From Bacteroidota bacterium (GTDB lineage: Bacteria; Bacteroidota; Ignavibacteria; UBA10030; UBA8401): a stretch of 64,000 nucleotides of DNA. The stretch covers positions 15,001-79,000 of the forward strand of contig JAQCAB010000004.1 in NCBI GenBank assembly GCA_027622375.1, written 5' to 3'. The notes under the pieces are model-generated. The model was not told the origin of the DNA. It did no database searches and saw only the letters and a list, made by a program, of their open reading frames with translations. Shown here piece by piece: positions 1-64,000 of the stretch; within the stretch, counting starts at the first letter, position 1; each line of letters starts with the position of its first letter. The position numbers and the translations under genes were made by a program.

Positions 1-96
<96 letters not shown>

Positions 97-190
97 ATTA
101 AAACTTAGAGAGCTCGAAATGGCTTGTATTTATTTGAATTGATTAATTGATTACAAGAAACTAAAATGAATTTTTCAGAGACTTTTCACA

Positions 191-207
191 CAATTTGTCA
201 AAGAACT
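191..207 (-). promoter_or_regulatory. boxA-like antitermination element of the rRNA leader
   Basis: The minus strand reads AGTTCTTTGACAAATTG about 95 nt upstream of 16S, resembling the bacterial rRNA boxA (TGTTCTTTGA type). BoxA in nascent pre-rRNA is known to bind NusB with S10 (NusE), and rpsJ for S10 is in this window. The assignment rests on motif similarity and position. Confidence 0.6.
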
Positions 208-208
208 T

Positions 209-228
209 TCCCATTCCTTAAAATGGGA
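209..228 (-). other. Hairpin at the 5' end of the rRNA leader transcript
   Basis: A perfect 7-bp inverted repeat (TCCCATT at 209-215, AATGGGA at 222-228) encloses a 6-nt loop. It begins where transcription from the promoter at 231-261 should start (about 226), so it would fold at the very 5' end of the pre-rRNA. No T-run follows, so it is not a terminator. RNA stabilisation or processing is a guess. Confidence 0.5.
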
Positions 229-230
229 CC

Positions 231-261
231 CAAATATAGATTATTTTGTCTATTGAGTCAA
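231..261 (-). promoter_or_regulatory. Promoter of the 16S rRNA operon
   Basis: On the minus strand TTGACT (261-256) is followed by exactly 17 nt and then TATATTTG (238-231). This fits a sigma70 -35/-10 pair, and the -10 also matches the TAnnTTTG -7 box described for Bacteroidota. The same TATATTTG octamer precedes tRNA-fMet and tRNA-Arg in this window. Confidence 0.75.
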
Positions 262-424
262 CTCTTATTTATTAAAAATGTTTAATTTTTATGTAAAAAA
301 AGACCTGAAAAGACCATTCCCCACAAAATTATAAAAAATAATTTTAATACAAATTTTAAACTTAAATAATCTATTATTAACTGATTTATTAATTTTGTAA
401 AACTATAAAACTCTAATTTGTTTT

Positions 425-1198
425 TTATAGAATTTTATTAAATCCCATCTCCTTAATTAAATCAATTCTTTTATAATCTGTTAAATCAAATTGAATTGGA
501 GTAATTGAAACATAATTATTTAAAATTGCACCTTGATCTGAATCAATATTTTTATCTTTAATATTTAAATTTCCCTTAAGCCAAAAATATTCTTTTCCTT
601 CGGAGTCTAATCTTTTTTCAAAAAAATCATCCCACACGGATTTACCTTGATGGGTAATTTCGATTCCTTTAATTTCATTTAATGGAATTGCCGGCACATT
701 TATATTTAACAACATTCCTTCTGGCAAAGATTTTTGTAAAACAATTTCACTAACTTTTTTTGCAATCACCGCAGCTGGAAGAAAATCTGTATCCTCAAAA
801 GTTGTAACACTAATTGCAATACTTGGAATTTCTAAAATTACACCTTCGGTTGCTGCTGATACAGTTCCCGAATACATTATGCTCACAGCGGTGTTATGTC
901 CGTGATTTATTCCTGAAACAATTAAATCTGGTTTTTTAGGAAGTATAGTTCTTACGGCCAACTTAACACAATCAGCCGGGGTGCCATCAACAGCAATTCC
1001 TTTAATTTTATTTGAAAGCTCAACTTCCTGTTTATGAATTGCAGTTGTAATAGTGATTGCATGGCCAACTGCACTTTGTTGTTTATTTGGTGCAACAACA
1101 ATTATATCAGCTATCGTTTGCAACTCCTCGGCAAGAGCTAAAATTCCGGGAGAAAAAATTCCATCATCGTTGGTAATTAAAATTAATTTTTTTTGCAT
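425..1198 (-). CDS. surE: 5'/3'-nucleotidase SurE (survival protein E)
   Basis: This 257-residue protein is a SurE-family metal-dependent nucleoside monophosphate phosphatase, a cytoplasmic stationary-phase survival enzyme. The N-terminus carries the hallmark NDDG (N10-G13, metal-binding D11 and D12), S42 in the APNKQQS segment, and the SGIN motif (N98) that completes the metal site. Length matches the family. It starts with ATG at 1198 and lies downstream of tRNA-fMet, separated by a hairpin terminator at 1222-1246, so it probably has its own promoter in the short gap or depends on readthrough. The rRNA promoter follows on the same strand. The assignment is secure; the physiological substrate in this organism is unknown. 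Confidence 0.95.
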   Translation of the reverse strand: MQKKLILITNDDGIFSPGILALAEELQTIADIIVVAPNKQQSAVGHAITITTAIHKQEVELSNKIKGIAVDGTPADCVKLAVRTILPKKPDLIVSGINHGHNTAVSIMYSGTVSAATEGVILEIPSIAISVTTFEDTDFLPAAVIAKKVSEIVLQKSLPEGMLLNINVPAIPLNEIKGIEITHQGKSVWDDFFEKRLDSEGKEYFWLKGNLNIKDKNIDSDQGAILNNYVSITPIQFDLTDYKRIDLIKEMGFNKIL

Positions 1199-1221
1199 TT
1201 GATATTTTAAATATAAATAAA

Positions 1222-1246
1222 TAAGGGTTCCTCTTGGGAACCCTTA
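1222..1246 (-). terminator. Hairpin terminator after tRNA-fMet
   Basis: A 10-bp perfect inverted repeat (TAAGGGTTCC at 1222-1231, GGAACCCTTA at 1237-1246) with a 5-nt loop lies 10 nt past the tRNA 3' end. On the minus strand it is followed by a T-rich, interrupted tract. It separates the tRNA transcript from surE. Confidence 0.7.
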
Positions 1247-1255
1247 AATTTTTTG

Positions 1256-1328
<73 letters not shown>

Positions 1329-1333
1329 ATTTC

Positions 1334-1364
1334 CAAATATACTCGAAATTCTCTTTTAAACCAA
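1334..1364 (-). promoter_or_regulatory. Promoter of tRNA-fMet
   Basis: On the minus strand TTGGTT (1364-1359), a 17-nt spacer and TATATTTG (1341-1334) end 5 nt before the mature tRNA. Transcription would start essentially at the tRNA 5' end. The octamer and spacing match the rRNA promoter at 231-261. Confidence 0.7.
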
Positions 1365-1410
1365 TCGCAATTTTTTTGAAATTGATTTGTAATTTTAATA
1401 TTATCAAAAA

Positions 1411-2112
1411 ATGGATAGCACAATTTACAAACATCATGTTGTAGAAATTTTAAGTAATACTTGGTGGATAATGAATTTAGGTTTAATTCTATTTTTGGTT
1501 TTAATACTTCAATTCACAAAAAATAAAAATCTTGAAACTAGAATTTCAATCGGGAAATTTATTGCTCTTTTTATATTAATTGATTTTTTATTTAATCAAT
1601 TTTGGATGTATTACAATGGCAAATGGAGCGCAACTTATTCTCTTCCACTTGAACTTTGCTCACTTTCTGTACTACTTGGAATTTTTGTTCTTATTACAAA
1701 AAATCAATTTTGCTATGAGCTTTTAATTTGTTGGGGAGCTGGCGCGGTGCATTCATTTTTAACTCCTGAAATTACAACTGGCGGCACTTTAATAAATCAT
1801 ATTGATTATTTTATTTCGCATGGAGGAATTTTATTAAGTGGAATTTATGCAACTACGCGACTTGGTTTAAAACCAAGAAATAAAAGTTGGCTTAAAGTTT
1901 TTTATTGGACTCAACTTACAATTCCAATAATGATACCTCTAAATTATTTTCTCAATTCTAATTATATGTATTTGAATGAAAAGCCACTTGTAAACAATCC
2001 ATTCATAATTGGTGATTGGCCATATTACATTATTGGATTAGAATTTGCTGGATTGTTACATTTTTATTTATTCTTCAAATTTCATGAGTGGTTGAGCAAA
2101 AAAACTTTTTAA
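1411..2112 (+). CDS. YwaF/TMEM164-type integral membrane protein (TIGR02206-like)
   Basis: A 233-residue polytopic inner-membrane protein with about six to seven hydrophobic segments. It shows the family's recognisable blocks: LPLELCSL in the third helix region, a GGTLINHIDY block, and a C-terminal NYMYLNEKP...NPF...GDWPYY segment near residues 183-206. In bacteria the family is known as YwaF-like and has no firmly established role; the eukaryotic relative TMEM164 has been linked to ether-phospholipid acyl transfer. The gene faces comF, with only 9 nt between stop codons. The ATG at 1411 lacks an obvious Shine-Dalgarno. The family call is confident, the function is not. Confidence 0.8.
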   Translation: MDSTIYKHHVVEILSNTWWIMNLGLILFLVLILQFTKNKNLETRISIGKFIALFILIDFLFNQFWMYYNGKWSATYSLPLELCSLSVLLGIFVLITKNQFCYELLICWGAGAVHSFLTPEITTGGTLINHIDYFISHGGILLSGIYATTRLGLKPRNKSWLKVFYWTQLTIPIMIPLNYFLNSNYMYLNEKPLVNNPFIIGDWPYYIIGLEFAGLLHFYLFFKFHEWLSKKTF

Positions 2113-2121
2113 AAAACTATT

Positions 2122-2871
2122 TTATATTTCTAATTCTTCAACTTTTGTAGATTTAATTTCATCTTCCAATTGAGCAACTGCAATTGAAAACGAAATAACT
2201 TTATTTGCGCCATTATTTTTTAAACACTTCGCGGCTTCCTCAATTGTTGATCCAGATGTAATTACATCATCAACTAAAATAATATTTTGATTTTTTATTA
2301 ATTCATTGTTTCTAACTTCAAAGGCATCTTTTATATTTTCTTTACGCTCTTGTAAATTTAATTGCGTTTGAGTTTTTGTATATTTTTTCCTGAATAAAAT
2401 ATTATCAAGAGTATTTATGCCCAATATTTTAGAAACTCTTTTTGCTAAAATTAACGATTGATTGTATCCCCTTTCTCTCTCTTTTATTTTATTTAAAGGT
2501 ATTGGGATTATCAATTTATTATCTTCAAATAATTTATTTTCTTTAATTTCATTACCAATTAAATCTCCAAAAATTTCTGCAATAAATTTTCTATTCTCAT
2601 ATTTTAATTGATGTAATAGTTTTTGTAATACGCCATTATTTTCAAAATAATAGAGGCCATAAAAATTATCCAAAACTCCATTATTTTGGAAGCGTTCCTT
2701 CATAATTTTTATAGTTAAATCTTGGGGATTTGTTTTTTTAAGAGAGTTGAGGCATTCAGCGCAAATTTTTTCATCATCATTTAAGAGTAATTTTTCGCAA
2801 CCAAAACAAATTTGAGGAAAGATAAAATTTAAAAGAGGTCTATAAATCAACTCTTTTATAAAGCCAATCAT
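2122..2871 (-). CDS. comF: ComF/GntX-family phosphoribosyltransferase-like protein
   Basis: This 249-residue cytoplasmic protein has the two-part ComF layout. An N-terminal four-cysteine zinc ribbon (C22, C25, C37, C40) is followed by a type I phosphoribosyltransferase fold with the PRPP-binding loop DDVITSGST at 201-209 and the ERGYNQ motif near 133-138. ComF is known to aid DNA uptake in competent bacteria and may act with the primosome. Its ATG overlaps the stop of uvrB by 4 nt, so translation is coupled and a DNA-metabolism role is reasonable. Competence in this organism is not shown. Confidence 0.9.
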   Translation of the reverse strand: MIGFIKELIYRPLLNFIFPQICFGCEKLLLNDDEKICAECLNSLKKTNPQDLTIKIMKERFQNNGVLDNFYGLYYFENNGVLQKLLHQLKYENRKFIAEIFGDLIGNEIKENKLFEDNKLIIPIPLNKIKERERGYNQSLILAKRVSKILGINTLDNILFRKKYTKTQTQLNLQERKENIKDAFEVRNNELIKNQNIILVDDVITSGSTIEEAAKCLKNNGANKVISFSIAVAQLEDEIKSTKVEELEI

Positions 2872-4889
2872 TTTTTTGAAATTAAAATTTTTAGTCTTGT
2901 GATTTCATCTCTTAGTTGTGCGGCTCTTTCATATTCAAATTCTTTTGAGGCTTTTAACATTTCAATTTCAAGCTCTTCAATTAAATCATTTTTTTGAGCT
3001 GAATCCAATTTTGTAATTATTGTATCTTCAAGTGGTTGATAAAAAGTTTTTTTATTCCCAAAACTATCTTTTGATTTTGCATCAGCAATTGTGGTTGAAG
3101 CAATAATTTCATCATAACTTTTATAAATAGTTTTCGGCATGATATTATTTTCTAAGTTGTATTTAATTTGTATTTCGCGGCGGCGAGTTGTTTCATCAAT
3201 CATTTTCTTCATCGAGTTTGTAATTTTATCTGCGTACATAATTACTTTTCCATTTGCATTTCGTGCTGTTCTTCCTGCTGTTTGAATTAAAGATCTTTCG
3301 GATCTTAAAAATCCTTCTTTATCTGCATCCAAGATTGCAACGAGAGAAACTTCAGGCAAATCTAAACCTTCGCGCAATAAATTTACACCAATTAAAACAT
3401 CAAAATCGCCGAGCCGAAGTCCTCTTAAAATTTCTACTCGTTCAAGCGTCGGAACTTCAGAATGGATGTAGCGTACTTTTATAGAAATATTTTCTAAGTA
3501 TCCACATAAATCTTCAGCCATCCGTTTTGTTAAAGTTGTTACAAGCACTCGCTCGTGTTTTTCAACCCGCGCTCGAAGTTCTGCAATTAAATTATCAATT
3601 TGGTTTTTTATGGGTCGCACATCAACCTCGGGATCTAATAATCCTGTTGGGCGTATTAATTGTTCAACAACAGCTCCACCTGATTTTTTAAATTCATAAT
3701 CTCCAGGTGTTGCACTTACATAAATTGCTTTCGGAACTAAATTTTCCCACTCATCAAATCTAAGTGGACGATTATCAAGAGCTGAGGGTAACCGAAATCC
3801 ATATTCTACTAAAGTTTCTTTACGTGATCGATCGCCATGATACATTCCACCAATTTGCGGAATTGAAACATGCGACTCATCAATTACAACTAAAAAATTT
3901 TTTGGAAAATAATCAAACAAACAAAATGGTCTTGAACCAGGCTTGCGTGCAGCCATATGTCGTGAATAATTTTCAATTCCTGAACAATATCCAACTTCCA
4001 ACATCATTTCAATATCAAATCTTGTTCGCTGCTCAATTCTTTGTGCTTCTAAATATTTTCCAACTTCTCTAAAACCTTCAACTTGCATTGAGAGTTCTTT
4101 TTTAATTTCTATAACAGCACTTTCAATTTTTTGTTGCGAAGTCAAAAATTGTTTTGCGGGATAAATTACTTCGTAATCACTTTCTGAAATTATTGTGCCA
4201 TCAATTCTATCAATAATTTGAATTTTTTCAACTTCATCATCAAAAAATTGAACTCGTAATGCATGCTCATTTTCATATGCGGGGATTACATCAAACACAT
4301 CTCCTCTAACTCGGAATGTACCACGAGTAAATTCGTAATCGTTACGCACATAATGAATGTTGACTAATTTCTTTAAAAGTTCATTACGTGTGATTTTCAT
4401 TCCTAATTGAATTGGAATTAATTGTTCCAACCATTCATCCGGTGTTCCAATTCCATAAATCGAGCTGACTGATGAAACTACAATTACATTCGGATCTTGA
4501 GATAAAAGTGAACTAGTTGTTCTTAAACGCAATCGATCTATTTCATCATTTATAGATGAATCTTTTGCAATGTAAGTATCAGTTGTTGGGATGTATGCTT
4601 CAGGCTGATAGTAATCATAATAACTTATAAAATACTCAACGCGGTTTTTTGGAAAAAAACTTTTAAACTCTGCATATAATTGTGCTGCCAAAGTTTTATT
4701 ATGGCTCATTACTAAAACTGGCATATTAAATTCTTTAATAACATTTGAAATTGTAAAAGTTTTTCCACTCCCCGTAACACCGAGTAAAACTTGATGTTTA
4801 TCTCCTCGGTTTATTCCCTCAATTAGTTGTTTAATTGCCTCGGGCTGATCACCTTGCGGAGTGTAATCTGACACTAAATCATAAGCCAT
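2868..4889 (-). CDS. uvrB: Excinuclease ABC subunit B
   Basis: UvrB, 673 residues, is the damage-verifying helicase-like subunit of nucleotide excision repair; it receives damaged DNA from UvrA and recruits UvrC. Visible motifs are Walker A GVTGSGKT (37-44), the beta-hairpin YYDYYQPEAYIP near 92-103 that inserts between strands, the DESH Walker B in the middle, helicase motifs RSLIQTAGRTAR in the C-terminal half, and a UVR domain at the end (EFEYERAAQLRDEI). Length is normal. It lies 14 nt downstream of an ABC-F gene and overlaps comF by 4 nt, forming a three-gene operon. Confidence 0.98.
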   Translation of the reverse strand: MAYDLVSDYTPQGDQPEAIKQLIEGINRGDKHQVLLGVTGSGKTFTISNVIKEFNMPVLVMSHNKTLAAQLYAEFKSFFPKNRVEYFISYYDYYQPEAYIPTTDTYIAKDSSINDEIDRLRLRTTSSLLSQDPNVIVVSSVSSIYGIGTPDEWLEQLIPIQLGMKITRNELLKKLVNIHYVRNDYEFTRGTFRVRGDVFDVIPAYENEHALRVQFFDDEVEKIQIIDRIDGTIISESDYEVIYPAKQFLTSQQKIESAVIEIKKELSMQVEGFREVGKYLEAQRIEQRTRFDIEMMLEVGYCSGIENYSRHMAARKPGSRPFCLFDYFPKNFLVVIDESHVSIPQIGGMYHGDRSRKETLVEYGFRLPSALDNRPLRFDEWENLVPKAIYVSATPGDYEFKKSGGAVVEQLIRPTGLLDPEVDVRPIKNQIDNLIAELRARVEKHERVLVTTLTKRMAEDLCGYLENISIKVRYIHSEVPTLERVEILRGLRLGDFDVLIGVNLLREGLDLPEVSLVAILDADKEGFLRSERSLIQTAGRTARNANGKVIMYADKITNSMKKMIDETTRRREIQIKYNLENNIMPKTIYKSYDEIIASTTIADAKSKDSFGNKKTFYQPLEDTIITKLDSAQKNDLIEELEIEMLKASKEFEYERAAQLRDEITRLKILISKK

Positions 4890-4903
4890 ACTTAATTTTA
4901 ATA

Positions 4904-6706
4904 TTATTTTTTTAAATTTTCTTTCGCATCAAGTTCGTCAGTTAATGTTACCCAAATGATTTCTTCTTCTTCAATTTTTTTTGCTAAAACTTCATATCTC
5001 GCATTTCTATCAAATGACCAACTCTCCGATCTTCTAATAAAATCTTCGTGGATCTCATCATATTCTTTTTTATAAATCGCAATTCGTTCTAATGTTTTTT
5101 CTATCTTCCTTTTTTTCGATTTCTTTTCAGATTCAATTTCTTTTCTCAAATGATAATCCGATATTCCTTTTTGCTTTGGATCGGTTTCTTCGGTTTTAAC
5201 TATTTTACCGCTCATCTCTTTTCTCAAAATATTTTCAAGGTGATAAACATAATCCTCATAAATTCCCGGATAAAGTCTAACTGCTCCATTTTGAACTTCA
5301 ATAATTTCTGTAGCAAGCATATTTACAAAAGTTCTATCGTGGCTGATAAAAAATAAAGTTCCTGAAAATAATTTTAGCGCTCTTCCTAATGCTTCAACTG
5401 TTTCAAAATCTAAATGATTAGTCGGCTCATCTAGAAGAATCACTTGGCTTTTTGATAAAAGTATTCCTGCCAAACAAACACGCGCTCTTTCACCTCCACT
5501 TAAGACTGAAATTTTTTTATCAACATCACTGCCACGAAAAAGAAAGCTTCCTGCGAGATTTAAAATTTCCTGCTTTACTACACTCTGAGCTGCAACTTTA
5601 TAAAGATAATTATAAACAGTGGAGTTCCCATCTAAAGTTGCAAAAACATGTTGCGCGTAATACGCAATTTTTAAATCGTAGCCCCATCTGAATTCTCCTC
5701 CCTTTTTTTCTAAATCATCCGCAATGGTTCTTAAAAAAGTTGTCTTCCCTTGTCCGTTATCTCCGAGCACAGCAACATGCGAGCCTTGTGCAATTTCAAG
5801 TGAGATATTATTTGCAACTAAATTTTCCGGATAACCAATTTCCAAATCCGTGCAATGTAGTGCAAAACTTTTTTTTACATCAACCTGTGGAATTTTAATT
5901 TGAACATTACTTAATGGATGATCAATTTCAATTTTCTTTAACTTTTCAATCTGCTTCATTTTGGATTGAGCTTGTTTTGCTTTTGATGCTTTTGCTCTAA
6001 ACCGATTTACGAAATCTTGTAATTGTTTTTGTTTTGCCTCAACATTTTTATTGTAACTTATTGCTTGCACTTTTTGTTCTTCTTTAAAAATTAAATATTC
6101 TTCAACCGAGCCGGGATACATTGTGCACTCTCCATTTTCAATTTCCAAAGTATCATCGCAGGTTTTTTTCAAAAATTCTCTATCGTGCGAAACAATTATA
6201 AATCCACCCCGATAGTTTTGCAAAAATTCTTCAAGCAAAATTAAAGTTTTTAAATCCAGATAGTTCGTTGGCTCGTCCAAAATTAAAAAATTTGGCTCTC
6301 TCAAAAGCATCGCAGTAAGTTTTACTCTGGTTCTAAATCCACCGGCAAGCGAACCAATTGTAGCATTCAAAATCTCATTTTTTAGCTGGAATTTATTTGC
6401 AATTTTTCCACATTCCCATTCTTCTTTTTCGCAATATCTCATTAAAAATTCAATCACAGTTTCATCCAACCGGTAAGGATCATGCTGCTCAAGATAACTT
6501 AATCTCAAATCCTCGTGCTTTACAACTGTTCCTCCATCCTCTTCTTCGTGCCCTGTAATAATTTTGCACATTGTCGACTTCCCCGCTCCGTTTCGTCCTA
6601 TAATTCCAACTTTTTGATTTTCAGCAAAAGATACGGTTGCATTATCTAAAATTGTATTAGCACCATAATTTTTTTTGATATTAACTAATTGAATTAAAAT
6701 TTTCAT
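4904..6706 (-). CDS. ABC-F family ATPase (translation factor type)
   Basis: A 600-residue protein with two ABC domains and no membrane segments, the ABC-F layout of ribosome-acting ATPases. Walker A motifs are GRNGAGKS (37-44) and GDNGQGKT in the second half. The second signature is a standard LSGGE, whereas the first is the degenerate LAGGF. Between the domains lies the charged helical linker (DFVNRFRAKASKAKQAQSKM) that contacts P-site tRNA in characterised members. The last 80 residues are a charged coiled coil. It heads the operon with uvrB and comF. Whether it is a housekeeping or an antibiotic-protection member cannot be told from sequence; the lack of mobile context favours housekeeping. 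Confidence 0.9.
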   Translation of the reverse strand: MKILIQLVNIKKNYGANTILDNATVSFAENQKVGIIGRNGAGKSTMCKIITGHEEEDGGTVVKHEDLRLSYLEQHDPYRLDETVIEFLMRYCEKEEWECGKIANKFQLKNEILNATIGSLAGGFRTRVKLTAMLLREPNFLILDEPTNYLDLKTLILLEEFLQNYRGGFIIVSHDREFLKKTCDDTLEIENGECTMYPGSVEEYLIFKEEQKVQAISYNKNVEAKQKQLQDFVNRFRAKASKAKQAQSKMKQIEKLKKIEIDHPLSNVQIKIPQVDVKKSFALHCTDLEIGYPENLVANNISLEIAQGSHVAVLGDNGQGKTTFLRTIADDLEKKGGEFRWGYDLKIAYYAQHVFATLDGNSTVYNYLYKVAAQSVVKQEILNLAGSFLFRGSDVDKKISVLSGGERARVCLAGILLSKSQVILLDEPTNHLDFETVEALGRALKLFSGTLFFISHDRTFVNMLATEIIEVQNGAVRLYPGIYEDYVYHLENILRKEMSGKIVKTEETDPKQKGISDYHLRKEIESEKKSKKRKIEKTLERIAIYKKEYDEIHEDFIRRSESWSFDRNARYEVLAKKIEEEEIIWVTLTDELDAKENLKK

Positions 6707-6756
6707 TTATATTTTTTGGATAAATATTTTAAAGATTTTTCTTGCGATATTTTTAG

Positions 6757-6775
6757 CGAGATTTATGTAATCTCG
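6757..6775. repeat. Small inverted repeat upstream of the ABC-F gene
   Basis: A perfect 7-bp inverted repeat (CGAGATT at 6757-6763, AATCTCG at 6769-6775) with a 5-nt loop lies 51 nt upstream of the ABC-F start, in the 199-nt gap that should hold its promoter. No T-run follows, so it is not an obvious terminator. It could be a leader structure or operator. Confidence 0.4.
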
Positions 6776-6905
6776 TACGGACAATTTATTATCGGTGTGT
6801 AATATACTGTTCCGTTGCCGGAGTTAAAATATAAATGAGTATTGCTTTAGTTTTATCTTTTATTATTTATGTTAAAAGAAATTTATTTCAGCAATCTATA
6901 AAAAC

Positions 6906-7586
6906 TCAGTAAGTCACAGAAACTTTTTTACGCCACTCTTTATACCAAGTCGAAAACTCCCACCAACCACAATAAGTATCTTTTTTAATCGCTTTAAAAA
7001 CAGTTCGTTGATACTCAAGAGATTCTTCAGGCGTCATGCGATAAGTTCGTTTCGGTTTTCCGTGCAACCCTTTAACTACAAGCCAACGATCGTTCACATA
7101 AATTAGTGTGTGTCTAGATGCCTCTCCACCAGTGGGATTTATTAAATAAACATGGATTAAATCTTCCACGCCAGCTAATATTCTACCCCAATTTCCTGAC
7201 ATTACAGGGTTTTTTAAAGTTTCTTGTGTCAACGATGTAAATAGTACATCCACAATACGCCAAGATTCTGCTAAATCTATTTTTCCATCTTTTGCATGCA
7301 TCACCATATTTTGAATATTTGCTAGTTGCACGGGGACAATAAAATCAACTTTGGATTCTTTAATTCCGTTTTCAAATGTAAATTGTTTCCCGGTGTTGTG
7401 AATTGTAAATTTTTCTCCTGTTTCTTCCACAACAATACCAAGATTATCAAACACACCATTAAAATAATTTGATAGCTCGGGTGTTTGCAAAATAGCTCCA
7501 AATACCTCTAGCGAAGATTTTGTTTGGGTTTCCGTTTGCGCAAAAATTTTGCTAAACACCAAAAAGATAAATAATGATTTTTTCAT
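6906..7586 (-). CDS. Small secreted or periplasmic protein of unknown function
   Basis: A 226-residue protein with a short signal peptide (hydrophobic stretch about 4-16, cleavage probably after FAQ). I do not recognise the family with confidence. The middle (about residues 55-130: GEKFTIHNTGKQ..., then a repeated IVPVQLANIQNMV...GKIDLAESWRI pattern) recalls SCP-2-type sterol/lipid-carrier folds, but this is only an impression. The C-terminus is rich in aromatic and basic residues. It is last in the six-gene minus-strand run, 36 nt after the peptide transporter, which suggests a periplasmic accessory role in the same process. Confidence 0.7.
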   Translation of the reverse strand: MKKSLFIFLVFSKIFAQTETQTKSSLEVFGAILQTPELSNYFNGVFDNLGIVVEETGEKFTIHNTGKQFTFENGIKESKVDFIVPVQLANIQNMVMHAKDGKIDLAESWRIVDVLFTSLTQETLKNPVMSGNWGRILAGVEDLIHVYLINPTGGEASRHTLIYVNDRWLVVKGLHGKPKRTYRMTPEESLEYQRTVFKAIKKDTYCGWWEFSTWYKEWRKKVSVTY

Positions 7587-7622
7587 AATTTTTTTTGAAT
7601 TAAGTAATAAATTTAATGTCTT

Positions 7623-9665
7623 CTACTTCTTCCTCGCAACTTTATAAAGTGTTAATCCCATAATCACAAAACAGATTACGCCAAGTAATTCATAACCTTG
7701 TGCGCCAAGTGCGTGATGAATTGTTTCTTCTAAATTAAACATCTTCATAAAATCTTCTGCAAATACTGCTGCGATTGCTACAATTACTCCAAACAATGCG
7801 CCACCGGCAACAAGCCCAGTTGCAAATAAGCTTCCTTTACCGAGCTCTGCATCTTCTTCAACTTCATTTTTTTTCTTACGAACATAATCAGCAACCCCTT
7901 TAATTGCTCCACCTGTAAAAATTGGAAGTGTTGTTGAAAGTGGTAAATATAATCCAACTGCAAACGATAAAGATTTTACAGAACAAAGTTCCATCACGAT
8001 CGAGATAAATGCGCCGACTAAAACAAATTGCCAATCAAGATTAAAACTTAAAAGCCCTTTAATTAAAGTTGCCATTAAAGTTCCTTGTGGTGCGGGATAT
8101 TTTTCTGTTCCGATTGCGTGATAAATTCCTTGCGATAACATTTCGGATGTTGGTGTGTCAAGAATTTGAACTGTCCAACCAATTACTGCCGATGAAACTA
8201 TTGCTCCAACAAATAATGCCATCTGTTGATATCTTGGAGTTGCGCCAACAATGTAACCGGTTTTTAAATCTTGCGAAGTTGCTCCGCCATTTGCTGCAGC
8301 AATGCAAATCATTCCGCCAACTACAAGTGCCATTGGTTCGTAAAAATATCCTGTCCAACCAACGGTGATAAAAATTAAACTTGTTCCCATTAAAGTTGCA
8401 ATCGTCATTCCGGAAATTGGGTTTGATGATGAACCAATTATTCCAACAATCCTGCTCGAAACTGTTACAAAGAAAAATCCAAACACAATTACAAGAATTC
8501 CAATTAATAATTTATTTAAAAGTGTGTCACCGGGGATTTGTGGTAAAACCGCCAAAAGTAAAACTAAAGCTAAGCTGCCAACAATTACTGTTACAAAAGA
8601 TAAATCATTTTGTGTACGTTCAATTTTTACTGCCGATGCTTTATCTTTTAATGATGCAATGCTTCCTTTAAATGATGAAACAATTGTTGGTAAAGTTTTT
8701 AAAAGTGTGATGAATCCGCCAGCTGCAACTGCGCCTGCGCCAATTTGTCGAACATAAGCTCTGTAAATTGCAGGAGCATAATTACTAAATGTGTGAGTTA
8801 CAGGATCCCATCCACCGGGACCACCTGCTGTTGCTAAATCTTTTAAATATCCAAGTTTGATAAGTTGGAATGCAATAATATCGGCAGGAACAAGTGTTGC
8901 AATTAGTGGGATTAAACCGAGCCATGCGAGAACGCCGCCGGCAACAAGTACGCCGGCAATTTTCGGTCCAATAATATAACCAACTCCCATATATTCCGGA
9001 GTGATTTCGCCATTTACTGTTGCGCTTGGGAAATATTTATTTGTTTGAGTTGAAACCCAAGTCGGTGCTTCTGCAATTACATGAAAAACTTTTTGCAAAA
9101 TTGCATACACGAATGCAAATCCCAAACCTTGATATGCGGTTTTAGAAAAATCTCCACCTTTTTCACCTGCAATTAAAACTGATGCGCATGCAGTTCCTTC
9201 GGGATACGGAAGATTGCCATGCTCTTGAACAATTAAACTTCTGCGAAGCGGAATCATCATTAAAGTTCCGAGTAATCCACCAAACATTGCTAAAATAAAA
9301 ATTGTCCAATAATTAAAATAACTTGCTCCGCCACTTTCTGCAGATAAAAATAAAAATCCGGGCAAAGTAAAAACTACACCTGCAGCAATTGATTCACCAG
9401 CCGAGCCTGTAGTTTGAATAATATTATTTTCTAAAATTGTAGTTTTTAATAATTTGTTACCGATTGAAATTGCAAGTACTGCAATTGGTATTGATGCAGA
9501 AACAGTTAAGCCAGCTTTTAGAGCGAGATAAACTGTGGCAGCACCAAAAACTATTCCGAAAAATGCACCGAGTAAAACTGATTTAACAGTAAACTCTGCC
9601 ATTAAAGAATCGTTTGGGACGTACGGTTTGAATTCTACTTTTTGTGTTATTTCTGAATTAGACAT
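7623..9665 (-). CDS. OPT-family oligopeptide transporter
   Basis: A 680-residue polytopic inner-membrane protein of the OPT family, which couples uptake of small peptides (some members: metal-chelate complexes) to the proton gradient. The conserved beginning (EFTVKSVLLGAFFG, then GLTVSASIPIAVLAI), the EHGNLPYPEGTACA block near 147-161, a GATPRYQQMALFVGA block and about 14-16 hydrophobic segments support this. A strong Shine-Dalgarno (AAAGGAG) precedes the ATG at 9665. It lies 27 nt downstream of proline dehydrogenase in the same direction, fitting peptide import feeding proline catabolism. Siderophore-type cargo cannot be excluded. Confidence 0.93.
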   Translation of the reverse strand: MSNSEITQKVEFKPYVPNDSLMAEFTVKSVLLGAFFGIVFGAATVYLALKAGLTVSASIPIAVLAISIGNKLLKTTILENNIIQTTGSAGESIAAGVVFTLPGFLFLSAESGGASYFNYWTIFILAMFGGLLGTLMMIPLRRSLIVQEHGNLPYPEGTACASVLIAGEKGGDFSKTAYQGLGFAFVYAILQKVFHVIAEAPTWVSTQTNKYFPSATVNGEITPEYMGVGYIIGPKIAGVLVAGGVLAWLGLIPLIATLVPADIIAFQLIKLGYLKDLATAGGPGGWDPVTHTFSNYAPAIYRAYVRQIGAGAVAAGGFITLLKTLPTIVSSFKGSIASLKDKASAVKIERTQNDLSFVTVIVGSLALVLLLAVLPQIPGDTLLNKLLIGILVIVFGFFFVTVSSRIVGIIGSSSNPISGMTIATLMGTSLIFITVGWTGYFYEPMALVVGGMICIAAANGGATSQDLKTGYIVGATPRYQQMALFVGAIVSSAVIGWTVQILDTPTSEMLSQGIYHAIGTEKYPAPQGTLMATLIKGLLSFNLDWQFVLVGAFISIVMELCSVKSLSFAVGLYLPLSTTLPIFTGGAIKGVADYVRKKKNEVEEDAELGKGSLFATGLVAGGALFGVIVAIAAVFAEDFMKMFNLEETIHHALGAQGYELLGVICFVIMGLTLYKVARKK

Positions 9666-9692
9666 TGACGCTCCTTTAAAGTTAGTTGAAAA

Positions 9693-10589
9693 TTATTTTT
9701 CTAAACCAAAAAATGCCTTTGCAATGTAAAATGCCATTTGCGGATTTTCTTTTAATCGTCGGATAGAATATGCGTACCAATCTTTACCGTATGGAGTATA
9801 AACACGAAGTGGGTGACCATCGGAAATTATAGATTTTCTTTTTTCTGCTCGAACACCTAATAACATTTGAAATTCATATTCTGAAATATTTTTTTTCTTT
9901 GTTGAAATATAATTTAACGCATCATTAATTAAATTGTCGTCATGAGTTGCAATCCCGATATAAGATTTATTTTCAAATATTTTCTTTAGAAGTAATTTAT
10001 AATTTTCTCTGACTTCTTCTGCATCTTGAAAAGCGATTGAATCAGGTTCTTTATAAATCCCCTTACAAAGTCTTATGTTCGCTTTATTTTTTGAAAGCAA
10101 TTTTATATCATTTTCACTTCGCTTTAAATATGCTTGAATAACAACTCCAACATTTTTATAATTTTTATAAAGTTCACTATACATTTCTAACGTTTCGTCT
10201 GTGCAAGTGTGGTCTTCCATATCAATTCTGACAAAATTATTATATCTAGTCGCAAGTTTTATTATTGAAGTTAAATTTTTTACGCAAAATTTATAATTAA
10301 TTTTTAAACCAAGCTGTGTTAATTTAAGTGAAAGATTTGCATTTAATCTATTATGAGCAATTGAAGTTAAAACTTTTTCGTACTCATTTTTATTTTCAAT
10401 TGCTTCAGCTTCTGAAGTAATATCTTCGCCAAGCAAATCGAGCGTAACAAGCGATCCAGAATTATTTAAGTTTTGCGAAACTTTTATAGAATCATCAAGC
10501 GAGGTGCCAGCAATATATCTTGATGAAACTTTGCCAACGATATATTTTGGAACAAATGGTAATGTGGCAGAAATTATTTGGTTAAGCAC
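9693..10589 (-). CDS. Proline dehydrogenase (monofunctional PRODH)
   Basis: A 298-residue FAD enzyme oxidising L-proline to pyrroline-5-carboxylate with electrons passed to the membrane quinone pool. The TIM-barrel motifs are visible: VRIDMEDHTCTDETL, the VVIQAYLKRS strand, RLCKGIYKEP, IATHDD, and the C-terminal EFQMLLGVR...RVYTPYG...WYAYSIRRLKE that binds proline and flavin. The P5C dehydrogenase half of PutA is absent, as in Gram-positive-style single-domain enzymes. The start is GTG at 10589 with no clear Shine-Dalgarno, so coupling to the upstream gene 18 nt away is likely. Confidence 0.95.
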   Translation of the reverse strand: MLNQIISATLPFVPKYIVGKVSSRYIAGTSLDDSIKVSQNLNNSGSLVTLDLLGEDITSEAEAIENKNEYEKVLTSIAHNRLNANLSLKLTQLGLKINYKFCVKNLTSIIKLATRYNNFVRIDMEDHTCTDETLEMYSELYKNYKNVGVVIQAYLKRSENDIKLLSKNKANIRLCKGIYKEPDSIAFQDAEEVRENYKLLLKKIFENKSYIGIATHDDNLINDALNYISTKKKNISEYEFQMLLGVRAEKRKSIISDGHPLRVYTPYGKDWYAYSIRRLKENPQMAFYIAKAFFGLEK

Positions 10590-10607
10590 AAAAATCTAAA
10601 AAATCAA

Positions 10608-11867
10608 TTATCCGCCAAAAGGAAATACGAAAGTTATACGAGGTTGAATTCTTCTTTCAGATTCGTATTTGCCTGTTGATTTATTCAAATTAAAAGTATA
10701 GAAGTACATTAAATCAATTCGTGTAAAAGAGTTAAGCATATATCCACCTGATAAATATAAAATAGATCTTTCATCTAAAGTAAAAACATCTTTTGTATTT
10801 TTGATTTTAGTTTTATCATAGCCGACATTAATTGTTATCATCGGAATTATTTTACCTGTCGATGTTTCAAGATGTAATTTTCCACTTTCTGGAATATCAT
10901 CCATTTTAGAATATGCACCAGTTATATTTAATGAGCCAAGAATTCCCATACTTAAAACACCAAAAGTTCCGGGGCTTACACTTTTTAAAGTATCAAGTGT
11001 TTGTGCTTTTGTAGTATATTCTCTTTCGTAGAAAGTATCAAAATAGTTTGGCATGTATTGTTCAGTGTTAGCATATCGACGCTCAACCTTTGTAAAAATT
11101 GTAATTCCTGGCAAAGTTGAATTTATTTCAAGTCCACTTGCTATACCACTTCCGAAGTTAATAATTCTATTCATATCTGTATAAACGCGCGAACTAAATG
11201 CCGGGAATTTTGTTAAAGGAAGTGAAATATCAAATCCCAAAACTTTAATTCCGGATAAAGTTGTATCATTTGATTTAATTGTTCTGCCAGAAAATTTTCT
11301 CAAATCAGTTACAAAACTTGAACCTAATTCAAGTCCACCAATAACAGGTGTTGCGGCAAGAGCAGTAAATTGCAAAGGTTTAACATAACCACGAGTACCA
11401 ATTACACCTTGAAAAGCAAAATCGCTGTAAACAGTTTCAAGTCCAAATTTTCCAAAATTGTAATCTAATTCCATTCCAATTTTTCGATCGCTAATGCTTG
11501 GACTATTTTTATAAAGATACATAATTGTTCCGTTACCAAGCCGAGCGTAATCTAATATTCCCAATCTTGCATAAAGATCATCACCTTTATTGCCCCATCG
11601 AAGATATCTTAAAAATCTTCCACGCTGCATTTCCTTCCATACAAATGAATTATCTTTTGTGTTAATTAATAAATTTACATCAAGGCCAATACCAAATTTA
11701 CCAATTGCAAATTCTGGAGCGAGTGAAAGTTGGTAATAAGTTTGATCTCCAATTGAAGCAAAGCCGAGACCCCCTTCAAAACTTCCACCAGGTTTTGAGC
11801 CGGGCATTTGTGCAAATAAATTTATATTTATTGTAACTATAAAAAGCAGTAAAAAAAGTTTTTTCAT
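10608..11867 (-). CDS. Predicted outer-membrane beta-barrel protein
   Basis: A 419-residue protein with a clear signal peptide (MKKLFLLLFIVTININLFAQ). The rest is built of alternating hydrophobic/polar strands with many Gly and aromatic residues and ends in a strand VFPFGG, as expected for an outer-membrane barrel. I do not recognise a named family; related proteins in this phylum are usually listed as hypothetical. It sits between spmB (15 nt gap) and proline dehydrogenase (18 nt gap) in a co-oriented run, so an outer-membrane channel role for the peptide or amino-acid substrate is possible but unproven. Confidence 0.75.
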   Translation of the reverse strand: MKKLFLLLFIVTININLFAQMPGSKPGGSFEGGLGFASIGDQTYYQLSLAPEFAIGKFGIGLDVNLLINTKDNSFVWKEMQRGRFLRYLRWGNKGDDLYARLGILDYARLGNGTIMYLYKNSPSISDRKIGMELDYNFGKFGLETVYSDFAFQGVIGTRGYVKPLQFTALAATPVIGGLELGSSFVTDLRKFSGRTIKSNDTTLSGIKVLGFDISLPLTKFPAFSSRVYTDMNRIINFGSGIASGLEINSTLPGITIFTKVERRYANTEQYMPNYFDTFYEREYTTKAQTLDTLKSVSPGTFGVLSMGILGSLNITGAYSKMDDIPESGKLHLETSTGKIIPMITINVGYDKTKIKNTKDVFTLDERSILYLSGGYMLNSFTRIDLMYFYTFNLNKSTGKYESERRIQPRITFVFPFGG

Positions 11868-11882
11868 TTTTTCTCCAAGTAT

Positions 11883-12428
11883 TTAATTCAGTATTAATTT
11901 ACAAATAAAAAGCGCACCAAGCATTCCAAATAAATCAGCAATTAAGCCTGCAGGTAATGCGTGCCTTGTTTTTGTAATATTTACTGATCCAAAATATACA
12001 GCTAAAATATAAAAAGTTGTTTCCGTACTTCCATACATTGTTGATGCTAAAACGCCAATAAAAGAATCAACTCCATGAGTATTCATTAATTCAGTCATTA
12101 GTCCGAGTGAACCACTACCAGATAATGGTCTTAGTATTGCAAGAGGTAATGCTTCGGGCGGCATACCAATTAAATTTGTAATTGGTTTTAGAATTAAAAC
12201 TAAAAAATCCATTGCGCCACTCGCGCGGAAAATTCCAATTGCAAAGAGCATCCCAACTAAAAATGGAATTATTTTTATTGCTACATCAAATCCTTCTTTT
12301 GAGCCTTCGATAAATTTTTCGTATACCTTTACTTTTTTAAAAATTCCAAATAGAACGAAAACCAAAATCATCAACGGAATTGCAACAACTGAAATTATAT
12401 TTACTATATTTTTGAATTGCTCACTCAT
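11883..12428 (-). CDS. spmB: Spore maturation protein B-like membrane protein (nucleoside recognition/Gate domain)
   Basis: A 181-residue inner-membrane protein with four to five hydrophobic segments and the SpmB motifs: a KEGFDVAIKIIPFLVGMLFAI helix, LPLAILRPLSGSG, and GSTETTFYILAVYFGSV. The Gate-domain family was named from spore-core dehydration in Bacillus, yet it is widespread in non-sporulating bacteria as a transport-like protein of unknown substrate. Its ATG overlaps the spmA stop by one base (TAATG), so the two are translationally coupled and probably form one complex. Confidence 0.9.
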   Translation of the reverse strand: MSEQFKNIVNIISVVAIPLMILVFVLFGIFKKVKVYEKFIEGSKEGFDVAIKIIPFLVGMLFAIGIFRASGAMDFLVLILKPITNLIGMPPEALPLAILRPLSGSGSLGLMTELMNTHGVDSFIGVLASTMYGSTETTFYILAVYFGSVNITKTRHALPAGLIADLFGMLGALFICKLILN

Positions 12429-13393
12429 TAGTCAATATTATTTGAAATTTGAAATCTTTTCATCCGTTGTAAAATTTTTACTGCAATTAAACCTGCTGTC
12501 GCAGCGCAAATTGCTCCAAAAATTGATGGGGCAATTATTATTCCTGGATTCGCTGAACCCATTGCAGCTCTAATTGCTAAAACAGTTGCGGGTATCAAAG
12601 TCAATCCAGAAGTATTTATCACTAAAAAAGTACACATTGAATTTGTTGCAGTTCCAATTTTAGTATTTAGCTTGTTCAACTCTTCCATTGCTTTCAATCC
12701 CATCGGGGTTGCCGCATTATTTAAACCGAGCATGCTTGCAGAAATATTCATAACAATCGCCGCAATTGCCGGATGATCATGCGGGATATCGGGAAATAAT
12801 TTTTTTGTAATCGGTCTAACTACTGTAGTTAAAATTTTTAGGAATCCAGCCTCTTCTGCAATTTTCATAATCCCAAGCCAAAGAGCCATTATTCCAATTA
12901 GCCCGAGTGCTAAAGTAACTGCAGTTGCTGCATAATCAAATGTGGCATTTGTTACAGATTTTAATTTTATGTAACTAATATTTTCAATTTTGATTTTTAT
13001 TATAAAAATATTTTCAGTTTCGGTTAAAAGCATTTCACTAATTACGCCCGAAAGTTTTTCTTTATTTAGAGCCCCTTGCGACATCTCTTTCCAAATTTCT
13101 GGTGAGTTATTATTTATATCTATTGTAAACTTTCTAATTCCATTTGGTTCTTTTGATATTAAAATCGGTAATTCTAAATTTGATGAAGTTGAAGTTTTGT
13201 AATGCTCATTAAATTTATCTTTTTGTATTTGGATTTTCCCCGTTGCTTCTTCTCTTAAATTTGATGTTTGTAAATAGGTTGCTTCTAATTCTTTTCCGTT
13301 TTGATAAGAATTATTTACCTCACGATAAATATCTGTACCAATTGCGGAAGAAATTGCAATTACAATTAAACCAACCCAAATATAGTTCAGCAT
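12428..13393 (-). CDS. spmA: Spore maturation protein A-like membrane protein with a large inserted domain
   Basis: A 321-residue Gate-domain membrane protein. The first helix (MLNYIWVGLIVIAISSAIG) and the rest from about residue 147 match SpmA, including the signature NNAATPMGLKAMEELNKLN near 225-243 and the FPDIPHDHPA loop. Bacillus SpmA is about 196 residues; the extra length is one hydrophilic insertion, roughly residues 28-146, placed after the first helix. No sporulation gene is in the window, so a transport role with SpmB is more plausible than sporulation. It is the first gene of the six-gene run reaching to 6906. Confidence 0.88.
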   Translation of the reverse strand: MLNYIWVGLIVIAISSAIGTDIYREVNNSYQNGKELEATYLQTSNLREEATGKIQIQKDKFNEHYKTSTSSNLELPILISKEPNGIRKFTIDINNNSPEIWKEMSQGALNKEKLSGVISEMLLTETENIFIIKIKIENISYIKLKSVTNATFDYAATAVTLALGLIGIMALWLGIMKIAEEAGFLKILTTVVRPITKKLFPDIPHDHPAIAAIVMNISASMLGLNNAATPMGLKAMEELNKLNTKIGTATNSMCTFLVINTSGLTLIPATVLAIRAAMGSANPGIIIAPSIFGAICAATAGLIAVKILQRMKRFQISNNID

Positions 13394-13475
13394 TTAGTTT
13401 TCAATTTAATTTTTTTTTATTTAATAATATAAGAATTGAGAGTTAAAAAGAGAATGAATTAAAGTGAGTTTTTTT

Positions 13476-13483
13476 TATATTTG
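13476..13483 (+). promoter_or_regulatory. TATATTTG -10/-7 box of tRNA-Arg
   Basis: TATATTTG ends 12 nt before the tRNA-Arg 5' end and is identical to the box used by 16S rRNA and tRNA-fMet. At 17-nt spacing I see no convincing -35 hexamer, so this promoter is weaker by eye than the other two. Confidence 0.5.
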
Positions 13484-13495
13484 CATGTTAATTTT

Positions 13496-13569
13496 GCACC
13501 CGTAGCTCAACTGGATAGAGCATCAGCCTACGAAGCTGGGGGTTAGGGGTTCGACTCCCTTCGGGTGCA
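13496..13569 (+). tRNA. tRNA-Arg (anticodon ACG)
   Basis: A full cloverleaf: acceptor GCACCCG pairs with CGGGTGC, D-arm GCTCAACTGGATAGAGC, anticodon loop CTACGAA giving ACG, T-arm with TTCGACT, discriminator A73. CCA is not encoded. A34 of this tRNA is normally deaminated to inosine by TadA so that it reads CGU, CGC and CGA; tadA is at 18815-19273. Confidence 0.96.
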
Positions 13570-13650
13570 CAAAAAAATAAAATCTCTCTATAAATCTGAA
13601 AATAATTAATATATTGCGCATATGAAAAAAATAAAATTTAGTTATCCGAT

Positions 13651-13680
13651 TTGTCACTTGGTGTTTGGGAGGATTAAATT
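13651..13680 (+). promoter_or_regulatory. Possible promoter of the desaturase gene
   Basis: TTGTCA (13651-13656), an 18-nt spacer and TAAATT (13675-13680) lie about 85 nt upstream of the desaturase ATG, near the point where base composition shifts to higher G+C. In AT-rich DNA such matches arise by chance. Confidence 0.3.
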
Positions 13681-13764
13681 TTCAGGTTGTGCAACATTGA
13701 GACCTTCTCTCTTCCAAAATTCCCCCGTGCCTCATCTTTCATCACTTGATCAAAGGAGCAGATA

Positions 13765-14793
13765 ATGACCATGCAGCAATTTTCGGATTCCACACAGGAA
13801 TCATGGCGGTCGATGATCGCAAAATATCAAAAATCCGATCTGCGTAAAAGCATCTGGCAGATCGTCGATACATTCGTTCCGTATTTCGTCCTGCTTACCG
13901 CAATGTATTATAGTATGGGCTATTCGTACTGGATCACTCTTGCATTGGCAATACCGGCGGCGGGATTTCAGGTCAGAATATTTATCATTTTTCATGACTG
14001 CACGCACGGCTCATACTTTAAGTTGCAGCGGACAAACGATATCGTCGGCATCATTTGCGGGCTGTTGACAATGACTCCGTATTATGAATGGCGCCACAAT
14101 CATTCCATCCATCACGCCACCGGCAGCGATCTTGATCACCGCGGTACCGGCGACATCTGGATGCTTACCGTAAAAGAATATCTAGCACTCTCAAAATGGG
14201 AACGTCTGAAATACCGCGTCTTCCGCAATCCGATTGTCATGCTGCTCATCGGTCCGCCGGTGATGTTCATTGTTGCCCATCGATTCTCATCGGAAAATTC
14301 GGGATTGCGCGAAAAACGGAGCGTGCATTGGACGAGCGCCGGAATTGTTGCGATCACCATTTCGATGAGTCTGCTAATCGGGTTTGTTCCGTTCATCATG
14401 ATGATGCTTCCGGTGTTATGGATCTCTGGGATGATTGGAATATGGTTGTTCTACGTTCAGCATCAGTTCGATGCCACATATTGGGAGCATCACAAAGAAT
14501 GGGATTTCTTTGAATCTGCACTGAAGGGAAGTTCGTTCTATAAGCTGCCGAAGGTGCTTCAGTTTTTCAGCGGCAACATCGGATTCCATCATATTCATCA
14601 TCTCAGTCCGCGTATTCCCAACTACAAACTTCAAAAAACCCAGAAGGAAGTTCCCATCTTTCAATCGGTGAAATCGGTGACGCTTTTTCAGAGTTTTCGA
14701 TTTCTCGTCCTTCGGTTATGGGATGAAGAAGAACGAAAGCTGGTCGGATTCAGAGCAGTTAAACGATTACTGCGAAATCATAAAGTACTATAA
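13765..14793 (+). CDS. Membrane fatty-acid (acyl-lipid) desaturase, probably horizontally acquired
   Basis: A 342-residue di-iron membrane desaturase that introduces a double bond into phospholipid acyl chains, increasing membrane fluidity. The three histidine boxes are present: HDCTH (77-81), HNHSIHH (111-117) and HHIHH (275-279), with hydrophobic helices at about 38-73 and 192-230. The blocks GTGDIWMLTVKEYL, GIWLFYVQHQF and SSFYKLPKVLQ closely resemble Bacillus Des, the cold-induced delta-5 acyl-lipid desaturase. The gene is near half G+C with CTG/CGC-type codons, against about one third in its neighbours, and has a strong GGAG Shine-Dalgarno. It follows tRNA-Arg directly. No desKR-like two-component pair is next to it. 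Substrate position specificity is unknown. Confidence 0.95.
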   Translation: MTMQQFSDSTQESWRSMIAKYQKSDLRKSIWQIVDTFVPYFVLLTAMYYSMGYSYWITLALAIPAAGFQVRIFIIFHDCTHGSYFKLQRTNDIVGIICGLLTMTPYYEWRHNHSIHHATGSDLDHRGTGDIWMLTVKEYLALSKWERLKYRVFRNPIVMLLIGPPVMFIVAHRFSSENSGLREKRSVHWTSAGIVAITISMSLLIGFVPFIMMMLPVLWISGMIGIWLFYVQHQFDATYWEHHKEWDFFESALKGSSFYKLPKVLQFFSGNIGFHHIHHLSPRIPNYKLQKTQKEVPIFQSVKSVTLFQSFRFLVLRLWDEEERKLVGFRAVKRLLRNHKVL

Positions 14794-14795
14794 TT

Positions 14796-15281
14796 TTATT
14801 TGGTATTTATTCTCCAAACTGCTTCCGGGTTTTTTAATCTTACAGATAAATCTTTTTTCCCAATTTTACATCGAATAATATTAACCTGGATTTTTGAATT
14901 ATTATAAAGTATTTCATTTTTAATAATTAATTGTTTTGTAGGTTTTATTTTGTCGCTTTCTAAATAAATAAAAAATTCTTTCTCTTTAAATTCATATCCT
15001 AAAAACTTTAAATTTAGTTTTTCTTTGCCAACTTCAATTGTAAAATTTTTTTTGATATAATTTTCAACGCAATTAAAAGTTGAAGAATCTGCATTTTGAT
15101 TTAAAATATCAATTTTTGTACTACAATCTTTTTTTAGGGCATTTTCAAAATCATCTGGAATAACTTTTATGCTTATTTCAAAGGTTTTTGTAGAATCGTT
15201 AAAAATTACATCAGTAACTGAAACATGATTTGGGTGCAGCGCTAATAAAAGAAAAGTAACTTGTAAAAAAAGAAAAATCAT
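14796..15281 (-). CDS. DUF6702-like small exported protein
   Basis: A 161-residue protein with an N-terminal hydrophobic signal segment (MIFLFLQVTFLLLAL) followed by HPNHVSVTDVIFN, the pattern I associate with the Bacteroidota DUF6702 family (HP.HVS.T.I at the mature start, then DDFENAL). The remainder is predicted beta-rich and lysine-rich. It is transcribed divergently from the M1 peptidase with a 100-nt shared intergenic region, and in this phylum such proteins often neighbour M1 peptidases; that is from memory. Its function is unknown. Confidence 0.75.
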   Translation of the reverse strand: MIFLFLQVTFLLLALHPNHVSVTDVIFNDSTKTFEISIKVIPDDFENALKKDCSTKIDILNQNADSSTFNCVENYIKKNFTIEVGKEKLNLKFLGYEFKEKEFFIYLESDKIKPTKQLIIKNEILYNNSKIQVNIIRCKIGKKDLSVRLKNPEAVWRINTK

Positions 15282-15381
15282 AAATTAATTTATTGTTGTT
15301 TTAATTATTATTCAGTAAAATAAACAAGTTTTTAAAAACTTAAAGATTAATATTAATAAATTTAAATAAAGGATTTTAATA

Positions 15382-17739
15382 ATGAAAAAACTATTTACAC
15401 TGTTTTTTACCATTTCAGCTTTAACTATTGCACAACCACTTCACAATCCGGGCTCGAATCATGCAAATAGATTTGAGCAATTAAATTATTTGCTCCCCAC
15501 TCCGAATGAATACCGAACAGCAAGTGGTGCAGCTGGAAATAAATATTGGCAACAACGCGCAGATTACGATATCAATTGCGAAATTGATGAAGAAAATAAT
15601 ATTTTAATTGGCTCCGAAACAATTACTTATTTTAATAATTCTCCCGATGCATTGACTTATTTATGGATTCAGCTTGACGAAAATTTTCATCATCCAAATA
15701 GCGATAACAACAGAATTAACACAAGTAAAATGGGCTCGCGAATGAATCACGATCAACTTCGCAATTTGGAACCACAAAAGAAATTAGATGGTTACGGAAT
15801 TAATATTTTAAAGATAGTTGATAAAAGTAATAATCCACTAAAATATAAAATTAATCAAACGATGATGCGGATTGATTTATCAAAACCACTTTCTGCGGGA
15901 GATAAATTTATTATTAAAATTGATTGGAATTATAAATTAAATAATAAAGATGAAGTTCCCGGTCGTGGTGGTTATGAATTTTTTAAAGAAGATGGAAATA
16001 ATCTTTATTCAATTGTACAATGGTTTCCACGGATGGCTGTTTATAGCGACTTCCAAGGTTGGCAGAATAAACAATTTTTAGGTGGGAGTGAGTTCACTTT
16101 AGTTTTTGGAAATTACAAAGTTAAAATTACAACTCCGGCTGACCATATTGTTGCGGCAACTGGTGAGTGTAAAAATTATAATGAAATGTTAACGAGCGCT
16201 CAATTTGATAGATGGAAAAAAGCACAAAAGTCATCTGAGCCAATTGAAGTTGTAACTTTAGATGAAGCAACAAATTCCGAAAAATCAAAAAGCAAATCCA
16301 AAAAAACTTGGGAATATGAAGCTGAAAATGTTCGTGATTTTGCATTCAATTCATCACGTAAATTTATTTGGGATGCGATGCTTGTAAATATCAACGGCAA
16401 AAAAACAATGGCGATGAGTTATTATCCAAAAGAGTCGTACAATCTTTACAAAAAATATTCCACAAAAGTTATTGCGCACACTTTAAAAGTTTATGGAAAA
16501 TTTTCAATTCCATATTCTTATCCGGTTGCAATTTCTGTTGAGGCCGCAAACGGAATGGAATATCCGATGCTGAGTATGAATTATGGACGCTGCGAAAAAG
16601 ATGGAACTTACAGCGAGGCAATTAAATATGGAATGATCGGTGTAATTATTCACGAAGTTGGGCATAATTTTTATCCGATGATTATAAATAGCGACGAACG
16701 ACAATGGTGGTGGATGGATGAAGGATTAAATACTTTTGTTCAATATTTAACCGAACAGGAATTTGATAATGAGTATCCTTCAACTCGTGGTCCTGCAAAA
16801 TTTATTACATCATATATGCGTCTTCCAAAAACAGAACTTGAACCAATTATGACGAGTGGAGATTTAGTATTACAAGTCGGGCAAAATGCTTATGCAAAAG
16901 CAGCAACTGGTTTAAATATTTTGCGCGAAACAATTATGGGACGCGATCTTTTTGACAAAGCTTTTAAAACTTATGCCGAGCGTTGGGCTTTTAAACATCC
17001 AACCCCTGCAGATTTATTTAGAACTATGGAAGATGCAAGTGGTGTTGATCTCGATTGGTTTTGGCGCGGTTGGTTTTTTGGAACTGATCCTGTAGATATT
17101 TCGCTTGATAGTGTAAAAATTTTTAAACTTGATACAAATCCAACTGCATCTATTGAAGGATCTAAATTTGATAGAACTTTTGATATTGGTCGAGAAATAA
17201 ATAAAAATGATAAAACAATAAAATTTTTAGTTGATGAAGATCCTTCACTAAAAGATTTTTATTCTTTAAATCCAGGAGCAGATGATTTATTGAGATTAAA
17301 TAAAAATATTTCTGCAAACGATTCAAGTTTAGATAGATCAAATTACGAAAATTGGAAAAACAAATTTTTCTACGAACTTACTTTTACAAATAAAGGTGGA
17401 ATGTTAATGCCAATTATTATAGAGTGGAAATTTACAGATGGTACAACTGAAGTTGAAAGGATTCCCGTTTTAATTTGGCGATTAAATGAAGAACGTGTTA
17501 CAAAAGTATTTATCAAAAATAAACAAGTTGCTTCAATTGTAATTGATCCAATGAAGGAAACAGCAGATGTTGATGAATTAAATAACATGTGGCCAATAAA
17601 AGAAATTCCATCAAAATTTCAATTGTTTAAATCTGGTCGATCTCAATCGCGTGGTTTTGGTGGTGGGCAAAATGCAATGCAGGGAGCAAATAAACCCGCC
17701 GAAGTTGGGAAATCAGTAGAAAGTGGTAATAAAAAATAA
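15382..17739 (+). CDS. Secreted M1-family zinc metallopeptidase
   Basis: A 785-residue exported aminopeptidase-like enzyme. A signal peptide (about 1-18) is followed by an N-terminal beta domain and a catalytic domain with HEVGH (424-428) and the third zinc ligand E447, giving HEXXH-X18-E, plus GMEY (391-394) in place of the usual GAMEN substrate motif. The C-terminal 40 residues are Gly/Ser/Gln-rich and probably disordered; there is no T9SS sorting domain, so the likely place is the periplasm. It begins the plus-strand operon with the next two genes (8-nt gaps). ATG at 15382 is preceded by AAAGGA. Confidence 0.95.
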   Translation: MKKLFTLFFTISALTIAQPLHNPGSNHANRFEQLNYLLPTPNEYRTASGAAGNKYWQQRADYDINCEIDEENNILIGSETITYFNNSPDALTYLWIQLDENFHHPNSDNNRINTSKMGSRMNHDQLRNLEPQKKLDGYGINILKIVDKSNNPLKYKINQTMMRIDLSKPLSAGDKFIIKIDWNYKLNNKDEVPGRGGYEFFKEDGNNLYSIVQWFPRMAVYSDFQGWQNKQFLGGSEFTLVFGNYKVKITTPADHIVAATGECKNYNEMLTSAQFDRWKKAQKSSEPIEVVTLDEATNSEKSKSKSKKTWEYEAENVRDFAFNSSRKFIWDAMLVNINGKKTMAMSYYPKESYNLYKKYSTKVIAHTLKVYGKFSIPYSYPVAISVEAANGMEYPMLSMNYGRCEKDGTYSEAIKYGMIGVIIHEVGHNFYPMIINSDERQWWWMDEGLNTFVQYLTEQEFDNEYPSTRGPAKFITSYMRLPKTELEPIMTSGDLVLQVGQNAYAKAATGLNILRETIMGRDLFDKAFKTYAERWAFKHPTPADLFRTMEDASGVDLDWFWRGWFFGTDPVDISLDSVKIFKLDTNPTASIEGSKFDRTFDIGREINKNDKTIKFLVDEDPSLKDFYSLNPGADDLLRLNKNISANDSSLDRSNYENWKNKFFYELTFTNKGGMLMPIIIEWKFTDGTTEVERIPVLIWRLNEERVTKVFIKNKQVASIVIDPMKETADVDELNNMWPIKEIPSKFQLFKSGRSQSRGFGGGQNAMQGANKPAEVGKSVESGNKK

Positions 17740-17747
17740 TTTACAAT

Positions 17748-18806
17748 TTGAAGGATAATTCTTTCTTACTTTATGGTGCAAATGGTTACACTGGTAGATT
17801 AATTTTAAAACTTGCATCCGATTATAATTTATATCCGGTTTTAGCTGGAAGGAATGAAAGTGCATTAGTTCAACTCTCGAAAGAATTTAACAGAGATTAT
17901 TTTGTTCTTGATTTATCTGAAACAGAAAAATTAGAATCTGTTTTAAAAAAATTTCCATTGGTTTTACATTGTGCAGGTCCATTTATAAATACTGCTCAAC
18001 AAATGATAAAAGCCTGTTTGAAAACAGGGACACATTACATAGATATTACGGGAGAAATAGTTGTTTTTGAATTAGCTAAAAAATTTAATGATGTAGCAAT
18101 AAAATCCAATATTATGTTAATGCCCGGTGTTGGTTTTGATGTTGTTCCAACTGATTGTCTTGCCTTATTTTTAAAAAATAAATTACCCGATGCAACAAAA
18201 TTGAAACTAGCATTTGCATCGATTGGTGGAGGATTAAGTCACGGCACTGCAACTACAATGGTGGGTGGTTTGGGTGGCGATGGAGCGGAAAGAAAAAATG
18301 GAAAAATTATTCGCGTTCCGCTCGGACAAAAAAGTATGTGGGTAGATTTTGGATTAAAAAAATTATTTGTAATGAGTATCCCGTGGGGAGATATTTCAAC
18401 TTCATTTACAACTACCGGGATTGATAATATTGAAACTTATACCGGCACATCTCCAAAAATTTATTATTTATTAAAATTCCAAAAATTATTTAATTGGATT
18501 TTGAGAAGTAAGTTTATTCGTAGAATTGTAAAAAATAAAATTGATAAATCATTATTTGGACCATCAGATAAAGTTCGTACAAAATCAAAAGGATTAGTTT
18601 GGGGAGAAGTGAAAAATGCTAATGGAAAAATTTTCAGCGCAAGATTAATTGGTCCGGAAGGTTATACATTAACAGCGCACAGTAGTTTAATAATTGCAAA
18701 AAAAATATTAGCTGGGACCTTTAAACTTGGCTATCAAACTCCTGCTGGTTGTTACGGTGAAGATCTTATACTTGAAATACCCGATGTTAAAAGAGAAGTA
18801 ATTTAA
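17748..18806 (+). CDS. Saccharopine dehydrogenase-like NAD(P)-binding oxidoreductase
   Basis: A 352-residue protein with a Rossmann fold at the extreme N-terminus (LLYGANGYTGRLI, residues 7-19) and the Sacchrp_dh_NADP pattern continuing through LVLHCAGPF and GTHYIDITGE (about 70-104). Relatives are called saccharopine dehydrogenase-like or trans-acting enoyl reductase; the true substrate is not predictable. The start is TTG at 17748: the nucleotide-binding glycines begin at once, and AAGGA lies inside the first codons, so no later ATG is plausible. It is 8 nt after the M1 peptidase and 8 nt before tadA. Confidence 0.85.
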   Translation: MKDNSFLLYGANGYTGRLILKLASDYNLYPVLAGRNESALVQLSKEFNRDYFVLDLSETEKLESVLKKFPLVLHCAGPFINTAQQMIKACLKTGTHYIDITGEIVVFELAKKFNDVAIKSNIMLMPGVGFDVVPTDCLALFLKNKLPDATKLKLAFASIGGGLSHGTATTMVGGLGGDGAERKNGKIIRVPLGQKSMWVDFGLKKLFVMSIPWGDISTSFTTTGIDNIETYTGTSPKIYYLLKFQKLFNWILRSKFIRRIVKNKIDKSLFGPSDKVRTKSKGLVWGEVKNANGKIFSARLIGPEGYTLTAHSSLIIAKKILAGTFKLGYQTPAGCYGEDLILEIPDVKREVI

Positions 18807-18814
18807 AATCTTTT

Positions 18815-19273
18815 ATGGAAACTAAAAATGAATTATGGATGAAGCTGGCGTTACGAGAAGCGCAAAAAGCATTCGAGCAAAAAGAAGTTCCAGTTGGTGC
18901 TGTTATAGTTTATAAAAATTTAATAATTGGTAAAGGTTATAATCAAGTTGAAATGTTAAAAGATCCAACTGCTCACGCTGAAATGATTGCAATTTCTGCT
19001 GCCGCTGCATTTTTGGAATCGAAGTGGTTGAAAGATTGCACTCTTTATGTTACGATGGAACCTTGTCCAATGTGCGCAGGTGCAATTATACTTTCAAGAA
19101 TTCCAAAATTGGTTTTTGGTTGTTACGATCCTAAAATGGGTGCTTCGGGTACACTCTATAATATTACTGGAGATTTTAGATTAAATCACAAAGTACATAC
19201 TATTGGTGGTGTGTTAGATTACGAATGTAAAACTTTGTTAAAAGAATTTTTTAAACCAAAAAGAAAAAATTAA
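18815..19273 (+). CDS. tadA: tRNA adenosine(34) deaminase TadA
   Basis: A 152-residue zinc deaminase converting A34 to inosine in tRNA-Arg(ACG). The zinc and catalytic residues are H54-A-E56 and the PCPMC motif (C84 and C87). Length is normal for the bacterial homodimer. It is the last gene of a plus-strand operon and its stop overlaps that of convergent prfA in the palindrome TTAA. The presumed substrate tRNA-Arg(ACG) is encoded at 13496-13569, supporting TadA rather than a guanine or cytidine deaminase. Confidence 0.93.
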   Translation: METKNELWMKLALREAQKAFEQKEVPVGAVIVYKNLIIGKGYNQVEMLKDPTAHAEMIAISAAAAFLESKWLKDCTLYVTMEPCPMCAGAIILSRIPKLVFGCYDPKMGASGTLYNITGDFRLNHKVHTIGGVLDYECKTLLKEFFKPKRKN

Positions 19274-20340
19274 ATTCCTTCTTTTAATTTCTCAGCTCTA
19301 TCTGCAATGCGTAACTCCTCAATTAACCCTTCAATTTTGCCGTCAATAATTGCATCCAAATTATAAAGTGTTAAACCAATTCTATGATCGGTAACTCTGT
19401 TTTGAGGAAAATTATAAGTTCTAATTTTTTCGCTTCTATCGCCCGAACGAATAATTGATTTGCGTTGTGCGGTAACATTTTTTTGTTGTTCTTCTATTTT
19501 TTTTTCATACAATTTCACTCTCAACATCTTCATTGCTCTTTCACGATTTTGATATTGAGATCTTTCTTGTTGACATGCAACTACAATTCCTGATGGTTCG
19601 TGTGTAATACGAACTGCGGTTTCAACTTTATTTACATTTTGTCCCCCTTTTCCACCTGCACGATATGTATCAAATTGTAAATCAGCAGGATTAATTACAA
19701 CTTCAACATCTTCAACTTCCGGCATTACAACTACTGATGCTGCTGAGGTATGAACTCTTCCTTGCGATTCAGTTTGCGGAACACGTTGAACACGATGTAT
19801 ACCACTTTCGTACTTCATAACTCCGTAAACATCAACGCCTTGCATACTAAAAACAATTTCTTTAAATCCCCCTTTCCCAATTTCGTTCCAATCAATTGTT
19901 TCAACTTTCCATCTTTTGATTTCTGAAAAGCGTGTATACATTCTGTACAAATCTGCTGCAAAAAGTGCGGCTTCATCACCACCAGTGCCCGCACGAATTT
20001 CTACAATAATATTTTTATCATCATTCGGGTCTTTTGGTATTAATAAAGTTTTTAATTCTTCTTCGATTAATAATAACTCAGGTTGAAGTTTAGTTAATTC
20101 TTCTTGAGCGAGTTCTCTTAATTCAGCGTCACCACCACCAACTGCAAAAATTTCTTTACAACTTTCAATTGAGTCGTGAACATTTTTATATTTGGAATAA
20201 ACTTTTACAATTTCTGCTAACGATGTAAATTCTTTTCCGAGTTCACGGTGTTTTTCTTGATTAGCAATTACAAGTGGATCGCTCAAAAGACTTGTAACTT
20301 CATTAAAGCGTTCTTTTATTTTTTCAAGTTTATCAATCAT
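19270..20340 (-). CDS. prfA: Peptide chain release factor 1
   Basis: RF1, 356 residues, terminates translation at UAA and UAG. The peptidyl-hydrolysis motif GGQ is at 232-234 inside YRAGGKGGQNVNK, and the codon-recognition tripeptide is PQT at 188-190, the PxT form of RF1 rather than the SPF of RF2. Domain order and length are standard. It follows ggt by 8 nt on the minus strand and converges on tadA with overlapping stop codons, leaving no room for a terminator between them. Confidence 0.98.
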   Translation of the reverse strand: MIDKLEKIKERFNEVTSLLSDPLVIANQEKHRELGKEFTSLAEIVKVYSKYKNVHDSIESCKEIFAVGGGDAELRELAQEELTKLQPELLLIEEELKTLLIPKDPNDDKNIIVEIRAGTGGDEAALFAADLYRMYTRFSEIKRWKVETIDWNEIGKGGFKEIVFSMQGVDVYGVMKYESGIHRVQRVPQTESQGRVHTSAASVVVMPEVEDVEVVINPADLQFDTYRAGGKGGQNVNKVETAVRITHEPSGIVVACQQERSQYQNRERAMKMLRVKLYEKKIEEQQKNVTAQRKSIIRSGDRSEKIRTYNFPQNRVTDHRIGLTLYNLDAIIDGKIEGLIEELRIADRAEKLKEGI

Positions 20341-20348
20341 AAAAAATA

Positions 20349-22040
20349 TTAATATCCTTCTGCAGTGCCATATCCACGAGAGTCAGTTGCTCCAAAAATA
20401 ATTCCTTTTTTTTGATCAACTAAAATTCCTTCTGCCAATCCAGAATTTCCACCACGCTCAACTACATTGTGCCCCATTAATCTTAAATTTTCTACAACAT
20501 CAACAGCTAATCCATTTTTTTCAAAAAACAATTTATCAGGCAACCATTGATGGTGAATTCTCGGAGCATCAATTGCTTCCTGAATATTCATTCCAAACTC
20601 AACAACATTTAAAATAACTTGTAAAACTGTTGTAATAATTGTTGCTCCACCAGGTGTTCCAACAACCATAAAAGGTTTTCCGTTTTTTAAAACAATTGTT
20701 GGAGTCATTGAGCTTAACATTCTTTTTTCAGGTTCAATTGCATTTGCAAATCCTCCGACAAGACCAAACATATTTGGTTCTCCAGGTTTCGCGCTAAAAT
20801 CATCCATTTCGTTATTAAGTAAAAATCCGGCACCATCAACAACAACGTACGAACCAAATCCACCATTTAAAGTTGTAGTCACACTCACACAATTTCCCCA
20901 TTTATCAATTACAGAGTAATGTGTAGTTTGCGCAGACTCATAATTAGTTGGTGCCCCATTTTTAATCATCACGCTCGGAGTAGCTTTTAAAGTGTCAATT
21001 GTGTTTCTTCTTTCGTTAGAATAATTTTTTGAAATAAGCCAATTAACCGGAACTTTAACAAAATCTGGGTCACCTAAAAATTCAGCTCTATCAGCGTAAG
21101 CTCTTCGCATTGCTTCAGTCAATCGATGAATATATTTTGAAGAATTGTGTCCCAAACTTTTTAAATTATAATTTTCAACAATATTTAAAAGTTGAATTAA
21201 TGCTGTGCCACCAGAGCTTGGTGGAGGGACTGAAATTATTTCATATTCACGATACTTACTTACAAGTGGCTCTCGGATTTTTGCTTCATAGTTTTCTAAA
21301 TCGCTGTGGGTAATTAATCCACCTCCTGATTTCATTTCATCAATAATTAAATCCGCAGTTTTACCTTTATAAAATCCATCTCTCCCTTTTTCTGAAATTC
21401 GTTTTAAGGTTTTTGCTAAATCTTTTTGACGAAATAATTCATTTTCTAAAAATTCGCTTCCATTATTTTTCACAAATATTTTTTTTGATGAATTATATTT
21501 TGAAAATATTTCTTTTTCAGAATTTATATAAGACGCCAATCGATAGTTTAATGGAAATCCTTTTTCTGCAATTTGGATTGGCTGTTCAAGAATTTTGTCG
21601 CGCTTCATTGTCCCATATTTTTCTAAGCCAAGTAACAATCCAGCAACAGCGCCCGGAACACCAGATGCTAAATATCCAAACATACTTTTATCGGAATTAA
21701 AATTTCCTAAACTATCCAAATACATATCACGCTTTGCAGATTTTGGAGCCTTCTCGCGATAATCAACCACATAACTTTTTCCATCAGCAAAACGGATATT
21801 CATAAATCCACCACCGCCAATATTACCTGCCGCCGGATAAGTTACAGCCAAAGCAAAACCAACAGCTACTGCAGCATCAACTGCATTACCCCCTTTTTTT
21901 AAAATTTCAAGTCCAACTTTTGTAGCAATTGGATCAGCAGAAACCACCATTCCATTTTTTCCACGGACTGGATCACGAGATGCTGAAAAAGTTTCAGTAA
22001 ATAAAAATATTATTGTTAAAAAAAGTATGTAAATTTTCAT
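20349..22040 (-). CDS. ggt: Gamma-glutamyltransferase (exported)
   Basis: A 563-residue proenzyme that cleaves glutathione and transfers gamma-glutamyl groups in the periplasm. It has a signal peptide (about 1-20), the family opening MVVSADPIATKVGLEILKKGGNAVDAAVA, and the autoprocessing site QTTHYS: cleavage before T372 should free the N-terminal nucleophile of the small subunit. The GGFGS, LNNEMDDF and MLSSMTPTIV blocks of the small subunit are intact. It lies 46 nt after ssb and 8 nt before prfA on the minus strand; no functional link to them is evident. Confidence 0.96.
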   Translation of the reverse strand: MKIYILFLTIIFLFTETFSASRDPVRGKNGMVVSADPIATKVGLEILKKGGNAVDAAVAVGFALAVTYPAAGNIGGGGFMNIRFADGKSYVVDYREKAPKSAKRDMYLDSLGNFNSDKSMFGYLASGVPGAVAGLLLGLEKYGTMKRDKILEQPIQIAEKGFPLNYRLASYINSEKEIFSKYNSSKKIFVKNNGSEFLENELFRQKDLAKTLKRISEKGRDGFYKGKTADLIIDEMKSGGGLITHSDLENYEAKIREPLVSKYREYEIISVPPPSSGGTALIQLLNIVENYNLKSLGHNSSKYIHRLTEAMRRAYADRAEFLGDPDFVKVPVNWLISKNYSNERRNTIDTLKATPSVMIKNGAPTNYESAQTTHYSVIDKWGNCVSVTTTLNGGFGSYVVVDGAGFLLNNEMDDFSAKPGEPNMFGLVGGFANAIEPEKRMLSSMTPTIVLKNGKPFMVVGTPGGATIITTVLQVILNVVEFGMNIQEAIDAPRIHHQWLPDKLFFEKNGLAVDVVENLRLMGHNVVERGGNSGLAEGILVDQKKGIIFGATDSRGYGTAEGY

Positions 22041-22086
22041 TGCTTAATATTATTTAAAAAAGAATTTTGGATTTTGCTAAAATAAA

Positions 22087-22467
22087 CTAAAATGGCAAAT
22101 CATCGGGGGGTTTTGGAACTGCACCACCATTTTCAGATTTGCTATCAAGCATCAAAATTGTATCACAAACAATTTCAGTTATGTATCTTTTTTGGCCATC
22201 TTTATCATAACTGCGAGTAGTAATTTTACCTTCCAAATAAACCTTACTCCCTTTTTTTAAATATTGTTGTGCAATTTCTGCAACTTTTCGCCAAACAACA
22301 ATATTATGCCATTCTGTTTTATCAACTTGATTTCCCTCTGCATCTTTGTACGATTCACCAGTAGCAACCGAAAAAGTAGCAACGGGAGTATTGTTTGTTG
22401 TATATCTCATTTCGGGATCTTTTCCCAAATTTCCAATCAATGTAACTTTATTTAAACCGCGTGGCAT
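22087..22467 (-). CDS. ssb: Single-stranded DNA-binding protein
   Basis: A 126-residue SSB: one OB-fold domain (residues 1-110, with [23 protein letters not shown] and TEWHNIVVW) and a short tail ending DDLPF, the acidic tip that docks repair and replication partners. The linker is far shorter than in E. coli SSB (177 residues). An AAGGAGG Shine-Dalgarno precedes ATG at 22467. Confidence 0.96.
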
Positions 22468-22521
22468 AAAACCTCCTTATTTATAAAAATATAATAATCG
22501 AAAATAAAGATAAATGCAAAA

Positions 22522-23376
22522 CTATTTTTTACTGCAAATTAAAATAGAATTTTTTGTGAGGATAAAATAATTTTCATCAATAATCGAAATATCTCTAAAA
22601 TCAGCAGCTTTTTTACCTATTATATTTAATGGTTTTATTTGATCTAATATTTTTCCGGAATTGGAATAGATAATGATTTGGTTTTTACTTGTAACAGCTA
22701 TTTTATTTTCAGATGAAAATAGTGTCAGCGGAGACTCTTGAATGTTAATTGAGAAGGAATTAATAAAATTTCCATAAATATCATAAATCAAGATTTGCTT
22801 ACCATTTAATACTGCAAAATTATTTTTATTTATAATTGCTAAATCAAGTGGATCTGAAATTAATCCTTTGCCAGATGTAAATTGAACTAATTTTGTAAAT
22901 TTTTTAGATTTAAGATCATATTTTAAAACTTGTTTTTCGTCTTTGTCTAAAATTAATAAAAACCCTTCTTGCGAAAATTGGATTGCAATTGGTTGAAATG
23001 TTTCGATTTCATTTTCAGCAGTAGGTATTGTTGAAATAAAATTTAATGAGCGATCAAAATGTTGAATTCGTCTATTATTTAAATCTGCGACAAATATATC
23101 AAGCACTGAGGTACCGCATACGTCATTTGGAGAATTAAATTCAAGTTCTCTCCACCCTTTTCCAGAAATAGAATTTGTTTTTCCCGATAAATAATCAATT
23201 GAAATTAATGAAGAGGTTCCGGCATCTAAAATAAATATTTGCCCCGAAACTGAAATTGATAAACTTATTGCATCATTGAAGTTTCCAATTTCACGTTCAA
23301 CAATTAAGGTTGAAAGAGAATCTGCAAAAGAAGTGTAAAATAATAAATTAAAAAGTACAATTATTTTTTTATTCAC
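22522..23376 (-). CDS. Exported NHL/six-bladed beta-propeller protein
   Basis: A 284-residue protein with a signal peptide (about 1-18) and repeated strands of the type IFILDAGTSSLISID, IFVADLNNRRIQHFDR, LLILDKDEKQVLKYD and FAVLNGKQILIYDI, each about 40-50 residues apart, as in NHL or six-bladed propellers. No catalytic residues are evident. It follows the M6 protease by 20 nt and is probably co-transcribed with it. It has no T9SS domain, so periplasmic or lipid-free exported location is likely. Function is unknown. Confidence 0.78.
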   Translation of the reverse strand: MNKKIIVLFNLLFYTSFADSLSTLIVEREIGNFNDAISLSISVSGQIFILDAGTSSLISIDYLSGKTNSISGKGWRELEFNSPNDVCGTSVLDIFVADLNNRRIQHFDRSLNFISTIPTAENEIETFQPIAIQFSQEGFLLILDKDEKQVLKYDLKSKKFTKLVQFTSGKGLISDPLDLAIINKNNFAVLNGKQILIYDIYGNFINSFSINIQESPLTLFSSENKIAVTSKNQIIIYSNSGKILDQIKPLNIIGKKAADFRDISIIDENYFILTKNSILICSKK

Positions 23377-23396
23377 ATCTTAAATTAAATACTTTT

Positions 23397-26147
23397 TTAC
23401 TTCAACAACATCATTTTTTTAGATAATGATTTTTCTGAGGTTTCTATTTTATAAATATAAGTTCCGCTTGATAATTTTGATGCGTCAAAATTAATTGAAT
23501 GATATCCAGCTATTAATTCTTCATCTAAAATTAATGAAACCATTCTTCCCAATAAATCATAAATTTTTATTTTTACTTTTCCACTTAAGGGAATTCCAAA
23601 TTTAATTGAAGTTGTTGGATTAAATGGATTTGGATAATTATTTAAGAGTTCTAATTTTTGAGGAATTAAATTATTTTTTGACACATCAGGAGTTGAAACT
23701 AATCCATCAAACCAATTAAATACAGTTGTAATAGCTTTTCTTGAAGTAACCGTTAAATCTGCAACAGAGTCGGGTATTGCTTCAATTCCAAATGACCAGA
23801 ATAAAAGTTTTCCATTTGCAGTTTGATCTTTCCACCAAACACCACCAAATCCTCCCCCTTCAGCATCGTTCCATCTAAAAATTGGCATTGATCCATTATT
23901 ATTTAATTCATCAGGTGAAGTTTGATTGCCAATTGCGCCAATACCACCAAGTGTAATTTGGTTTAAAATTGCTCCCATTCCATTTGATTGAATACCAAAA
24001 AGAGTTCTGCCTAAAAATACATTTTTTGTAAATGAGCTTTTTAATAATCTGCTTGCAAGGGTGCTTTGTCTGATTGAAAAATCTTCAGCAATATTTTGCC
24101 CAGTTATAAAAACATTTCCACCACGTTTAATAAAATTAATTAATGAATCTCCCAACTCTTCTGAAATTATATTAGATTTTTTTATTCCTGAAAATAAAAT
24201 TAAAGTTTTACGATTCTTTAAACTCAAAGTTTGAAAATTTGAATTTGATTGAAGAAGCTCTCCCTCTTTTCCATAATTGGAAAGTATTTGTTCAATTTTT
24301 AAACTAACTGCAGTTGAGTTTGTTGTATCAGCATTTAATAATGCAATTTGTGGGAACCCAACCATTACATTCAGAGTAAATTTAAATACTTCTTCGGAGG
24401 ATGATACTTCAACATTTATATTTTTTCTTCCAGATAAAGAATTTGATTTTACTGAAATAATATTTTTATAAGTTGTCTCTGCAACTGCAAGCCCAGTTAC
24501 ATTTATTTTTAAATTTAAAGTAGTATCAATTAACAAATCATTTGATGCAGAAGTTATTTTAATATTTGCATTTGTTAAATCAACAGGATATGCATTTTCA
24601 ATTATTAATTTTAAATTTCCTTTTTCTCCTGCATCAACTCTTCCATTTTGATTTGATGTATCACTTTCTAAAAGTTCTGCTTTGATTGATGTTAAATATG
24701 GCCGCGTTCCAACATCGAACGATGCAGTCATAATTGTATCTTTATTACTAATTTTACGAATTCCAACATAAGTTTGTTGGTTCAAATAATCTTTGCTGTT
24801 TGGATTTGAATATCCATCAAATGTTCTATTTGTAGATGAACCCGGGAATGGATCTCCAGCATCTCCTCTTACTGTTGAAGTATTTAATTGATGAAGTCCA
24901 TCTGCTTGCTCTAAATCAACAAGTCGGGCATTCTCATTTGCGTTGCTTGTTTTTGAATTATCGATATGCCAAATTAATAATCCCCCTTCAAATAAATATT
25001 TATCATACCCAAATTTTTGTCGGTTTTCGACTAAAAAATATTGACTTCCTGCTGAATTTCCTTTTGGATAAAATTTATAAATTTCGGGATATTTCTCAAC
25101 ATACTTAATTTGCTGATTAGGTATATAAGTAGTTATGATCTTTGGTACAACCCATCCCAATTTTTCTTTGCACCAAGCGCTAAATTGTGCTGGCGTTTCC
25201 TCGTGCCTACCATCTGCACCGTATGAACCACCAGACATAACACACCAATTTCCAACTCCAGCTGATGAATTATCGGTATCATATAAATCAGGTAATCCAA
25301 AAATATGACCAAGTTCATGCGCAAGTACACCAATTGGTTTCATTTGCCCCGAAGAATTATTGCTTCCTCTTAACTCTGGCTGAATGCAATAATCACCATC
25401 AATAATAACTGGTAGTCCATTTAAAGTATCGTTTGTAAGATAACGACCATTGGATAAAATTCGAGATACATCTATTAAAGTATCATTTGAACTTTTACGA
25501 GTTTTTAATCGATCACGAATATTCCAACGATGCGACCAAATATTATCAGCACCAGAAGCAGCATCAGCGCCAGAGTGATAAATTACTAAAAGTGTAACAT
25601 GCGCACCTTCAGCATCAACTTTTGAAACATATTTTCCATAGTCGATATTTTTATCTGCTTGAACCATTAAATCAATTGTAAAATCTCTTCCTCCATAACT
25701 AAGTCCGGCATTTCTTCCTCCATCTTTAACATAATAATCTTGTGTTCGAGGTAGTCGATACCAACCAATACATTCACCAGTCATAATTAATTGATTGTAA
25801 CTATTTTCTTTATAAAAATCAGTTACAGTCCCGGTCGCGTTTGGGCCACTAAATAATAATTGTTGAAATTGAGTAGTGGTATAAATTTCATTTTTATCAG
25901 AATATTTTCCAAATAGTACTGGCGCAAAAACTGTATCAGGTAAGATTTGATCGATTGCACGACTTCCATATTTTTGAATTTGATCATGACGATTTCTAAA
26001 TTTTTCTGCCCAATATCCCCCAGAATAACTTTTTCTGATCTCATCCATTAGCTGCATTTGTTTTGCAGTCGGCTTAATATTTTTTTGAGGAATTATTGCA
26101 AAAAGATTTAAATTAACAAGTAAACAAACGAGTAATACTTTTTTCAT
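23397..26147 (-). CDS. M6-family metalloprotease with T9SS sorting domain
   Basis: A 916-residue secreted zinc protease (immune inhibitor A-like M6 family). Signal peptide about 1-18; catalytic HELGH at 277-281 in AHELGHIFGLPDLYD, with the downstream VMSGGSYG Met-turn region; then beta-sandwich regions and a DUF-like Rossmann segment (VFITGQNI). The C-terminus is a type A T9SS sorting domain: NNYPNPFNPTTSIKF, KIYDLLGRMV, and a final KKMMLLK. A frame extension to a TTG at 26156 exists, but the ATG at 26147 starts an ideal signal peptide and is preferred. It lies just past the PorV operon terminator. Confidence 0.92.
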   Translation of the reverse strand: MKKVLLVCLLVNLNLFAIIPQKNIKPTAKQMQLMDEIRKSYSGGYWAEKFRNRHDQIQKYGSRAIDQILPDTVFAPVLFGKYSDKNEIYTTTQFQQLLFSGPNATGTVTDFYKENSYNQLIMTGECIGWYRLPRTQDYYVKDGGRNAGLSYGGRDFTIDLMVQADKNIDYGKYVSKVDAEGAHVTLLVIYHSGADAASGADNIWSHRWNIRDRLKTRKSSNDTLIDVSRILSNGRYLTNDTLNGLPVIIDGDYCIQPELRGSNNSSGQMKPIGVLAHELGHIFGLPDLYDTDNSSAGVGNWCVMSGGSYGADGRHEETPAQFSAWCKEKLGWVVPKIITTYIPNQQIKYVEKYPEIYKFYPKGNSAGSQYFLVENRQKFGYDKYLFEGGLLIWHIDNSKTSNANENARLVDLEQADGLHQLNTSTVRGDAGDPFPGSSTNRTFDGYSNPNSKDYLNQQTYVGIRKISNKDTIMTASFDVGTRPYLTSIKAELLESDTSNQNGRVDAGEKGNLKLIIENAYPVDLTNANIKITSASNDLLIDTTLNLKINVTGLAVAETTYKNIISVKSNSLSGRKNINVEVSSSEEVFKFTLNVMVGFPQIALLNADTTNSTAVSLKIEQILSNYGKEGELLQSNSNFQTLSLKNRKTLILFSGIKKSNIISEELGDSLINFIKRGGNVFITGQNIAEDFSIRQSTLASRLLKSSFTKNVFLGRTLFGIQSNGMGAILNQITLGGIGAIGNQTSPDELNNNGSMPIFRWNDAEGGGFGGVWWKDQTANGKLLFWSFGIEAIPDSVADLTVTSRKAITTVFNWFDGLVSTPDVSKNNLIPQKLELLNNYPNPFNPTTSIKFGIPLSGKVKIKIYDLLGRMVSLILDEELIAGYHSINFDASKLSSGTYIYKIETSEKSLSKKMMLLK

Positions 26148-26161
26148 AATTTTCAATATAT

Positions 26162-26192
26162 AAAAAAAAGGGGCAATTTTTCAATTGCACCC
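26162..26192 (-). terminator. Rho-independent terminator of the TonB receptor/T9SS/PorV operon
   Basis: On the minus strand GGGTGCAATT pairs with AATTGCCCC around a short loop (26192-26170) and is followed by eight T (26169-26162). It lies about 30 nt beyond the stop of the PorV-like gene and before the M6 protease start. Confidence 0.85.
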
Positions 26193-26222
26193 TCTTAATA
26201 ATTTTTATTTAGTTTTTTTTAA

Positions 26223-27323
26223 TTAAAAAAATACGTTGATACCGATAGTTTGAATTCCACCACTAAATATTTTTGTGGAAGAATAAGAATAATCAATTCC
26301 AACAGCTGTACCACCACCAAGTTCATAATTTATGCCCATGCCCATTGTAAAGCCATAAATATAATCATCAATTTTATCTCCAGTTGAAAGGGTTTTTTGT
26401 GATTTTCCATCTTGCATGCTGTAACCAAATCTACCAGAAACAAAATTTGCATAATCAATTTCAACACCGTAACGGAAAATATCATTTCCAAAATTACTAT
26501 TTTGGAAAGCTGCACAAATTGTTAAATCCATATCAGATATAATATTTGAGTTATAAGCAACGCCTAATTCAAAAGTTGCAGGTAATTCAAAACTTTGCGA
26601 GATGTAACGCACTGGCATTGGTTGAGCATCTTTTTCGGTTGCGTTAGGTGGAGTAATTGTTTCTTCTAAATCACTTCCATTATATGTCATTTCGGGACCA
26701 ATATTTTTTAATACAACTCCAAAACTTAATCCTTTAAAAGTCCCTTCTTGTGTTACATTATAATTTACACCTGCATCAATTGCAAAACCATTAGCAGAAG
26801 TTCGGACAATTTTTTCACTTATATATTTTCCAGTTACTCCAACAGAAATTCTATCTGTTAAAGATTTTGAATAAGTGATTCCCAGTGTATAATAATTTGG
26901 AGAATATGTTGAACCAGTTCCATCTGGGAAATCAGTTGTTGTAACTGGTATCTCACCAAACGAAATTGATTTCAAAGTTAATCCGATTGTTCCAATATCT
27001 CCCGAATTAAATCCAACCCCAAAATAACTTACACCCAAATCTCCCAAATAGTCTGTATTTGAGAAAAATGCTTCTGCGTTTGTTCCGCTAACACCACCTG
27101 CAAGACCAGCTGGATTCCAATGTATTGCATCAATTCCTTTTACAATAGAAATACCAGATCCTGAAAGTGAACTTCCACGACCACCAACGGGTAATAATAA
27201 TTGAGTTGCGCCAGCTTGTCCTCGTTTTGCCGGATTGCCTGCAAAAAGTTGAGCATCAATTAATAAAATTGATAAAATAAAAATTAAAATAAATTTCATT
27301 TTTTTATAAAATAAGTTTTTCAT
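26223..27323 (-). CDS. PorV/PorQ-family outer-membrane protein
   Basis: A 366-residue protein of the PorV/PorQ (UPF0164) family, 14-strand outer-membrane barrels. PorV in T9SS shuttles substrates from the translocon to the attachment complex. Signal peptide about 9-29; the mature start has the family pattern GQAGATQLLLPVGGRGSSLSGSG...GIDAIHWNPAGLA; the end is GIQTIGINVFF. A GGAGG site overlapping the upstream stop sits 8 nt before ATG 27323 and supports that start, giving a gap of 2 nt and likely coupled translation. Many paralogues exist in this lineage; whether this is the general PorV or one dedicated to its neighbour is open. Confidence 0.88.
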   Translation of the reverse strand: MKNLFYKKMKFILIFILSILLIDAQLFAGNPAKRGQAGATQLLLPVGGRGSSLSGSGISIVKGIDAIHWNPAGLAGGVSGTNAEAFFSNTDYLGDLGVSYFGVGFNSGDIGTIGLTLKSISFGEIPVTTTDFPDGTGSTYSPNYYTLGITYSKSLTDRISVGVTGKYISEKIVRTSANGFAIDAGVNYNVTQEGTFKGLSFGVVLKNIGPEMTYNGSDLEETITPPNATEKDAQPMPVRYISQSFELPATFELGVAYNSNIISDMDLTICAAFQNSNFGNDIFRYGVEIDYANFVSGRFGYSMQDGKSQKTLSTGDKIDDYIYGFTMGMGINYELGGGTAVGIDYSYSSTKIFSGGIQTIGINVFF

Positions 27324-27325
27324 TT

Positions 27326-30300
27326 TTATATCCTCCCTGGTCTTTCTTCAGGTTGAATTATAGCTAACTTCATAATCCTCATTCCAACCCCATCAATATT
27401 TATGTGAATTAAATACATTCCACTCGCAACAGGTAATCCATTTTCATTTCTTAAATCCCAATTAGCAGTTCCTTGATCTGTTACATTTGCATCGGTCAAA
27501 GTTTTTACTAACTCACCCGCTAAATTATAAATATTGAGATATAATTTTTGAGCTTTTGGTAACTTTGTAAAAGTTACCATTCGCTGTAATGGACTTGTTT
27601 CTCTATTATTATGTGCAAAATATGGATTTGGATAAACATTTATTTTATTCAACTCGCTTTTCATAGTGTCAAGATTATTTGAAACAGGTGCAGTTGTTAA
27701 AAAATTAAATGTTCTTGATGAATTTAAACGATAGTTTGGTGTAATAATAAATTTATCATTAGCGGAAAAAGTTGAAGCAGTTTCTAATTTTTTAATTTGT
27801 ATAATATAAAGCACATCAAGTTGATCAAGTTCACCGAGCAAATCTAAAGATTGTGTTGAATCATTTTTACTGTTTTTATAAAATGTTGAATTCGGATTGT
27901 AATCACTATTAAAGATTACAAGATATTCTTTTGCACCATCAGTATATGTTGTTGGATCCCATTTACCATCGATACTTCCACGACCAACATAAGTTTTTGG
28001 TGTAGTATTTGTATAAACAGAATCGTTCCATTCCATAAATGCAACATTTAATTGTCTATCTGCAGCGCTTCCATCAGTTTGATCAACTTCAAATGCTTGT
28101 AGATTAATAGTTCTCATATCTTGAAAAGGTGAGCCAACAGCTTTTTTAACTATAAATGATGTAAAAGATGGGTCTGCTACAGGGTTATCCAAAAAGACAT
28201 TCTTTTTTAAATTACCCACGTATCTAAATGCTTGTTGTGTTGCAGAAGTGCTGAACCTGATCTCAACTTTTTTTAGTTGATCAGCTGTAACTGTACTTTG
28301 TTTTCCTGTAAAACTTGCACCACGTGGATATACAACTCCACCATCAAACGCATCAAATCCTCCACCACCAGCACCTCCAAACCAAACATTTGCACTTGGT
28401 TTATATTCAACCCCTTTTGGAGTTTGAGAATCTCGTCTTGGTCCTGCATCTGGATTAATAATTTTAAGAATAAATCCATCACTCAATTTTTGATTATCAC
28501 CACCTGTAAAATCTGTAGAGTTTTTTATTAAAGTATCAAAACCAGAAGTACTTTTTGCTCTTAGTAAATTCCAACCAGTTACATTTGTACCAGTTCCGTT
28601 AAATGTAACTTTATACTTTGAATTTGTTAAAATGGTTGGTTGTAAAATTACTGCTCTTACCGCATCATCACCAGGTCTATCAGTTGATAAAACTTGACCA
28701 ATTGTAGTTGGTATTGAAGTCCCAATTGAAGTTAAAATTGGTGTTATATAATTACGACTACCAACACCAATAATTTCTTTTGCATTTTCTAGTACAAGTG
28801 GTAAAGTTCCTTTAACGCCGGGAGTTTTATTATATGCATAAGTTGTTAATGCAAAGTAATATTTTCTTCCAGGTATTAGTGGGCTTCCTGTTAAATAATC
28901 TTTATCAATTGTTGTATAATATTTTAGTCCGGTATCTTCACCGTAAGCAACTGGTAAGTTATATGGATTCCCTGTAATTGGATCTACTTGATAATCTTCA
29001 ATTAATTTTATGCCATCAACTAAATCGTAAGTAAATAATCTTTTCCATGGACCATTTTGTGATTGGCCTTGATATAAATTATATCCCTGAAATTCATATC
29101 CTTTGAAATTATATTTTTCAGATTTATCAGAATTTGTGCTCCAATCTATGACTATTTTATTCGGGAGTTCAGAAACTTTTACTGTCGGAAGTGGTGGCGC
29201 AGATGGAACTTGAAAATTATCATTAAAAGCATCTTGAGCGATTTTATCAGCTTGCTTTAAAGCAGTTATACTATTTAATCTGTCTGTGCCTTGCCCCATT
29301 ACGATTGCGCCAACAATTTCTTGTGTATCACCTTTTGCAAGTGTAAATGGACCGGTTGAAATCATAATTCTAACATCTTGCGGAGCAAAATTACCAAGTG
29401 GGAAGTTTGCTGGTAAATCACCAGTTCCAGTTACGGGATCGCCCGAGAAAAAGTATTTAATAATCCTTCCAGATGGATGAGTTACCCATTGATGAATTGT
29501 TCCTGCTTTTCCATTTAAATAATCATAAGCTTGTAAAATATAATCAGCATTTTTATCTGGTGGATCTTGTAATTGTGCAAACGTGCCATTGCAATAAACT
29601 ACAAAAGATGATGCTGGTAAATTTATTTTTCCCGGACGTCTTTGTCCATCAAATAATGCAAATGTATCTGTTGGTACATTTATCCAAGGATAAAGTTGTT
29701 TATATCTATCAATCGAAACACTTGGTCCTTGAAAAAAATCAAAACCTACTGCAGGTGGTTTTTCTCCATAACCATGAGTTGTTCCATCATTATTATCACC
29801 ATTATACAAATAACCTAAACTTAAAAGCGTATCAACACCAGGTAAATCGTCATTTGCATCGCCAAGATCAGGATCGCTCCACATTCCAATAAATACAGAA
29901 TCGTAATCGGCATCACTTTTATTTATAATTTTCCACTTCATAAACATAATATTGCCAAGTGCACCGGGCGAGTTAAAACTGAAATATAAATTTTGAATTT
30001 CAACACCCATTGGTTGCGAAGTACTTAAATTTGCATGACTCGATACAACAACATCATTTACAACACTCCACATTTGCTGATCACCATAGTATTTTACTTT
30101 ATCTATTCCTTTATCCCAAGTATTATTTCCATTCATATCAATAAATGGGGCGCCAAGATCTCCGGGCCACTCATTGTAATCAGTATTGTTTGTTGTGCCT
30201 GTTGTATCTTTTTTATTGGTTTTATACAAACGATATTTTGATTCTTTTGCTCGTTTAACAGGATTCGTATCCACATTTGTAGAAGTGTTGTAAGTTTCTA

Positions 30301-30655
30301 AAAGTGGGCCAGGTTGATATTCTGGAGTGTAATCCATATTTGAAATACGAATTTGTTTTGTTGGTCTGTGAACTCCACCCAACCAAATACCTGCTGTAAA
30401 TATAGGAGTTTTACCAGATCCTTTTGGCCATTCAAGACCAGAGTTTCCTGTTTTACGATAATCGCAATAAGGTCCTTCGGATGAAATTGTACAGTTCAAA
30501 GTATTCCCATCCAAAAATTTATATTCACTCACCATCATTTTTGGAGGTGTTGGTAGTGGCTTATTTTTTCCATTATTTTTTACATCACTCAAACCCGAGT
30601 TTGAAATAAATAAGATTGTAAAAACTGATATATAAAATTTTAATTTAAACTTCAT
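27326..30655 (-). CDS. Giant secreted protein with fibronectin-like and T9SS sorting domains
   Basis: An 1109-residue exported protein with a signal peptide (about 1-23). The first 450 residues describe a beta-rich domain rich in Gly, Asp and Trp; a fibronectin type III-like module follows near 490-640 (KIVIDWS..., GYNLYQG, PGRKYYFALTTYAYN). The C-terminal ~100 residues are a T9SS type A signal (INVYPNPYFAHN, LYLNIYNLAGELVKTL, GMYLIHI). Unlike usual domains it ends in a short Pro/Arg tail (ERPGRI). I recognise the architecture as common in Ignavibacteria-like genomes but know no function. It is the middle gene of the TonB receptor operon (gaps 16 and 2 nt). Confidence 0.85.
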   Translation of the reverse strand: MKFKLKFYISVFTILFISNSGLSDVKNNGKNKPLPTPPKMMVSEYKFLDGNTLNCTISSEGPYCDYRKTGNSGLEWPKGSGKTPIFTAGIWLGGVHRPTKQIRISNMDYTPEYQPGPLLETYNTSTNVDTNPVKRAKESKYRLYKTNKKDTTGTTNNTDYNEWPGDLGAPFIDMNGNNTWDKGIDKVKYYGDQQMWSVVNDVVVSSHANLSTSQPMGVEIQNLYFSFNSPGALGNIMFMKWKIINKSDADYDSVFIGMWSDPDLGDANDDLPGVDTLLSLGYLYNGDNNDGTTHGYGEKPPAVGFDFFQGPSVSIDRYKQLYPWINVPTDTFALFDGQRRPGKINLPASSFVVYCNGTFAQLQDPPDKNADYILQAYDYLNGKAGTIHQWVTHPSGRIIKYFFSGDPVTGTGDLPANFPLGNFAPQDVRIMISTGPFTLAKGDTQEIVGAIVMGQGTDRLNSITALKQADKIAQDAFNDNFQVPSAPPLPTVKVSELPNKIVIDWSTNSDKSEKYNFKGYEFQGYNLYQGQSQNGPWKRLFTYDLVDGIKLIEDYQVDPITGNPYNLPVAYGEDTGLKYYTTIDKDYLTGSPLIPGRKYYFALTTYAYNKTPGVKGTLPLVLENAKEIIGVGSRNYITPILTSIGTSIPTTIGQVLSTDRPGDDAVRAVILQPTILTNSKYKVTFNGTGTNVTGWNLLRAKSTSGFDTLIKNSTDFTGGDNQKLSDGFILKIINPDAGPRRDSQTPKGVEYKPSANVWFGGAGGGGFDAFDGGVVYPRGASFTGKQSTVTADQLKKVEIRFSTSATQQAFRYVGNLKKNVFLDNPVADPSFTSFIVKKAVGSPFQDMRTINLQAFEVDQTDGSAADRQLNVAFMEWNDSVYTNTTPKTYVGRGSIDGKWDPTTYTDGAKEYLVIFNSDYNPNSTFYKNSKNDSTQSLDLLGELDQLDVLYIIQIKKLETASTFSANDKFIITPNYRLNSSRTFNFLTTAPVSNNLDTMKSELNKINVYPNPYFAHNNRETSPLQRMVTFTKLPKAQKLYLNIYNLAGELVKTLTDANVTDQGTANWDLRNENGLPVASGMYLIHINIDGVGMRIMKLAIIQPEERPGRI

Positions 30656-30671
30656 AATATTTCCTTTTCAA

Positions 30672-33600
30672 TTAAAAATTAACTTGTAAACCAAGTTTAA
30701 CGATACGTGGCGAACCATAATTGCCTGGCGAATCTTGTAGATAATTATATAACTTAACTGCATCTTCACCATTTGTTTCGGCCCACGATTTTCCTGATTC
30801 TGTTGTAAACCAACCATCATCTACCGATGAACCAGTACCTGAATAAACTGCAACAAGATTTTTTTGGTTTAATAAATTTTGTACTATCATATAAATATTC
30901 ATTTTAAGTTGATTGTAGATTGTAAATGATTTATCAACTCTCAAATCAATTGTTGAGCTCCATGGACCTTGTGATGTATTTAAATTTTCATATGCAACTG
31001 GTGCATTTGTTCCTGAAAAAGAAAATGCTCCATCAATTTGGCTACGAGTAAATGGAAATCCACTTGAGAAATAATAAAGCGCATTTACTCCAAAATTTGA
31101 AAGTGGACGCATTCCCATAAATTCAGGACCTTCATCATTTTCAAAACGGTAATCTAAATTTACATTTCCGATATGTGTTCTATCAAAATCAGTTGGGGCA
31201 GGGATTACCGGGAAGTAGGGTTGATTGTTAAATGAGTTATCTTGCCATGCAATATTAAAATGAGATGAACTACTTGAACCAGTTGATGTTGCGCGAGAGA
31301 AAGTGTAAGATCCACGCAAAGCTAATCTGTTAATTCGTCTTAAAGTAAAATCTAAACTAAATCCTTTTGAAGTTCCAAAATCTCCATTTTCGGTTGCGAA
31401 GAATGAAGTTGTTTGCGAACCTGGTGCTGGGAAAATTACACGAATTACATGAAGGTCTTTTGTATCCTTATAATAGAATGTAACATTTGTTGAAGCAACA
31501 TCACCGAATTGTTGTTGAAAACCAACTTCGTATTGTGTTGTGCGTTCTGGTTTTAAATTCGGGTTTGGAAATCTGCGAGCATATCCACCTTGAAAATATT
31601 GTGCAGCTGTAGTTCGTGGATCATAATAATCGCCAAGCCGACCTTGTTGTATATATTTTCCATAGGTTGCATGGAAAACTGTTTTATCAGTAACGGGGAA
31701 AGAAAAACCAAATCGCGGGCTAAATTGTTCAAAAATTTCTTGATCTTGATAAGAACTATCAGCAACAATTTTTATTCCACCCAAATCATCAATACCAATT
31801 TTATCTAATTGTTTGTATTGTTTAGATCCGGGATCAAGTAAATCGTATCGCAAACCTAAATTCATAATTAAATCTTCAAACTCAAATTTATTTTGTAAGT
31901 ATAAAGCAGTGTAACCTGGTTTACGAGGTCCCTCTAAATCAGATAATTCTATTTTATCTTTATCTTCGTAACTGCCATCTGCTTTACGAAGTTTATCTGT
32001 AATTGAACCGCCATTAAATTCTTTTCCCCAAATATCATATCCATAAAATGAAACACCAACTTGATTATAAATAAACCAATCGGTTGCAGTTGGATATTGT
32101 TTACGCATTGAATATAAATTTAAAGCACTGATTGAGTATGTACGAATTGTGTAACCAATTTTTTCTGCACCAAGTTTTAATTCCCAATTGTTATTTATTT
32201 GATTCACATAATCTAATTTTCCAGTTATTTGCGATCTTACAATTTTGGAATAACCTGAGGGAATAGTTCCTGGCCATGAACCAGAAAATGAATTATATGA
32301 AAAGCTTGATGGATTGCGCGATGGTCCAATTAAAACTTCATTACCAGCTAAGTTTGGATTACCGTAGTTTTCAACATTATCCATCCAAATTGGGTCGCCT
32401 GATTCGGAGTTGAAACTATAACTATTAAGTTTTAAAGTTATAAACGAACTTGGGTTTATCAAATATGTTAAGTTACTATATAAAGTTTGGTCGGTTGAAG
32501 TTGATTTTGAAGTTCTAACATCATTACCGGCGTATCTTATTACTGATAAACTTTGTCCATATCCACCCCAACCTAAATTATTATTATATGAACCACCTAA
32601 TTTTAAATTAATATTTCCGAGGTCAACAAAAACATTTCCTTGCAAAGCCCAAGAATCTTGGCTAACACCACCTCGCGATCTTCCTCCATCATATTTAGAT
32701 TTGTTTAGTAAATTTGTTAAAAGAGTTCTGTTTCCACTTTTGCCAGTGGCAACAGGAGTAACACCACCGACAGAATCTTGATTTGTAACAATAAAATCTG
32801 CACCAATAATTTTAGTGCTATCAAATGTGATAGGGAAATTTATTCCATCCATAAAACTTGCACCTGAGCGATTAAAAATTCTTTGACCAGCTACAAAAAA
32901 ACGAATTGCATTACTTGTAATTGGTCCACCAATCGTCATTGCATATTCATTTAACCCATAAGAATATGCACCAAGTCTTTTTGATTCAGAATTTCCAAAG
33001 TCATCCGAAATAATTTCAAAACTTCCGTTGTAAGATGAAGCTCCTATACGTGTTGAAGTATTAACAACTCCAGACATTGCATTTCCATACTCTGCAGACA
33101 TGCCACCAATTTGAGATTGAACTTCTTCAATTGCATTACTTATAACATTTGCTGTCATTCTTCCGTTGATAGGATTATTAACAAGCACACCATCAACATA
33201 ATATGCAGTTTCTTCTGCACGACCACCGCGAACATAAAAATCACCACCTTGACTAACTACACCACTTGAAAGAGCAAAAACTTGAGTTACACCTCTTATT
33301 GGCATCTGTTGTAAAGCATCACCTGTAACAATTGCAATAGTATTTGTTTTACTTTTATTTATAAGTGGAGCTTCGCGAGTGATAATTACAGGACCAAGTT
33401 GAACAGCTTCGGATATAATTTTAAAATCTACACTCGTTGTCAAATCAACACTGACTTGAACGTTTGCAATACTTGTTGGCGCGTATCCAATAAAAGTTGC
33501 TTTTATAATATAAGTACCAGCGGGAATATTTAAAATAATGTACTGTCCGTCAACATCTGTAGTTGCGCCCCAAGAAGTTCCTTCAACAATAACAATCGCT

Positions 33601-33725
33601 GAAGGTAATGCTTCACCAGTTTGTGAATCAACAACTTTACCTCTGATTTTACCGGTGGGACCAGCTATTAAAAAAATAAAAGTTAAAAAAGTTAACGAAA
33701 GCACTTTTAAAGTGCGATTAATCAT
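30672..33725 (-). CDS. TonB-dependent receptor with carboxypeptidase-regulatory-like domain
   Basis: A 1017-residue outer-membrane receptor. After a signal peptide (about 1-24) comes a CarboxypepD_reg-like beta domain (GKIRGKVVDSQTGEALPSA), then a plug domain (about 105-215, with FYVRGGRAEETAYYVDGV) and a C-terminal 22-strand barrel ending VKLGLQVNF. Such receptors import bulky substrates using TonB/ExbBD energy. An in-frame ATG exists at 33737, but GGAGG lies 5 nt before the ATG at 33725, which also starts a cleaner signal peptide, so 33725 is chosen. It leads the three-gene operon. No SusD partner is present; the giant T9SS protein takes that position. Confidence 0.92.
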   Translation of the reverse strand: MINRTLKVLSLTFLTFIFLIAGPTGKIRGKVVDSQTGEALPSAIVIVEGTSWGATTDVDGQYIILNIPAGTYIIKATFIGYAPTSIANVQVSVDLTTSVDFKIISEAVQLGPVIITREAPLINKSKTNTIAIVTGDALQQMPIRGVTQVFALSSGVVSQGGDFYVRGGRAEETAYYVDGVLVNNPINGRMTANVISNAIEEVQSQIGGMSAEYGNAMSGVVNTSTRIGASSYNGSFEIISDDFGNSESKRLGAYSYGLNEYAMTIGGPITSNAIRFFVAGQRIFNRSGASFMDGINFPITFDSTKIIGADFIVTNQDSVGGVTPVATGKSGNRTLLTNLLNKSKYDGGRSRGGVSQDSWALQGNVFVDLGNINLKLGGSYNNNLGWGGYGQSLSVIRYAGNDVRTSKSTSTDQTLYSNLTYLINPSSFITLKLNSYSFNSESGDPIWMDNVENYGNPNLAGNEVLIGPSRNPSSFSYNSFSGSWPGTIPSGYSKIVRSQITGKLDYVNQINNNWELKLGAEKIGYTIRTYSISALNLYSMRKQYPTATDWFIYNQVGVSFYGYDIWGKEFNGGSITDKLRKADGSYEDKDKIELSDLEGPRKPGYTALYLQNKFEFEDLIMNLGLRYDLLDPGSKQYKQLDKIGIDDLGGIKIVADSSYQDQEIFEQFSPRFGFSFPVTDKTVFHATYGKYIQQGRLGDYYDPRTTAAQYFQGGYARRFPNPNLKPERTTQYEVGFQQQFGDVASTNVTFYYKDTKDLHVIRVIFPAPGSQTTSFFATENGDFGTSKGFSLDFTLRRINRLALRGSYTFSRATSTGSSSSSHFNIAWQDNSFNNQPYFPVIPAPTDFDRTHIGNVNLDYRFENDEGPEFMGMRPLSNFGVNALYYFSSGFPFTRSQIDGAFSFSGTNAPVAYENLNTSQGPWSSTIDLRVDKSFTIYNQLKMNIYMIVQNLLNQKNLVAVYSGTGSSVDDGWFTTESGKSWAETNGEDAVKLYNYLQDSPGNYGSPRIVKLGLQVNF

Positions 33726-33775
33726 AATTACCTCCATTTGAACAATCTCCAGTTTTTGGGAATATATTTTATTGC

Positions 33776-33814
33776 TTAAAACAATCGAAGCCCTCGGAAA
33801 ATCCGAAGGCTTCG
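33776..33814 (-). terminator. Terminator of the 614-residue T9SS protein gene
   Basis: A 13-bp stem with one wobble (33786-33798 with 33802-33814) and a 3-nt loop lies 34 nt past the stop of the gene at 33848-35692. On the minus strand it is followed by TTGTTTTAAG. It insulates that gene from the TonB receptor operon. Confidence 0.75.
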
Positions 33815-33847
33815 AAGTTTGAAATTTTTATAAAGTTCCCTTTCGGA

Positions 33848-35692
33848 TTACTTCATTAAAATCATTTTCTTTACATCTTGGAACGAACCTGCATTAATTT
33901 GATAGAGATAAACTCCACTTGCGAGTTTTGCACCATCAAATGAAATTGAATGACTTCCGGCTTCTTTCATTCCATTTACTAATGTTGCAACTTCTTGTCC
34001 CATCATATTGTAAATTTTTACTGAAACATTTGATGAGTTTGGTAAGTTGAATTTAATTGTTGTAGCTGGGTTAAATGGATTTGGATAATTTTGTTCTAAT
34101 GAGAAATTTTTAACAACAAAATTATTTTCATCACCGATAGCTGTTAATGCGCCAGATGTTTTATCAAAGCTGACTTTTGCATATTTATAAGGAACAAGTG
34201 CTCTTGTACCTTCACCAAAAACGCTGCAACCTGCTGCTGTATCTTGTAAAAATACAAAATGAGCAACTAATTCATTTGTTCCTTTTGGCGTTAAATGTGC
34301 ACCAGCACTTGCAAACAATCCACCAGATGTACCAGCTAATTTAGCAGCAGTTTTCCAAGTTGTACCACCATCTAGTGAAACGTTCCACCATAAATCCATT
34401 TTAGCTATTCCACCTGCTGCAGTATCAACCTTTCCACCAGTTACGGATGGTTGTGACCATGTTGCAAATACAGTACTATTATCATAACCTAAACTTAAAG
34501 TTGGATATGCAAATCCTAATGCGTTACCTGGAAATGAGTATGTATCATAACCTGCATAATATTTGTCTGCTACATTTGAAACAACTTTAAAACCTGCAAC
34601 ACCCTCTTTCCAAAATAATGTTGCAAAGTGATTTTGACCAGTTGTATCTGTTAATTTTTTATATAAATATCCATTGATGACGGCATTTAACTTGCCATCT
34701 TTATCATATTTATAATCGTATTGTGAAAAATTTTCAAAGTAATGATATAAAGTATCAGTACCAATTACAATTTCTTGTCCATCTTTTCCAACATTTGTCC
34801 ATGTCCAAGTTGCACCATCAGTTGAAGAAAAATATCCAATTTGGTCAGCGCTATCTGTGTGTGCAGTTCCAAGAGGAGCAATAGTACCAGCTCCAAAAAG
34901 TGTAGTAAAAATTGCAAGTTTGCCAGCTGTTGTACCTACCATTGGACCAACTTCTACTTTATTATGAATAGCACCAGCTTCATAATGTTTCTTTGTCATT
35001 TTATTTGTAATCATTGCAGTATCAACCGAAGTAAATGTTGCACCAAAATCTACTGTTTTTAAAAGCTCAAGGTTAGTTCTATTTGCATTTGCAGAACTTG
35101 TAACCCAAACTGTACCACGACCAAGATCCCAACTTACTTCTGGATCTAATGAGCCTTTCATAACTGAAGTAAAGTTTGCTGCGGAAAATGCTGCAGTTCC
35201 TGGTCCAGATTCTAAAGCCCACCAATTTGGTGTGTGTCCAACAACCATTGCTAAAGTAACTGAAGCTCCTTGAGTTACATCAATACCACCAAAACCAGTT
35301 GATGCAGACGCTTTTGCAATTGGATAGCCCTTTTTTACAACACCACCTGTAATATATGCATACTCAATTGCACGTCTATTTGCAGGTGCTGCTGTGTTAT
35401 TAATACCATCGCGCTCCATAACTTGAATCCAAACTTTATCACCTGCTTTATTTACAACTAAACTACGAATATGACCACCGTTTGCCCAGTAATCGTAATC
35501 TGTTTTTGTAAATTCAGTTAAACCATCAATTGTGTTAACTTTAATATTTATCGGTTTGGTAGCTTCGGGAATTGAATATACCGAAACGAGTGGTTGATCA
35601 ACAACGCGTTTTGCTTTTCGTTCTTTAACACCGCTATTTGCGATATTTAAAACAAAAACTAAAAAAAGAAAACTAGTAATTAATTTTCTCAT
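33848..35692 (-). CDS. Secreted sialidase-fold-like protein with T9SS sorting domain
   Basis: A 614-residue exported protein with a signal peptide (about 1-20). The body contains Asp-box (BNR)-like turns, for example STDGATWTW and SLDGGTTWKT, spaced as in beta-propeller sialidase-like folds; catalytic sialidase residues were not identified. The C-terminus is a textbook T9SS type A domain (LEQNYPNPFNPATTIKF, KIYNMMGQEVATLV, VKKMILMK). The gene is monocistronic, with a very strong AAGGAGG Shine-Dalgarno 5 nt before ATG and a terminator after it, suggesting high expression. It could be a surface-layer, adhesin or glycan-binding protein; no enzymatic claim is made. Confidence 0.85.
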   Translation of the reverse strand: MRKLITSFLFLVFVLNIANSGVKERKAKRVVDQPLVSVYSIPEATKPINIKVNTIDGLTEFTKTDYDYWANGGHIRSLVVNKAGDKVWIQVMERDGINNTAAPANRRAIEYAYITGGVVKKGYPIAKASASTGFGGIDVTQGASVTLAMVVGHTPNWWALESGPGTAAFSAANFTSVMKGSLDPEVSWDLGRGTVWVTSSANANRTNLELLKTVDFGATFTSVDTAMITNKMTKKHYEAGAIHNKVEVGPMVGTTAGKLAIFTTLFGAGTIAPLGTAHTDSADQIGYFSSTDGATWTWTNVGKDGQEIVIGTDTLYHYFENFSQYDYKYDKDGKLNAVINGYLYKKLTDTTGQNHFATLFWKEGVAGFKVVSNVADKYYAGYDTYSFPGNALGFAYPTLSLGYDNSTVFATWSQPSVTGGKVDTAAGGIAKMDLWWNVSLDGGTTWKTAAKLAGTSGGLFASAGAHLTPKGTNELVAHFVFLQDTAAGCSVFGEGTRALVPYKYAKVSFDKTSGALTAIGDENNFVVKNFSLEQNYPNPFNPATTIKFNLPNSSNVSVKIYNMMGQEVATLVNGMKEAGSHSISFDGAKLASGVYLYQINAGSFQDVKKMILMK

Positions 35693-35809
35693 TTAAACCT
35701 CCTTAATTGTGATTAATAAATGTTAATTGTTAAAATGGTTTTATAATGTATGTTCAATTTATTTATTACGCAAGTGTTAAATAAAAAATAATTAACTAAA
35801 AAATGATAA

Positions 35810-37387
35810 TTATAACTCAATTATTTTAACATTAATAATACCTTCAAATTCACTTAAATCGTTCAGTAAATTTTGTGGTAAATGGCTATCAACACTTATT
35901 ATAGTTAAGGCTTTTTCACCTTTGCCGGTGCGGCCTAAAGCAAGCCCTGCAATATTTATATTATTTTTTGCAAGCACATTACTTACATGCGCAAGTATGC
36001 CGGGTTTATCTATATTACTATAGTATAACATTGTCCCTTCTAATTGTGCTTCAATAAAAAATGAATCTACTCTAACTAATTTAATTTGAGAATTACCAAT
36101 AACAGTTCCGGAAATTATATGATCTTCTTTATCGGTTTTAAAATAAACAGAAATTAATTGATTAAAATTTCCTGTATCAAAATCTTTTTTTTCGCTCAAC
36201 AAAAATCCGAGTGATTCTGCAATAACTGGAGCGTTAATATAATTTATTGGTTCTGAAATTAACCGAGAAAGTAAACCTTTTAAAACACTTATTTTTAAAA
36301 TTGCAGAATTTTGATGCAAAAGATTTCCGCGTAGTTCTACAGAAACTTCTTTTAATTTTCCATTTGAAAGTTGTTCCATTAACGATCCAAGTTTTTCTCC
36401 CAAAATTGTATAAGCTTTTATATCCTCAGGAATTCCATCTTCAAGAGCAGAAGCATTTACTGCTCCAACAATATTTCCTTTAAGTAAAGCATCACAAATT
36501 TGTTCAGCAATTTGAATTGAAACTTTTTCCTGAGCTTCATCAGTTGCTGCGCCAAGATGCGGAGTAAAAATAATATTTGGATTTTTTAAAAGTGGACTAT
36601 TTTTGGGTGGTTCAACTTCAAAAACATCAAGCGCAGCTGCTGCCACATGACCACTATTAATTGAATCAAGTAAAGCAACTTCATCAATAATTCCACCACG
36701 AGCACAATTAATTATTCTAACTCCTTTTTTACATTTTTTTAAAGTTACTGAATTAAATAAATATTTTGTTTCATCATTTAATGGAGTGTGAATAGAAATA
36801 AAATCTGATCTTTGATATAAATCTTCAAGTGAGACGAGTTCAATTTTTAACTCGTTTGCAACGAGCAAACTAATTAATGGATCATATCCAATTATTTTTA
36901 TACTTAATCCTTTTGCACGTAGTGCAACTTCTCTTCCAATTTTTCCTAAACCGACTAAACCTAAAGTTTTTCCAAAAACTTCAACACCACGGAATTTTTT
37001 ACGATCCCATTTTCCGGACTTTACATTTTCATAAGCTTGAGGAATATTTCTAGCAACTGAAAGTAACATCGAAATTGTATGCTCAGCTGTAGAAATTGTA
37101 TTCCCACCAGGAGTATTCATAACAATAATTCCTTTTCTGGTTGCAGATTGCACATCAATATTATCAACACCAGTCCCGGCTCTGCCAATTACTTTTAAAG
37201 AATTTGCCGCGTTAATTATTTCGGAAGTAATTTTTGTCCCACTGCGAACTACTAATGCATCATAATCAGAAATTATTTTTACAATTTCTTGATTCGAGAT
37301 TTCAGGTTTATGATCGACTATTAAATTATTTTTTTTGAAAATATCAATACAGGATTGCTCGATTGGATCTGTAATTAAAACTTTCAT
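35810..37387 (-). CDS. serA: D-3-phosphoglycerate dehydrogenase
   Basis: A 525-residue long-form SerA catalysing the first step of serine synthesis. The NAD-binding GLGKIG is at 146-151, the catalytic triad is R230 (INCARGG), E259 and H277 (FTPHLGA), and an intervening ASB domain (about 320-440) precedes a C-terminal ACT domain (about 455-525, YYSNIDKPGILAHVSNVLA) that in characterised enzymes senses serine. It follows the aminotransferase gene by a single nucleotide, so the pair is co-transcribed. Confidence 0.96.
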   Translation of the reverse strand: MKVLITDPIEQSCIDIFKKNNLIVDHKPEISNQEIVKIISDYDALVVRSGTKITSEIINAANSLKVIGRAGTGVDNIDVQSATRKGIIVMNTPGGNTISTAEHTISMLLSVARNIPQAYENVKSGKWDRKKFRGVEVFGKTLGLVGLGKIGREVALRAKGLSIKIIGYDPLISLLVANELKIELVSLEDLYQRSDFISIHTPLNDETKYLFNSVTLKKCKKGVRIINCARGGIIDEVALLDSINSGHVAAAALDVFEVEPPKNSPLLKNPNIIFTPHLGAATDEAQEKVSIQIAEQICDALLKGNIVGAVNASALEDGIPEDIKAYTILGEKLGSLMEQLSNGKLKEVSVELRGNLLHQNSAILKISVLKGLLSRLISEPINYINAPVIAESLGFLLSEKKDFDTGNFNQLISVYFKTDKEDHIISGTVIGNSQIKLVRVDSFFIEAQLEGTMLYYSNIDKPGILAHVSNVLAKNNINIAGLALGRTGKGEKALTIISVDSHLPQNLLNDLSEFEGIINVKIIEL

Positions 37388-37388
37388 T

Positions 37389-38531
37389 TCATTTATTGTT
37401 TTGGAAATAATTCATCACAGCCTTGACGCCAATCCCAGATTCAAATTTATAACCGACTTCATGCAAACACATTTCAAGCGCTGCAATCATTGTAACCATA
37501 TCAAACTCATCATAATAACCAAGATGTGAAATGCGGAAAATTTTTCCTGTAAATTCTTCTTGCCCACCGGCAATAGTAATTCCATAAATATTTTTGAGAG
37601 CCGAATTAAATTTTTTCCAATCAATTTCTTGTGGTAACCAAACAGGAGTTACTGCAAAACTTGGTTTGTCTGTAAAAAGTTTTAATCCTAAAGCTTGAAC
37701 ACCAGCTCTAATTGCCATTGCTTTACGTTTATGTTGATGCCAAATATTTTCGATACCTTCATTTTTAATTATTTGCAATGCTTCGTCAACACCAATTATT
37801 AAAGTTATTGCAGGAGTAAATGGAGTATCATCATCATAAAAAGATTTCAATGCTTTTTTTAAATCAAAATAAAATTTTGGCATTTGAGATTTTTCGATTT
37901 TCTCGATTGCTCTTTCGCTTAAACAAACAAATGCAAGTCCCGGTGGAATCATTAATCCTTTTTGTGAGCCAGTAACACAAGCGTCGATTCCCCACTCATC
38001 AAAGCGTAATTCATGAGCGCCAATTGCAGTAATTCCATCAACACAAATTAATGCATCAGAATTTTCTCGAATTATTTTAGAAAGTAATTTTATATCTGTT
38101 GCGGTGCCGGTTGAAGTTTCGCTGTGAGTTAAATAAACAGCTTTTGCATTTGGATTATTTTTTAGTGCTTCTAAAATTTCATTTTCAGTTGGAGCAGTTC
38201 CCCATTTATTTTTAATTTCAATTACATTTAATCCAAATACTTTTGGTAATTCAACCCATCGCTCGCCAAATTTTCCACCATTCACACTTATAATAGTATC
38301 ACCCGGAGAAAATAAATTTACAAAAGTTGATTCCATTCCCCCAGTACCAGAACATGTTAAAGTTAATACAGGTTGATTTGTTTGAAATAAATATTTTAAA
38401 TTTTGATTAACTCTTTTAAATATTTCTCTAAACTCTGGACTTCTATGATGAATAATTGGCACCGCCATTTTTAACATCACTTGTTCAGGGATTGGTGTTG
38501 GTCCTGGAGTAAATAATCTCTTTTTAATCAT
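37389..38531 (-). CDS. Class V aminotransferase (alanine-glyoxylate/serine-pyruvate type)
   Basis: A 380-residue PLP enzyme of the small-chain class V group. The N-terminus RLFTPGPTPIPEQV and the PLP lysine K191 in TGSQKGLMIPPGLA are typical of serine-pyruvate or alanine-glyoxylate aminotransferases; the substrate-binding arginine region lies near the C-terminus (GKIFRISHLGYYDEFD). Immediate pairing with serA suggests that in this organism it supplies the phosphoserine aminotransferase step or interconverts serine, as reported for related archaeal and bacterial pairs; this is inference. No serB is next to it. Confidence 0.9.
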   Translation of the reverse strand: MIKKRLFTPGPTPIPEQVMLKMAVPIIHHRSPEFREIFKRVNQNLKYLFQTNQPVLTLTCSGTGGMESTFVNLFSPGDTIISVNGGKFGERWVELPKVFGLNVIEIKNKWGTAPTENEILEALKNNPNAKAVYLTHSETSTGTATDIKLLSKIIRENSDALICVDGITAIGAHELRFDEWGIDACVTGSQKGLMIPPGLAFVCLSERAIEKIEKSQMPKFYFDLKKALKSFYDDDTPFTPAITLIIGVDEALQIIKNEGIENIWHQHKRKAMAIRAGVQALGLKLFTDKPSFAVTPVWLPQEIDWKKFNSALKNIYGITIAGGQEEFTGKIFRISHLGYYDEFDMVTMIAALEMCLHEVGYKFESGIGVKAVMNYFQNNK

Positions 38532-38558
38532 TGAATAAATAATTTATTTCGAATGTAC

Positions 38559-38593
38559 AAAAAAAACAGAAAGCGAACTTAAAGGTTCGCTTT
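38559..38593 (-). terminator. Rho-independent terminator after engB (end of the ribosomal protein block)
   Basis: A perfect 9-bp stem (AAAGCGAAC at 38570-38578, GTTCGCTTT at 38585-38593) with a 6-nt loop lies 28 nt past the engB stop. On the minus strand it is followed by CTG and eight T. It closes the alpha operon and separates it from the aminotransferase/serA pair. Confidence 0.88.
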
Positions 38594-38621
38594 GTAAAAA
38601 TAAGAATTATTTAGTGATATT

Positions 38622-39254
38622 TTATGCAGCAGTTGTAACTTGAGTTTTATTATTATTTGATACTTTTTTTGATAAATAATCTTCAATCAAATGTAAAAGT
38701 TCTGCTCTTCCATTACCTGTTACTGATGAAAATGGAAGTACTGAAACTAACTGCTCAAAACTTTTTAATTCTTTTTTAATTTTTTCTATTTGAATTTTTA
38801 ATTTACTAACAGGTAATTTATCTGCTTTTGTCATTACCAAAATAAATGGAACGTGATAATAATCTAACCAACCGAGCATTGTGCTATCAAGTTCAGTGGG
38901 ACCGAGGCGTGCATCAACAATTTGTAACGCAACTGCAATTTGTTTTCTTGTTCTAAAAAAATCTTCAATTAAATTTGACCATCCTGCTTTAACATGTTCA
39001 GCAACACGAGCATAGCCATAACCTGGTAGATCAACAAAATAAAGTTTTTTATTGATCATGTAATAATTTAATTCTCTGGTTTTGCCGGGAGTTGCGCTAA
39101 CACGTGCAATTTTTTTTCGATTGCAAACTCTATTTAGCAAAGATGATTTTCCAACATTAGATCTTCCTAAAAAGACAACTTCAGGTAATTTATCTTTTGG
39201 TAATTGATTTAAATTTGTTACTCCAATTACAAAGTCGATTGCTGATATTTTCAT
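38622..39254 (-). CDS. engB: Ribosome biogenesis GTPase EngB (YihA/YsxC)
   Basis: A 210-residue TRAFAC GTPase needed for late large-subunit assembly. The G1 motif GRSNVGKS is at 30-37, then TPGKTREL (G2), DLPGYGYA (G3) and TKADK (G4). Length is normal with a Lys/Asn/Thr tail. It is the last gene of the ribosomal block, 24 nt after rplQ, and a terminator follows; co-expression with ribosomal proteins fits its function. Confidence 0.96.
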   Translation of the reverse strand: MKISAIDFVIGVTNLNQLPKDKLPEVVFLGRSNVGKSSLLNRVCNRKKIARVSATPGKTRELNYYMINKKLYFVDLPGYGYARVAEHVKAGWSNLIEDFFRTRKQIAVALQIVDARLGPTELDSTMLGWLDYYHVPFILVMTKADKLPVSKLKIQIEKIKKELKSFEQLVSVLPFSSVTGNGRAELLHLIEDYLSKKVSNNNKTQVTTAA

Positions 39255-39278
39255 TATCTTAAACTTTAAAAAATTATT

Positions 39279-39773
39279 TTAAGCAGTTGCAGATGTAGTT
39301 GTCTCAGCTTCAATTTTCTTCTGAGATTTTTGATGAACTCTTTTTTTACGATCTGTTTTAGTTGATTTTGTTGGTTCTTCGGCTGTGGTTGTAAAATCAA
39401 CAAGTTGAATTAGTGCGATATGTGCACCATCACCAAGACGTTGACCTAATTTTACAATTCTAGTATATCCACCATTTCGCGTTGAAACTTTTGGGACAAT
39501 TTCCTCAATTAAAGTTTTTACAACTTCACGATCGTGCAAAGCTCTAAAAAGTTCTCTCCGTGAGTGGACATTTTTTTTACCATCTGTTTCTGATAAAACT
39601 GCCTTTTTAGCACGGGTTATAATTTTTTCAACTACCATTCTTGTAACTTTTGCTTTTGCAAGTGTAGTTGTAATTTTTTTATGTCGTAAAAGTTCTTTTG
39701 AAAGTGAACTCAAAAGACTTTTGCGATGACTTGCAGTGCGGTTAAGTTTACTTTTTCTTCTATTATGAATCAT
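39279..39773 (-). CDS. rplQ: 50S ribosomal protein L17
   Basis: L17, 164 residues; the N-terminal 115 residues (MIHNRRKSKLNRTASHRKSLL) are the conserved core near the tunnel exit. The last ~45 residues are a Lys/Thr/Glu/Ala tail not found in E. coli L17 (127 residues), a feature seen in Bacteroidota-type L17. It follows rpoA by 12 nt. Confidence 0.97.
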   Translation of the reverse strand: MIHNRRKSKLNRTASHRKSLLSSLSKELLRHKKITTTLAKAKVTRMVVEKIITRAKKAVLSETDGKKNVHSRRELFRALHDREVVKTLIEEIVPKVSTRNGGYTRIVKLGQRLGDGAHIALIQLVDFTTTAEEPTKSTKTDRKKRVHQKSQKKIEAETTTSATA

Positions 39774-39785
39774 TTTATTCCTTTG

Positions 39786-40772
39786 TTATTCTAACTCTTT
39801 CAAATATTTATCAACATCCATTCCGAATGTTAGTTTTTGTTCTTCAGCAAAAGCGGAAAGTTCAGCTAAAGATTTTCTGCCAAAATTACGAAATTTTAAC
39901 AATTCATTCTCGTCGCGTCTTACTAAATCGCCAACAGTATTAATTTCTGCAGCGCGTAAACAATTGTGCGAACGGACTGATAATTCTAATTCGCTTACAT
40001 TTGTTTGAAGTAGTTTACGTATTCTTAAAAATTCATCATTATACAATGTTTCTTCTTTTTCGTTTTCAACAATATTTCCCAAATTCAAAAATAATTGAAT
40101 ATGATCTTTTAAGATTTTTCCAGCATAAGCAACGGCATCTTTTGGCGAAATTGAACCATCGGTTTCAATCTCTAAAGTTAGTTTTTCGTAATCGGTTTGT
40201 TGACCAACACGAGTTGACTCGATATTAAATTTTACATTTACAATTGGTGTAAAAATTGAATCAATTGTAATTGTGCCAAGTGGTTGATCAGCAACTTTAT
40301 TATTTTCAGCAAAAACATAACCACGACCTTTTGCAATTCTTAATTCAATATCAAAGTGTGCCTCTTTATTTAAAGTCGCAATTAAATGTTTTGGATTTAA
40401 AATTTCAACATCGTTACTTGCATTTTCAATATCACCTGCTGTAAATTTACCAGGTCCTTTTAGAGTGACAACAACTTTTCCAATTCTTTTATTTGTCTCT
40501 TTTAATCTAACTTCTTTTAAATTTAAAACCATATCTGTTACATCTTCAACAACTCCTGGGATTGTAGAAAATTCATGTTGCAACCCATCAATTCTAATAG
40601 AGGCAATAGCATAACCTGGTAATGATGCAAGCAAAATTCTACGAAATGCATTACCGAGTGTTACACCATAACCTTTTTCTAAAGGTTGAACTGTAAATTT
40701 TCCATAACTATTTGTTAAAGATTGTTCATCTACTTCAACAAGTTGGGGCATTTGAAATGTTAATGTGCTCAT
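39786..40772 (-). CDS. rpoA: RNA polymerase alpha subunit
   Basis: The alpha subunit, 328 residues. The N-terminal domain (about 1-235, with GNAFRRILLASLPGYA and DGLQHEF) dimerises and nucleates polymerase assembly; a linker joins the C-terminal domain (about 250-320, LELSVRSHNCLRAAEINTVG, FRNFGRKSLAEL) that binds UP elements and activators. Standard place between rpsD and rplQ. Confidence 0.98.
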   Translation of the reverse strand: MSTLTFQMPQLVEVDEQSLTNSYGKFTVQPLEKGYGVTLGNAFRRILLASLPGYAIASIRIDGLQHEFSTIPGVVEDVTDMVLNLKEVRLKETNKRIGKVVVTLKGPGKFTAGDIENASNDVEILNPKHLIATLNKEAHFDIELRIAKGRGYVFAENNKVADQPLGTITIDSIFTPIVNVKFNIESTRVGQQTDYEKLTLEIETDGSISPKDAVAYAGKILKDHIQLFLNLGNIVENEKEETLYNDEFLRIRKLLQTNVSELELSVRSHNCLRAAEINTVGDLVRRDENELLKFRNFGRKSLAELSAFAEEQKLTFGMDVDKYLKELE

Positions 40773-40803
40773 ATTTTTAAATTCCTTTATTTCTTAAAAA
40801 AAA

Positions 40804-41433
40804 TTATTTAGAATACAATTCAACAACTAATTGTTCGTTTGCAAGTAATGGTACATCAGCACGCTCAGGAACATTAAGAAAAATTCCTTCTAAGGTGGCT
40901 TTATCCAAACTTAGCCAAGGCAACATTGCAGAATCCTTCATTCGTTTCATTGAGTCGTGAATAACTTCTAATTTTTTACTTTTATTTTTTACTTTTACAA
41001 TATCACCAGCATTCATTAAAAAACTTGGGATATTTACAGCATTATTATTTACTAAAAAATGACCATGAGTAACTAACAATCTTGCTTGTTTGCGTGACGA
41101 AGCAAATCCCATTCTGTAAATTACATTATCAAAACGGCGTTCTAAAGTTTTTACAAGAATTTCGCCAGTTCTTCCAGTTTGCTTTAATGCATTTTCAAAA
41201 TAATTTCTGAATTGTGATTCTAGCAAACCATAACTTCGTCTGATTTTTTGTTTTTCACGTAATTGCAAACCATACTCCGAGAGTTTAGAACGTCTCGCTT
41301 TTGCAGCTTGCCCAGGCGGATAATTTCTTTTTTCAATTGGGCATTTTTCGGTATAGCATTTTGATCCTTTGAGAAATAATTTTTGTTTTTCTCTTCGGCA
41401 AAGTTTACAACTGGCATCTATGTAACGGGCCAT
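40804..41433 (-). CDS. rpsD: 30S ribosomal protein S4
   Basis: S4, 209 residues, a primary 16S binder that starts 30S assembly. It is the zinc-type paralogue: C9, C12, C26 and C31 form a C-X2-C-X13-C-X4-C motif in the N-terminal arm. The S4 RNA-binding domain (RRFDNVIYRMGFASSRKQARLLV) follows near residues 95-155. In E. coli S4 represses the alpha operon; a comparable site was not identified here. Confidence 0.98.
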   Translation of the reverse strand: MARYIDASCKLCRREKQKLFLKGSKCYTEKCPIEKRNYPPGQAAKARRSKLSEYGLQLREKQKIRRSYGLLESQFRNYFENALKQTGRTGEILVKTLERRFDNVIYRMGFASSRKQARLLVTHGHFLVNNNAVNIPSFLMNAGDIVKVKNKSKKLEVIHDSMKRMKDSAMLPWLSLDKATLEGIFLNVPERADVPLLANEQLVVELYSK

Positions 41434-41459
41434 ATTTTATTTTCCTTTAAATTCTTAAA

Positions 41460-41888
41460 TTAAACTCTTCTACGTTTTGGTGGACGACATCCATTATGTG
41501 GAATGGGTGTCATATCCTTAATTACTGTAATTTCTAAACCTGCAGTTTGTAAAGCTCTAATTGCTGCTTCTCTTCCAGAGCCTGGTCCTTTTACAAAAAC
41601 ATCTACTCTTCTCATTCCTAAACTAAATGCATCTTTAGCAGCTTTTTCTGCACAAACTTGCGCAGCAAATGGTGTATTTTTACGAGATCCTTTAAACCCA
41701 TTTTTACCTGCAGATGACCATGAAATTGTATTTCCATAATTATCTGTTATGGTAACTATTACATTGTTGAAACTGGCTTTTATATATGCTTTGCCATTTA
41801 CATCAACATGAGCTTTGCGTTTCTTTTTAACTGCAACTGGTGCTGCTTCAGCAGTTTTGTTTATTTTTTGTTCTTCTGTTTTTGCCAC
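41460..41888 (-). CDS. rpsK: 30S ribosomal protein S11
   Basis: S11, 142 residues, lines the platform at the mRNA exit and Shine-Dalgarno helix. The core starts near [16 protein letters not shown]; an N-terminal Lys/Ala-rich extension of about 25 residues makes it longer than the E. coli protein (129). The start is GTG at 41888, preceded by AAAGGAA. Confidence 0.97.
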
Positions 41889-41914
41889 AAAAGTTCCTTT
41901 TACTTATTAATTAA

Positions 41915-42298
41915 TTATTTTTTTTCTAGTGCTTTTTTCTTTCCAGCAACTGTTTTACGTTTACCTTTTCTGGTTCTGGAATTTGTTCTTGTACGTTGGC
42001 CACGAACAGGCAATCCTCTGCGATGTCGTAACCCACGATATGAATTTATATCCATCAATCTTTTAATATTCATTTGGGTTTCAGCCCTAAGAGATCCTTC
42101 AGTTTTAACTTCTGTCTGAAGTATTTCTCTTATTTTTGCAACTTCTTCATCATTTAAACTGCCATTTAATTTACCTGGATCGATTTTTGCTTTTTTCAAA
42201 ATCTCGAGTGCGGTTTTTCTTCCGATTCCAAAAATATATGTTAAGCCAATTTCGGCTCTTTTATTTTTGGGAAGATCAATTCCTGAAATACGTGCCAC
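41915..42298 (-). CDS. rpsM: 30S ribosomal protein S13
   Basis: S13, 127 residues, in the 30S head with a basic tail reaching the P-site t[24 protein letters not shown] and [18 protein letters not shown] are diagnostic. The start is GTG at 42298 after AAGGAGAAA. It follows rpmJ by 16 nt. Confidence 0.98.
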
Positions 42299-42314
42299 TT
42301 ATAATTTCTCCTTC

Positions 42315-42428
42315 TTAACCTTGACGTTGTTTGTGTTTTGGATTTGTGCAAATTATGCGGATAACCCTTTTACGTCTCACAATTTTACATTTATCACATA
42401 ATTTTTTTACTGATGCTCTTACTTTCAT
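42315..42428 (-). CDS. rpmJ: 50S ribosomal protein L36
   Basis: A 37-residue protein beginning [15 protein letters not shown] and ending [12 protein letters not shown]11, C14, C27 and H32 form the zinc site of the C+ form of L36, which binds 23S domain VI. The ATG is at 42428 and the stop at 42317-42315. It lies between infA (12 nt) and rpsM (16 nt), its usual place. Confidence 0.97.
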
Positions 42429-42440
42429 AAACTTCCTTTT

Positions 42441-42659
42441 TTATTTATAACGATAAGAAATTCTACCTTTTGATAAATCATAAGGAGACATTTCAATTGT
42501 AACTTTATCGCCAACTAAAATTTTAATGTAATGCATTCTCATTTTGCCAGAGATATGAGCTAAAATTTCGTGCCCATTATCTAACTTGACTTTAAAAGAT
42601 GCGTTTGGTAAAGTATCAAGAATTACTCCATCCATTTTAATAGAATCCTGTTTTGACAT
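42441..42659 (-). CDS. infA: Translation initiation factor IF-1
   Basis: IF-1, 72 residues, a single OB fold occupying the A site during initiation. [40 protein letters not shown] and KGRISYRYK are conserved. It follows map by 2 nt. Confidence 0.98.
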
Positions 42660-42661
42660 TC

Positions 42662-43432
42662 TTAAGTTAAAATCTCTGCTTTGTTTTTACCAACTACAAT
42701 TGTATGCTCAAAATGCGCAGAGGGTTTTCCATCTTTCGTTTTGATTGTCCAACCATCATCACCAACAATTACTTTATAACTTCCTGCATTTATCATCGGC
42801 TCAATTGCGAGTGTCATTCCTTCGGTTAATTCAATTCCATCTCCAGGTTTTCCAAAATTTGGAATTTGTGGTTCTTCATGCAATTCTCTTCCAACTCCAT
42901 GACCGACTAAATCACGAACAACTGAAAAACCTTCCTTCTCAACAAAACTTTGAATTGCATGAGAAATATCTCCAATATGATTTCCAACAATTGCTTTTTC
43001 AATACCTTTTTCGAGTGACTCTTTTGTAACATTCATTAAATGTTCTTTTTCAGATGAAACTTTTCCAACTTTAAATGTTGATGCACTATCAGAAAAATAA
43101 TTTCGATATTCTACACCAACATCAACCGACACGATATCACCTTCTTGTAATTTTCTATCAGAAGGAATCCCATGAACAACTTCATCATTTATTGAAACGC
43201 AAAGTGTTGCAGGATATAAATTATTTTTATCGTGACCATAATTTTTAAATGCTGGAAAAGCACCTGCTGATTTAATAAAATCAAAAGCAACATCATCAAG
43301 TTCTTTTGTTGTAACACCAACTTTTATAAAAGAGGAAATTAGTTTTAAAACATCTGAAGTAATTTTGCCACTTGCGCGCATAATATTAATTTCTTCTTCG
43401 GATTTAACTAAAGTTGATGTTCTTTTAAACAT
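42662..43432 (-). CDS. map: Methionine aminopeptidase, type I
   Basis: A 256-residue dimetal enzyme that removes N-terminal methionine from nascent proteins. The pita-bread fold motifs are present: [33 protein letters not shown] (metal-binding Asp), [16 protein letters not shown] (metal His), and [10 protein letters not shown] (metal Glu). It sits between secY (2 nt) and infA (2 nt), as in other Bacteroidota-like spc operons. Confidence 0.97.
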
Positions 43433-43434
43433 TT

Positions 43435-44775
43435 TTATCTTCCGATTCTTCCTTTAATTTTTCCACTTTGCATAAACCCATCATAATGACGCATCAATAA
43501 GTGAGATTCAATTTGCTGTAGAGTATCAAGCGCAACACCAACAATAATTAATAAACTTGTGCCTCCAAAAAAAGAAGCAAAGTTCGAAGTAATTCCAAAA
43601 TTAATCATGAATGCTGGTAAAATTGCAACGAACGCTAAAAAGAATGATCCTGGTAAAGTAATTTTTGTTAAAATATTGTCAATAAATTCTGAAGTTGGTT
43701 TTCCGGGTCTTATTCCAGGAATAAATCCACCTTGCTTTTGCATATTTTCGGCAACATCTTTTGGATTAAATGCAATTGCAGTATAAAAATATGTGAAGAA
43801 TACAATCATCAATCCATAAATAACTGAATATGTAATTGAGGTGTAATTAAAATAACCTGAAAGATTTGCTACAAATTCACTTTCAGGAAAAAATGTAAAC
43901 ACAGTGCTTGGAATAAACATTAATGATTGTGCAAAAATAATTGGCATCACTCCAGCTGTGTTAATTCTAAGTGGAATATATTGCGTTACACCACCGTAAA
44001 CTTTTCGTCCAACAACACGTTTTGCATATTGTACCGGTATTCTTCTTGTAGCTTGTGTTACAACAACAACGCCTGCAACAATTAAGATCATCAATCCCCA
44101 AATAATTATTTCAACTAAAAGTGGACGAGCGCCTGAGTTAACCATTTGAAGTTCGTCAATAATTGAACTTGGAAAGAGAGCAATAATTCCAACAAAAATT
44201 ATTAAAGAAATTCCATTTCCAATTCCACGCTCTGTAATTTGTTCTCCAAGCCACATCATAAACATTGTACCTGCAGTTAAAATTATCATTGTAGTAATTG
44301 TAAAAGAGAGTCCCTGAACTTCAATCGGAACAATTGATACTCCGTTTGCATTTAAAGTTAGCAATCTAACACTAACACCCCATGCTTGTAAAAGTGAAAC
44401 TAAAATTGTGCCAAGGCGAGTGTATTGATTTATTTTTTTTCTGCCACTTTCCCCTTCTTGCTGAAGTTTGTGAAAAAATGGAACTATCGCACCCAAAAGT
44501 TGAATTACAATTGAGGTACTTATGTAAGGCATAATTCCTAATGCAAAAATTGCTGCGTTGCTAAATGCGCCTCCAACAAATAAATCGTACAATCCAAAAA
44601 GTGTGTTTGATTCTTGATTACGCATTGCACTTGATAAAACACTTGCATCAACACCAGGCAATGTAATATGCGAGCCAATGCGAACTACAATTAGTAAAGC
44701 AATTGTAAAAAATACTCTAGCTCTAAGCTCTTCTATTTTGAGAATGTTCCTGATATTTTCTGAAAAAGTACTCAT
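43435..44775 (-). CDS. secY: Protein translocase subunit SecY
   Basis: SecY, 446 residues, ten transmembrane helices forming the Sec channel. The plug region lies near 60-75 (LYDLFVGGAFSNAAIFALGIMPYISTS), the GEQITERGIGNGISLIIF block is near 190, and cytoplasmic loops with conserved RRIPVQYAKR and PGIRPGKPT that bind SecA or the ribosome follow. It stands between rplO and map. Confidence 0.98.
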   Translation of the reverse strand: MSTFSENIRNILKIEELRARVFFTIALLIVVRIGSHITLPGVDASVLSSAMRNQESNTLFGLYDLFVGGAFSNAAIFALGIMPYISTSIVIQLLGAIVPFFHKLQQEGESGRKKINQYTRLGTILVSLLQAWGVSVRLLTLNANGVSIVPIEVQGLSFTITTMIILTAGTMFMMWLGEQITERGIGNGISLIIFVGIIALFPSSIIDELQMVNSGARPLLVEIIIWGLMILIVAGVVVVTQATRRIPVQYAKRVVGRKVYGGVTQYIPLRINTAGVMPIIFAQSLMFIPSTVFTFFPESEFVANLSGYFNYTSITYSVIYGLMIVFFTYFYTAIAFNPKDVAENMQKQGGFIPGIRPGKPTSEFIDNILTKITLPGSFFLAFVAILPAFMINFGITSNFASFFGGTSLLIIVGVALDTLQQIESHLLMRHYDGFMQSGKIKGRIGR

Positions 44776-44784
44776 TCGTAATTT

Positions 44785-45276
44785 TTAATTTGTAGATGCA
44801 GTTGGTTTACTTTTTAGTTCAATATGATTTACACTTCCACCAGAGGCTGTAATTTTATCAGCAGCAGTTTTTGAAAATTTATGAGCAGTAATTGTAATTA
44901 CACTTTTTATGTCACCGTCACCTAAAATTTTAACTAAAGAATTTTTATTCGGAATTAATCCAGCTTTAGATAAAGTTTCTGGATTAATTGTTGAATCAAG
45001 TTTTCCTTTTTGAATAAATTCACTAATCTTATTTAAATTAATTACTGAATATTCAACTCTAAAAATATTTGTAAATCCAAATTTTGGAAGACGACGAATA
45101 AGTGGCATTTGTCCACCTTCAAAATTTCTTTTTACTCCTGCACCAGAGCGAGACCACTGTCCATTATGACCACGAGTTGCAGTTCCGCCATGACCCGAAC
45201 CTTGTCCACGACCAATGCGTTTGGTTTTTTTTCTGGATCCCGGAGCGTACCTTAAATTACTTAAAATGCTCGACAT
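44785..45276 (-). CDS. rplO: 50S ribosomal protein L15
   Basis: L15, 163 residues. The glycine-rich basic N-terminus (PGSRKKTKRIGRGQGSGHGG) threads into 23S rRNA, and the globular part has MPLIRRLPKFGF. It follows rpmD by 4 nt. Confidence 0.98.
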   Translation of the reverse strand: MSSILSNLRYAPGSRKKTKRIGRGQGSGHGGTATRGHNGQWSRSGAGVKRNFEGGQMPLIRRLPKFGFTNIFRVEYSVINLNKISEFIQKGKLDSTINPETLSKAGLIPNKNSLVKILGDGDIKSVITITAHKFSKTAADKITASGGSVNHIELKSKPTASTN

Positions 45277-45280
45277 ATAT

Positions 45281-45469
45281 TTATTCCTTCACCTCTTCAA
45301 CTCGCACTAAATAATTAACTCTATTAATCATCCCGCGAATTTGAGGAGTATCTTTTTTTATTACTGTAAAATTTGGTCTTCCCAAACCTAAAGCTATGAT
45401 AGTTGCTTTATGTTTTTTTAAAGTATGAATCATACTTTTAGTTTGAGTAATTAATAATTTTTTTTCCAT
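45281..45469 (-). CDS. rpmD: 50S ribosomal protein L30
   Basis: L30, 62 residues: [11 protein letters not shown], then [14 protein letters not shown] and the end [15 protein letters not shown] are typical. It follows rpsE by 18 nt. Confidence 0.96.
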
Positions 45470-45487
45470 TTTATTTTTCTCTTTTCA

Positions 45488-45988
45488 TTATTCGAAAAGC
45501 TCATGCAAAGTAATTCCACGAAGATTTGCAATTGATTTTGCATCTTGTAAATTTAAAAGTGCATTTAAAGTTGCTTTAACAATATTATGTGGATTTGATG
45601 AACCCATTTGTTTTGTTAAAACATCTTTAATACCAGCGGTTTCTAATAATGCACGAACACCACCACCTGCAATTAATCCTGTTCCGGGAGATGCTGGTTT
45701 TAATAAAACTTTACCAGCGCCAAATTTACCAATAACTTCATGTGGAATAGTTCCATTTACAATCGGGACTGTTACAATATTTTTTTTAGCATCTTCAGTA
45801 CCTTTAGCAATTGCATTCACAACTTCGTTTGCTTTACCAAGACCAATACCGACATGTCCATTTTGGTCGCCAACAACAACTATTGCGCTAAAACTAAATC
45901 GTCGACCACCTTTAACAACTTTGGTAACTCTACCGACGTGTACTAATTTTTCTTTAAGTTCAAGTTCGCTTGTTTTTAAACGTGCCAC
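45488..45988 (-). CDS. rpsE: 30S ribosomal protein S5
   Basis: S5, 166 residues, at the mRNA entry and decoding fidelity centre. [21 protein letters not shown] and [19 protein letters not shown] are diagnostic. The start is GTG at 45988, with AAAGGAA upstream. Its 153-nt separation from rplR, normally a few bases, is filled by a tRNA-Gln gene. Confidence 0.98.
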
Positions 45989-46028
45989 AATAATTCCTTT
46001 AATTAATATTTGAATAAAAAATTATTTG

Positions 46029-46099
46029 TTGTCGGGAGAGGAGTCGAACCTCTACAAACGCCTTCAAAGGGCGCTGTCCTGCCATTAGACGACCCGACA
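46029..46099 (-). tRNA. tRNA-Gln (anticodon UUG) embedded in the spc operon
   Basis: The minus strand folds into a cloverleaf: acceptor TGTCGGG/CCCGACA with a weak U1:A72 pair, D-arm with TAATGG, anticodon loop CTTTGAA (UUG), T-arm with TTCGACT, discriminator A73. CCA is not encoded. It lies between rplR and rpsE in the same orientation, with no TATATTTG promoter box upstream, so it is probably processed from the ribosomal protein mRNA. U1:A72 matches what GatCAB amidotransferase recognises in bacterial tRNA-Gln. Confidence 0.94.
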
Positions 46100-46141
46100 A
46101 TCTTACTTCGTTTGTATTTTTTTTCGAAAATAAATTACTAA

Positions 46142-46510
46142 TCAAAACTGCAATCCTCCTTCACGAGCTGCATCTCCAAATGCCTTTACTCTGCCATGAT
46201 ACAAAAAGCCGTTTCTATCAAACACAACTTTTGTAATATTTAACGATTTTGCTTTTTCTGCTAAAACTTTACCAACAATTGCGCTTTTACCAACTTTTGA
46301 TTTTGCTTGTTTCAAATTTACTTGAAGCTCTTTACTCTTTGTTGATATCGCTAATAATGTTTTACCGGTAATGTCATCAATTATTTGACCATAAAACTCA
46401 TTCAAACTTCTATAAACAGAGAGACGTGGCCTTTCTGTTGTACCATTAATTTTTTTACGAATGTGTTTTTTAATTTTTAATCTACGTGCACTAAAATTTT
46501 TTGTAATCAT
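46142..46510 (-). CDS. rplR: 50S ribosomal protein L18
   Basis: L18, 122 residues, binds 5S rRNA in the central protuberance. The basic N-terminus KIKKHIRKKINGTTERPRLSVYRS and the C-terminal FDRNGFLYHGRVKAFGDAAREGG are conserved. The tRNA-Gln follows 42 nt downstream. Confidence 0.97.
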   Translation of the reverse strand: MITKNFSARRLKIKKHIRKKINGTTERPRLSVYRSLNEFYGQIIDDITGKTLLAISTKSKELQVNLKQAKSKVGKSAIVGKVLAEKAKSLNITKVVFDRNGFLYHGRVKAFGDAAREGGLQF

Positions 46511-46518
46511 TTTATTCC

Positions 46519-47067
46519 TTATTTACCAGCTGTAGCTGCGGTTTTACCTGCTTTACGTCTGATTATTTCTGTATCGTATTTAACACCTTTACCTTTATAT
46601 GGCTCTGGCTGACGAAACGATCTTATCTTTGCTGCAACCAATCCAACAAGTTGTTTATCTACTCCAGTAATAATAATATTTGTTTGCGTTGGAGTAGTAA
46701 TTGTAATTTCTTCTGGCGATTTAAAAACAATTGGATGCGAAAATCCAAGTTGTAAAACTAAAACTTTTCCTTTCATTTCAGCTCTGTAACCAACACCGAC
46801 AAGTTCAAGTTTTTTTGTATAACCTTCTGTTACACCTTTTATCATGTTTGATACAATTGCTCTTGTAGTGCCATGTAATGCTTTTTCAAATTTATTATCA
46901 TTTGATCTTTTAATTGAAACTTCTTTTTCAGAAATCTCAACTAAAATTTTTGGAGAAATATTTGCTACAAGCTGGCCTTTTGGGCCGATTACTTGAATCA
47001 AATTATTTTGCAATTGGACTTTAACTCCTTGCAAAATTCCTACTGGTCTATTTCCTAATCGTGACAC
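46519..47067 (-). CDS. rplF: 50S ribosomal protein L6
   Basis: L6, 182 residues, two tandem alpha/beta domains near the sarcin-ricin loop. MSRLGNRPVGI, LVGVGYRAEMKG and the C-terminal RQPEPYKGKGVKY are diagnostic. The start is GTG at 47067. Confidence 0.98.
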   Translation of the reverse strand: MSRLGNRPVGILQGVKVQLQNNLIQVIGPKGQLVANISPKILVEISEKEVSIKRSNDNKFEKALHGTTRAIVSNMIKGVTEGYTKKLELVGVGYRAEMKGKVLVLQLGFSHPIVFKSPEEITITTPTQTNIIITGVDKQLVGLVAAKIRSFRQPEPYKGKGVKYDTEIIRRKAGKTAATAGK

Positions 47068-47082
47068 TTTTTTCTCCTTTAA

Positions 47083-47478
47083 TTACCAAACGTAACAAAT
47101 AACTTCGCCACCAACTTTTTCTTTGCGGGCTTGTTTATCTGTCATTAAACCTTTTGATGTTGAAATTACAGCAATTCCCATTCCGTTTTGAACTCTTGGC
47201 AATTCATCATGCGCGCGGTATTGTCTGATACCGGGAAGACTGATTTTTTTTAAACCTCGAATTACACTTTGGTTTTCGCTATAACGTAAATTAATTTTTA
47301 TTTTTCCTTGTTTTGTATCTTCAATAACAGCAAAATCATTTATAAATTTTTTAGCTTTTAATATATTTGATAATTCTTTTTTCATGTTTGATGCTGGTAT
47401 TTCAACTTGACGATGACCAGCTTTAACAGCGTTTCTAATTCTTGTTAAAAAATCTGCAATTGGATCTGAGTGTGACAT
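47083..47478 (-). CDS. rpsH: 30S ribosomal protein S8
   Basis: S8, 131 residues, binds 16S helix 21. [19 protein letters not shown] and the C-terminal [18 protein letters not shown] with GGEVICYVW are diagnostic. In E. coli S8 represses the spc operon; no matching mRNA site was searched for. Confidence 0.98.
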
Positions 47479-47488
47479 AATTTTTCCT

Positions 47489-47758
47489 TTACCAGCTTGA
47501 TTTTACAATACCTGGAATTTTTCCGCTTAAAGCCATTTCGCGGAAAGCTATACGAGATAAACCAAATTTTCTCATGTAAGCACGTGATCTGCCTGATTTT
47601 TGACAGCGATTGTGTAATCTATTTGGAATACTATCACGTGGTAGCAAACGCAATGCTTCGATATCTCCTTTTTCTTTTAATTCTTTTCGGAGCGCAGCAT
47701 ACTTTGCTACAGTTTTTTTTCTTCTAAGTTCTCTAGCTATTGAGCTTGTTTTTGCCAT
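47489..47758 (-). CDS. rpsN: 30S ribosomal protein S14 (zinc-independent type)
   Basis: S14, 89 residues, in the 30S head. It lacks the CXXC pairs of the short zinc form and has the longer C-minus layout, with [20 protein letters not shown] and the end PGIVKSSW. It contrasts with the zinc-type S4 and L36 of the same operon set. Confidence 0.97.
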
Positions 47759-47770
47759 AAAAAAATTTCC

Positions 47771-48385
47771 TTACTGTTTAATAAAAGGCATTCCAAAATT
47801 TTTCAAAAGCTCTTTTGCTTCTTGATCAGTTTTGGCAGTTGTTACAAAAGTTATATCCATTCCACTAATGCGATTTGTTTTATCAGGATCAATTTCTCGG
47901 AAAATGATTTGTTCTTTAATTCCAAGAGTGTAGTTTCCAAATCCATCAAAAGATTTATTTGAAACTCCACGGAAATCTCTAATTTGCGGCATTGCCACAT
48001 TTATTAATCTATCTAAAAACTCAAACATCATTTTACCACGCAAAGTTGTTTTAGCGCCAATTGGAATATGTTGACGTAATTTAAAATTTGAAATTGCTTT
48101 TTTTGCTTTTGTTGTAATAACTTTTTGGCCGGTAATTGCTTCTAATTCTTTAACAGTTGTTTCAAGAATTTTTGCATCTTGAGTAGCTGCACCAACACCT
48201 GCATTAATTGCAATTTTTTCCAACTTTGGAACCGCCATTATATTTTTATATTTAAATAATGAAATCATAGCAGGAATAACTTCCTTTTTATATTTCTCCA
48301 TTAAACGTGGAGTAACGCCCGGTAAAATCTCAGCGACTACTTTTTCTTTTTTTTCTGTCTTTACAATTTTTTTATCTTTTGCCAT
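47771..48385 (-). CDS. rplE: 50S ribosomal protein L5
   Basis: L5, 204 residues, binds 5S rRNA and contacts P-site tRNA. The core begins around [15 protein letters not shown]; a Lys-rich extension of about 25 residues precedes it relative to E. coli (179). [18 protein letters not shown] and [14 protein letters not shown]-like segments are conserved. Confidence 0.97.
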
Positions 48386-48405
48386 TTTATAATAAAATTA
48401 TTTTT

Positions 48406-48729
48406 TTAAAACATTTCCTTACTTCGTCTTGAAACTCGCATCACTTTGATTTTTCCTGTAACAGAATCTTTAACTCTTGACGAACCAATTCTTGTTGGTT
48501 TTGAAGTTTGCGGACATTTAACCATTACATTTGATGCGTTAATTGGTCCCTCTTTTTTAACAACTCCACCTTGTGGATTTTTTTGAGATGGCTTTGTATG
48601 ACGCTTAATTATATTCACTCCTTCAACAATAATTTTATTTGTTGCAAGAATAACTTGTAAAACTTTTCCTTCTTTGCCTTTTGAGTTGCCTGTAATTACA
48701 ATTACTGTGTCGTTCTTTTTAATATTCAT
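48406..48729 (-). CDS. rplX: 50S ribosomal protein L24
   Basis: L24, 107 residues, an assembly initiator of the large subunit with a KOW domain (IKKNDTVIVITGNSKGKEGKV) and the GVNIIKRHTKPSQKNPQGG segment. It follows rplN by 10 nt. Confidence 0.97.
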   Translation of the reverse strand: MNIKKNDTVIVITGNSKGKEGKVLQVILATNKIIVEGVNIIKRHTKPSQKNPQGGVVKKEGPINASNVMVKCPQTSKPTRIGSSRVKDSVTGKIKVMRVSRRSKEMF

Positions 48730-48739
48730 ATAAGTTACT

Positions 48740-49108
48740 TTAAATTACTTCCGGAGCTAATGAAACAATTTTCATATATTTTTTTTCGCGAAGTTCTCTA
48801 GCAACGGGGCCAAAAATTCTTGTTCCTCTTGGCTCACCTTGTTGATTTAAAAGCACAGCAGCATTTTCATCAAATCTGATATAAGAGCCATCTTTACGAC
48901 GAACTTCTTTTGCGGTTCTTACAACAACGGCTCGCGAAACTTCACCTTTTTTAACTCCACCACCTGGGATTGCTGATTTAACTGCAACAACAATCAAATC
49001 TCCAAGCGAAGCGTATCTTCTTTCATGTCCACCGAGAACCCGAATGCAACGAACTTTTTTTGCTCCCGAATTATCTGCTACGACTAAATTAGTTTCTTCT
49101 TGAATCAT
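48740..49108 (-). CDS. rplN: 50S ribosomal protein L14
   Basis: L14, 122 residues, at the subunit interface and docking site of the silencing factor Rsf[20 protein letters not shown] and the end [15 protein letters not shown] are typical. Confidence 0.98.
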
Positions 49109-49125
49109 ATAATTTTTCTAGTTTT

Positions 49126-49386
49126 TTATTTTGCTGTTGATACAACTTTTACTAAACGCCATCTTTTATTTTTACTTAATGGTCTTGTTTCCATAATTTT
49201 TACTGTATCGCCAACTTTTGCAATATTTGTTTCATCGTGCGCCATTAATCTTGTTGTTCTTTTAAAATATTTTTTATACAAAGAATGAACTATCCTTCTT
49301 TCAATTGCCACAACAATACTCTTTGCCATTTTGTTACTTACAACTTTTCCGGTTTTAACTTTTCTTTGTGATGAACGTGTTTTCAT
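49126..49386 (-). CDS. rpsQ: 30S ribosomal protein S17
   Basis: S17, 86 residues, an OB-fold early assembly protein; [19 protein letters not shown] and [23 protein letters not shown] are conserved. It follows rpmC by 12 nt. Confidence 0.97.
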
Positions 49387-49398
49387 TTTTTAAATTAA

Positions 49399-49605
49399 TT
49401 ATTTTTTCTTTTGTTCAAGTTCGCGTTCACGCAAAATTGTTTTCATTCGCGCAATACTTCTTCGCGATAAACTAAAAAGAGATGGCTTTTGAATCTGACC
49501 GGTGGTTTTTTGAAAGGTCATTGTTGCCAATAATTCTTTTTCTTCTTGAATACGTTTTACCAATTCTGAATCGGTTAAACTTCTTATTTCTTTAGTGTCT
49601 TTCAT
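49399..49605 (-). CDS. rpmC: 50S ribosomal protein L29
   Basis: L29, 68 residues, a two-helix protein at the tunnel exit. EIRSLTDSELVKRIQEEKEL and the end SIARMKTILRERELE are typical. It lies between rplP and rpsQ. Confidence 0.96.
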   Translation of the reverse strand: MKDTKEIRSLTDSELVKRIQEEKELLATMTFQKTTGQIQKPSLFSLSRRSIARMKTILRERELEQKKK

Positions 49606-49616
49606 CTTTTCAAAAA

Positions 49617-50042
49617 TTAATTATGTTCAATGTAATCATAACGCATTGAAAATTTTGTTTTAACCGGGAGTTTGTGTCCAGCTAAACGCAAAGCTTCTTT
49701 TGCTGCCTCTTTATTCAAACCGGCAACTTCAAATAAAACTGTTCCTGGTTTTACAACTGCAACCCAAAATTCAGGAACACCTTTACCACTACCCATTCTG
49801 GTTTCTGCAGGTTTTTTTGTTACAGGTTTATCCGGAAAAATTCGGATCCAAACTTTTCCTTCGCGTTTCATCATTCTAGTTAACGCCACGCGTGATGCTT
49901 CAATTTGTCTTTGTGTAATCCAGCCAGCTTCTAAAGCTTTTATTCCAAAATCACCAAAAGCAATAGTTGCCCCACGAGTTGCAATTCCTTTGCGTCTTCC
50001 TCGTTGACTTTTTCTAAACTTTACTCTTTTTGGCATTAACAT
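49617..50042 (-). CDS. rplP: 50S ribosomal protein L16
   Basis: L16, 141 residues, beside the A-site tRNA elbow. [34 protein letters not shown] and [14 protein letters not shown] are diagnostic. Two ATGs are possible; the first (50042) has AAGGAAG nine bases upstream and gives the family-typical MLMPKRV start. Confidence 0.97.
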
Positions 50043-50056
50043 AAAACTAATCTTCC

Positions 50057-50695
50057 TTACTTATTTAATTTTTCAAGTATTTCGCCTTTGCAAATCCAGA
50101 CTTTAATTCCAATCAAACCATAAATTGTTAAAGCTGCTGTATTTGCATAATCTATATCAGCGCGTAAAGTATGTAGCGGAATTCTTCCTTCTTTATATTG
50201 TTCCGATCGAGCAATATCAGCACCACCAAGTCTGCCACTGCATTTTATACGAATTCCTTCTGCCCCCATTCTTCGAGCTGATGTGATTGCTTGTTTCATT
50301 GCACGTCTAAAAGCAATTCTTCCTTCAAGTTGTCTTGCAATTGTTTCTGCAACTAATGCTGCGTCAAGTTCAGGACGCTTTATTTCACTTATCAAAATTT
50401 TAATATCCTTATTTGTCAGCTTTCTTAATTCTTCTTCTAAGATTGCAATATCTTTTCCACTTTTTCCGATTACAATACCTGGGCGCGATGTGTGAATTGT
50501 TATACAAACATATTTTGGCGAACGATCAATTGTAATTTTTGAAACTCCGGCAGTTTTTAATTTTGTGCTTACAAAATTTCTAATTGCTTCGTCTTCTTTT
50601 AATTTAGATGCGTAATGTTTTGGCTCAAACCAGTTTGAATCCCAGCCTTTAATAATGCCTAATCTAAAACCAATTGGATGTGTTTTTTGTCCCAA
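50057..50695 (-). CDS. rpsC: 30S ribosomal protein S3
   Basis: S3, 212 residues, at the mRNA entry tunnel with intrinsic unwinding activity. [20 protein letters not shown], a KH domain ([20 protein letters not shown]) and the C-terminal [26 protein letters not shown] domain are present. The start codon is TTG at 50695, fixed by the conserved MGQK start. Confidence 0.98.
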
Positions 50696-50699
50696 GTTT

Positions 50700-51074
50700 T
50701 TATTCCTTACTTGATTTATTGCTATCGTTATTTTGTTTTTGCGAAACTACAATTGTAATGTGGTTCGATCTTTTTAAAATTTGATATGCTCGTCCCATCG
50801 GTGCAGGCATCATTCTCTTCATTGATGCACCACTATCAACAAAACATTCTTTTACAAAAAGTGAGTGCGTGTCAACTCTTCCAGAGTGATCTTTATTTTG
50901 CATATTCGAAACTGCCGAGCGTAAAACTTTTTCTGCTGTTTTTGACGCATGCTTTGGTAAAAAATGTAAAATATTCATTGCCTCATCAACTGACTTTCCA
51001 CGAATGAGATCAATTACTAATCTCATTTTGCGAGGCGATGTTCCGATATATCTATTTATAGCTTTTGCTTCCAT
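50700..51074 (-). CDS. rplV: 50S ribosomal protein L22
   Basis: L22, 124 residues, whose beta-hairpin lines the exit tunnel. YIGTSPRKMRLVIDLIRGK and the hairpin SGASMKRMMPAPMGRAYQI are diagnostic. The hairpin loop, where macrolide-resistance changes occur in other species, looks full-length. Confidence 0.97.
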   Translation of the reverse strand: MEAKAINRYIGTSPRKMRLVIDLIRGKSVDEAMNILHFLPKHASKTAEKVLRSAVSNMQNKDHSGRVDTHSLFVKECFVDSGASMKRMMPAPMGRAYQILKRSNHITIVVSQKQNNDSNKSSKE

Positions 51075-51085
51075 TAAGTTTCCTT

Positions 51086-51370
51086 TTAAGCTGTAGTTGT
51101 TTCTTCTTTTTTAATTCCTGGATGACCTTTAAAAATTCTTGTTGGTGCAAATTCACCAAGCTTGTGGCCAACCATCATTTCGGTTACATAAACTGGAATA
51201 AATTTATTCCCATTATGCACTGCAAAAGTATGTCCAACAAATTCAGGAATAATTGTGCATGCACGTGACCAAGTTTTTACTAATTGTTTTTTATTCGATT
51301 TATTTAACACGTCAACTTTTTTCATCAAACGTGAATCGATATAAGGACCTTTTTTAATTGAACGGCTCAT
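51086..51370 (-). CDS. rpsS: 30S ribosomal protein S19
   Basis: S19, 94 residues, in the 30S head near S13. [19 protein letters not shown] and [31 protein letters not shown] are conserved segments. It follows rplB by 2 nt. Confidence 0.98.
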
Positions 51371-51372
51371 AT

Positions 51373-52197
51373 TTAATTTCGATGCTTAATAATATATTTT
51401 TCAGATCTTCTGTTTGCATGTCTGGTTTTTAATCCTTTTGATTTTTGTCCCCATGGACTAACCGGGTGACCACCACCTGAGGTTTTACCTTCTCCACCAC
51501 CCATTGGGTGATCAACTGGATTCATAGCAACACCACGCACGTGAGGTCTTCTTCCTAACCAACGCGAACGACCTGCTTTTCCTAAACTAATATTTTCTTT
51601 GTCGGCATTGCCAAGCATCCCAACTGTTGCAAAACAATTTGAATGAACATTTCTAATTTCGCCTGACGGAAATTTTAATAAAACAAAATCTCCTTCTTTA
51701 GCTTGAACAACTGCAAAATTTCCCGCGCTTCGTGCAATTTGTCCACCTTTTCCTTTTCTGAGTTCAATATTATGGACATTTGTATTTATTGGAATTGCTG
51801 AAAGTGGTAATGCATTTCCGGTTTTAATATCTGCAGTTTCTGATGATAATAAAACATCATTAACTTTTAATTCATTTGGAGAAAGTATGTATCGCTTTTC
51901 GCCATCTGCATAAACTAGCAATGCAATTCTTGCAGATCTATTTGGATCGTATTGAATTGAATCAACTCTTGCTGGAATATTATATTTATCTCTTTTAAAA
52001 TCTATAATTCTGTATAATCTTTTATGTCCGCCACCACGATGACGCGATGTAACTCGTCCATGATTATTTCTTCCACCAGATTTTGACAATCCCTCTACAA
52101 GAGATTTTTCTTTTTTAGTAGAAGTTATCTCTTCAAAACTGGAAACAGAATAAAATCTTGTTGCCGGAGTATTTGGTTTTAATTTTCTTAATGCCAT
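51373..52197 (-). CDS. rplB: 50S ribosomal protein L2
   Basis: L2, 274 residues, needed for subunit joining and peptidyl transfer. [20 protein letters not shown] at the start and the C-terminal [17 protein letters not shown], containing the conserved histidine near the peptidyl-transferase centre, are intact. Confidence 0.99.
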
Positions 52198-52210
52198 AAA
52201 ATATCCTTAA

Positions 52211-52501
52211 TTAAGCAGTTGGTAACAGATCAATTGTCTGTCCTTCTTTAATTGTTACAAATGCTTTTTTCCAACTTGGTCTTCTGCCTTCAACTCTTCC
52301 TTTTTTAGTCATTTGGCCTTTTAATTTTCCTTTAACATTAACAGTGCGAACTGATAAAACTTCAACATTAAATTTTTTTTCAACTGCTTTTGCAATTTCA
52401 ATTTTATTTGAATTAATATTTACCGAAAAAGCATATTGACGAAGAGATGTCATTGATGTCATTTTTTCGGTTAAAAGTGGTTTAATAAGAGTGCTTATCA
52501 T
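52211..52501 (-). CDS. rplW: 50S ribosomal protein L23
   Basis: L23, 96 residues, the tunnel-exit protein that binds trigger factor and SRP. LIKPLLTEKMTSM, then VEKKFNVEVLSVRTVNVKGK and GRRPSWKKAFVTI are typical. It follows rplD by 1 nt. Confidence 0.97.
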   Translation of the reverse strand: MISTLIKPLLTEKMTSMTSLRQYAFSVNINSNKIEIAKAVEKKFNVEVLSVRTVNVKGKLKGQMTKKGRVEGRRPSWKKAFVTIKEGQTIDLLPTA

Positions 52502-52502
52502 A

Positions 52503-53135
52503 TTAGTTCAACGAAAAAGTTTTATTAATTATTTCTACAGATCCTTTTTGTAAAAGTAAAATATTGCTGTTTAATATTTCGTATGTAGATGCTTTGTTGG
52601 CTTCAAGAATATTTAATTTTTTAATATTTCTTCCGGACTTAATAATATTTAAATCGCTCGAAGGAGTTAATAAAAGAATTTTTTTATTCTCAATTTGAAG
52701 AGCCTTTAAAATTGTAACCATATTTTTTGTTCTTGGTTCACCAATTATAAAATCTTCAATAACAATAATATTATTTTCTTTTGCTTTGTAACTGAGTGCA
52801 GACTTCCTTGCAAGCTTTTTAACTTTGCTTGGCAACTTCACAACATAGTCATGAGGTTTTGGACCAAAAATTGTTCCACCACCAACCATTATTGGAGAAC
52901 GTCTTGTACCTTGTCTGGCATTACCAGTCTTTTTTTGAGAATAAGGTTTTTTACCACCACCACGAACTTCGCCACGCTCTTTTGTTTTATGTGTTCCTTG
53001 TCGTTGATTTGCCATGTATGATCGAACAGACATATAAATTGCATGATCGTTTGGTGTTATCTCAAAAATTTCAGGAGATAGTGTGACCATCTCTCCTGTT
53101 TTTGAACCGTTTGTTTTTATAACTTCTATTTCCAT
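52503..53135 (-). CDS. rplD: 50S ribosomal protein L4
   Basis: L4, 210 residues; its extended loop lines the tunnel (KTKERGEVRGGGKKPYSQKK, GNARQGTRRSPI). The globular domain and length are normal. In E. coli L4 represses the S10 operon; an equivalent leader was not recognised in the short gap before rpsJ. Confidence 0.97.
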   Translation of the reverse strand: MEIEVIKTNGSKTGEMVTLSPEIFEITPNDHAIYMSVRSYMANQRQGTHKTKERGEVRGGGKKPYSQKKTGNARQGTRRSPIMVGGGTIFGPKPHDYVVKLPSKVKKLARKSALSYKAKENNIIVIEDFIIGEPRTKNMVTILKALQIENKKILLLTPSSDLNIIKSGRNIKKLNILEANKASTYEILNSNILLLQKGSVEIINKTFSLN

Positions 53136-53145
53136 AATTGTAAAG

Positions 53146-53766
53146 TTACTTTGTAATTTTTACGTAAGTGTTTTTTGCACCAGGTATTGAACCTTTTATT
53201 AAAATTAAATTTGATTCATCAATAACTTTTACAACAACCAAATTTTTAATTGTAACATTGTCAAAGCCCATTCGTCCGGCCATTTTCATTCCTTTAAAAA
53301 CTCTTGATGGATAAGATGAGCCACCAATAGATCCTGGTGCTCTAACTCTATCCGATGCTCCGTGAGATGTCATACCAACACCACTAAAGTGATGCCGTTT
53401 TACAACTCCCTGAAATCCACGTCCCTTTGAACGAGATGTCACATCAACTTTTTCCCCTTGAATAAACAAAGAGGCCTTCACTTCCATTCCGACAGAAATA
53501 TTTTCGGAATTAAAATCACGAAATTCTTTAATTAAGCGCAATGGCTTTACATTTGCTTTTTTGAAATTTCCTTTTGATGGACTGTTTACTAATCTTTCAG
53601 GTTTTTCATCAAACCCAAGTTGAACAGCGTTGTAACCATCTCTTTCTTTAGTTCTGATATTTGTAACATAACAAGGACCAGCTTCAATAACGGTACAAGG
53701 AATCGATAATCCGTTTTCGTCGAAGATACTCGTCATACCAATTTTTTTTCCTAAAATGCCTTTCAC
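53146..53766 (-). CDS. rplC: 50S ribosomal protein L3
   Basis: L3, 206 residues, an early assembly protein reaching the peptidyl-transferase centre. GILGKKIGMTSIF and KGRGFQGVVKRHHFSG...GSIGGSSYPSRVFKG are diagnostic. The start is GTG at 53766. It follows rpsJ by 31 nt. Confidence 0.98.
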   Translation of the reverse strand: MKGILGKKIGMTSIFDENGLSIPCTVIEAGPCYVTNIRTKERDGYNAVQLGFDEKPERLVNSPSKGNFKKANVKPLRLIKEFRDFNSENISVGMEVKASLFIQGEKVDVTSRSKGRGFQGVVKRHHFSGVGMTSHGASDRVRAPGSIGGSSYPSRVFKGMKMAGRMGFDNVTIKNLVVVKVIDESNLILIKGSIPGAKNTYVKITK

Positions 53767-53797
53767 TATTGCTCCTTAAGTTCGAATAAGTAAACCG

Positions 53798-54106
53798 TTA
53801 AGTTTTAATTTCAACATCAATACCAGCTGGCAAATCAAGTTTCATTAAAGCATCAACTGTTTTTGAGCCTGAGGTTAAAATGTCAATTAATCGTTTGTGA
53901 ATTCTTGTTTCAAATTGCTCACGCGATTTTTTATCCACATGTGGCGAACGATTTACTGTATAAACTGTTTTTTTTGTTGGCAAGGGTATTGGCCCAGAAA
54001 CTATTGCTCCACTTGACTTTACTGTTTTGATAATCTTATCAGCAGATTTGTCAATAAGGTTATGATCGTACGACCGCAACTTAATTCTAATTTTTTGACT
54101 TGCCAC
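53798..54106 (-). CDS. rpsJ: 30S ribosomal protein S10 (NusE)
   Basis: S10, 102 residues, a 30S head protein that also joins NusB on boxA RNA during rRNA antitermination. [21 protein letters not shown] and [11 protein letters not shown] are conserved. The start is GTG at 54106 with AGGAG upstream. It is the first gene of the S10 group, 34 nt after tuf. Confidence 0.98.
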
Positions 54107-54140
54107 TTTTAACTCCTAATTTGAATATTAATAATTTTTT

Positions 54141-55349
54141 TTACTCAACTATTTTTGTTACAACACCAGCACCAACTGTTTTTCCACCCTCACGGATAGC
54201 AAAACGTAATCCTTCTTCCATAGCAATTGTAGAAATTAATTCTACACTCATATTATCTACGTTATCGCCAGGCATAATCATTTCAACACCAGTTGGAAGT
54301 TGTACATTTCCTGTAACGTCGGTTGTTCTAAAATAAAATTGTGGACGATATCCATTAATAAATGGAGTGTGTCTTCCACCTTCATCTTTTTTAAGAACAT
54401 AAACTTGAGCTGTAAATTTTTTATGTGGAGTAATTGAACCAGGTTTTGCAACAACCATACCACGTTGCAAATCATCTTTTTCAACACCGCGTAAAAGAAT
54501 TCCGGCATTATCACCTGCAACAACTTCATCTAATTCTTTGCGAAACATTTCTGCACCAGTGATAACTGTTTTTTTATGTTGACCGATTCCGATAATTTCA
54601 ACTTCATCTCCAACTTTTGCACGTCCTCTTTCAACACGACCTGTTCCAACTGTACCACGTCCTGTAATTGAGAATACATCTTCAATTGGCATCAAGAATG
54701 GTTTTGCATCATCACGTTGTGGAACTGGAATATAGCTATCAACTGCTTCCATTAACTTAAATATGCATTGTAAATCTGGATGATCTGGTTTTGTATCTGC
54801 TTTAACTGCAGCTTCCATTGCTTTCAATGCTGAGCCACGAATAATTGGAATTTCATCTCCAGGATATTCATATGATTTTAATAAATCACGTAATTCCATT
54901 TCAACTAAATCTGCTAATTCAGGATCTGAAGCATCAATTTTATTCATGAAGACAACAATGTGTGGCACACCAACTTGACGAGCAAGTAAAATGTGTTCAC
55001 GAGTTTGTGGCATTGGTCCATCAGTTGCAGCAACAACAAGAATTGCACCATCCATTTGTGCCGCACCAGTGATCATATTTTTTACATAATCAGCGTGGCC
55101 TGGGCAATCGACGTGTGCGTAGTGTCTATTTTCTGTTTGATACTCAACGTGTGCAGTTTGAATCGTTATCCCACGTGCACGCTCTTCAGGTGCATTATCG
55201 ATGCTATCAAATGTTCTGACAGAAGCAAGATTCTTTTTTGCCAATGTCATTGTAATAGCAGCTGTCAATGTGGTTTTTCCATGATCAACGTGACCAATGG
55301 TTCCAATATTAACGTGCGGTTTATCGCGCAAGAATTTTTCTTTAGCCAT
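54141..55349 (-). CDS. tuf: Elongation factor Tu
   Basis: EF-Tu, 402 residues, delivers aminoacyl-tRNA to the ribosome. G1 is GHVDHGKT (19-26), then the switch [14 protein letters not shown] (G3), NKID (G4), and domains 2 and 3 with [12 protein letters not shown] and the C-terminal [15 protein letters not shown]. It is placed between fusA and rpsJ as in many Bacteroidota and Chlorobi; an AAGGAG site precedes ATG. Confidence 0.99.
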
Positions 55350-55401
55350 GGTAACTCCTTTTTATAATTTGTGATTTAATTTTGTTTTTCATTTTTAAAT
55401 T

Positions 55402-57504
55402 TTATGCAGAAACTGATTCTTTACCTTTTACTTTTTCAATAATTTCTTCAGCAATTGATTTTGGCGCTTCATCATAATGCGAAAATTGCATTGTGTAATG
55501 TGCTCGACCTTGAGTCATTGAACGAAGTTGTGTTGAGTAACCAAACATTTCTGAAAGTGGAACCAAAGATTTTATTACTTGTGCATCTTTTCGTGTGGTC
55601 ATTCCTTCAATTTTTCCACGACGAGAACTTAAATCTCCCATTACATCTCCCATATATTCTTCAGGAGTTACAACTTCAACTCCCATCATTGGTTCTAATA
55701 AAACTGGATTTGCTTTTTTTGCAGCAGCTTGGAAAGCCATTGAACCTGCAATTTTAAATGCCATTTCTGATGAATCAACTGGATGGAATGAACCATCAAT
55801 TAATTTTACCTTAACATCTTCAATTGGATATCCGGCAAGCACACCATTTTTTAAAGCTTCTTTAATACCTTCCATTGTTGGTTTTATAAATTCTCTTGGA
55901 ACCGAGCCACCAACAACTGCATCTTCAAAATCAAAACCTTTTCCTTTTTCGTTTGGTTCAAGTTCAATCCAAACATGACCATATTGTCCTTTTCCACCAG
56001 ATTGACGAATAAATTTTCCTTCGGCTTCAACTTTTTTACGAATGGTTTCTTTGTAAGCAACTTGAGGTTTCCCCACATTTGCTTCAACTTTAAATTCACG
56101 CTTCATTCTTTCAACAATAATTTCGAGGTGCAATTCACCCATTCCACCAATTAATGTTTGACCAGTTTCTTCGTTTGTAGAAATTCTGAAAGTTGGATCT
56201 TCTTCAGCAAGTTTTTGTAAAGCTTCTGATAATTTTTCTTGATCAACTTTTGTTTTTGGTTCAATAGCTTGGTGTATAACGGGATCTGGAAATTCCATTC
56301 TTTCAAGAATTATTGGATCTTTTTCATCACACAAAGTATCACCAGTGCGAGTGCTTTTAAAACCGATTGCTGCTAAAATATCTCCTGTAAATCCTTTATC
56401 TACATCTTCACGAGTGTTTGCATGCATTCGTAAAATTCTTCCAACTCTTTCTTTTTTTCCACTTATTGAATTGTAGATGTACGAACCAGCATCAACTGTA
56501 CCGCTATAAATTCTAAAAAATGTTAAACGACCGACATAAGGATCGGTCATAATTTTAAATGCAAGAGCTGTAAATTTTTCTTGATCACTTACTTGACGAG
56601 TAATAGCGTCGTGCATGTTTTCGTGATGACCCGTAATTATTCCATCATTAACATTTAATGGCGATGGTAAATAATCAACCACAGCATCGAGCAACATTTG
56701 TACACCTTTATTTTTAAAAGATGATCCGCATAAAACTGGAATAATTTTTGATTTGATACAAGCTTGCCTTAAAACTTTTGAGATTTCTTCTTGTAAAATT
56801 TCTTCACCGTTCAAATATTTTTCGAGCAAAGTATCATCTTCTTCTGAAACAGCTTCAAGCATTTTAATTCTGCTTTCGTTTGCAATTTTTTGCATGTCGT
56901 GTGGGATTTCCATGTCTTCCCATTCTTGACCATTTGTAGATTCATCAAAAACTCTAGCCTTCATTGTTGTAAGGTCAATGATACCTGTAAACATATCACC
57001 TTCACCAACTGGAATTTGAATTGGAACAGCATTTGCACCGAGGCGCTCTTTCATCATATTAACTGCACCAAAAAAATCTGCTCCAACGCGATCCATTTTA
57101 TTTATAAATGCAATTCTTGGAACGCCATACTTATCAGCTTGTCGCCATACGGTTTCAGATTGTGGTTCAACACCACCAACAGAACAGAATAATGCAACTG
57201 CACCATCTAAAACACGAAGTGATCTTTCAACCTCGATTGTAAAATCAACGTGACCCGGAGTATCAATTATATTGATTCGATTTTCACGCCAGAAACAAGT
57301 TGTTGCAGCAGAGGTAATTGTAATTCCTCTTTCCTGCTCTTGTTCCATCCAATCCATTGTTGCTGCGCCATCATGCACTTCACCCATCCGGTGAACAACA
57401 CCAGTATAATAGAGTATACGCTCGGTAGTTGTAGTTTTACCGGCATCGATATGAGCCATAATACCGATATTGCGTGTACGATCAATTGGATATTTACGTT
57501 GCAT
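55402..57504 (-). CDS. fusA: Elongation factor G
   Basis: EF-G, 700 residues, drives translocation and, with RRF, ribosome recycling. G1 AHIDAGKT (17-24), [11 protein letters not shown] switch I, DTPGHVDF (G3), NKMD (G4), then domains II-V ending with the [22 protein letters not shown] block, where EF-G and fusidate contacts lie. It follows rpsG by 91 nt, an unusually long gap for this block that contains a small hairpin. Confidence 0.99.
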
Positions 57505-57528
57505 AAAATTTTATAAAACTTTAATCTT

Positions 57529-57558
57529 CAAAAATAGGATAGGTATTTCTACCCTCCT
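57529..57558 (-). other. Intercistronic hairpin between rpsG and fusA
   Basis: On the minus strand AGGAGGGTA and TACCTATCCT pair imperfectly (two 4-bp helices with an internal loop, 57558-57536) and are followed by ATTTTTG. It could be a weak attenuator, a processing site or a protein-binding element between rpsG and fusA. The stem is short. Confidence 0.35.
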
Positions 57559-57595
57559 GTTAATAAATTTTTTATACGTTTAAACTTCCGCTTTA

Positions 57596-58063
57596 TTACC
57601 AGCGGAAATGAGCAAACGCTTTATTTGCTTCAGCCATGCGATGAACATCATCTTTTTTCTTCACTGCATTGCCTTCATTATTAGAAGCAGAAAAAATTTC
57701 TGCAGCTAATTTTTGAGCCATTGATTTGTCCGACCTTTCCTTTGCATAGGAAATTAACCATCGGATTGCAAGAGCGGTTCGTCGCTCTGGACGAACTTCT
57801 GTGGGAACCTGATATGTAGCACCACCAACACGCCTAGCTTTAACTTCTAGTAAAGGAGAAACATTACCCATAGCTTTTTTAAAAACATCAACAGGATTAT
57901 TACTAGATTTTTTCTCAACAAAATCAAACGCATCATACACAATTGTTTGCGCTAATTGCTTTTTGCCATCTTTCATAATATTATTTATGAATAGCGATAT
58001 AATTGGATCGTTAAATTTTGTATCGCTTGAAAGATTATTATGTTTTTTAGCTTTTTTTCTCAT
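57596..58063 (-). CDS. rpsG: 30S ribosomal protein S7
   Basis: S7, 155 residues, the primary binder of the 16S 3' domain. RKKAKKHNN opens the protein (a variant of the common PRR start), followed by VDVFKKAMGNVSPLLEVKARRVGGATYQVP and the end FAHFRW. It starts directly after rpsL with no spacer. Confidence 0.97.
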   Translation of the reverse strand: MRKKAKKHNNLSSDTKFNDPIISLFINNIMKDGKKQLAQTIVYDAFDFVEKKSSNNPVDVFKKAMGNVSPLLEVKARRVGGATYQVPTEVRPERRTALAIRWLISYAKERSDKSMAQKLAAEIFSASNNEGNAVKKKDDVHRMAEANKAFAHFRW

Positions 58064-58438
58064 TTATTTTTTTGCTTTTTTTGAACCATATTTTGATCGA
58101 CCTTGTTTTCGATCTGTAACTCCAGCCGTATCAAGTACACCACGAATTATATGATATCTTACACCTGGCAAATCTTTAACACGACCACCACGAATTAATA
58201 CTATAGAGTGTTCTTGTAAATTATGCCCTTCACCCGGAATATATGCTGTTACTTCACTTCCGTGAGATAAACGAACACGAGCAACTTTTCTCAAAGCTGA
58301 GTTTGGTTTTTTAGGAGTTGTTGTATACACACGAGTGCATACTCCGCGTTTCTGCGGATTCTTATCAAGAGCTGGTGACTTACTTTTGTAAGCTACAACT
58401 TCTCTTCCAAAACGTATAAGTTGGTTTATTGTTGGCAC
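58064..58438 (-). CDS. rpsL: 30S ribosomal protein S12
   Basis: S12, 124 residues, at the decoding centre. [13 protein letters not shown] and [15 protein letters not shown] are present with the lysines whose substitution gives streptomycin resistance in other species, so the sequence is of the sensitive type. The start is GTG at 58438. A promoter lies 35-63 nt upstream, inside the rpoC-rpsL gap. Confidence 0.98.
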
Positions 58439-58472
58439 AATTATTATCTTTCTTTCTATAAAAAAGCCTGTT

Positions 58473-58501
58473 AAAGTAGTGTAAAAATATTTTTAAGTCA
58501 A
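58473..58501 (-). promoter_or_regulatory. Promoter upstream of rpsL (str/S10/spc/alpha block)
   Basis: On the minus strand TTGACT (58501-58496), exactly 17 nt, and TACTTT (58478-58473) form a sigma70-like promoter in the 78-nt gap after rpoC. The -35 hexamer equals that of the rRNA promoter. Transcription would start near 58466, giving a leader of about 28 nt before rpsL. It would let ribosomal genes be driven independently of rpoBC. Confidence 0.6.
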
Positions 58502-58516
58502 GTTTTTCTGCATTAA

Positions 58517-61500
58517 TTATTTTTTAACTTTCACTTTTCTTTTAACTTTTTTTGCTACAACAACTTCAGAATCATCTAATTCATTATCTTCTTCTTCAGT
58601 TTCTGATACTTCACCTATCTCAGTATTTGCAATAACTTGTATATGTTTAAACTTCTTTAAACCAGTCCCTGCTGGAATTAAATTACCCATAATTACGTTT
58701 TCTTTTAATCCGAGTAATTTATCAGTTTTTCCTGCAATCGCAGCATCAGTTAATACTTTTGTTGTTTCCTGGAAAGAAGCTGCAGAAATAAAGCTTTCAG
58801 TTGAAAGGGCTGCGTTGGTAATTCCGAGTAAAATAGGTTCACTCATTGCAGGTTCGGCATCACGGAACTCAGCTGGTTTTTTATCTTTCTTTTTTAATTC
58901 TGAATTAATTTCTTTTACCTCTTTTTTGTCAAGAACTAACGATTTAAATTTACCATCACCTTTATTTGTGATAAAAATTTTATCATTTAATTTTTGGTTT
59001 TCAACTTCAAAGAATGATTTTTCAACATTTTCACCTTCAAGGAAGTGTGTATCACCCGAATCAGTAATTCTAACTTTTTGCATCATTTGGCGAACGATAA
59101 CTTCCACATGCTTATCATTTATTTTAACACCTTGAATTCTATAAACTTCTTGAATTTCGTTAACAAGATATTTTTGAACTTCAGATGTTCCTTTAATTTT
59201 TAAAATATCATGCGGGTTAATTGCTCCGTCAGTAATTCTTTCGCCACTTCTAATAATATCATTTTCTTGAACAAGAACATGTTTACCAAGTGGAACAAGA
59301 TAAGTTTTTGCAGAAGATTTATCAGAACTCTCAACAATAATTTCTCGTGAGCCACGTTTTTGTGCACCGAAGCGAACAATTCCATTTATCTCACTTACAA
59401 CAGAGGGATCTCCAGGTGAACGAGCTTCAAATAATTCTGTAACGCGTGGAAGACCACCGGTAATATCTCTTGTCTTTCCGATATCACGCGGAATTTTTAC
59501 AAGAATTGTTCCAGCAGTAATTTCCTCATCGTTATCTACAATTAAATGTGCTCGAGTTGGTAAAATATAATTTATATGTTTTCCATTTTTTGAAGTTTGA
59601 ACAGAAATTGCAGGACTTAAAGTTTTATCACGTGAGTCGATAACAACTTTTTGGATATGTCCAGTTTGTTCATCTGGTTCTTCTCGAAATGTAATGTTTT
59701 CCTTTAAATCTTTGTAATCAACTCTTCCTGCATGTTCCGAAATAATTACCGCATTGTATGGATCCCATTCATAAATAAGTTCACCTTTTTTTACATGCGA
59801 TTTATCTGGCACCATTAAAGTTGCGCCGTATGGAATATCATATTTAGTTAAAAGAATTTTATCCTCATTCAGAACATTTATTACACCACTTCTACCGAGA
59901 ACAATCATTTGTTTTCCAAATTCACCGGTAGTAGTAATAAATTTAACACCTTCAAAATTAACAGTTCCATCAAATTTTGAATTAATCTGAGATTGAGAAG
60001 CAATTAAACTAGCAGTACCTCCTGTGTGAAATGTACGAAGTGTTAACTGAGTTCCCGGTTCACCAATTGATTGTGCTGCGATTATACCAACAGGTTCTCC
60101 AATTTCAACAAGAGCTCCCGTAGTTAAATTACGTCCATAACATTTTACACAAATTCCACGGCGCGCTTCACAAGTTAAAGCTGAACGAATTTCTACTTCT
60201 TCAATTGAAGTTTCAGAAATATTTTGCGCTTTATCTTCATCAATAACTTCTCCAGATTTTACAATTGTTTTTCTTGTTAAAGGATCAATAATGTTATGTA
60301 CAGCAACGCGGCCAACTATTCTTTCAGAAATTGGTTCTTTAATATCTTCACCTTCTTTTAATGCACCAGTTAAAACACCACGAATTGCTCCGCAATCTTC
60401 CATAGAAATAATTGCATCTTGAGCAACATCAACCAAACGTCTTGTTAAATATCCTGCATCAGCAGTTTTTAAAGCTGTATCAGCAAGTCCCTTACGAGCA
60501 CCATGTGTTGAAATAAAATATTCTAAAATTGTTAATCCTTCTCTAAAGTTCGAGAGAATTGGATTTTCAATTAATTCACCAGCAATACCACTTAAAGATT
60601 TTTGTGGTTTTGCCATAAGTCCACGCATACCTGCTAACTGACGAACCTGTTCTTTTGATCCACGAGCACCAGAATCAATCATCATATAAAGAGAATTGAA
60701 TCCTTCTTTTGAGTGTTGAAGTGTGTCAAATAATTTTTCAGAAACTTTTGAAGAAATTCTTGTCCAAATATCAATTACTTTATTATAACGCTCACCGTTT
60801 GTAATAAATCCATTTTGATATTGACGCTCAACTGCTTCAACTTCTTTTTGAGCCTTATGAATCATTTCATCTTTTTCTTTTGGAATTGTAACATCATTAA
60901 CATTAACTGATAAACCACCCTTCATAGCATGAGTAAAACCAAGCTGTTTTAATTCATCCAAAAATTGTGCGGTTTTTGTATTTGGGGAAACACGGAAAAT
61001 GTTTCCAATTATTTGAACCAATCTTCTTTTGTTTAAAAGTTCATTTATAAATCCAGTTCCTTTTGGAACTATTTGATTAAAAATTACTCTTCCAACGGTT
61101 GTATCAATTAATTCACCCTCATGGTGAAGTTTAATTTTTGCGTGAAGTGAAACTGCTTTTTCGTTATATGCAATTATTACTTCTTGCATGCTTCCAAATG
61201 TTTTTCCTTCACCAAGTTCATTCGATCTTGATTTTGTAAGATAATACATTCCCAAAACCATATCTTGAGTTGGAGTAACAACCGGCGCACCATTAGATGG
61301 AGCTAAAATATTATGACTAGACAACATTAATAATCTTGCTTCTAACTGAGATTCGTACGAAAGTGGTACGTGAACAGCCATTTGGTCGCCATCAAAATCA
61401 GCATTAAAAGCAGTACAAACCATTGGATGAATTCTGATTGCTTTTCCTTCAACCAAAACTGGTTGAAAAGCTTGAATTCCTAAACGGTGTAAAGTTGGTG

Positions 61501-62812
61501 CTCGGTTTAATAAAACTGGATGACCGTCAATAATACTTTCTAGGATATCCCAAATATCGGGAGTTTTTTTATCAACAAGTTTTTTTGCGCTCTTTACAGT
61601 TTTTGCAATTCCACGCTCTATTAATTTGCGGATGATGAATGGTTTAAAAAGTTCAACGGCCATATCTTTTGGCAAACCACATTGATGAAGTTGTAATTCA
61701 GGACCAACAACAATTACCGATCTTCCGGAATAATCAACTCTTTTACCTAAAAGATTTTGTCTAAATCGACCTTGTTTACCTTTTAAAGTATCTGATAAAG
61801 ATTTTAATGGACGATTGCTATCTGTCTTTACAGAATTTACTCGACGAGTATTATCAAATAAAGAATCAATTGCTTCTTGCAACATTCTTTTTTCATTTCG
61901 CAAAATTAATTCAGGAGCTTTAATATCAATTAATCTTTTTAAACGATTGTTGCGAATAATTACTCTTCTATATAAATCATTTAAATCTGAAGTTGCAAAT
62001 CGGCCTCCCTCAAGAGGAACAAGCGGTCTTAATTCCGGTGGAATAACTGGAACAACATCAATAATCATCCAATCTGGACGATTAATATTTTCTGCAATCG
62101 ATTTACGGAATGCTTCAACGACACGAAGCCTTTTTAAAGCATCATTCTTTTTAATGACTGCAGTTTCTGTTTTAACTAGAGTTCGCAAATTACTAGACAA
62201 TGCCTCAATGTCAATACCTCTAAGAAGTTCTTTTAAAGCTTCACCACCAATTTTTGCAACAAATTTTTTTGGATTCTCGTCGTCAAGATTATTATTTGTT
62301 TCTGGAAGTGACTCCAAAATTTCAATAAATTGATCTTCATTGATCATATCCATTTTCTTTAAACCAGTTGTACCGGGATTTATCACAACATAAGTTTCGT
62401 AATAAACAATCCTTTCGAGATCTTTATTACTAACTCCAAGTAGATTTCCAATTTTACTTGGCGCTGATTTAAAATACCAAATGTGAGCAACGGGAACTGC
62501 TAAAGCAATATGTCCCATTCTCTCACGACGAACACTTTTTTGAGTTACTTCAACACCGCAACGATCGCAAATAATTCCTTTGTATCTGATCCTTTTATAT
62601 TTTCCACAATGACATTCCCAATCACGAATCGGACCAAATATTTTTTCGCAAAATAATCCATCTTTTTCCGGACGGAATGAGCGATAATTAATTGTTTCCG
62701 GTTTTGTAACTTCACCATACGAACGAGTTAGAATTGAATCTGGTGAGGCGAGACTAATTCTAATTTTCGTAAAACCTTTTATTGGTACTGAGTTTTTATT
62801 TTTGTTATGCAT
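58517..62812 (-). CDS. rpoC: RNA polymerase beta' subunit
   Basis: Beta', 1431 residues. The N-terminal zinc ribbon uses C67, C69, C82 and C85; the catalytic Mg-binding loop NADFDGDQM spans 470-478 (D472, D474, D476); the bridge helix and trigger loop region follow, and a second zinc site is at [13 protein letters not shown]. The C-terminal tail is acidic then Lys-rich (about 1400-1431). Length is close to E. coli (1407), with no large lineage insertion evident. It follows rpoB by 46 nt. Confidence 0.99.
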
Positions 62813-62858
62813 ATTTTTTATTTCTCCAATTTCTATTGAAAATGAGAGTTACTAATAA

Positions 62859-64000
62859 TTATTCTGTTTTAATTTCAAGCGCTAAGCCTTGAAGTTCGCG
62901 AACTAAAACGTTAAATGATTCCGGAATATTTGAAGAAGGTAAATTTTCTCCTTTAACAATTGCTTCATAAACTTTTGCTCGACCAACAATGTCATCCGAT
63001 TTTACAGTTAAAACTTCTTGTAAAATATGAGCCGCACCATAACCTTGAAGAGCCCAAACTTCCATTTCTCCAAATCGCTGACCACCAAATTGTGCTTTTC
63101 CACCGAGTGGTTGTTGAGTGATTAATGAATATGGTCCAACTGAACGGGCGTGAATTTTATCATCAACCAAGTGCGAAAGCTTCATCATATAAATATATCC
63201 GATTGTAACATCTTGATCGAATTTATCGCCAGTTCTTCCATCAATTAAAGTACTTTTTGATTCTGGATTTATTCCTGCTTCTTTCATAAATGATTCGATA
63301 TTGCTCCAGCTTGCACCATCAAAAATTGGTGTTGCAAATTTTTTATTTAATTTAAAACCAGCAAAACCCAAAGCAGTTTCAAATAATTGTCCTAAATTCA
63401 TACGAGAAGGGACACCAAGCGGATTTAAAATAATATCAATTGGTCTTCCATCTGGCATAAATGGCATATCTTCCTGCGGAACAATTGCAGCAAGAACACC
63501 TTTGTTACCATGTCGACCTGCCATTTTATCCCCTACAGAAAGCTTTCGTTTTTTTGCAATGTAAACTTTTGCAAGTTGTACAATTCCTGGAGGAAGTTCA
63601 TCGCCAATAAGAATTTTATTTTTTGCATGACGGAAAGAATCTTCAATTTGATTTTTTGTATCAAAATAATTTTCAAAAATCTTTTCAACTAAATTATTTT
63701 TACGAGTATCACCTGTCCACTCTTTTGTGAATTCAAGTTGCTCTAATGCATTGTTACTCATAAATAATGATTCTTTAAATTCTGTGGCTGCGCGAATAGC
63801 CATTGTTCCATCAGAATTCCGAACACCAACAGATTCAAATCCATCAAGTAAAGTTGAAAGTTTTTTTTGCAATTTTAAATAAACTTCTTTTAATGATTCT
63901 TCATGTTCTCTTTCAAGAACTTCTAATTTTTTCTTGTCTTCCTTTTTAGTTTCAGCATTTTTACGTTTGCGGCTAAAAAGTTTAGAAGAAATTACTGTGC
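62859..64000 (-). CDS. rpoB: RNA polymerase beta subunit, C-terminal part (cut by window edge)
   Basis: About the last 380 residues of the beta subunit. The frame stays open to the window edge, through a charged [19 protein letters not shown] segment before KLSTLLDG, so the true start lies outside. Diagnostic blocks are [45 protein letters not shown], and the C-terminal [20 protein letters not shown]. The rifampicin-binding region is upstream of the window. Confidence 0.98.

What the first reader, a model, noticed from the sequence alone, without database searches (positions are those of the whole stretch)
26162..33725. TonB receptor, giant T9SS protein and PorV-like protein form one coupled operon
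The three genes have gaps of 16 and 2 nt; the PorV-like Shine-Dalgarno overlaps the stop of the T9SS protein, and a strong terminator closes the unit. There is no SusD. A TonB receptor paired with a T9SS-anchored surface protein and a dedicated PorV-type shuttle would be a SusCD-like surface capture system built from other parts. I know of repeated loci like this in Ignavibacteria-like genomes but of no function.
Basis: partly seen in the sequence, partly recalled or inferred. Interest (0 to 1): 0.6.

Follow-up and report, generated by a model that had tools for sequence, protein, structure and literature searches.

The report
Conserved receptor–surface protein–docking barrel operon
Three neighbouring genes for a TonB-powered outer-membrane receptor, a large protein exported to the cell surface, and a PorV-like barrel that probably holds that protein in place form an operon found again and again, in the same order, across Ignavibacteria-like bacteria and related phyla, and they look like an undescribed surface machine that may do the job SusCD pairs do in Bacteroides.

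Summary
On the minus strand, a TonB-dependent receptor (T), an 1109-aa type-9-secreted protein (M) and a PorV-family barrel (V) have gaps of 16 and 2 nt. Strong terminators bound the unit on both sides. It is not chance. This 1.73-Mb genome has four such trios and a fifth, rearranged set. In the order, class and neighbouring phyla, 91 of 129 full-length M homologues have T directly upstream and V directly downstream on the same strand. In other classes of the phylum, 19 of 20 loci do. The T, M and V trees agree.

V is not the housekeeping PorV or PorQ, which are encoded elsewhere with PorU and SprA. No SusD was found in the genome. M's body matches no Pfam family. Its N-domain folds with high confidence and weakly resembles the β-super-sandwich of glycoside phosphorylases and hydrolases. 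Its C-terminal domain is an atypical Type A CTD, nearest to the uncleaved CTDs of PorZ and PorU.

I propose that M is exported by the T9SS and kept by its own V as a permanent docking barrel beside T, as a lipoprotein-free counterpart of SusD on SusC. Order, linkage, CTD type and absence of SusD are shown. Complex formation, retention and ligand are inferred. I found no published description.

The parts
30672..33725 (-). T: TonB-dependent receptor, 1017 aa, with CarboxypepD_reg-like domain (about 33384-33647) and Plug domain (about 33066-33350)
   Evidence: Pfam Plug 1.2e-07, barrel 6.9e-23, CarbopepD_reg_2 1.3e-17; SusC model TIGR04056 only 59 of 368 bits
27326..30655 (-). M: 1109-aa Sec/T9SS-exported surface protein, body without a Pfam family
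   Evidence: Pfam/NCBIfam match only the C-terminal ~100 aa; AlphaFold2 mean pLDDT 82.6
29192..30538 (-). M N-terminal globular domain (residues 40-488), super-sandwich-like, conserved acidic residues D201, D261, D263, D290
   Evidence: pLDDT 95.2, pTM 0.94; Foldseek hits GH116/GH94/GH149 E 5e-06 to 8e-04, TMq 0.30-0.40; invariant columns
27326..27658 (-). M C-terminal T9SS sorting domain, atypical Type A, PorZ/PorU-like, with extra beta5-beta6 insertion and 9-residue tail
   Evidence: NF052228 PorZ 3.8e-07 against TIGR04183 5.1e-05; PDB hits 5m11 PorZ and 6za2 PorU only; alignment with 29 cargo CTDs of the same genome
26223..27323 (-). V: PorV/PorQ-family outer-membrane barrel, neither PorV nor PorQ itself
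   Evidence: NF033709 150 bits (cut-off 90); PorV equivalog 61.7/250 and PorQ 76.4/220 not met
27332..27338 (-). Shine-Dalgarno of V (AGGGAGG) inside the last codons of M
   Evidence: sequence
26166..26196 (-). intrinsic terminator closing the unit
   Evidence: -15.4 kcal/mol, z -4.5
33785..33815 (-). intrinsic terminator of the upstream gene, isolating the unit
   Evidence: 14-pair stem, -26.1 kcal/mol, z -5.8

Best explanation
The operon encodes one outer-membrane surface complex. M is made with a Sec signal peptide, crosses the outer membrane through the common T9SS translocon SprA, and is collected at the exit by its own barrel V rather than by the housekeeping PorV. Unlike ordinary Type A cargo, M is not cut and passed on: its PorZ/PorU-like CTD stays bound to V, which serves as a permanent docking barrel. 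The M-V unit sits beside or over the TonB-dependent receptor T. M's large N-domain binds or presents a ligand, possibly a glycan or glycoconjugate, which T imports using TonB energy, the role that a SusD lipoprotein plays for SusC. Shown: gene order, operon limits, conservation, shared phylogenetic history, absence of SusD, separate housekeeping PorV/PorQ/PorU/SprA, atypical CTD. Inferred: physical complex, retention without cleavage, uptake role. Guess: carbohydrate ligand.
For: T>M>V order: 91/129 full-length Ms, median gaps 29 and 17 nt, reverse neighbours 1 and 1; 19 of 20 loci in other classes of the phylum, the twentieth cut by its contig end; hits in Ignavibacteria, Neomarinimicrobiota, Calditrichota, KSB1, Handelsmanbacteria. 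Four trios in this 1.73-Mb genome, plus a fifth set M5...T5-V5. Trees agree: T-M rho 0.80, T-V 0.73, M-V 0.70 against permutation maxima of 0.18 to 0.27. V is dedicated: true PorV (276/250 bits) beside PorU (957/420), PorQ (241/220) and SprA lie elsewhere. CTD: among 48 CTD matches in the genome the four trio Ms rank 39, 44, 47 and 48 by Type A score, exact p 2.7e-4; 0 of 91 trio Ms has the cargo-type C-terminal end, 3 of 33 Ms without V have it. PorU/PorZ CTDs are not removed and share an extra hairpin after strand 5 (PMC11285876); PorQ anchors PorZ and PorV anchors PorU (PMC5562754). Precedent for cognate barrel plus cargo pairs encoded side by side: Type B CTD/SprF (PMC12618676); for a FadL-family barrel holding a large surface protein beside a main barrel: BamG-BamH-BamA (PMC12611786). 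No SusD; M has no lipobox. ExbD present. N-domain fold resembles sugar-enzyme super-sandwiches.
Against: No direct evidence for a T-M-V complex, for CTD retention or for any ligand. Fold similarity is weak (TMq 0.40 at most, rmsd about 10 A). The within-genome swap test, which controls for species history, is only suggestive (observed pairing ranks 9 to 58 of 256). About a quarter of full-length Ms have no V downstream, and tandem M arrays without T or V exist (L169, L197), so M can do without a local partner. The hairpin insertion also occurs in one ordinary cargo CTD here (L229), and PMC11285876 found it not functionally relevant in P. gingivalis. Flanking genes (serA, NHL-repeat protein, ssb, PIG-L, GWxTD) do not point to a nutrient.
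Confidence: 0.5

Rival explanations
1. V is a second, cargo-dedicated export shuttle only. M is secreted through SprA with V, then cleaved by PorU and released or attached to LPS; T is co-transcribed because it serves the same condition but does not touch M.
For: PorV itself works this way for Type A cargo (PMC5562754, PMC10994853); M-V pairs without T exist (L097, L102, L103).
Against: T is directly upstream in 95 of 129 cases, as often as V is downstream (96), and T-M tree agreement is as high as M-V; M's CTD is closer to the uncleaved PorZ/PorU type.
Confidence: 0.25
2. The trio is an envelope-building or scaffold complex rather than an uptake system: T acts as a structural or assembly barrel, V as the docking barrel and M as an extracellular canopy or adhesive layer, in the manner of the Bacteroidota BAM complex.
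For: BamA-BamG-BamH has the same set of part types (main barrel, FadL-family barrel, large surface protein; PMC12611786); the window trio lies among housekeeping genes with conserved synteny (serA upstream, NHL and ssb downstream); M's Ig-like chain is typical of surface layers.
Against: T keeps a Plug domain and a conserved segment just before it (V.ivAerPLi.k..TN) where TonB boxes lie; several diverged paralogous trios per genome suggest different ligands rather than one essential scaffold.
Confidence: 0.15
3. An ordinary SusCD locus with a diverged SusC and SusD.
For: T has the CarboxypepD_reg plus Plug layout of SusC and a weak TIGR04056 match.
Against: SusC model 59 of 368 bits; no SusD in the genome; M has a CTD and no lipobox; the SusCD pair has no PorV-family partner.
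Confidence: 0.03
4. Chance or neutral adjacency preserved by slow rearrangement.
For: Part of the trio set is clearly vertically inherited with its flanks.
Against: The same order recurs in several paralogous trios per genome, in different genomic settings, across families and phyla.
Confidence: 0.02

Closest known systems
SusCD / RagAB TonB-dependent uptake systems
   Same: TonB-dependent barrel with N-terminal CarboxypepD_reg domain encoded with a large surface protein; many diverged paralogous loci per genome
   Different: surface partner is T9SS-exported with a CTD, not a SusD lipoprotein; a PorV-family barrel is part of the unit; SusC score far below cut-off; no SusD in the genome
Type B CTD adhesin + cognate PorP/SprF shuttle pairs (SprB-SprF, Fjoh_3952-3951; PMC12618676)
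   Same: exported CTD protein followed directly by the gene for its own outer-membrane barrel, several pairs per genome besides the common PorV
   Different: CTD here is Type A-like and the barrel is PorV/PorQ family, not PorP/SprF; a TonB-dependent receptor leads the operon
PorU-PorV and PorZ-PorQ attachment sub-complexes (PMC5562754)
   Same: uncleaved CTD protein stably held by a PorV-family barrel; M's CTD is nearest to PorZ and PorU
   Different: V is neither PorV nor PorQ by curated cut-offs, M has no sortase or PorZ body, and a TonB receptor is included; real PorU-PorV and PorQ genes exist elsewhere in the genome
BamA-BamG-BamH of the Bacteroidota BAM complex (PMC12611786)
   Same: main barrel, FadL-family barrel and large surface protein working together
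   Different: different families; BamH is a lipoprotein; T is a TonB-dependent receptor

Membership tests
SusCD | SusC/RagA family barrel (TIGR04056 above cut-off) | tested here: not met
   59.1 of 368.25 bits
SusCD | SusD/RagB lipoprotein partner | tested here: not met
   no PF07980 match in the genome, control positive; M has no lipobox and no SusD fold hit
SusCD | TonB-dependent import by a lidded complex | not testable with these tools
   needs structure or uptake assay
TonB-dependent receptor | Plug plus beta-barrel domains above cut-off | tested here: met
   Plug 32.6/23.9, barrel 82.6/27 bits
T9SS Type A substrate | signal peptide and C-terminal sorting domain TIGR04183 | tested here: met
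   23.2 of 23 bits, borderline; Pfam PF18962 19 of 27 not met; CTD-like strands at the C-terminus of the model
T9SS Type A substrate | cleavage of the CTD after export through the general PorV | not testable with these tools
   needs mass spectrometry and deletion strains
PorV (general shuttle) | NF033710 equivalog cut-off and linkage to PorU | tested here: not met
   61.7 of 250 bits; the true PorV is on contig C8 next to PorU
PorQ | NF033711 equivalog cut-off | tested here: not met
   76.4 of 220 bits; the true PorQ is on contig C32
PorV/PorQ family | NF033709 subfamily cut-off | tested here: met
   150.2 of 90 bits
cognate shuttle-cargo pair (SprF type) | cargo and barrel genes adjacent, barrel downstream | tested here: met
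   96 of 129 Ms
cognate shuttle-cargo pair (SprF type) | Type B CTD and PorP/SprF barrel | tested here: not met
   M1 matched no Type B CTD model and V1 no PorP/SprF model at E 0.01

The most novel reading that the evidence does not exclude
A new class of TonB-dependent surface uptake complex, widespread in Ignavibacteria, Neomarinimicrobiota, Calditrichota and allied phyla, in which a T9SS-exported receptor held by its own PorV-family docking barrel replaces the SusD lipoprotein; this would join type 9 secretion and TonB-dependent import in one machine.
Probability: 0.4. Interest if true: 0.85.

Novelty: new variant of a known kind. Interest (0 to 1): 0.62.

Why it matters
Many Ignavibacteria, Neomarinimicrobiota and Calditrichota genomes carry several copies of this unit, yet M's body has no Pfam family and the unit has no name or function that I could find. 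If right, it shows how bacteria without SusD build large surface capture complexes. It would extend cognate CTD-barrel pairing from Type B/SprF to Type A/PorV-like proteins, against the present statement that all Type A CTDs use one PorV (PMC12618676). The order and the pairing make clear experimental predictions.

Tried and rejected
SusCD membership: rejected. V as the general PorV or as PorQ: rejected. M as an enzyme: no family match, and only a catalytically incomplete, weak super-sandwich resemblance. Function from neighbours: clustering flanking genes of 91 trios gave serA, ssb, NHL-repeat, PIG-L-like and GWxTD proteins, none of which names a substrate. Tree-swap test controlling for species: suggestive only. 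Phage families: no PHROGs match. Literature: no paper found describing the T-M-V arrangement; one planned query failed on syntax. C10:118788, a weak CTD match, is a WD40-type amidohydrolase and not a CTD protein.
Full report
1. What is there. On the minus strand of the window lie, in transcription order, a TonB-dependent receptor (T, 33725-30672), an 1109-aa protein with a T9SS C-terminal domain (M, 30655-27326) and a PorV-family barrel (V, 27323-26223). Gaps are 16 and 2 nt. The Shine-Dalgarno of V (AGGGAGG, 27338-27332) sits in the last codons of M, 3 nt before its stop. Terminators bound the unit on both sides: 33815-33785 (-26.1 kcal/mol, z -5.8) and about 26196-26166 (-15.4 kcal/mol, z -4.5).

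2. Not chance. The genome (1.73 Mb) has 12 Plug-domain matches and 14 PorV-family match segments. All four trio Ms have T directly upstream and V directly downstream, with gaps of 16/2, 1/2, 3/0 and 11/-4 nt. A fifth set is rearranged (M5, two further genes, T5, V5). All 41 genomes of the order sample have M homologues, as do 92 of 247 genomes sampled across the phylum. In loci fetched because of M alone, 91 of 129 distinct full-length Ms have T upstream and V downstream on the same strand; T is upstream in 95, V downstream in 96, and the opposite placement occurs once each. Of 20 further loci from other classes of the phylum, 19 show T-M-V, and in the twentieth the contig ends at M. Named records include Ignavibacteria, Neomarinimicrobiota, Calditrichota, KSB1 and Handelsmanbacteria. 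The window trio itself is old: relatives have the same flanks, serA upstream and an NHL-repeat protein plus ssb downstream.

3. Shared history. Over 75 trios, patristic distances of T, M-body, M-CTD and V trees correlate at rho 0.70 to 0.85, against permutation maxima of 0.18 to 0.27. Much of this is species history. When partners are swapped between paralogous trios of one genome, the true pairing ranks 34 (T-M), 21 (T-V) and 9 (M-V) of 256, which is suggestive, not conclusive. In this genome the trios fall into two sub-types, (1,2) and (3,4), for all three genes.

4. V is dedicated. The genome has its own PorV (276 bits, cut-off 250) next to PorU (957 bits, cut-off 420), PorQ (241, cut-off 220) and SprA on other contigs. 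V of the window reaches only 62 and 76 bits with the PorV and PorQ models but 150 with the family model.

5. M. The body matches no Pfam, NCBIfam or PHROGs family. AlphaFold2 gives pLDDT 82.6 for the whole chain and 95.2, pTM 0.94, for the N-domain, residues 40-488. The N-domain's best PDB matches are nearly all GH116/GH94/GH149-type sugar enzymes at E 5e-06 to 8e-04 but TM-score of 0.40 or less: a distant super-sandwich resemblance, without the catalytic barrel. A chain of Ig-like domains follows (inferred from the model's strands and the complement-like hits), then the CTD. The CTD is atypical: it matches PorZ (3.8e-07) better than TIGR04183 (5.1e-05), the only PDB sequence hits of the family profile are PorZ and PorU, and in this genome the four trio Ms rank 39, 44, 47 and 48 of 48 by Type A score (p 2.7e-4; the four are paralogues, so not independent). 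Compared with cargo CTDs, M has an insertion between the fifth and sixth strands and, in M1 and M2, a tail beyond the last strand. None of 91 trio Ms ends like a cargo CTD; 3 of 33 Ms without V do (the pattern used recognises 20 of 29 known cargo CTDs of this genome). PorU and PorZ CTDs are not cleaved and share an extra hairpin at that place (PMC11285876), and PorQ/PorV hold them on the surface (PMC5562754).

6. T. Plug and barrel are intact, and a segment just before the plug (V.ivAerPLi.k..TN) is conserved across trios, at the place where TonB boxes lie. ExbD is encoded. The SusC model is far below cut-off and no SusD was found.

7. Mechanism. Most likely M is exported through SprA, collected by V and kept there by an uncleaved CTD, next to T, which imports what M captures. 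Steps shown: linkage, order, conservation, dedicated V, CTD type, no SusD. Steps inferred: complex, retention, uptake. The sugar ligand is a guess. Precedents for the pieces: CTD cargo with a cognate barrel gene next door (Type B/SprF, PMC12618676), uncleaved CTD proteins on PorV-family barrels, and a FadL-family barrel holding a surface protein beside a main barrel (BamG-BamH-BamA, PMC12611786). Rivals are a shuttle-only V with an unconnected T, and a structural role.

8. Verdict. The unit is a new variant assembled from known families; no description was found in the searched open-access literature, which does not cover subscription journals or preprints.

Noticed in passing
G000 contig C14, L281:5892-8021 and L025:5697-9488: A fifth set: a 709-aa M-like protein with a similar CTD, a 681-aa CTD protein, a 545-aa likely lipoprotein, TonB receptor, PorV-family barrel and a 410-aa NHL-type protein in a row.
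   Followed up: partly
L169:683-13960 and L197: Tandem arrays of three or four M homologues with no T or V beside them, in a Neomarinimicrobiota and a KSB1 genome.
   Followed up: no
L129:8634-10931, L153:11032-13452, L198:11290-13500: A secreted ~740-800-aa protein that looks like a PIG-L/LmbE-type deacetylase (by eye, not by profile) lies directly downstream of V in about 21 of 91 trios; another 21 have a GWxTD-like protein downstream.
   Followed up: partly
L028:7903-9315 (own genome C30): A 470-aa PorV-family protein with a BamG-model match (48.9 of 250 bits), 4-nt overlap with a CTD protein gene: a possible further barrel-cargo pair.
   Followed up: no
L027:9058-10895 (own genome C38): Two or three PorV-family fragments, possibly one frameshifted gene, next to a 516-aa protein with a divergent CTD inside a glycosyltransferase cluster.
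   Followed up: no
window 23397-26156: Downstream M6-family metalloprotease with an ordinary Type A CTD; a CTD protein of like size (928 aa) follows the trio in the sister species (L063).
   Followed up: partly
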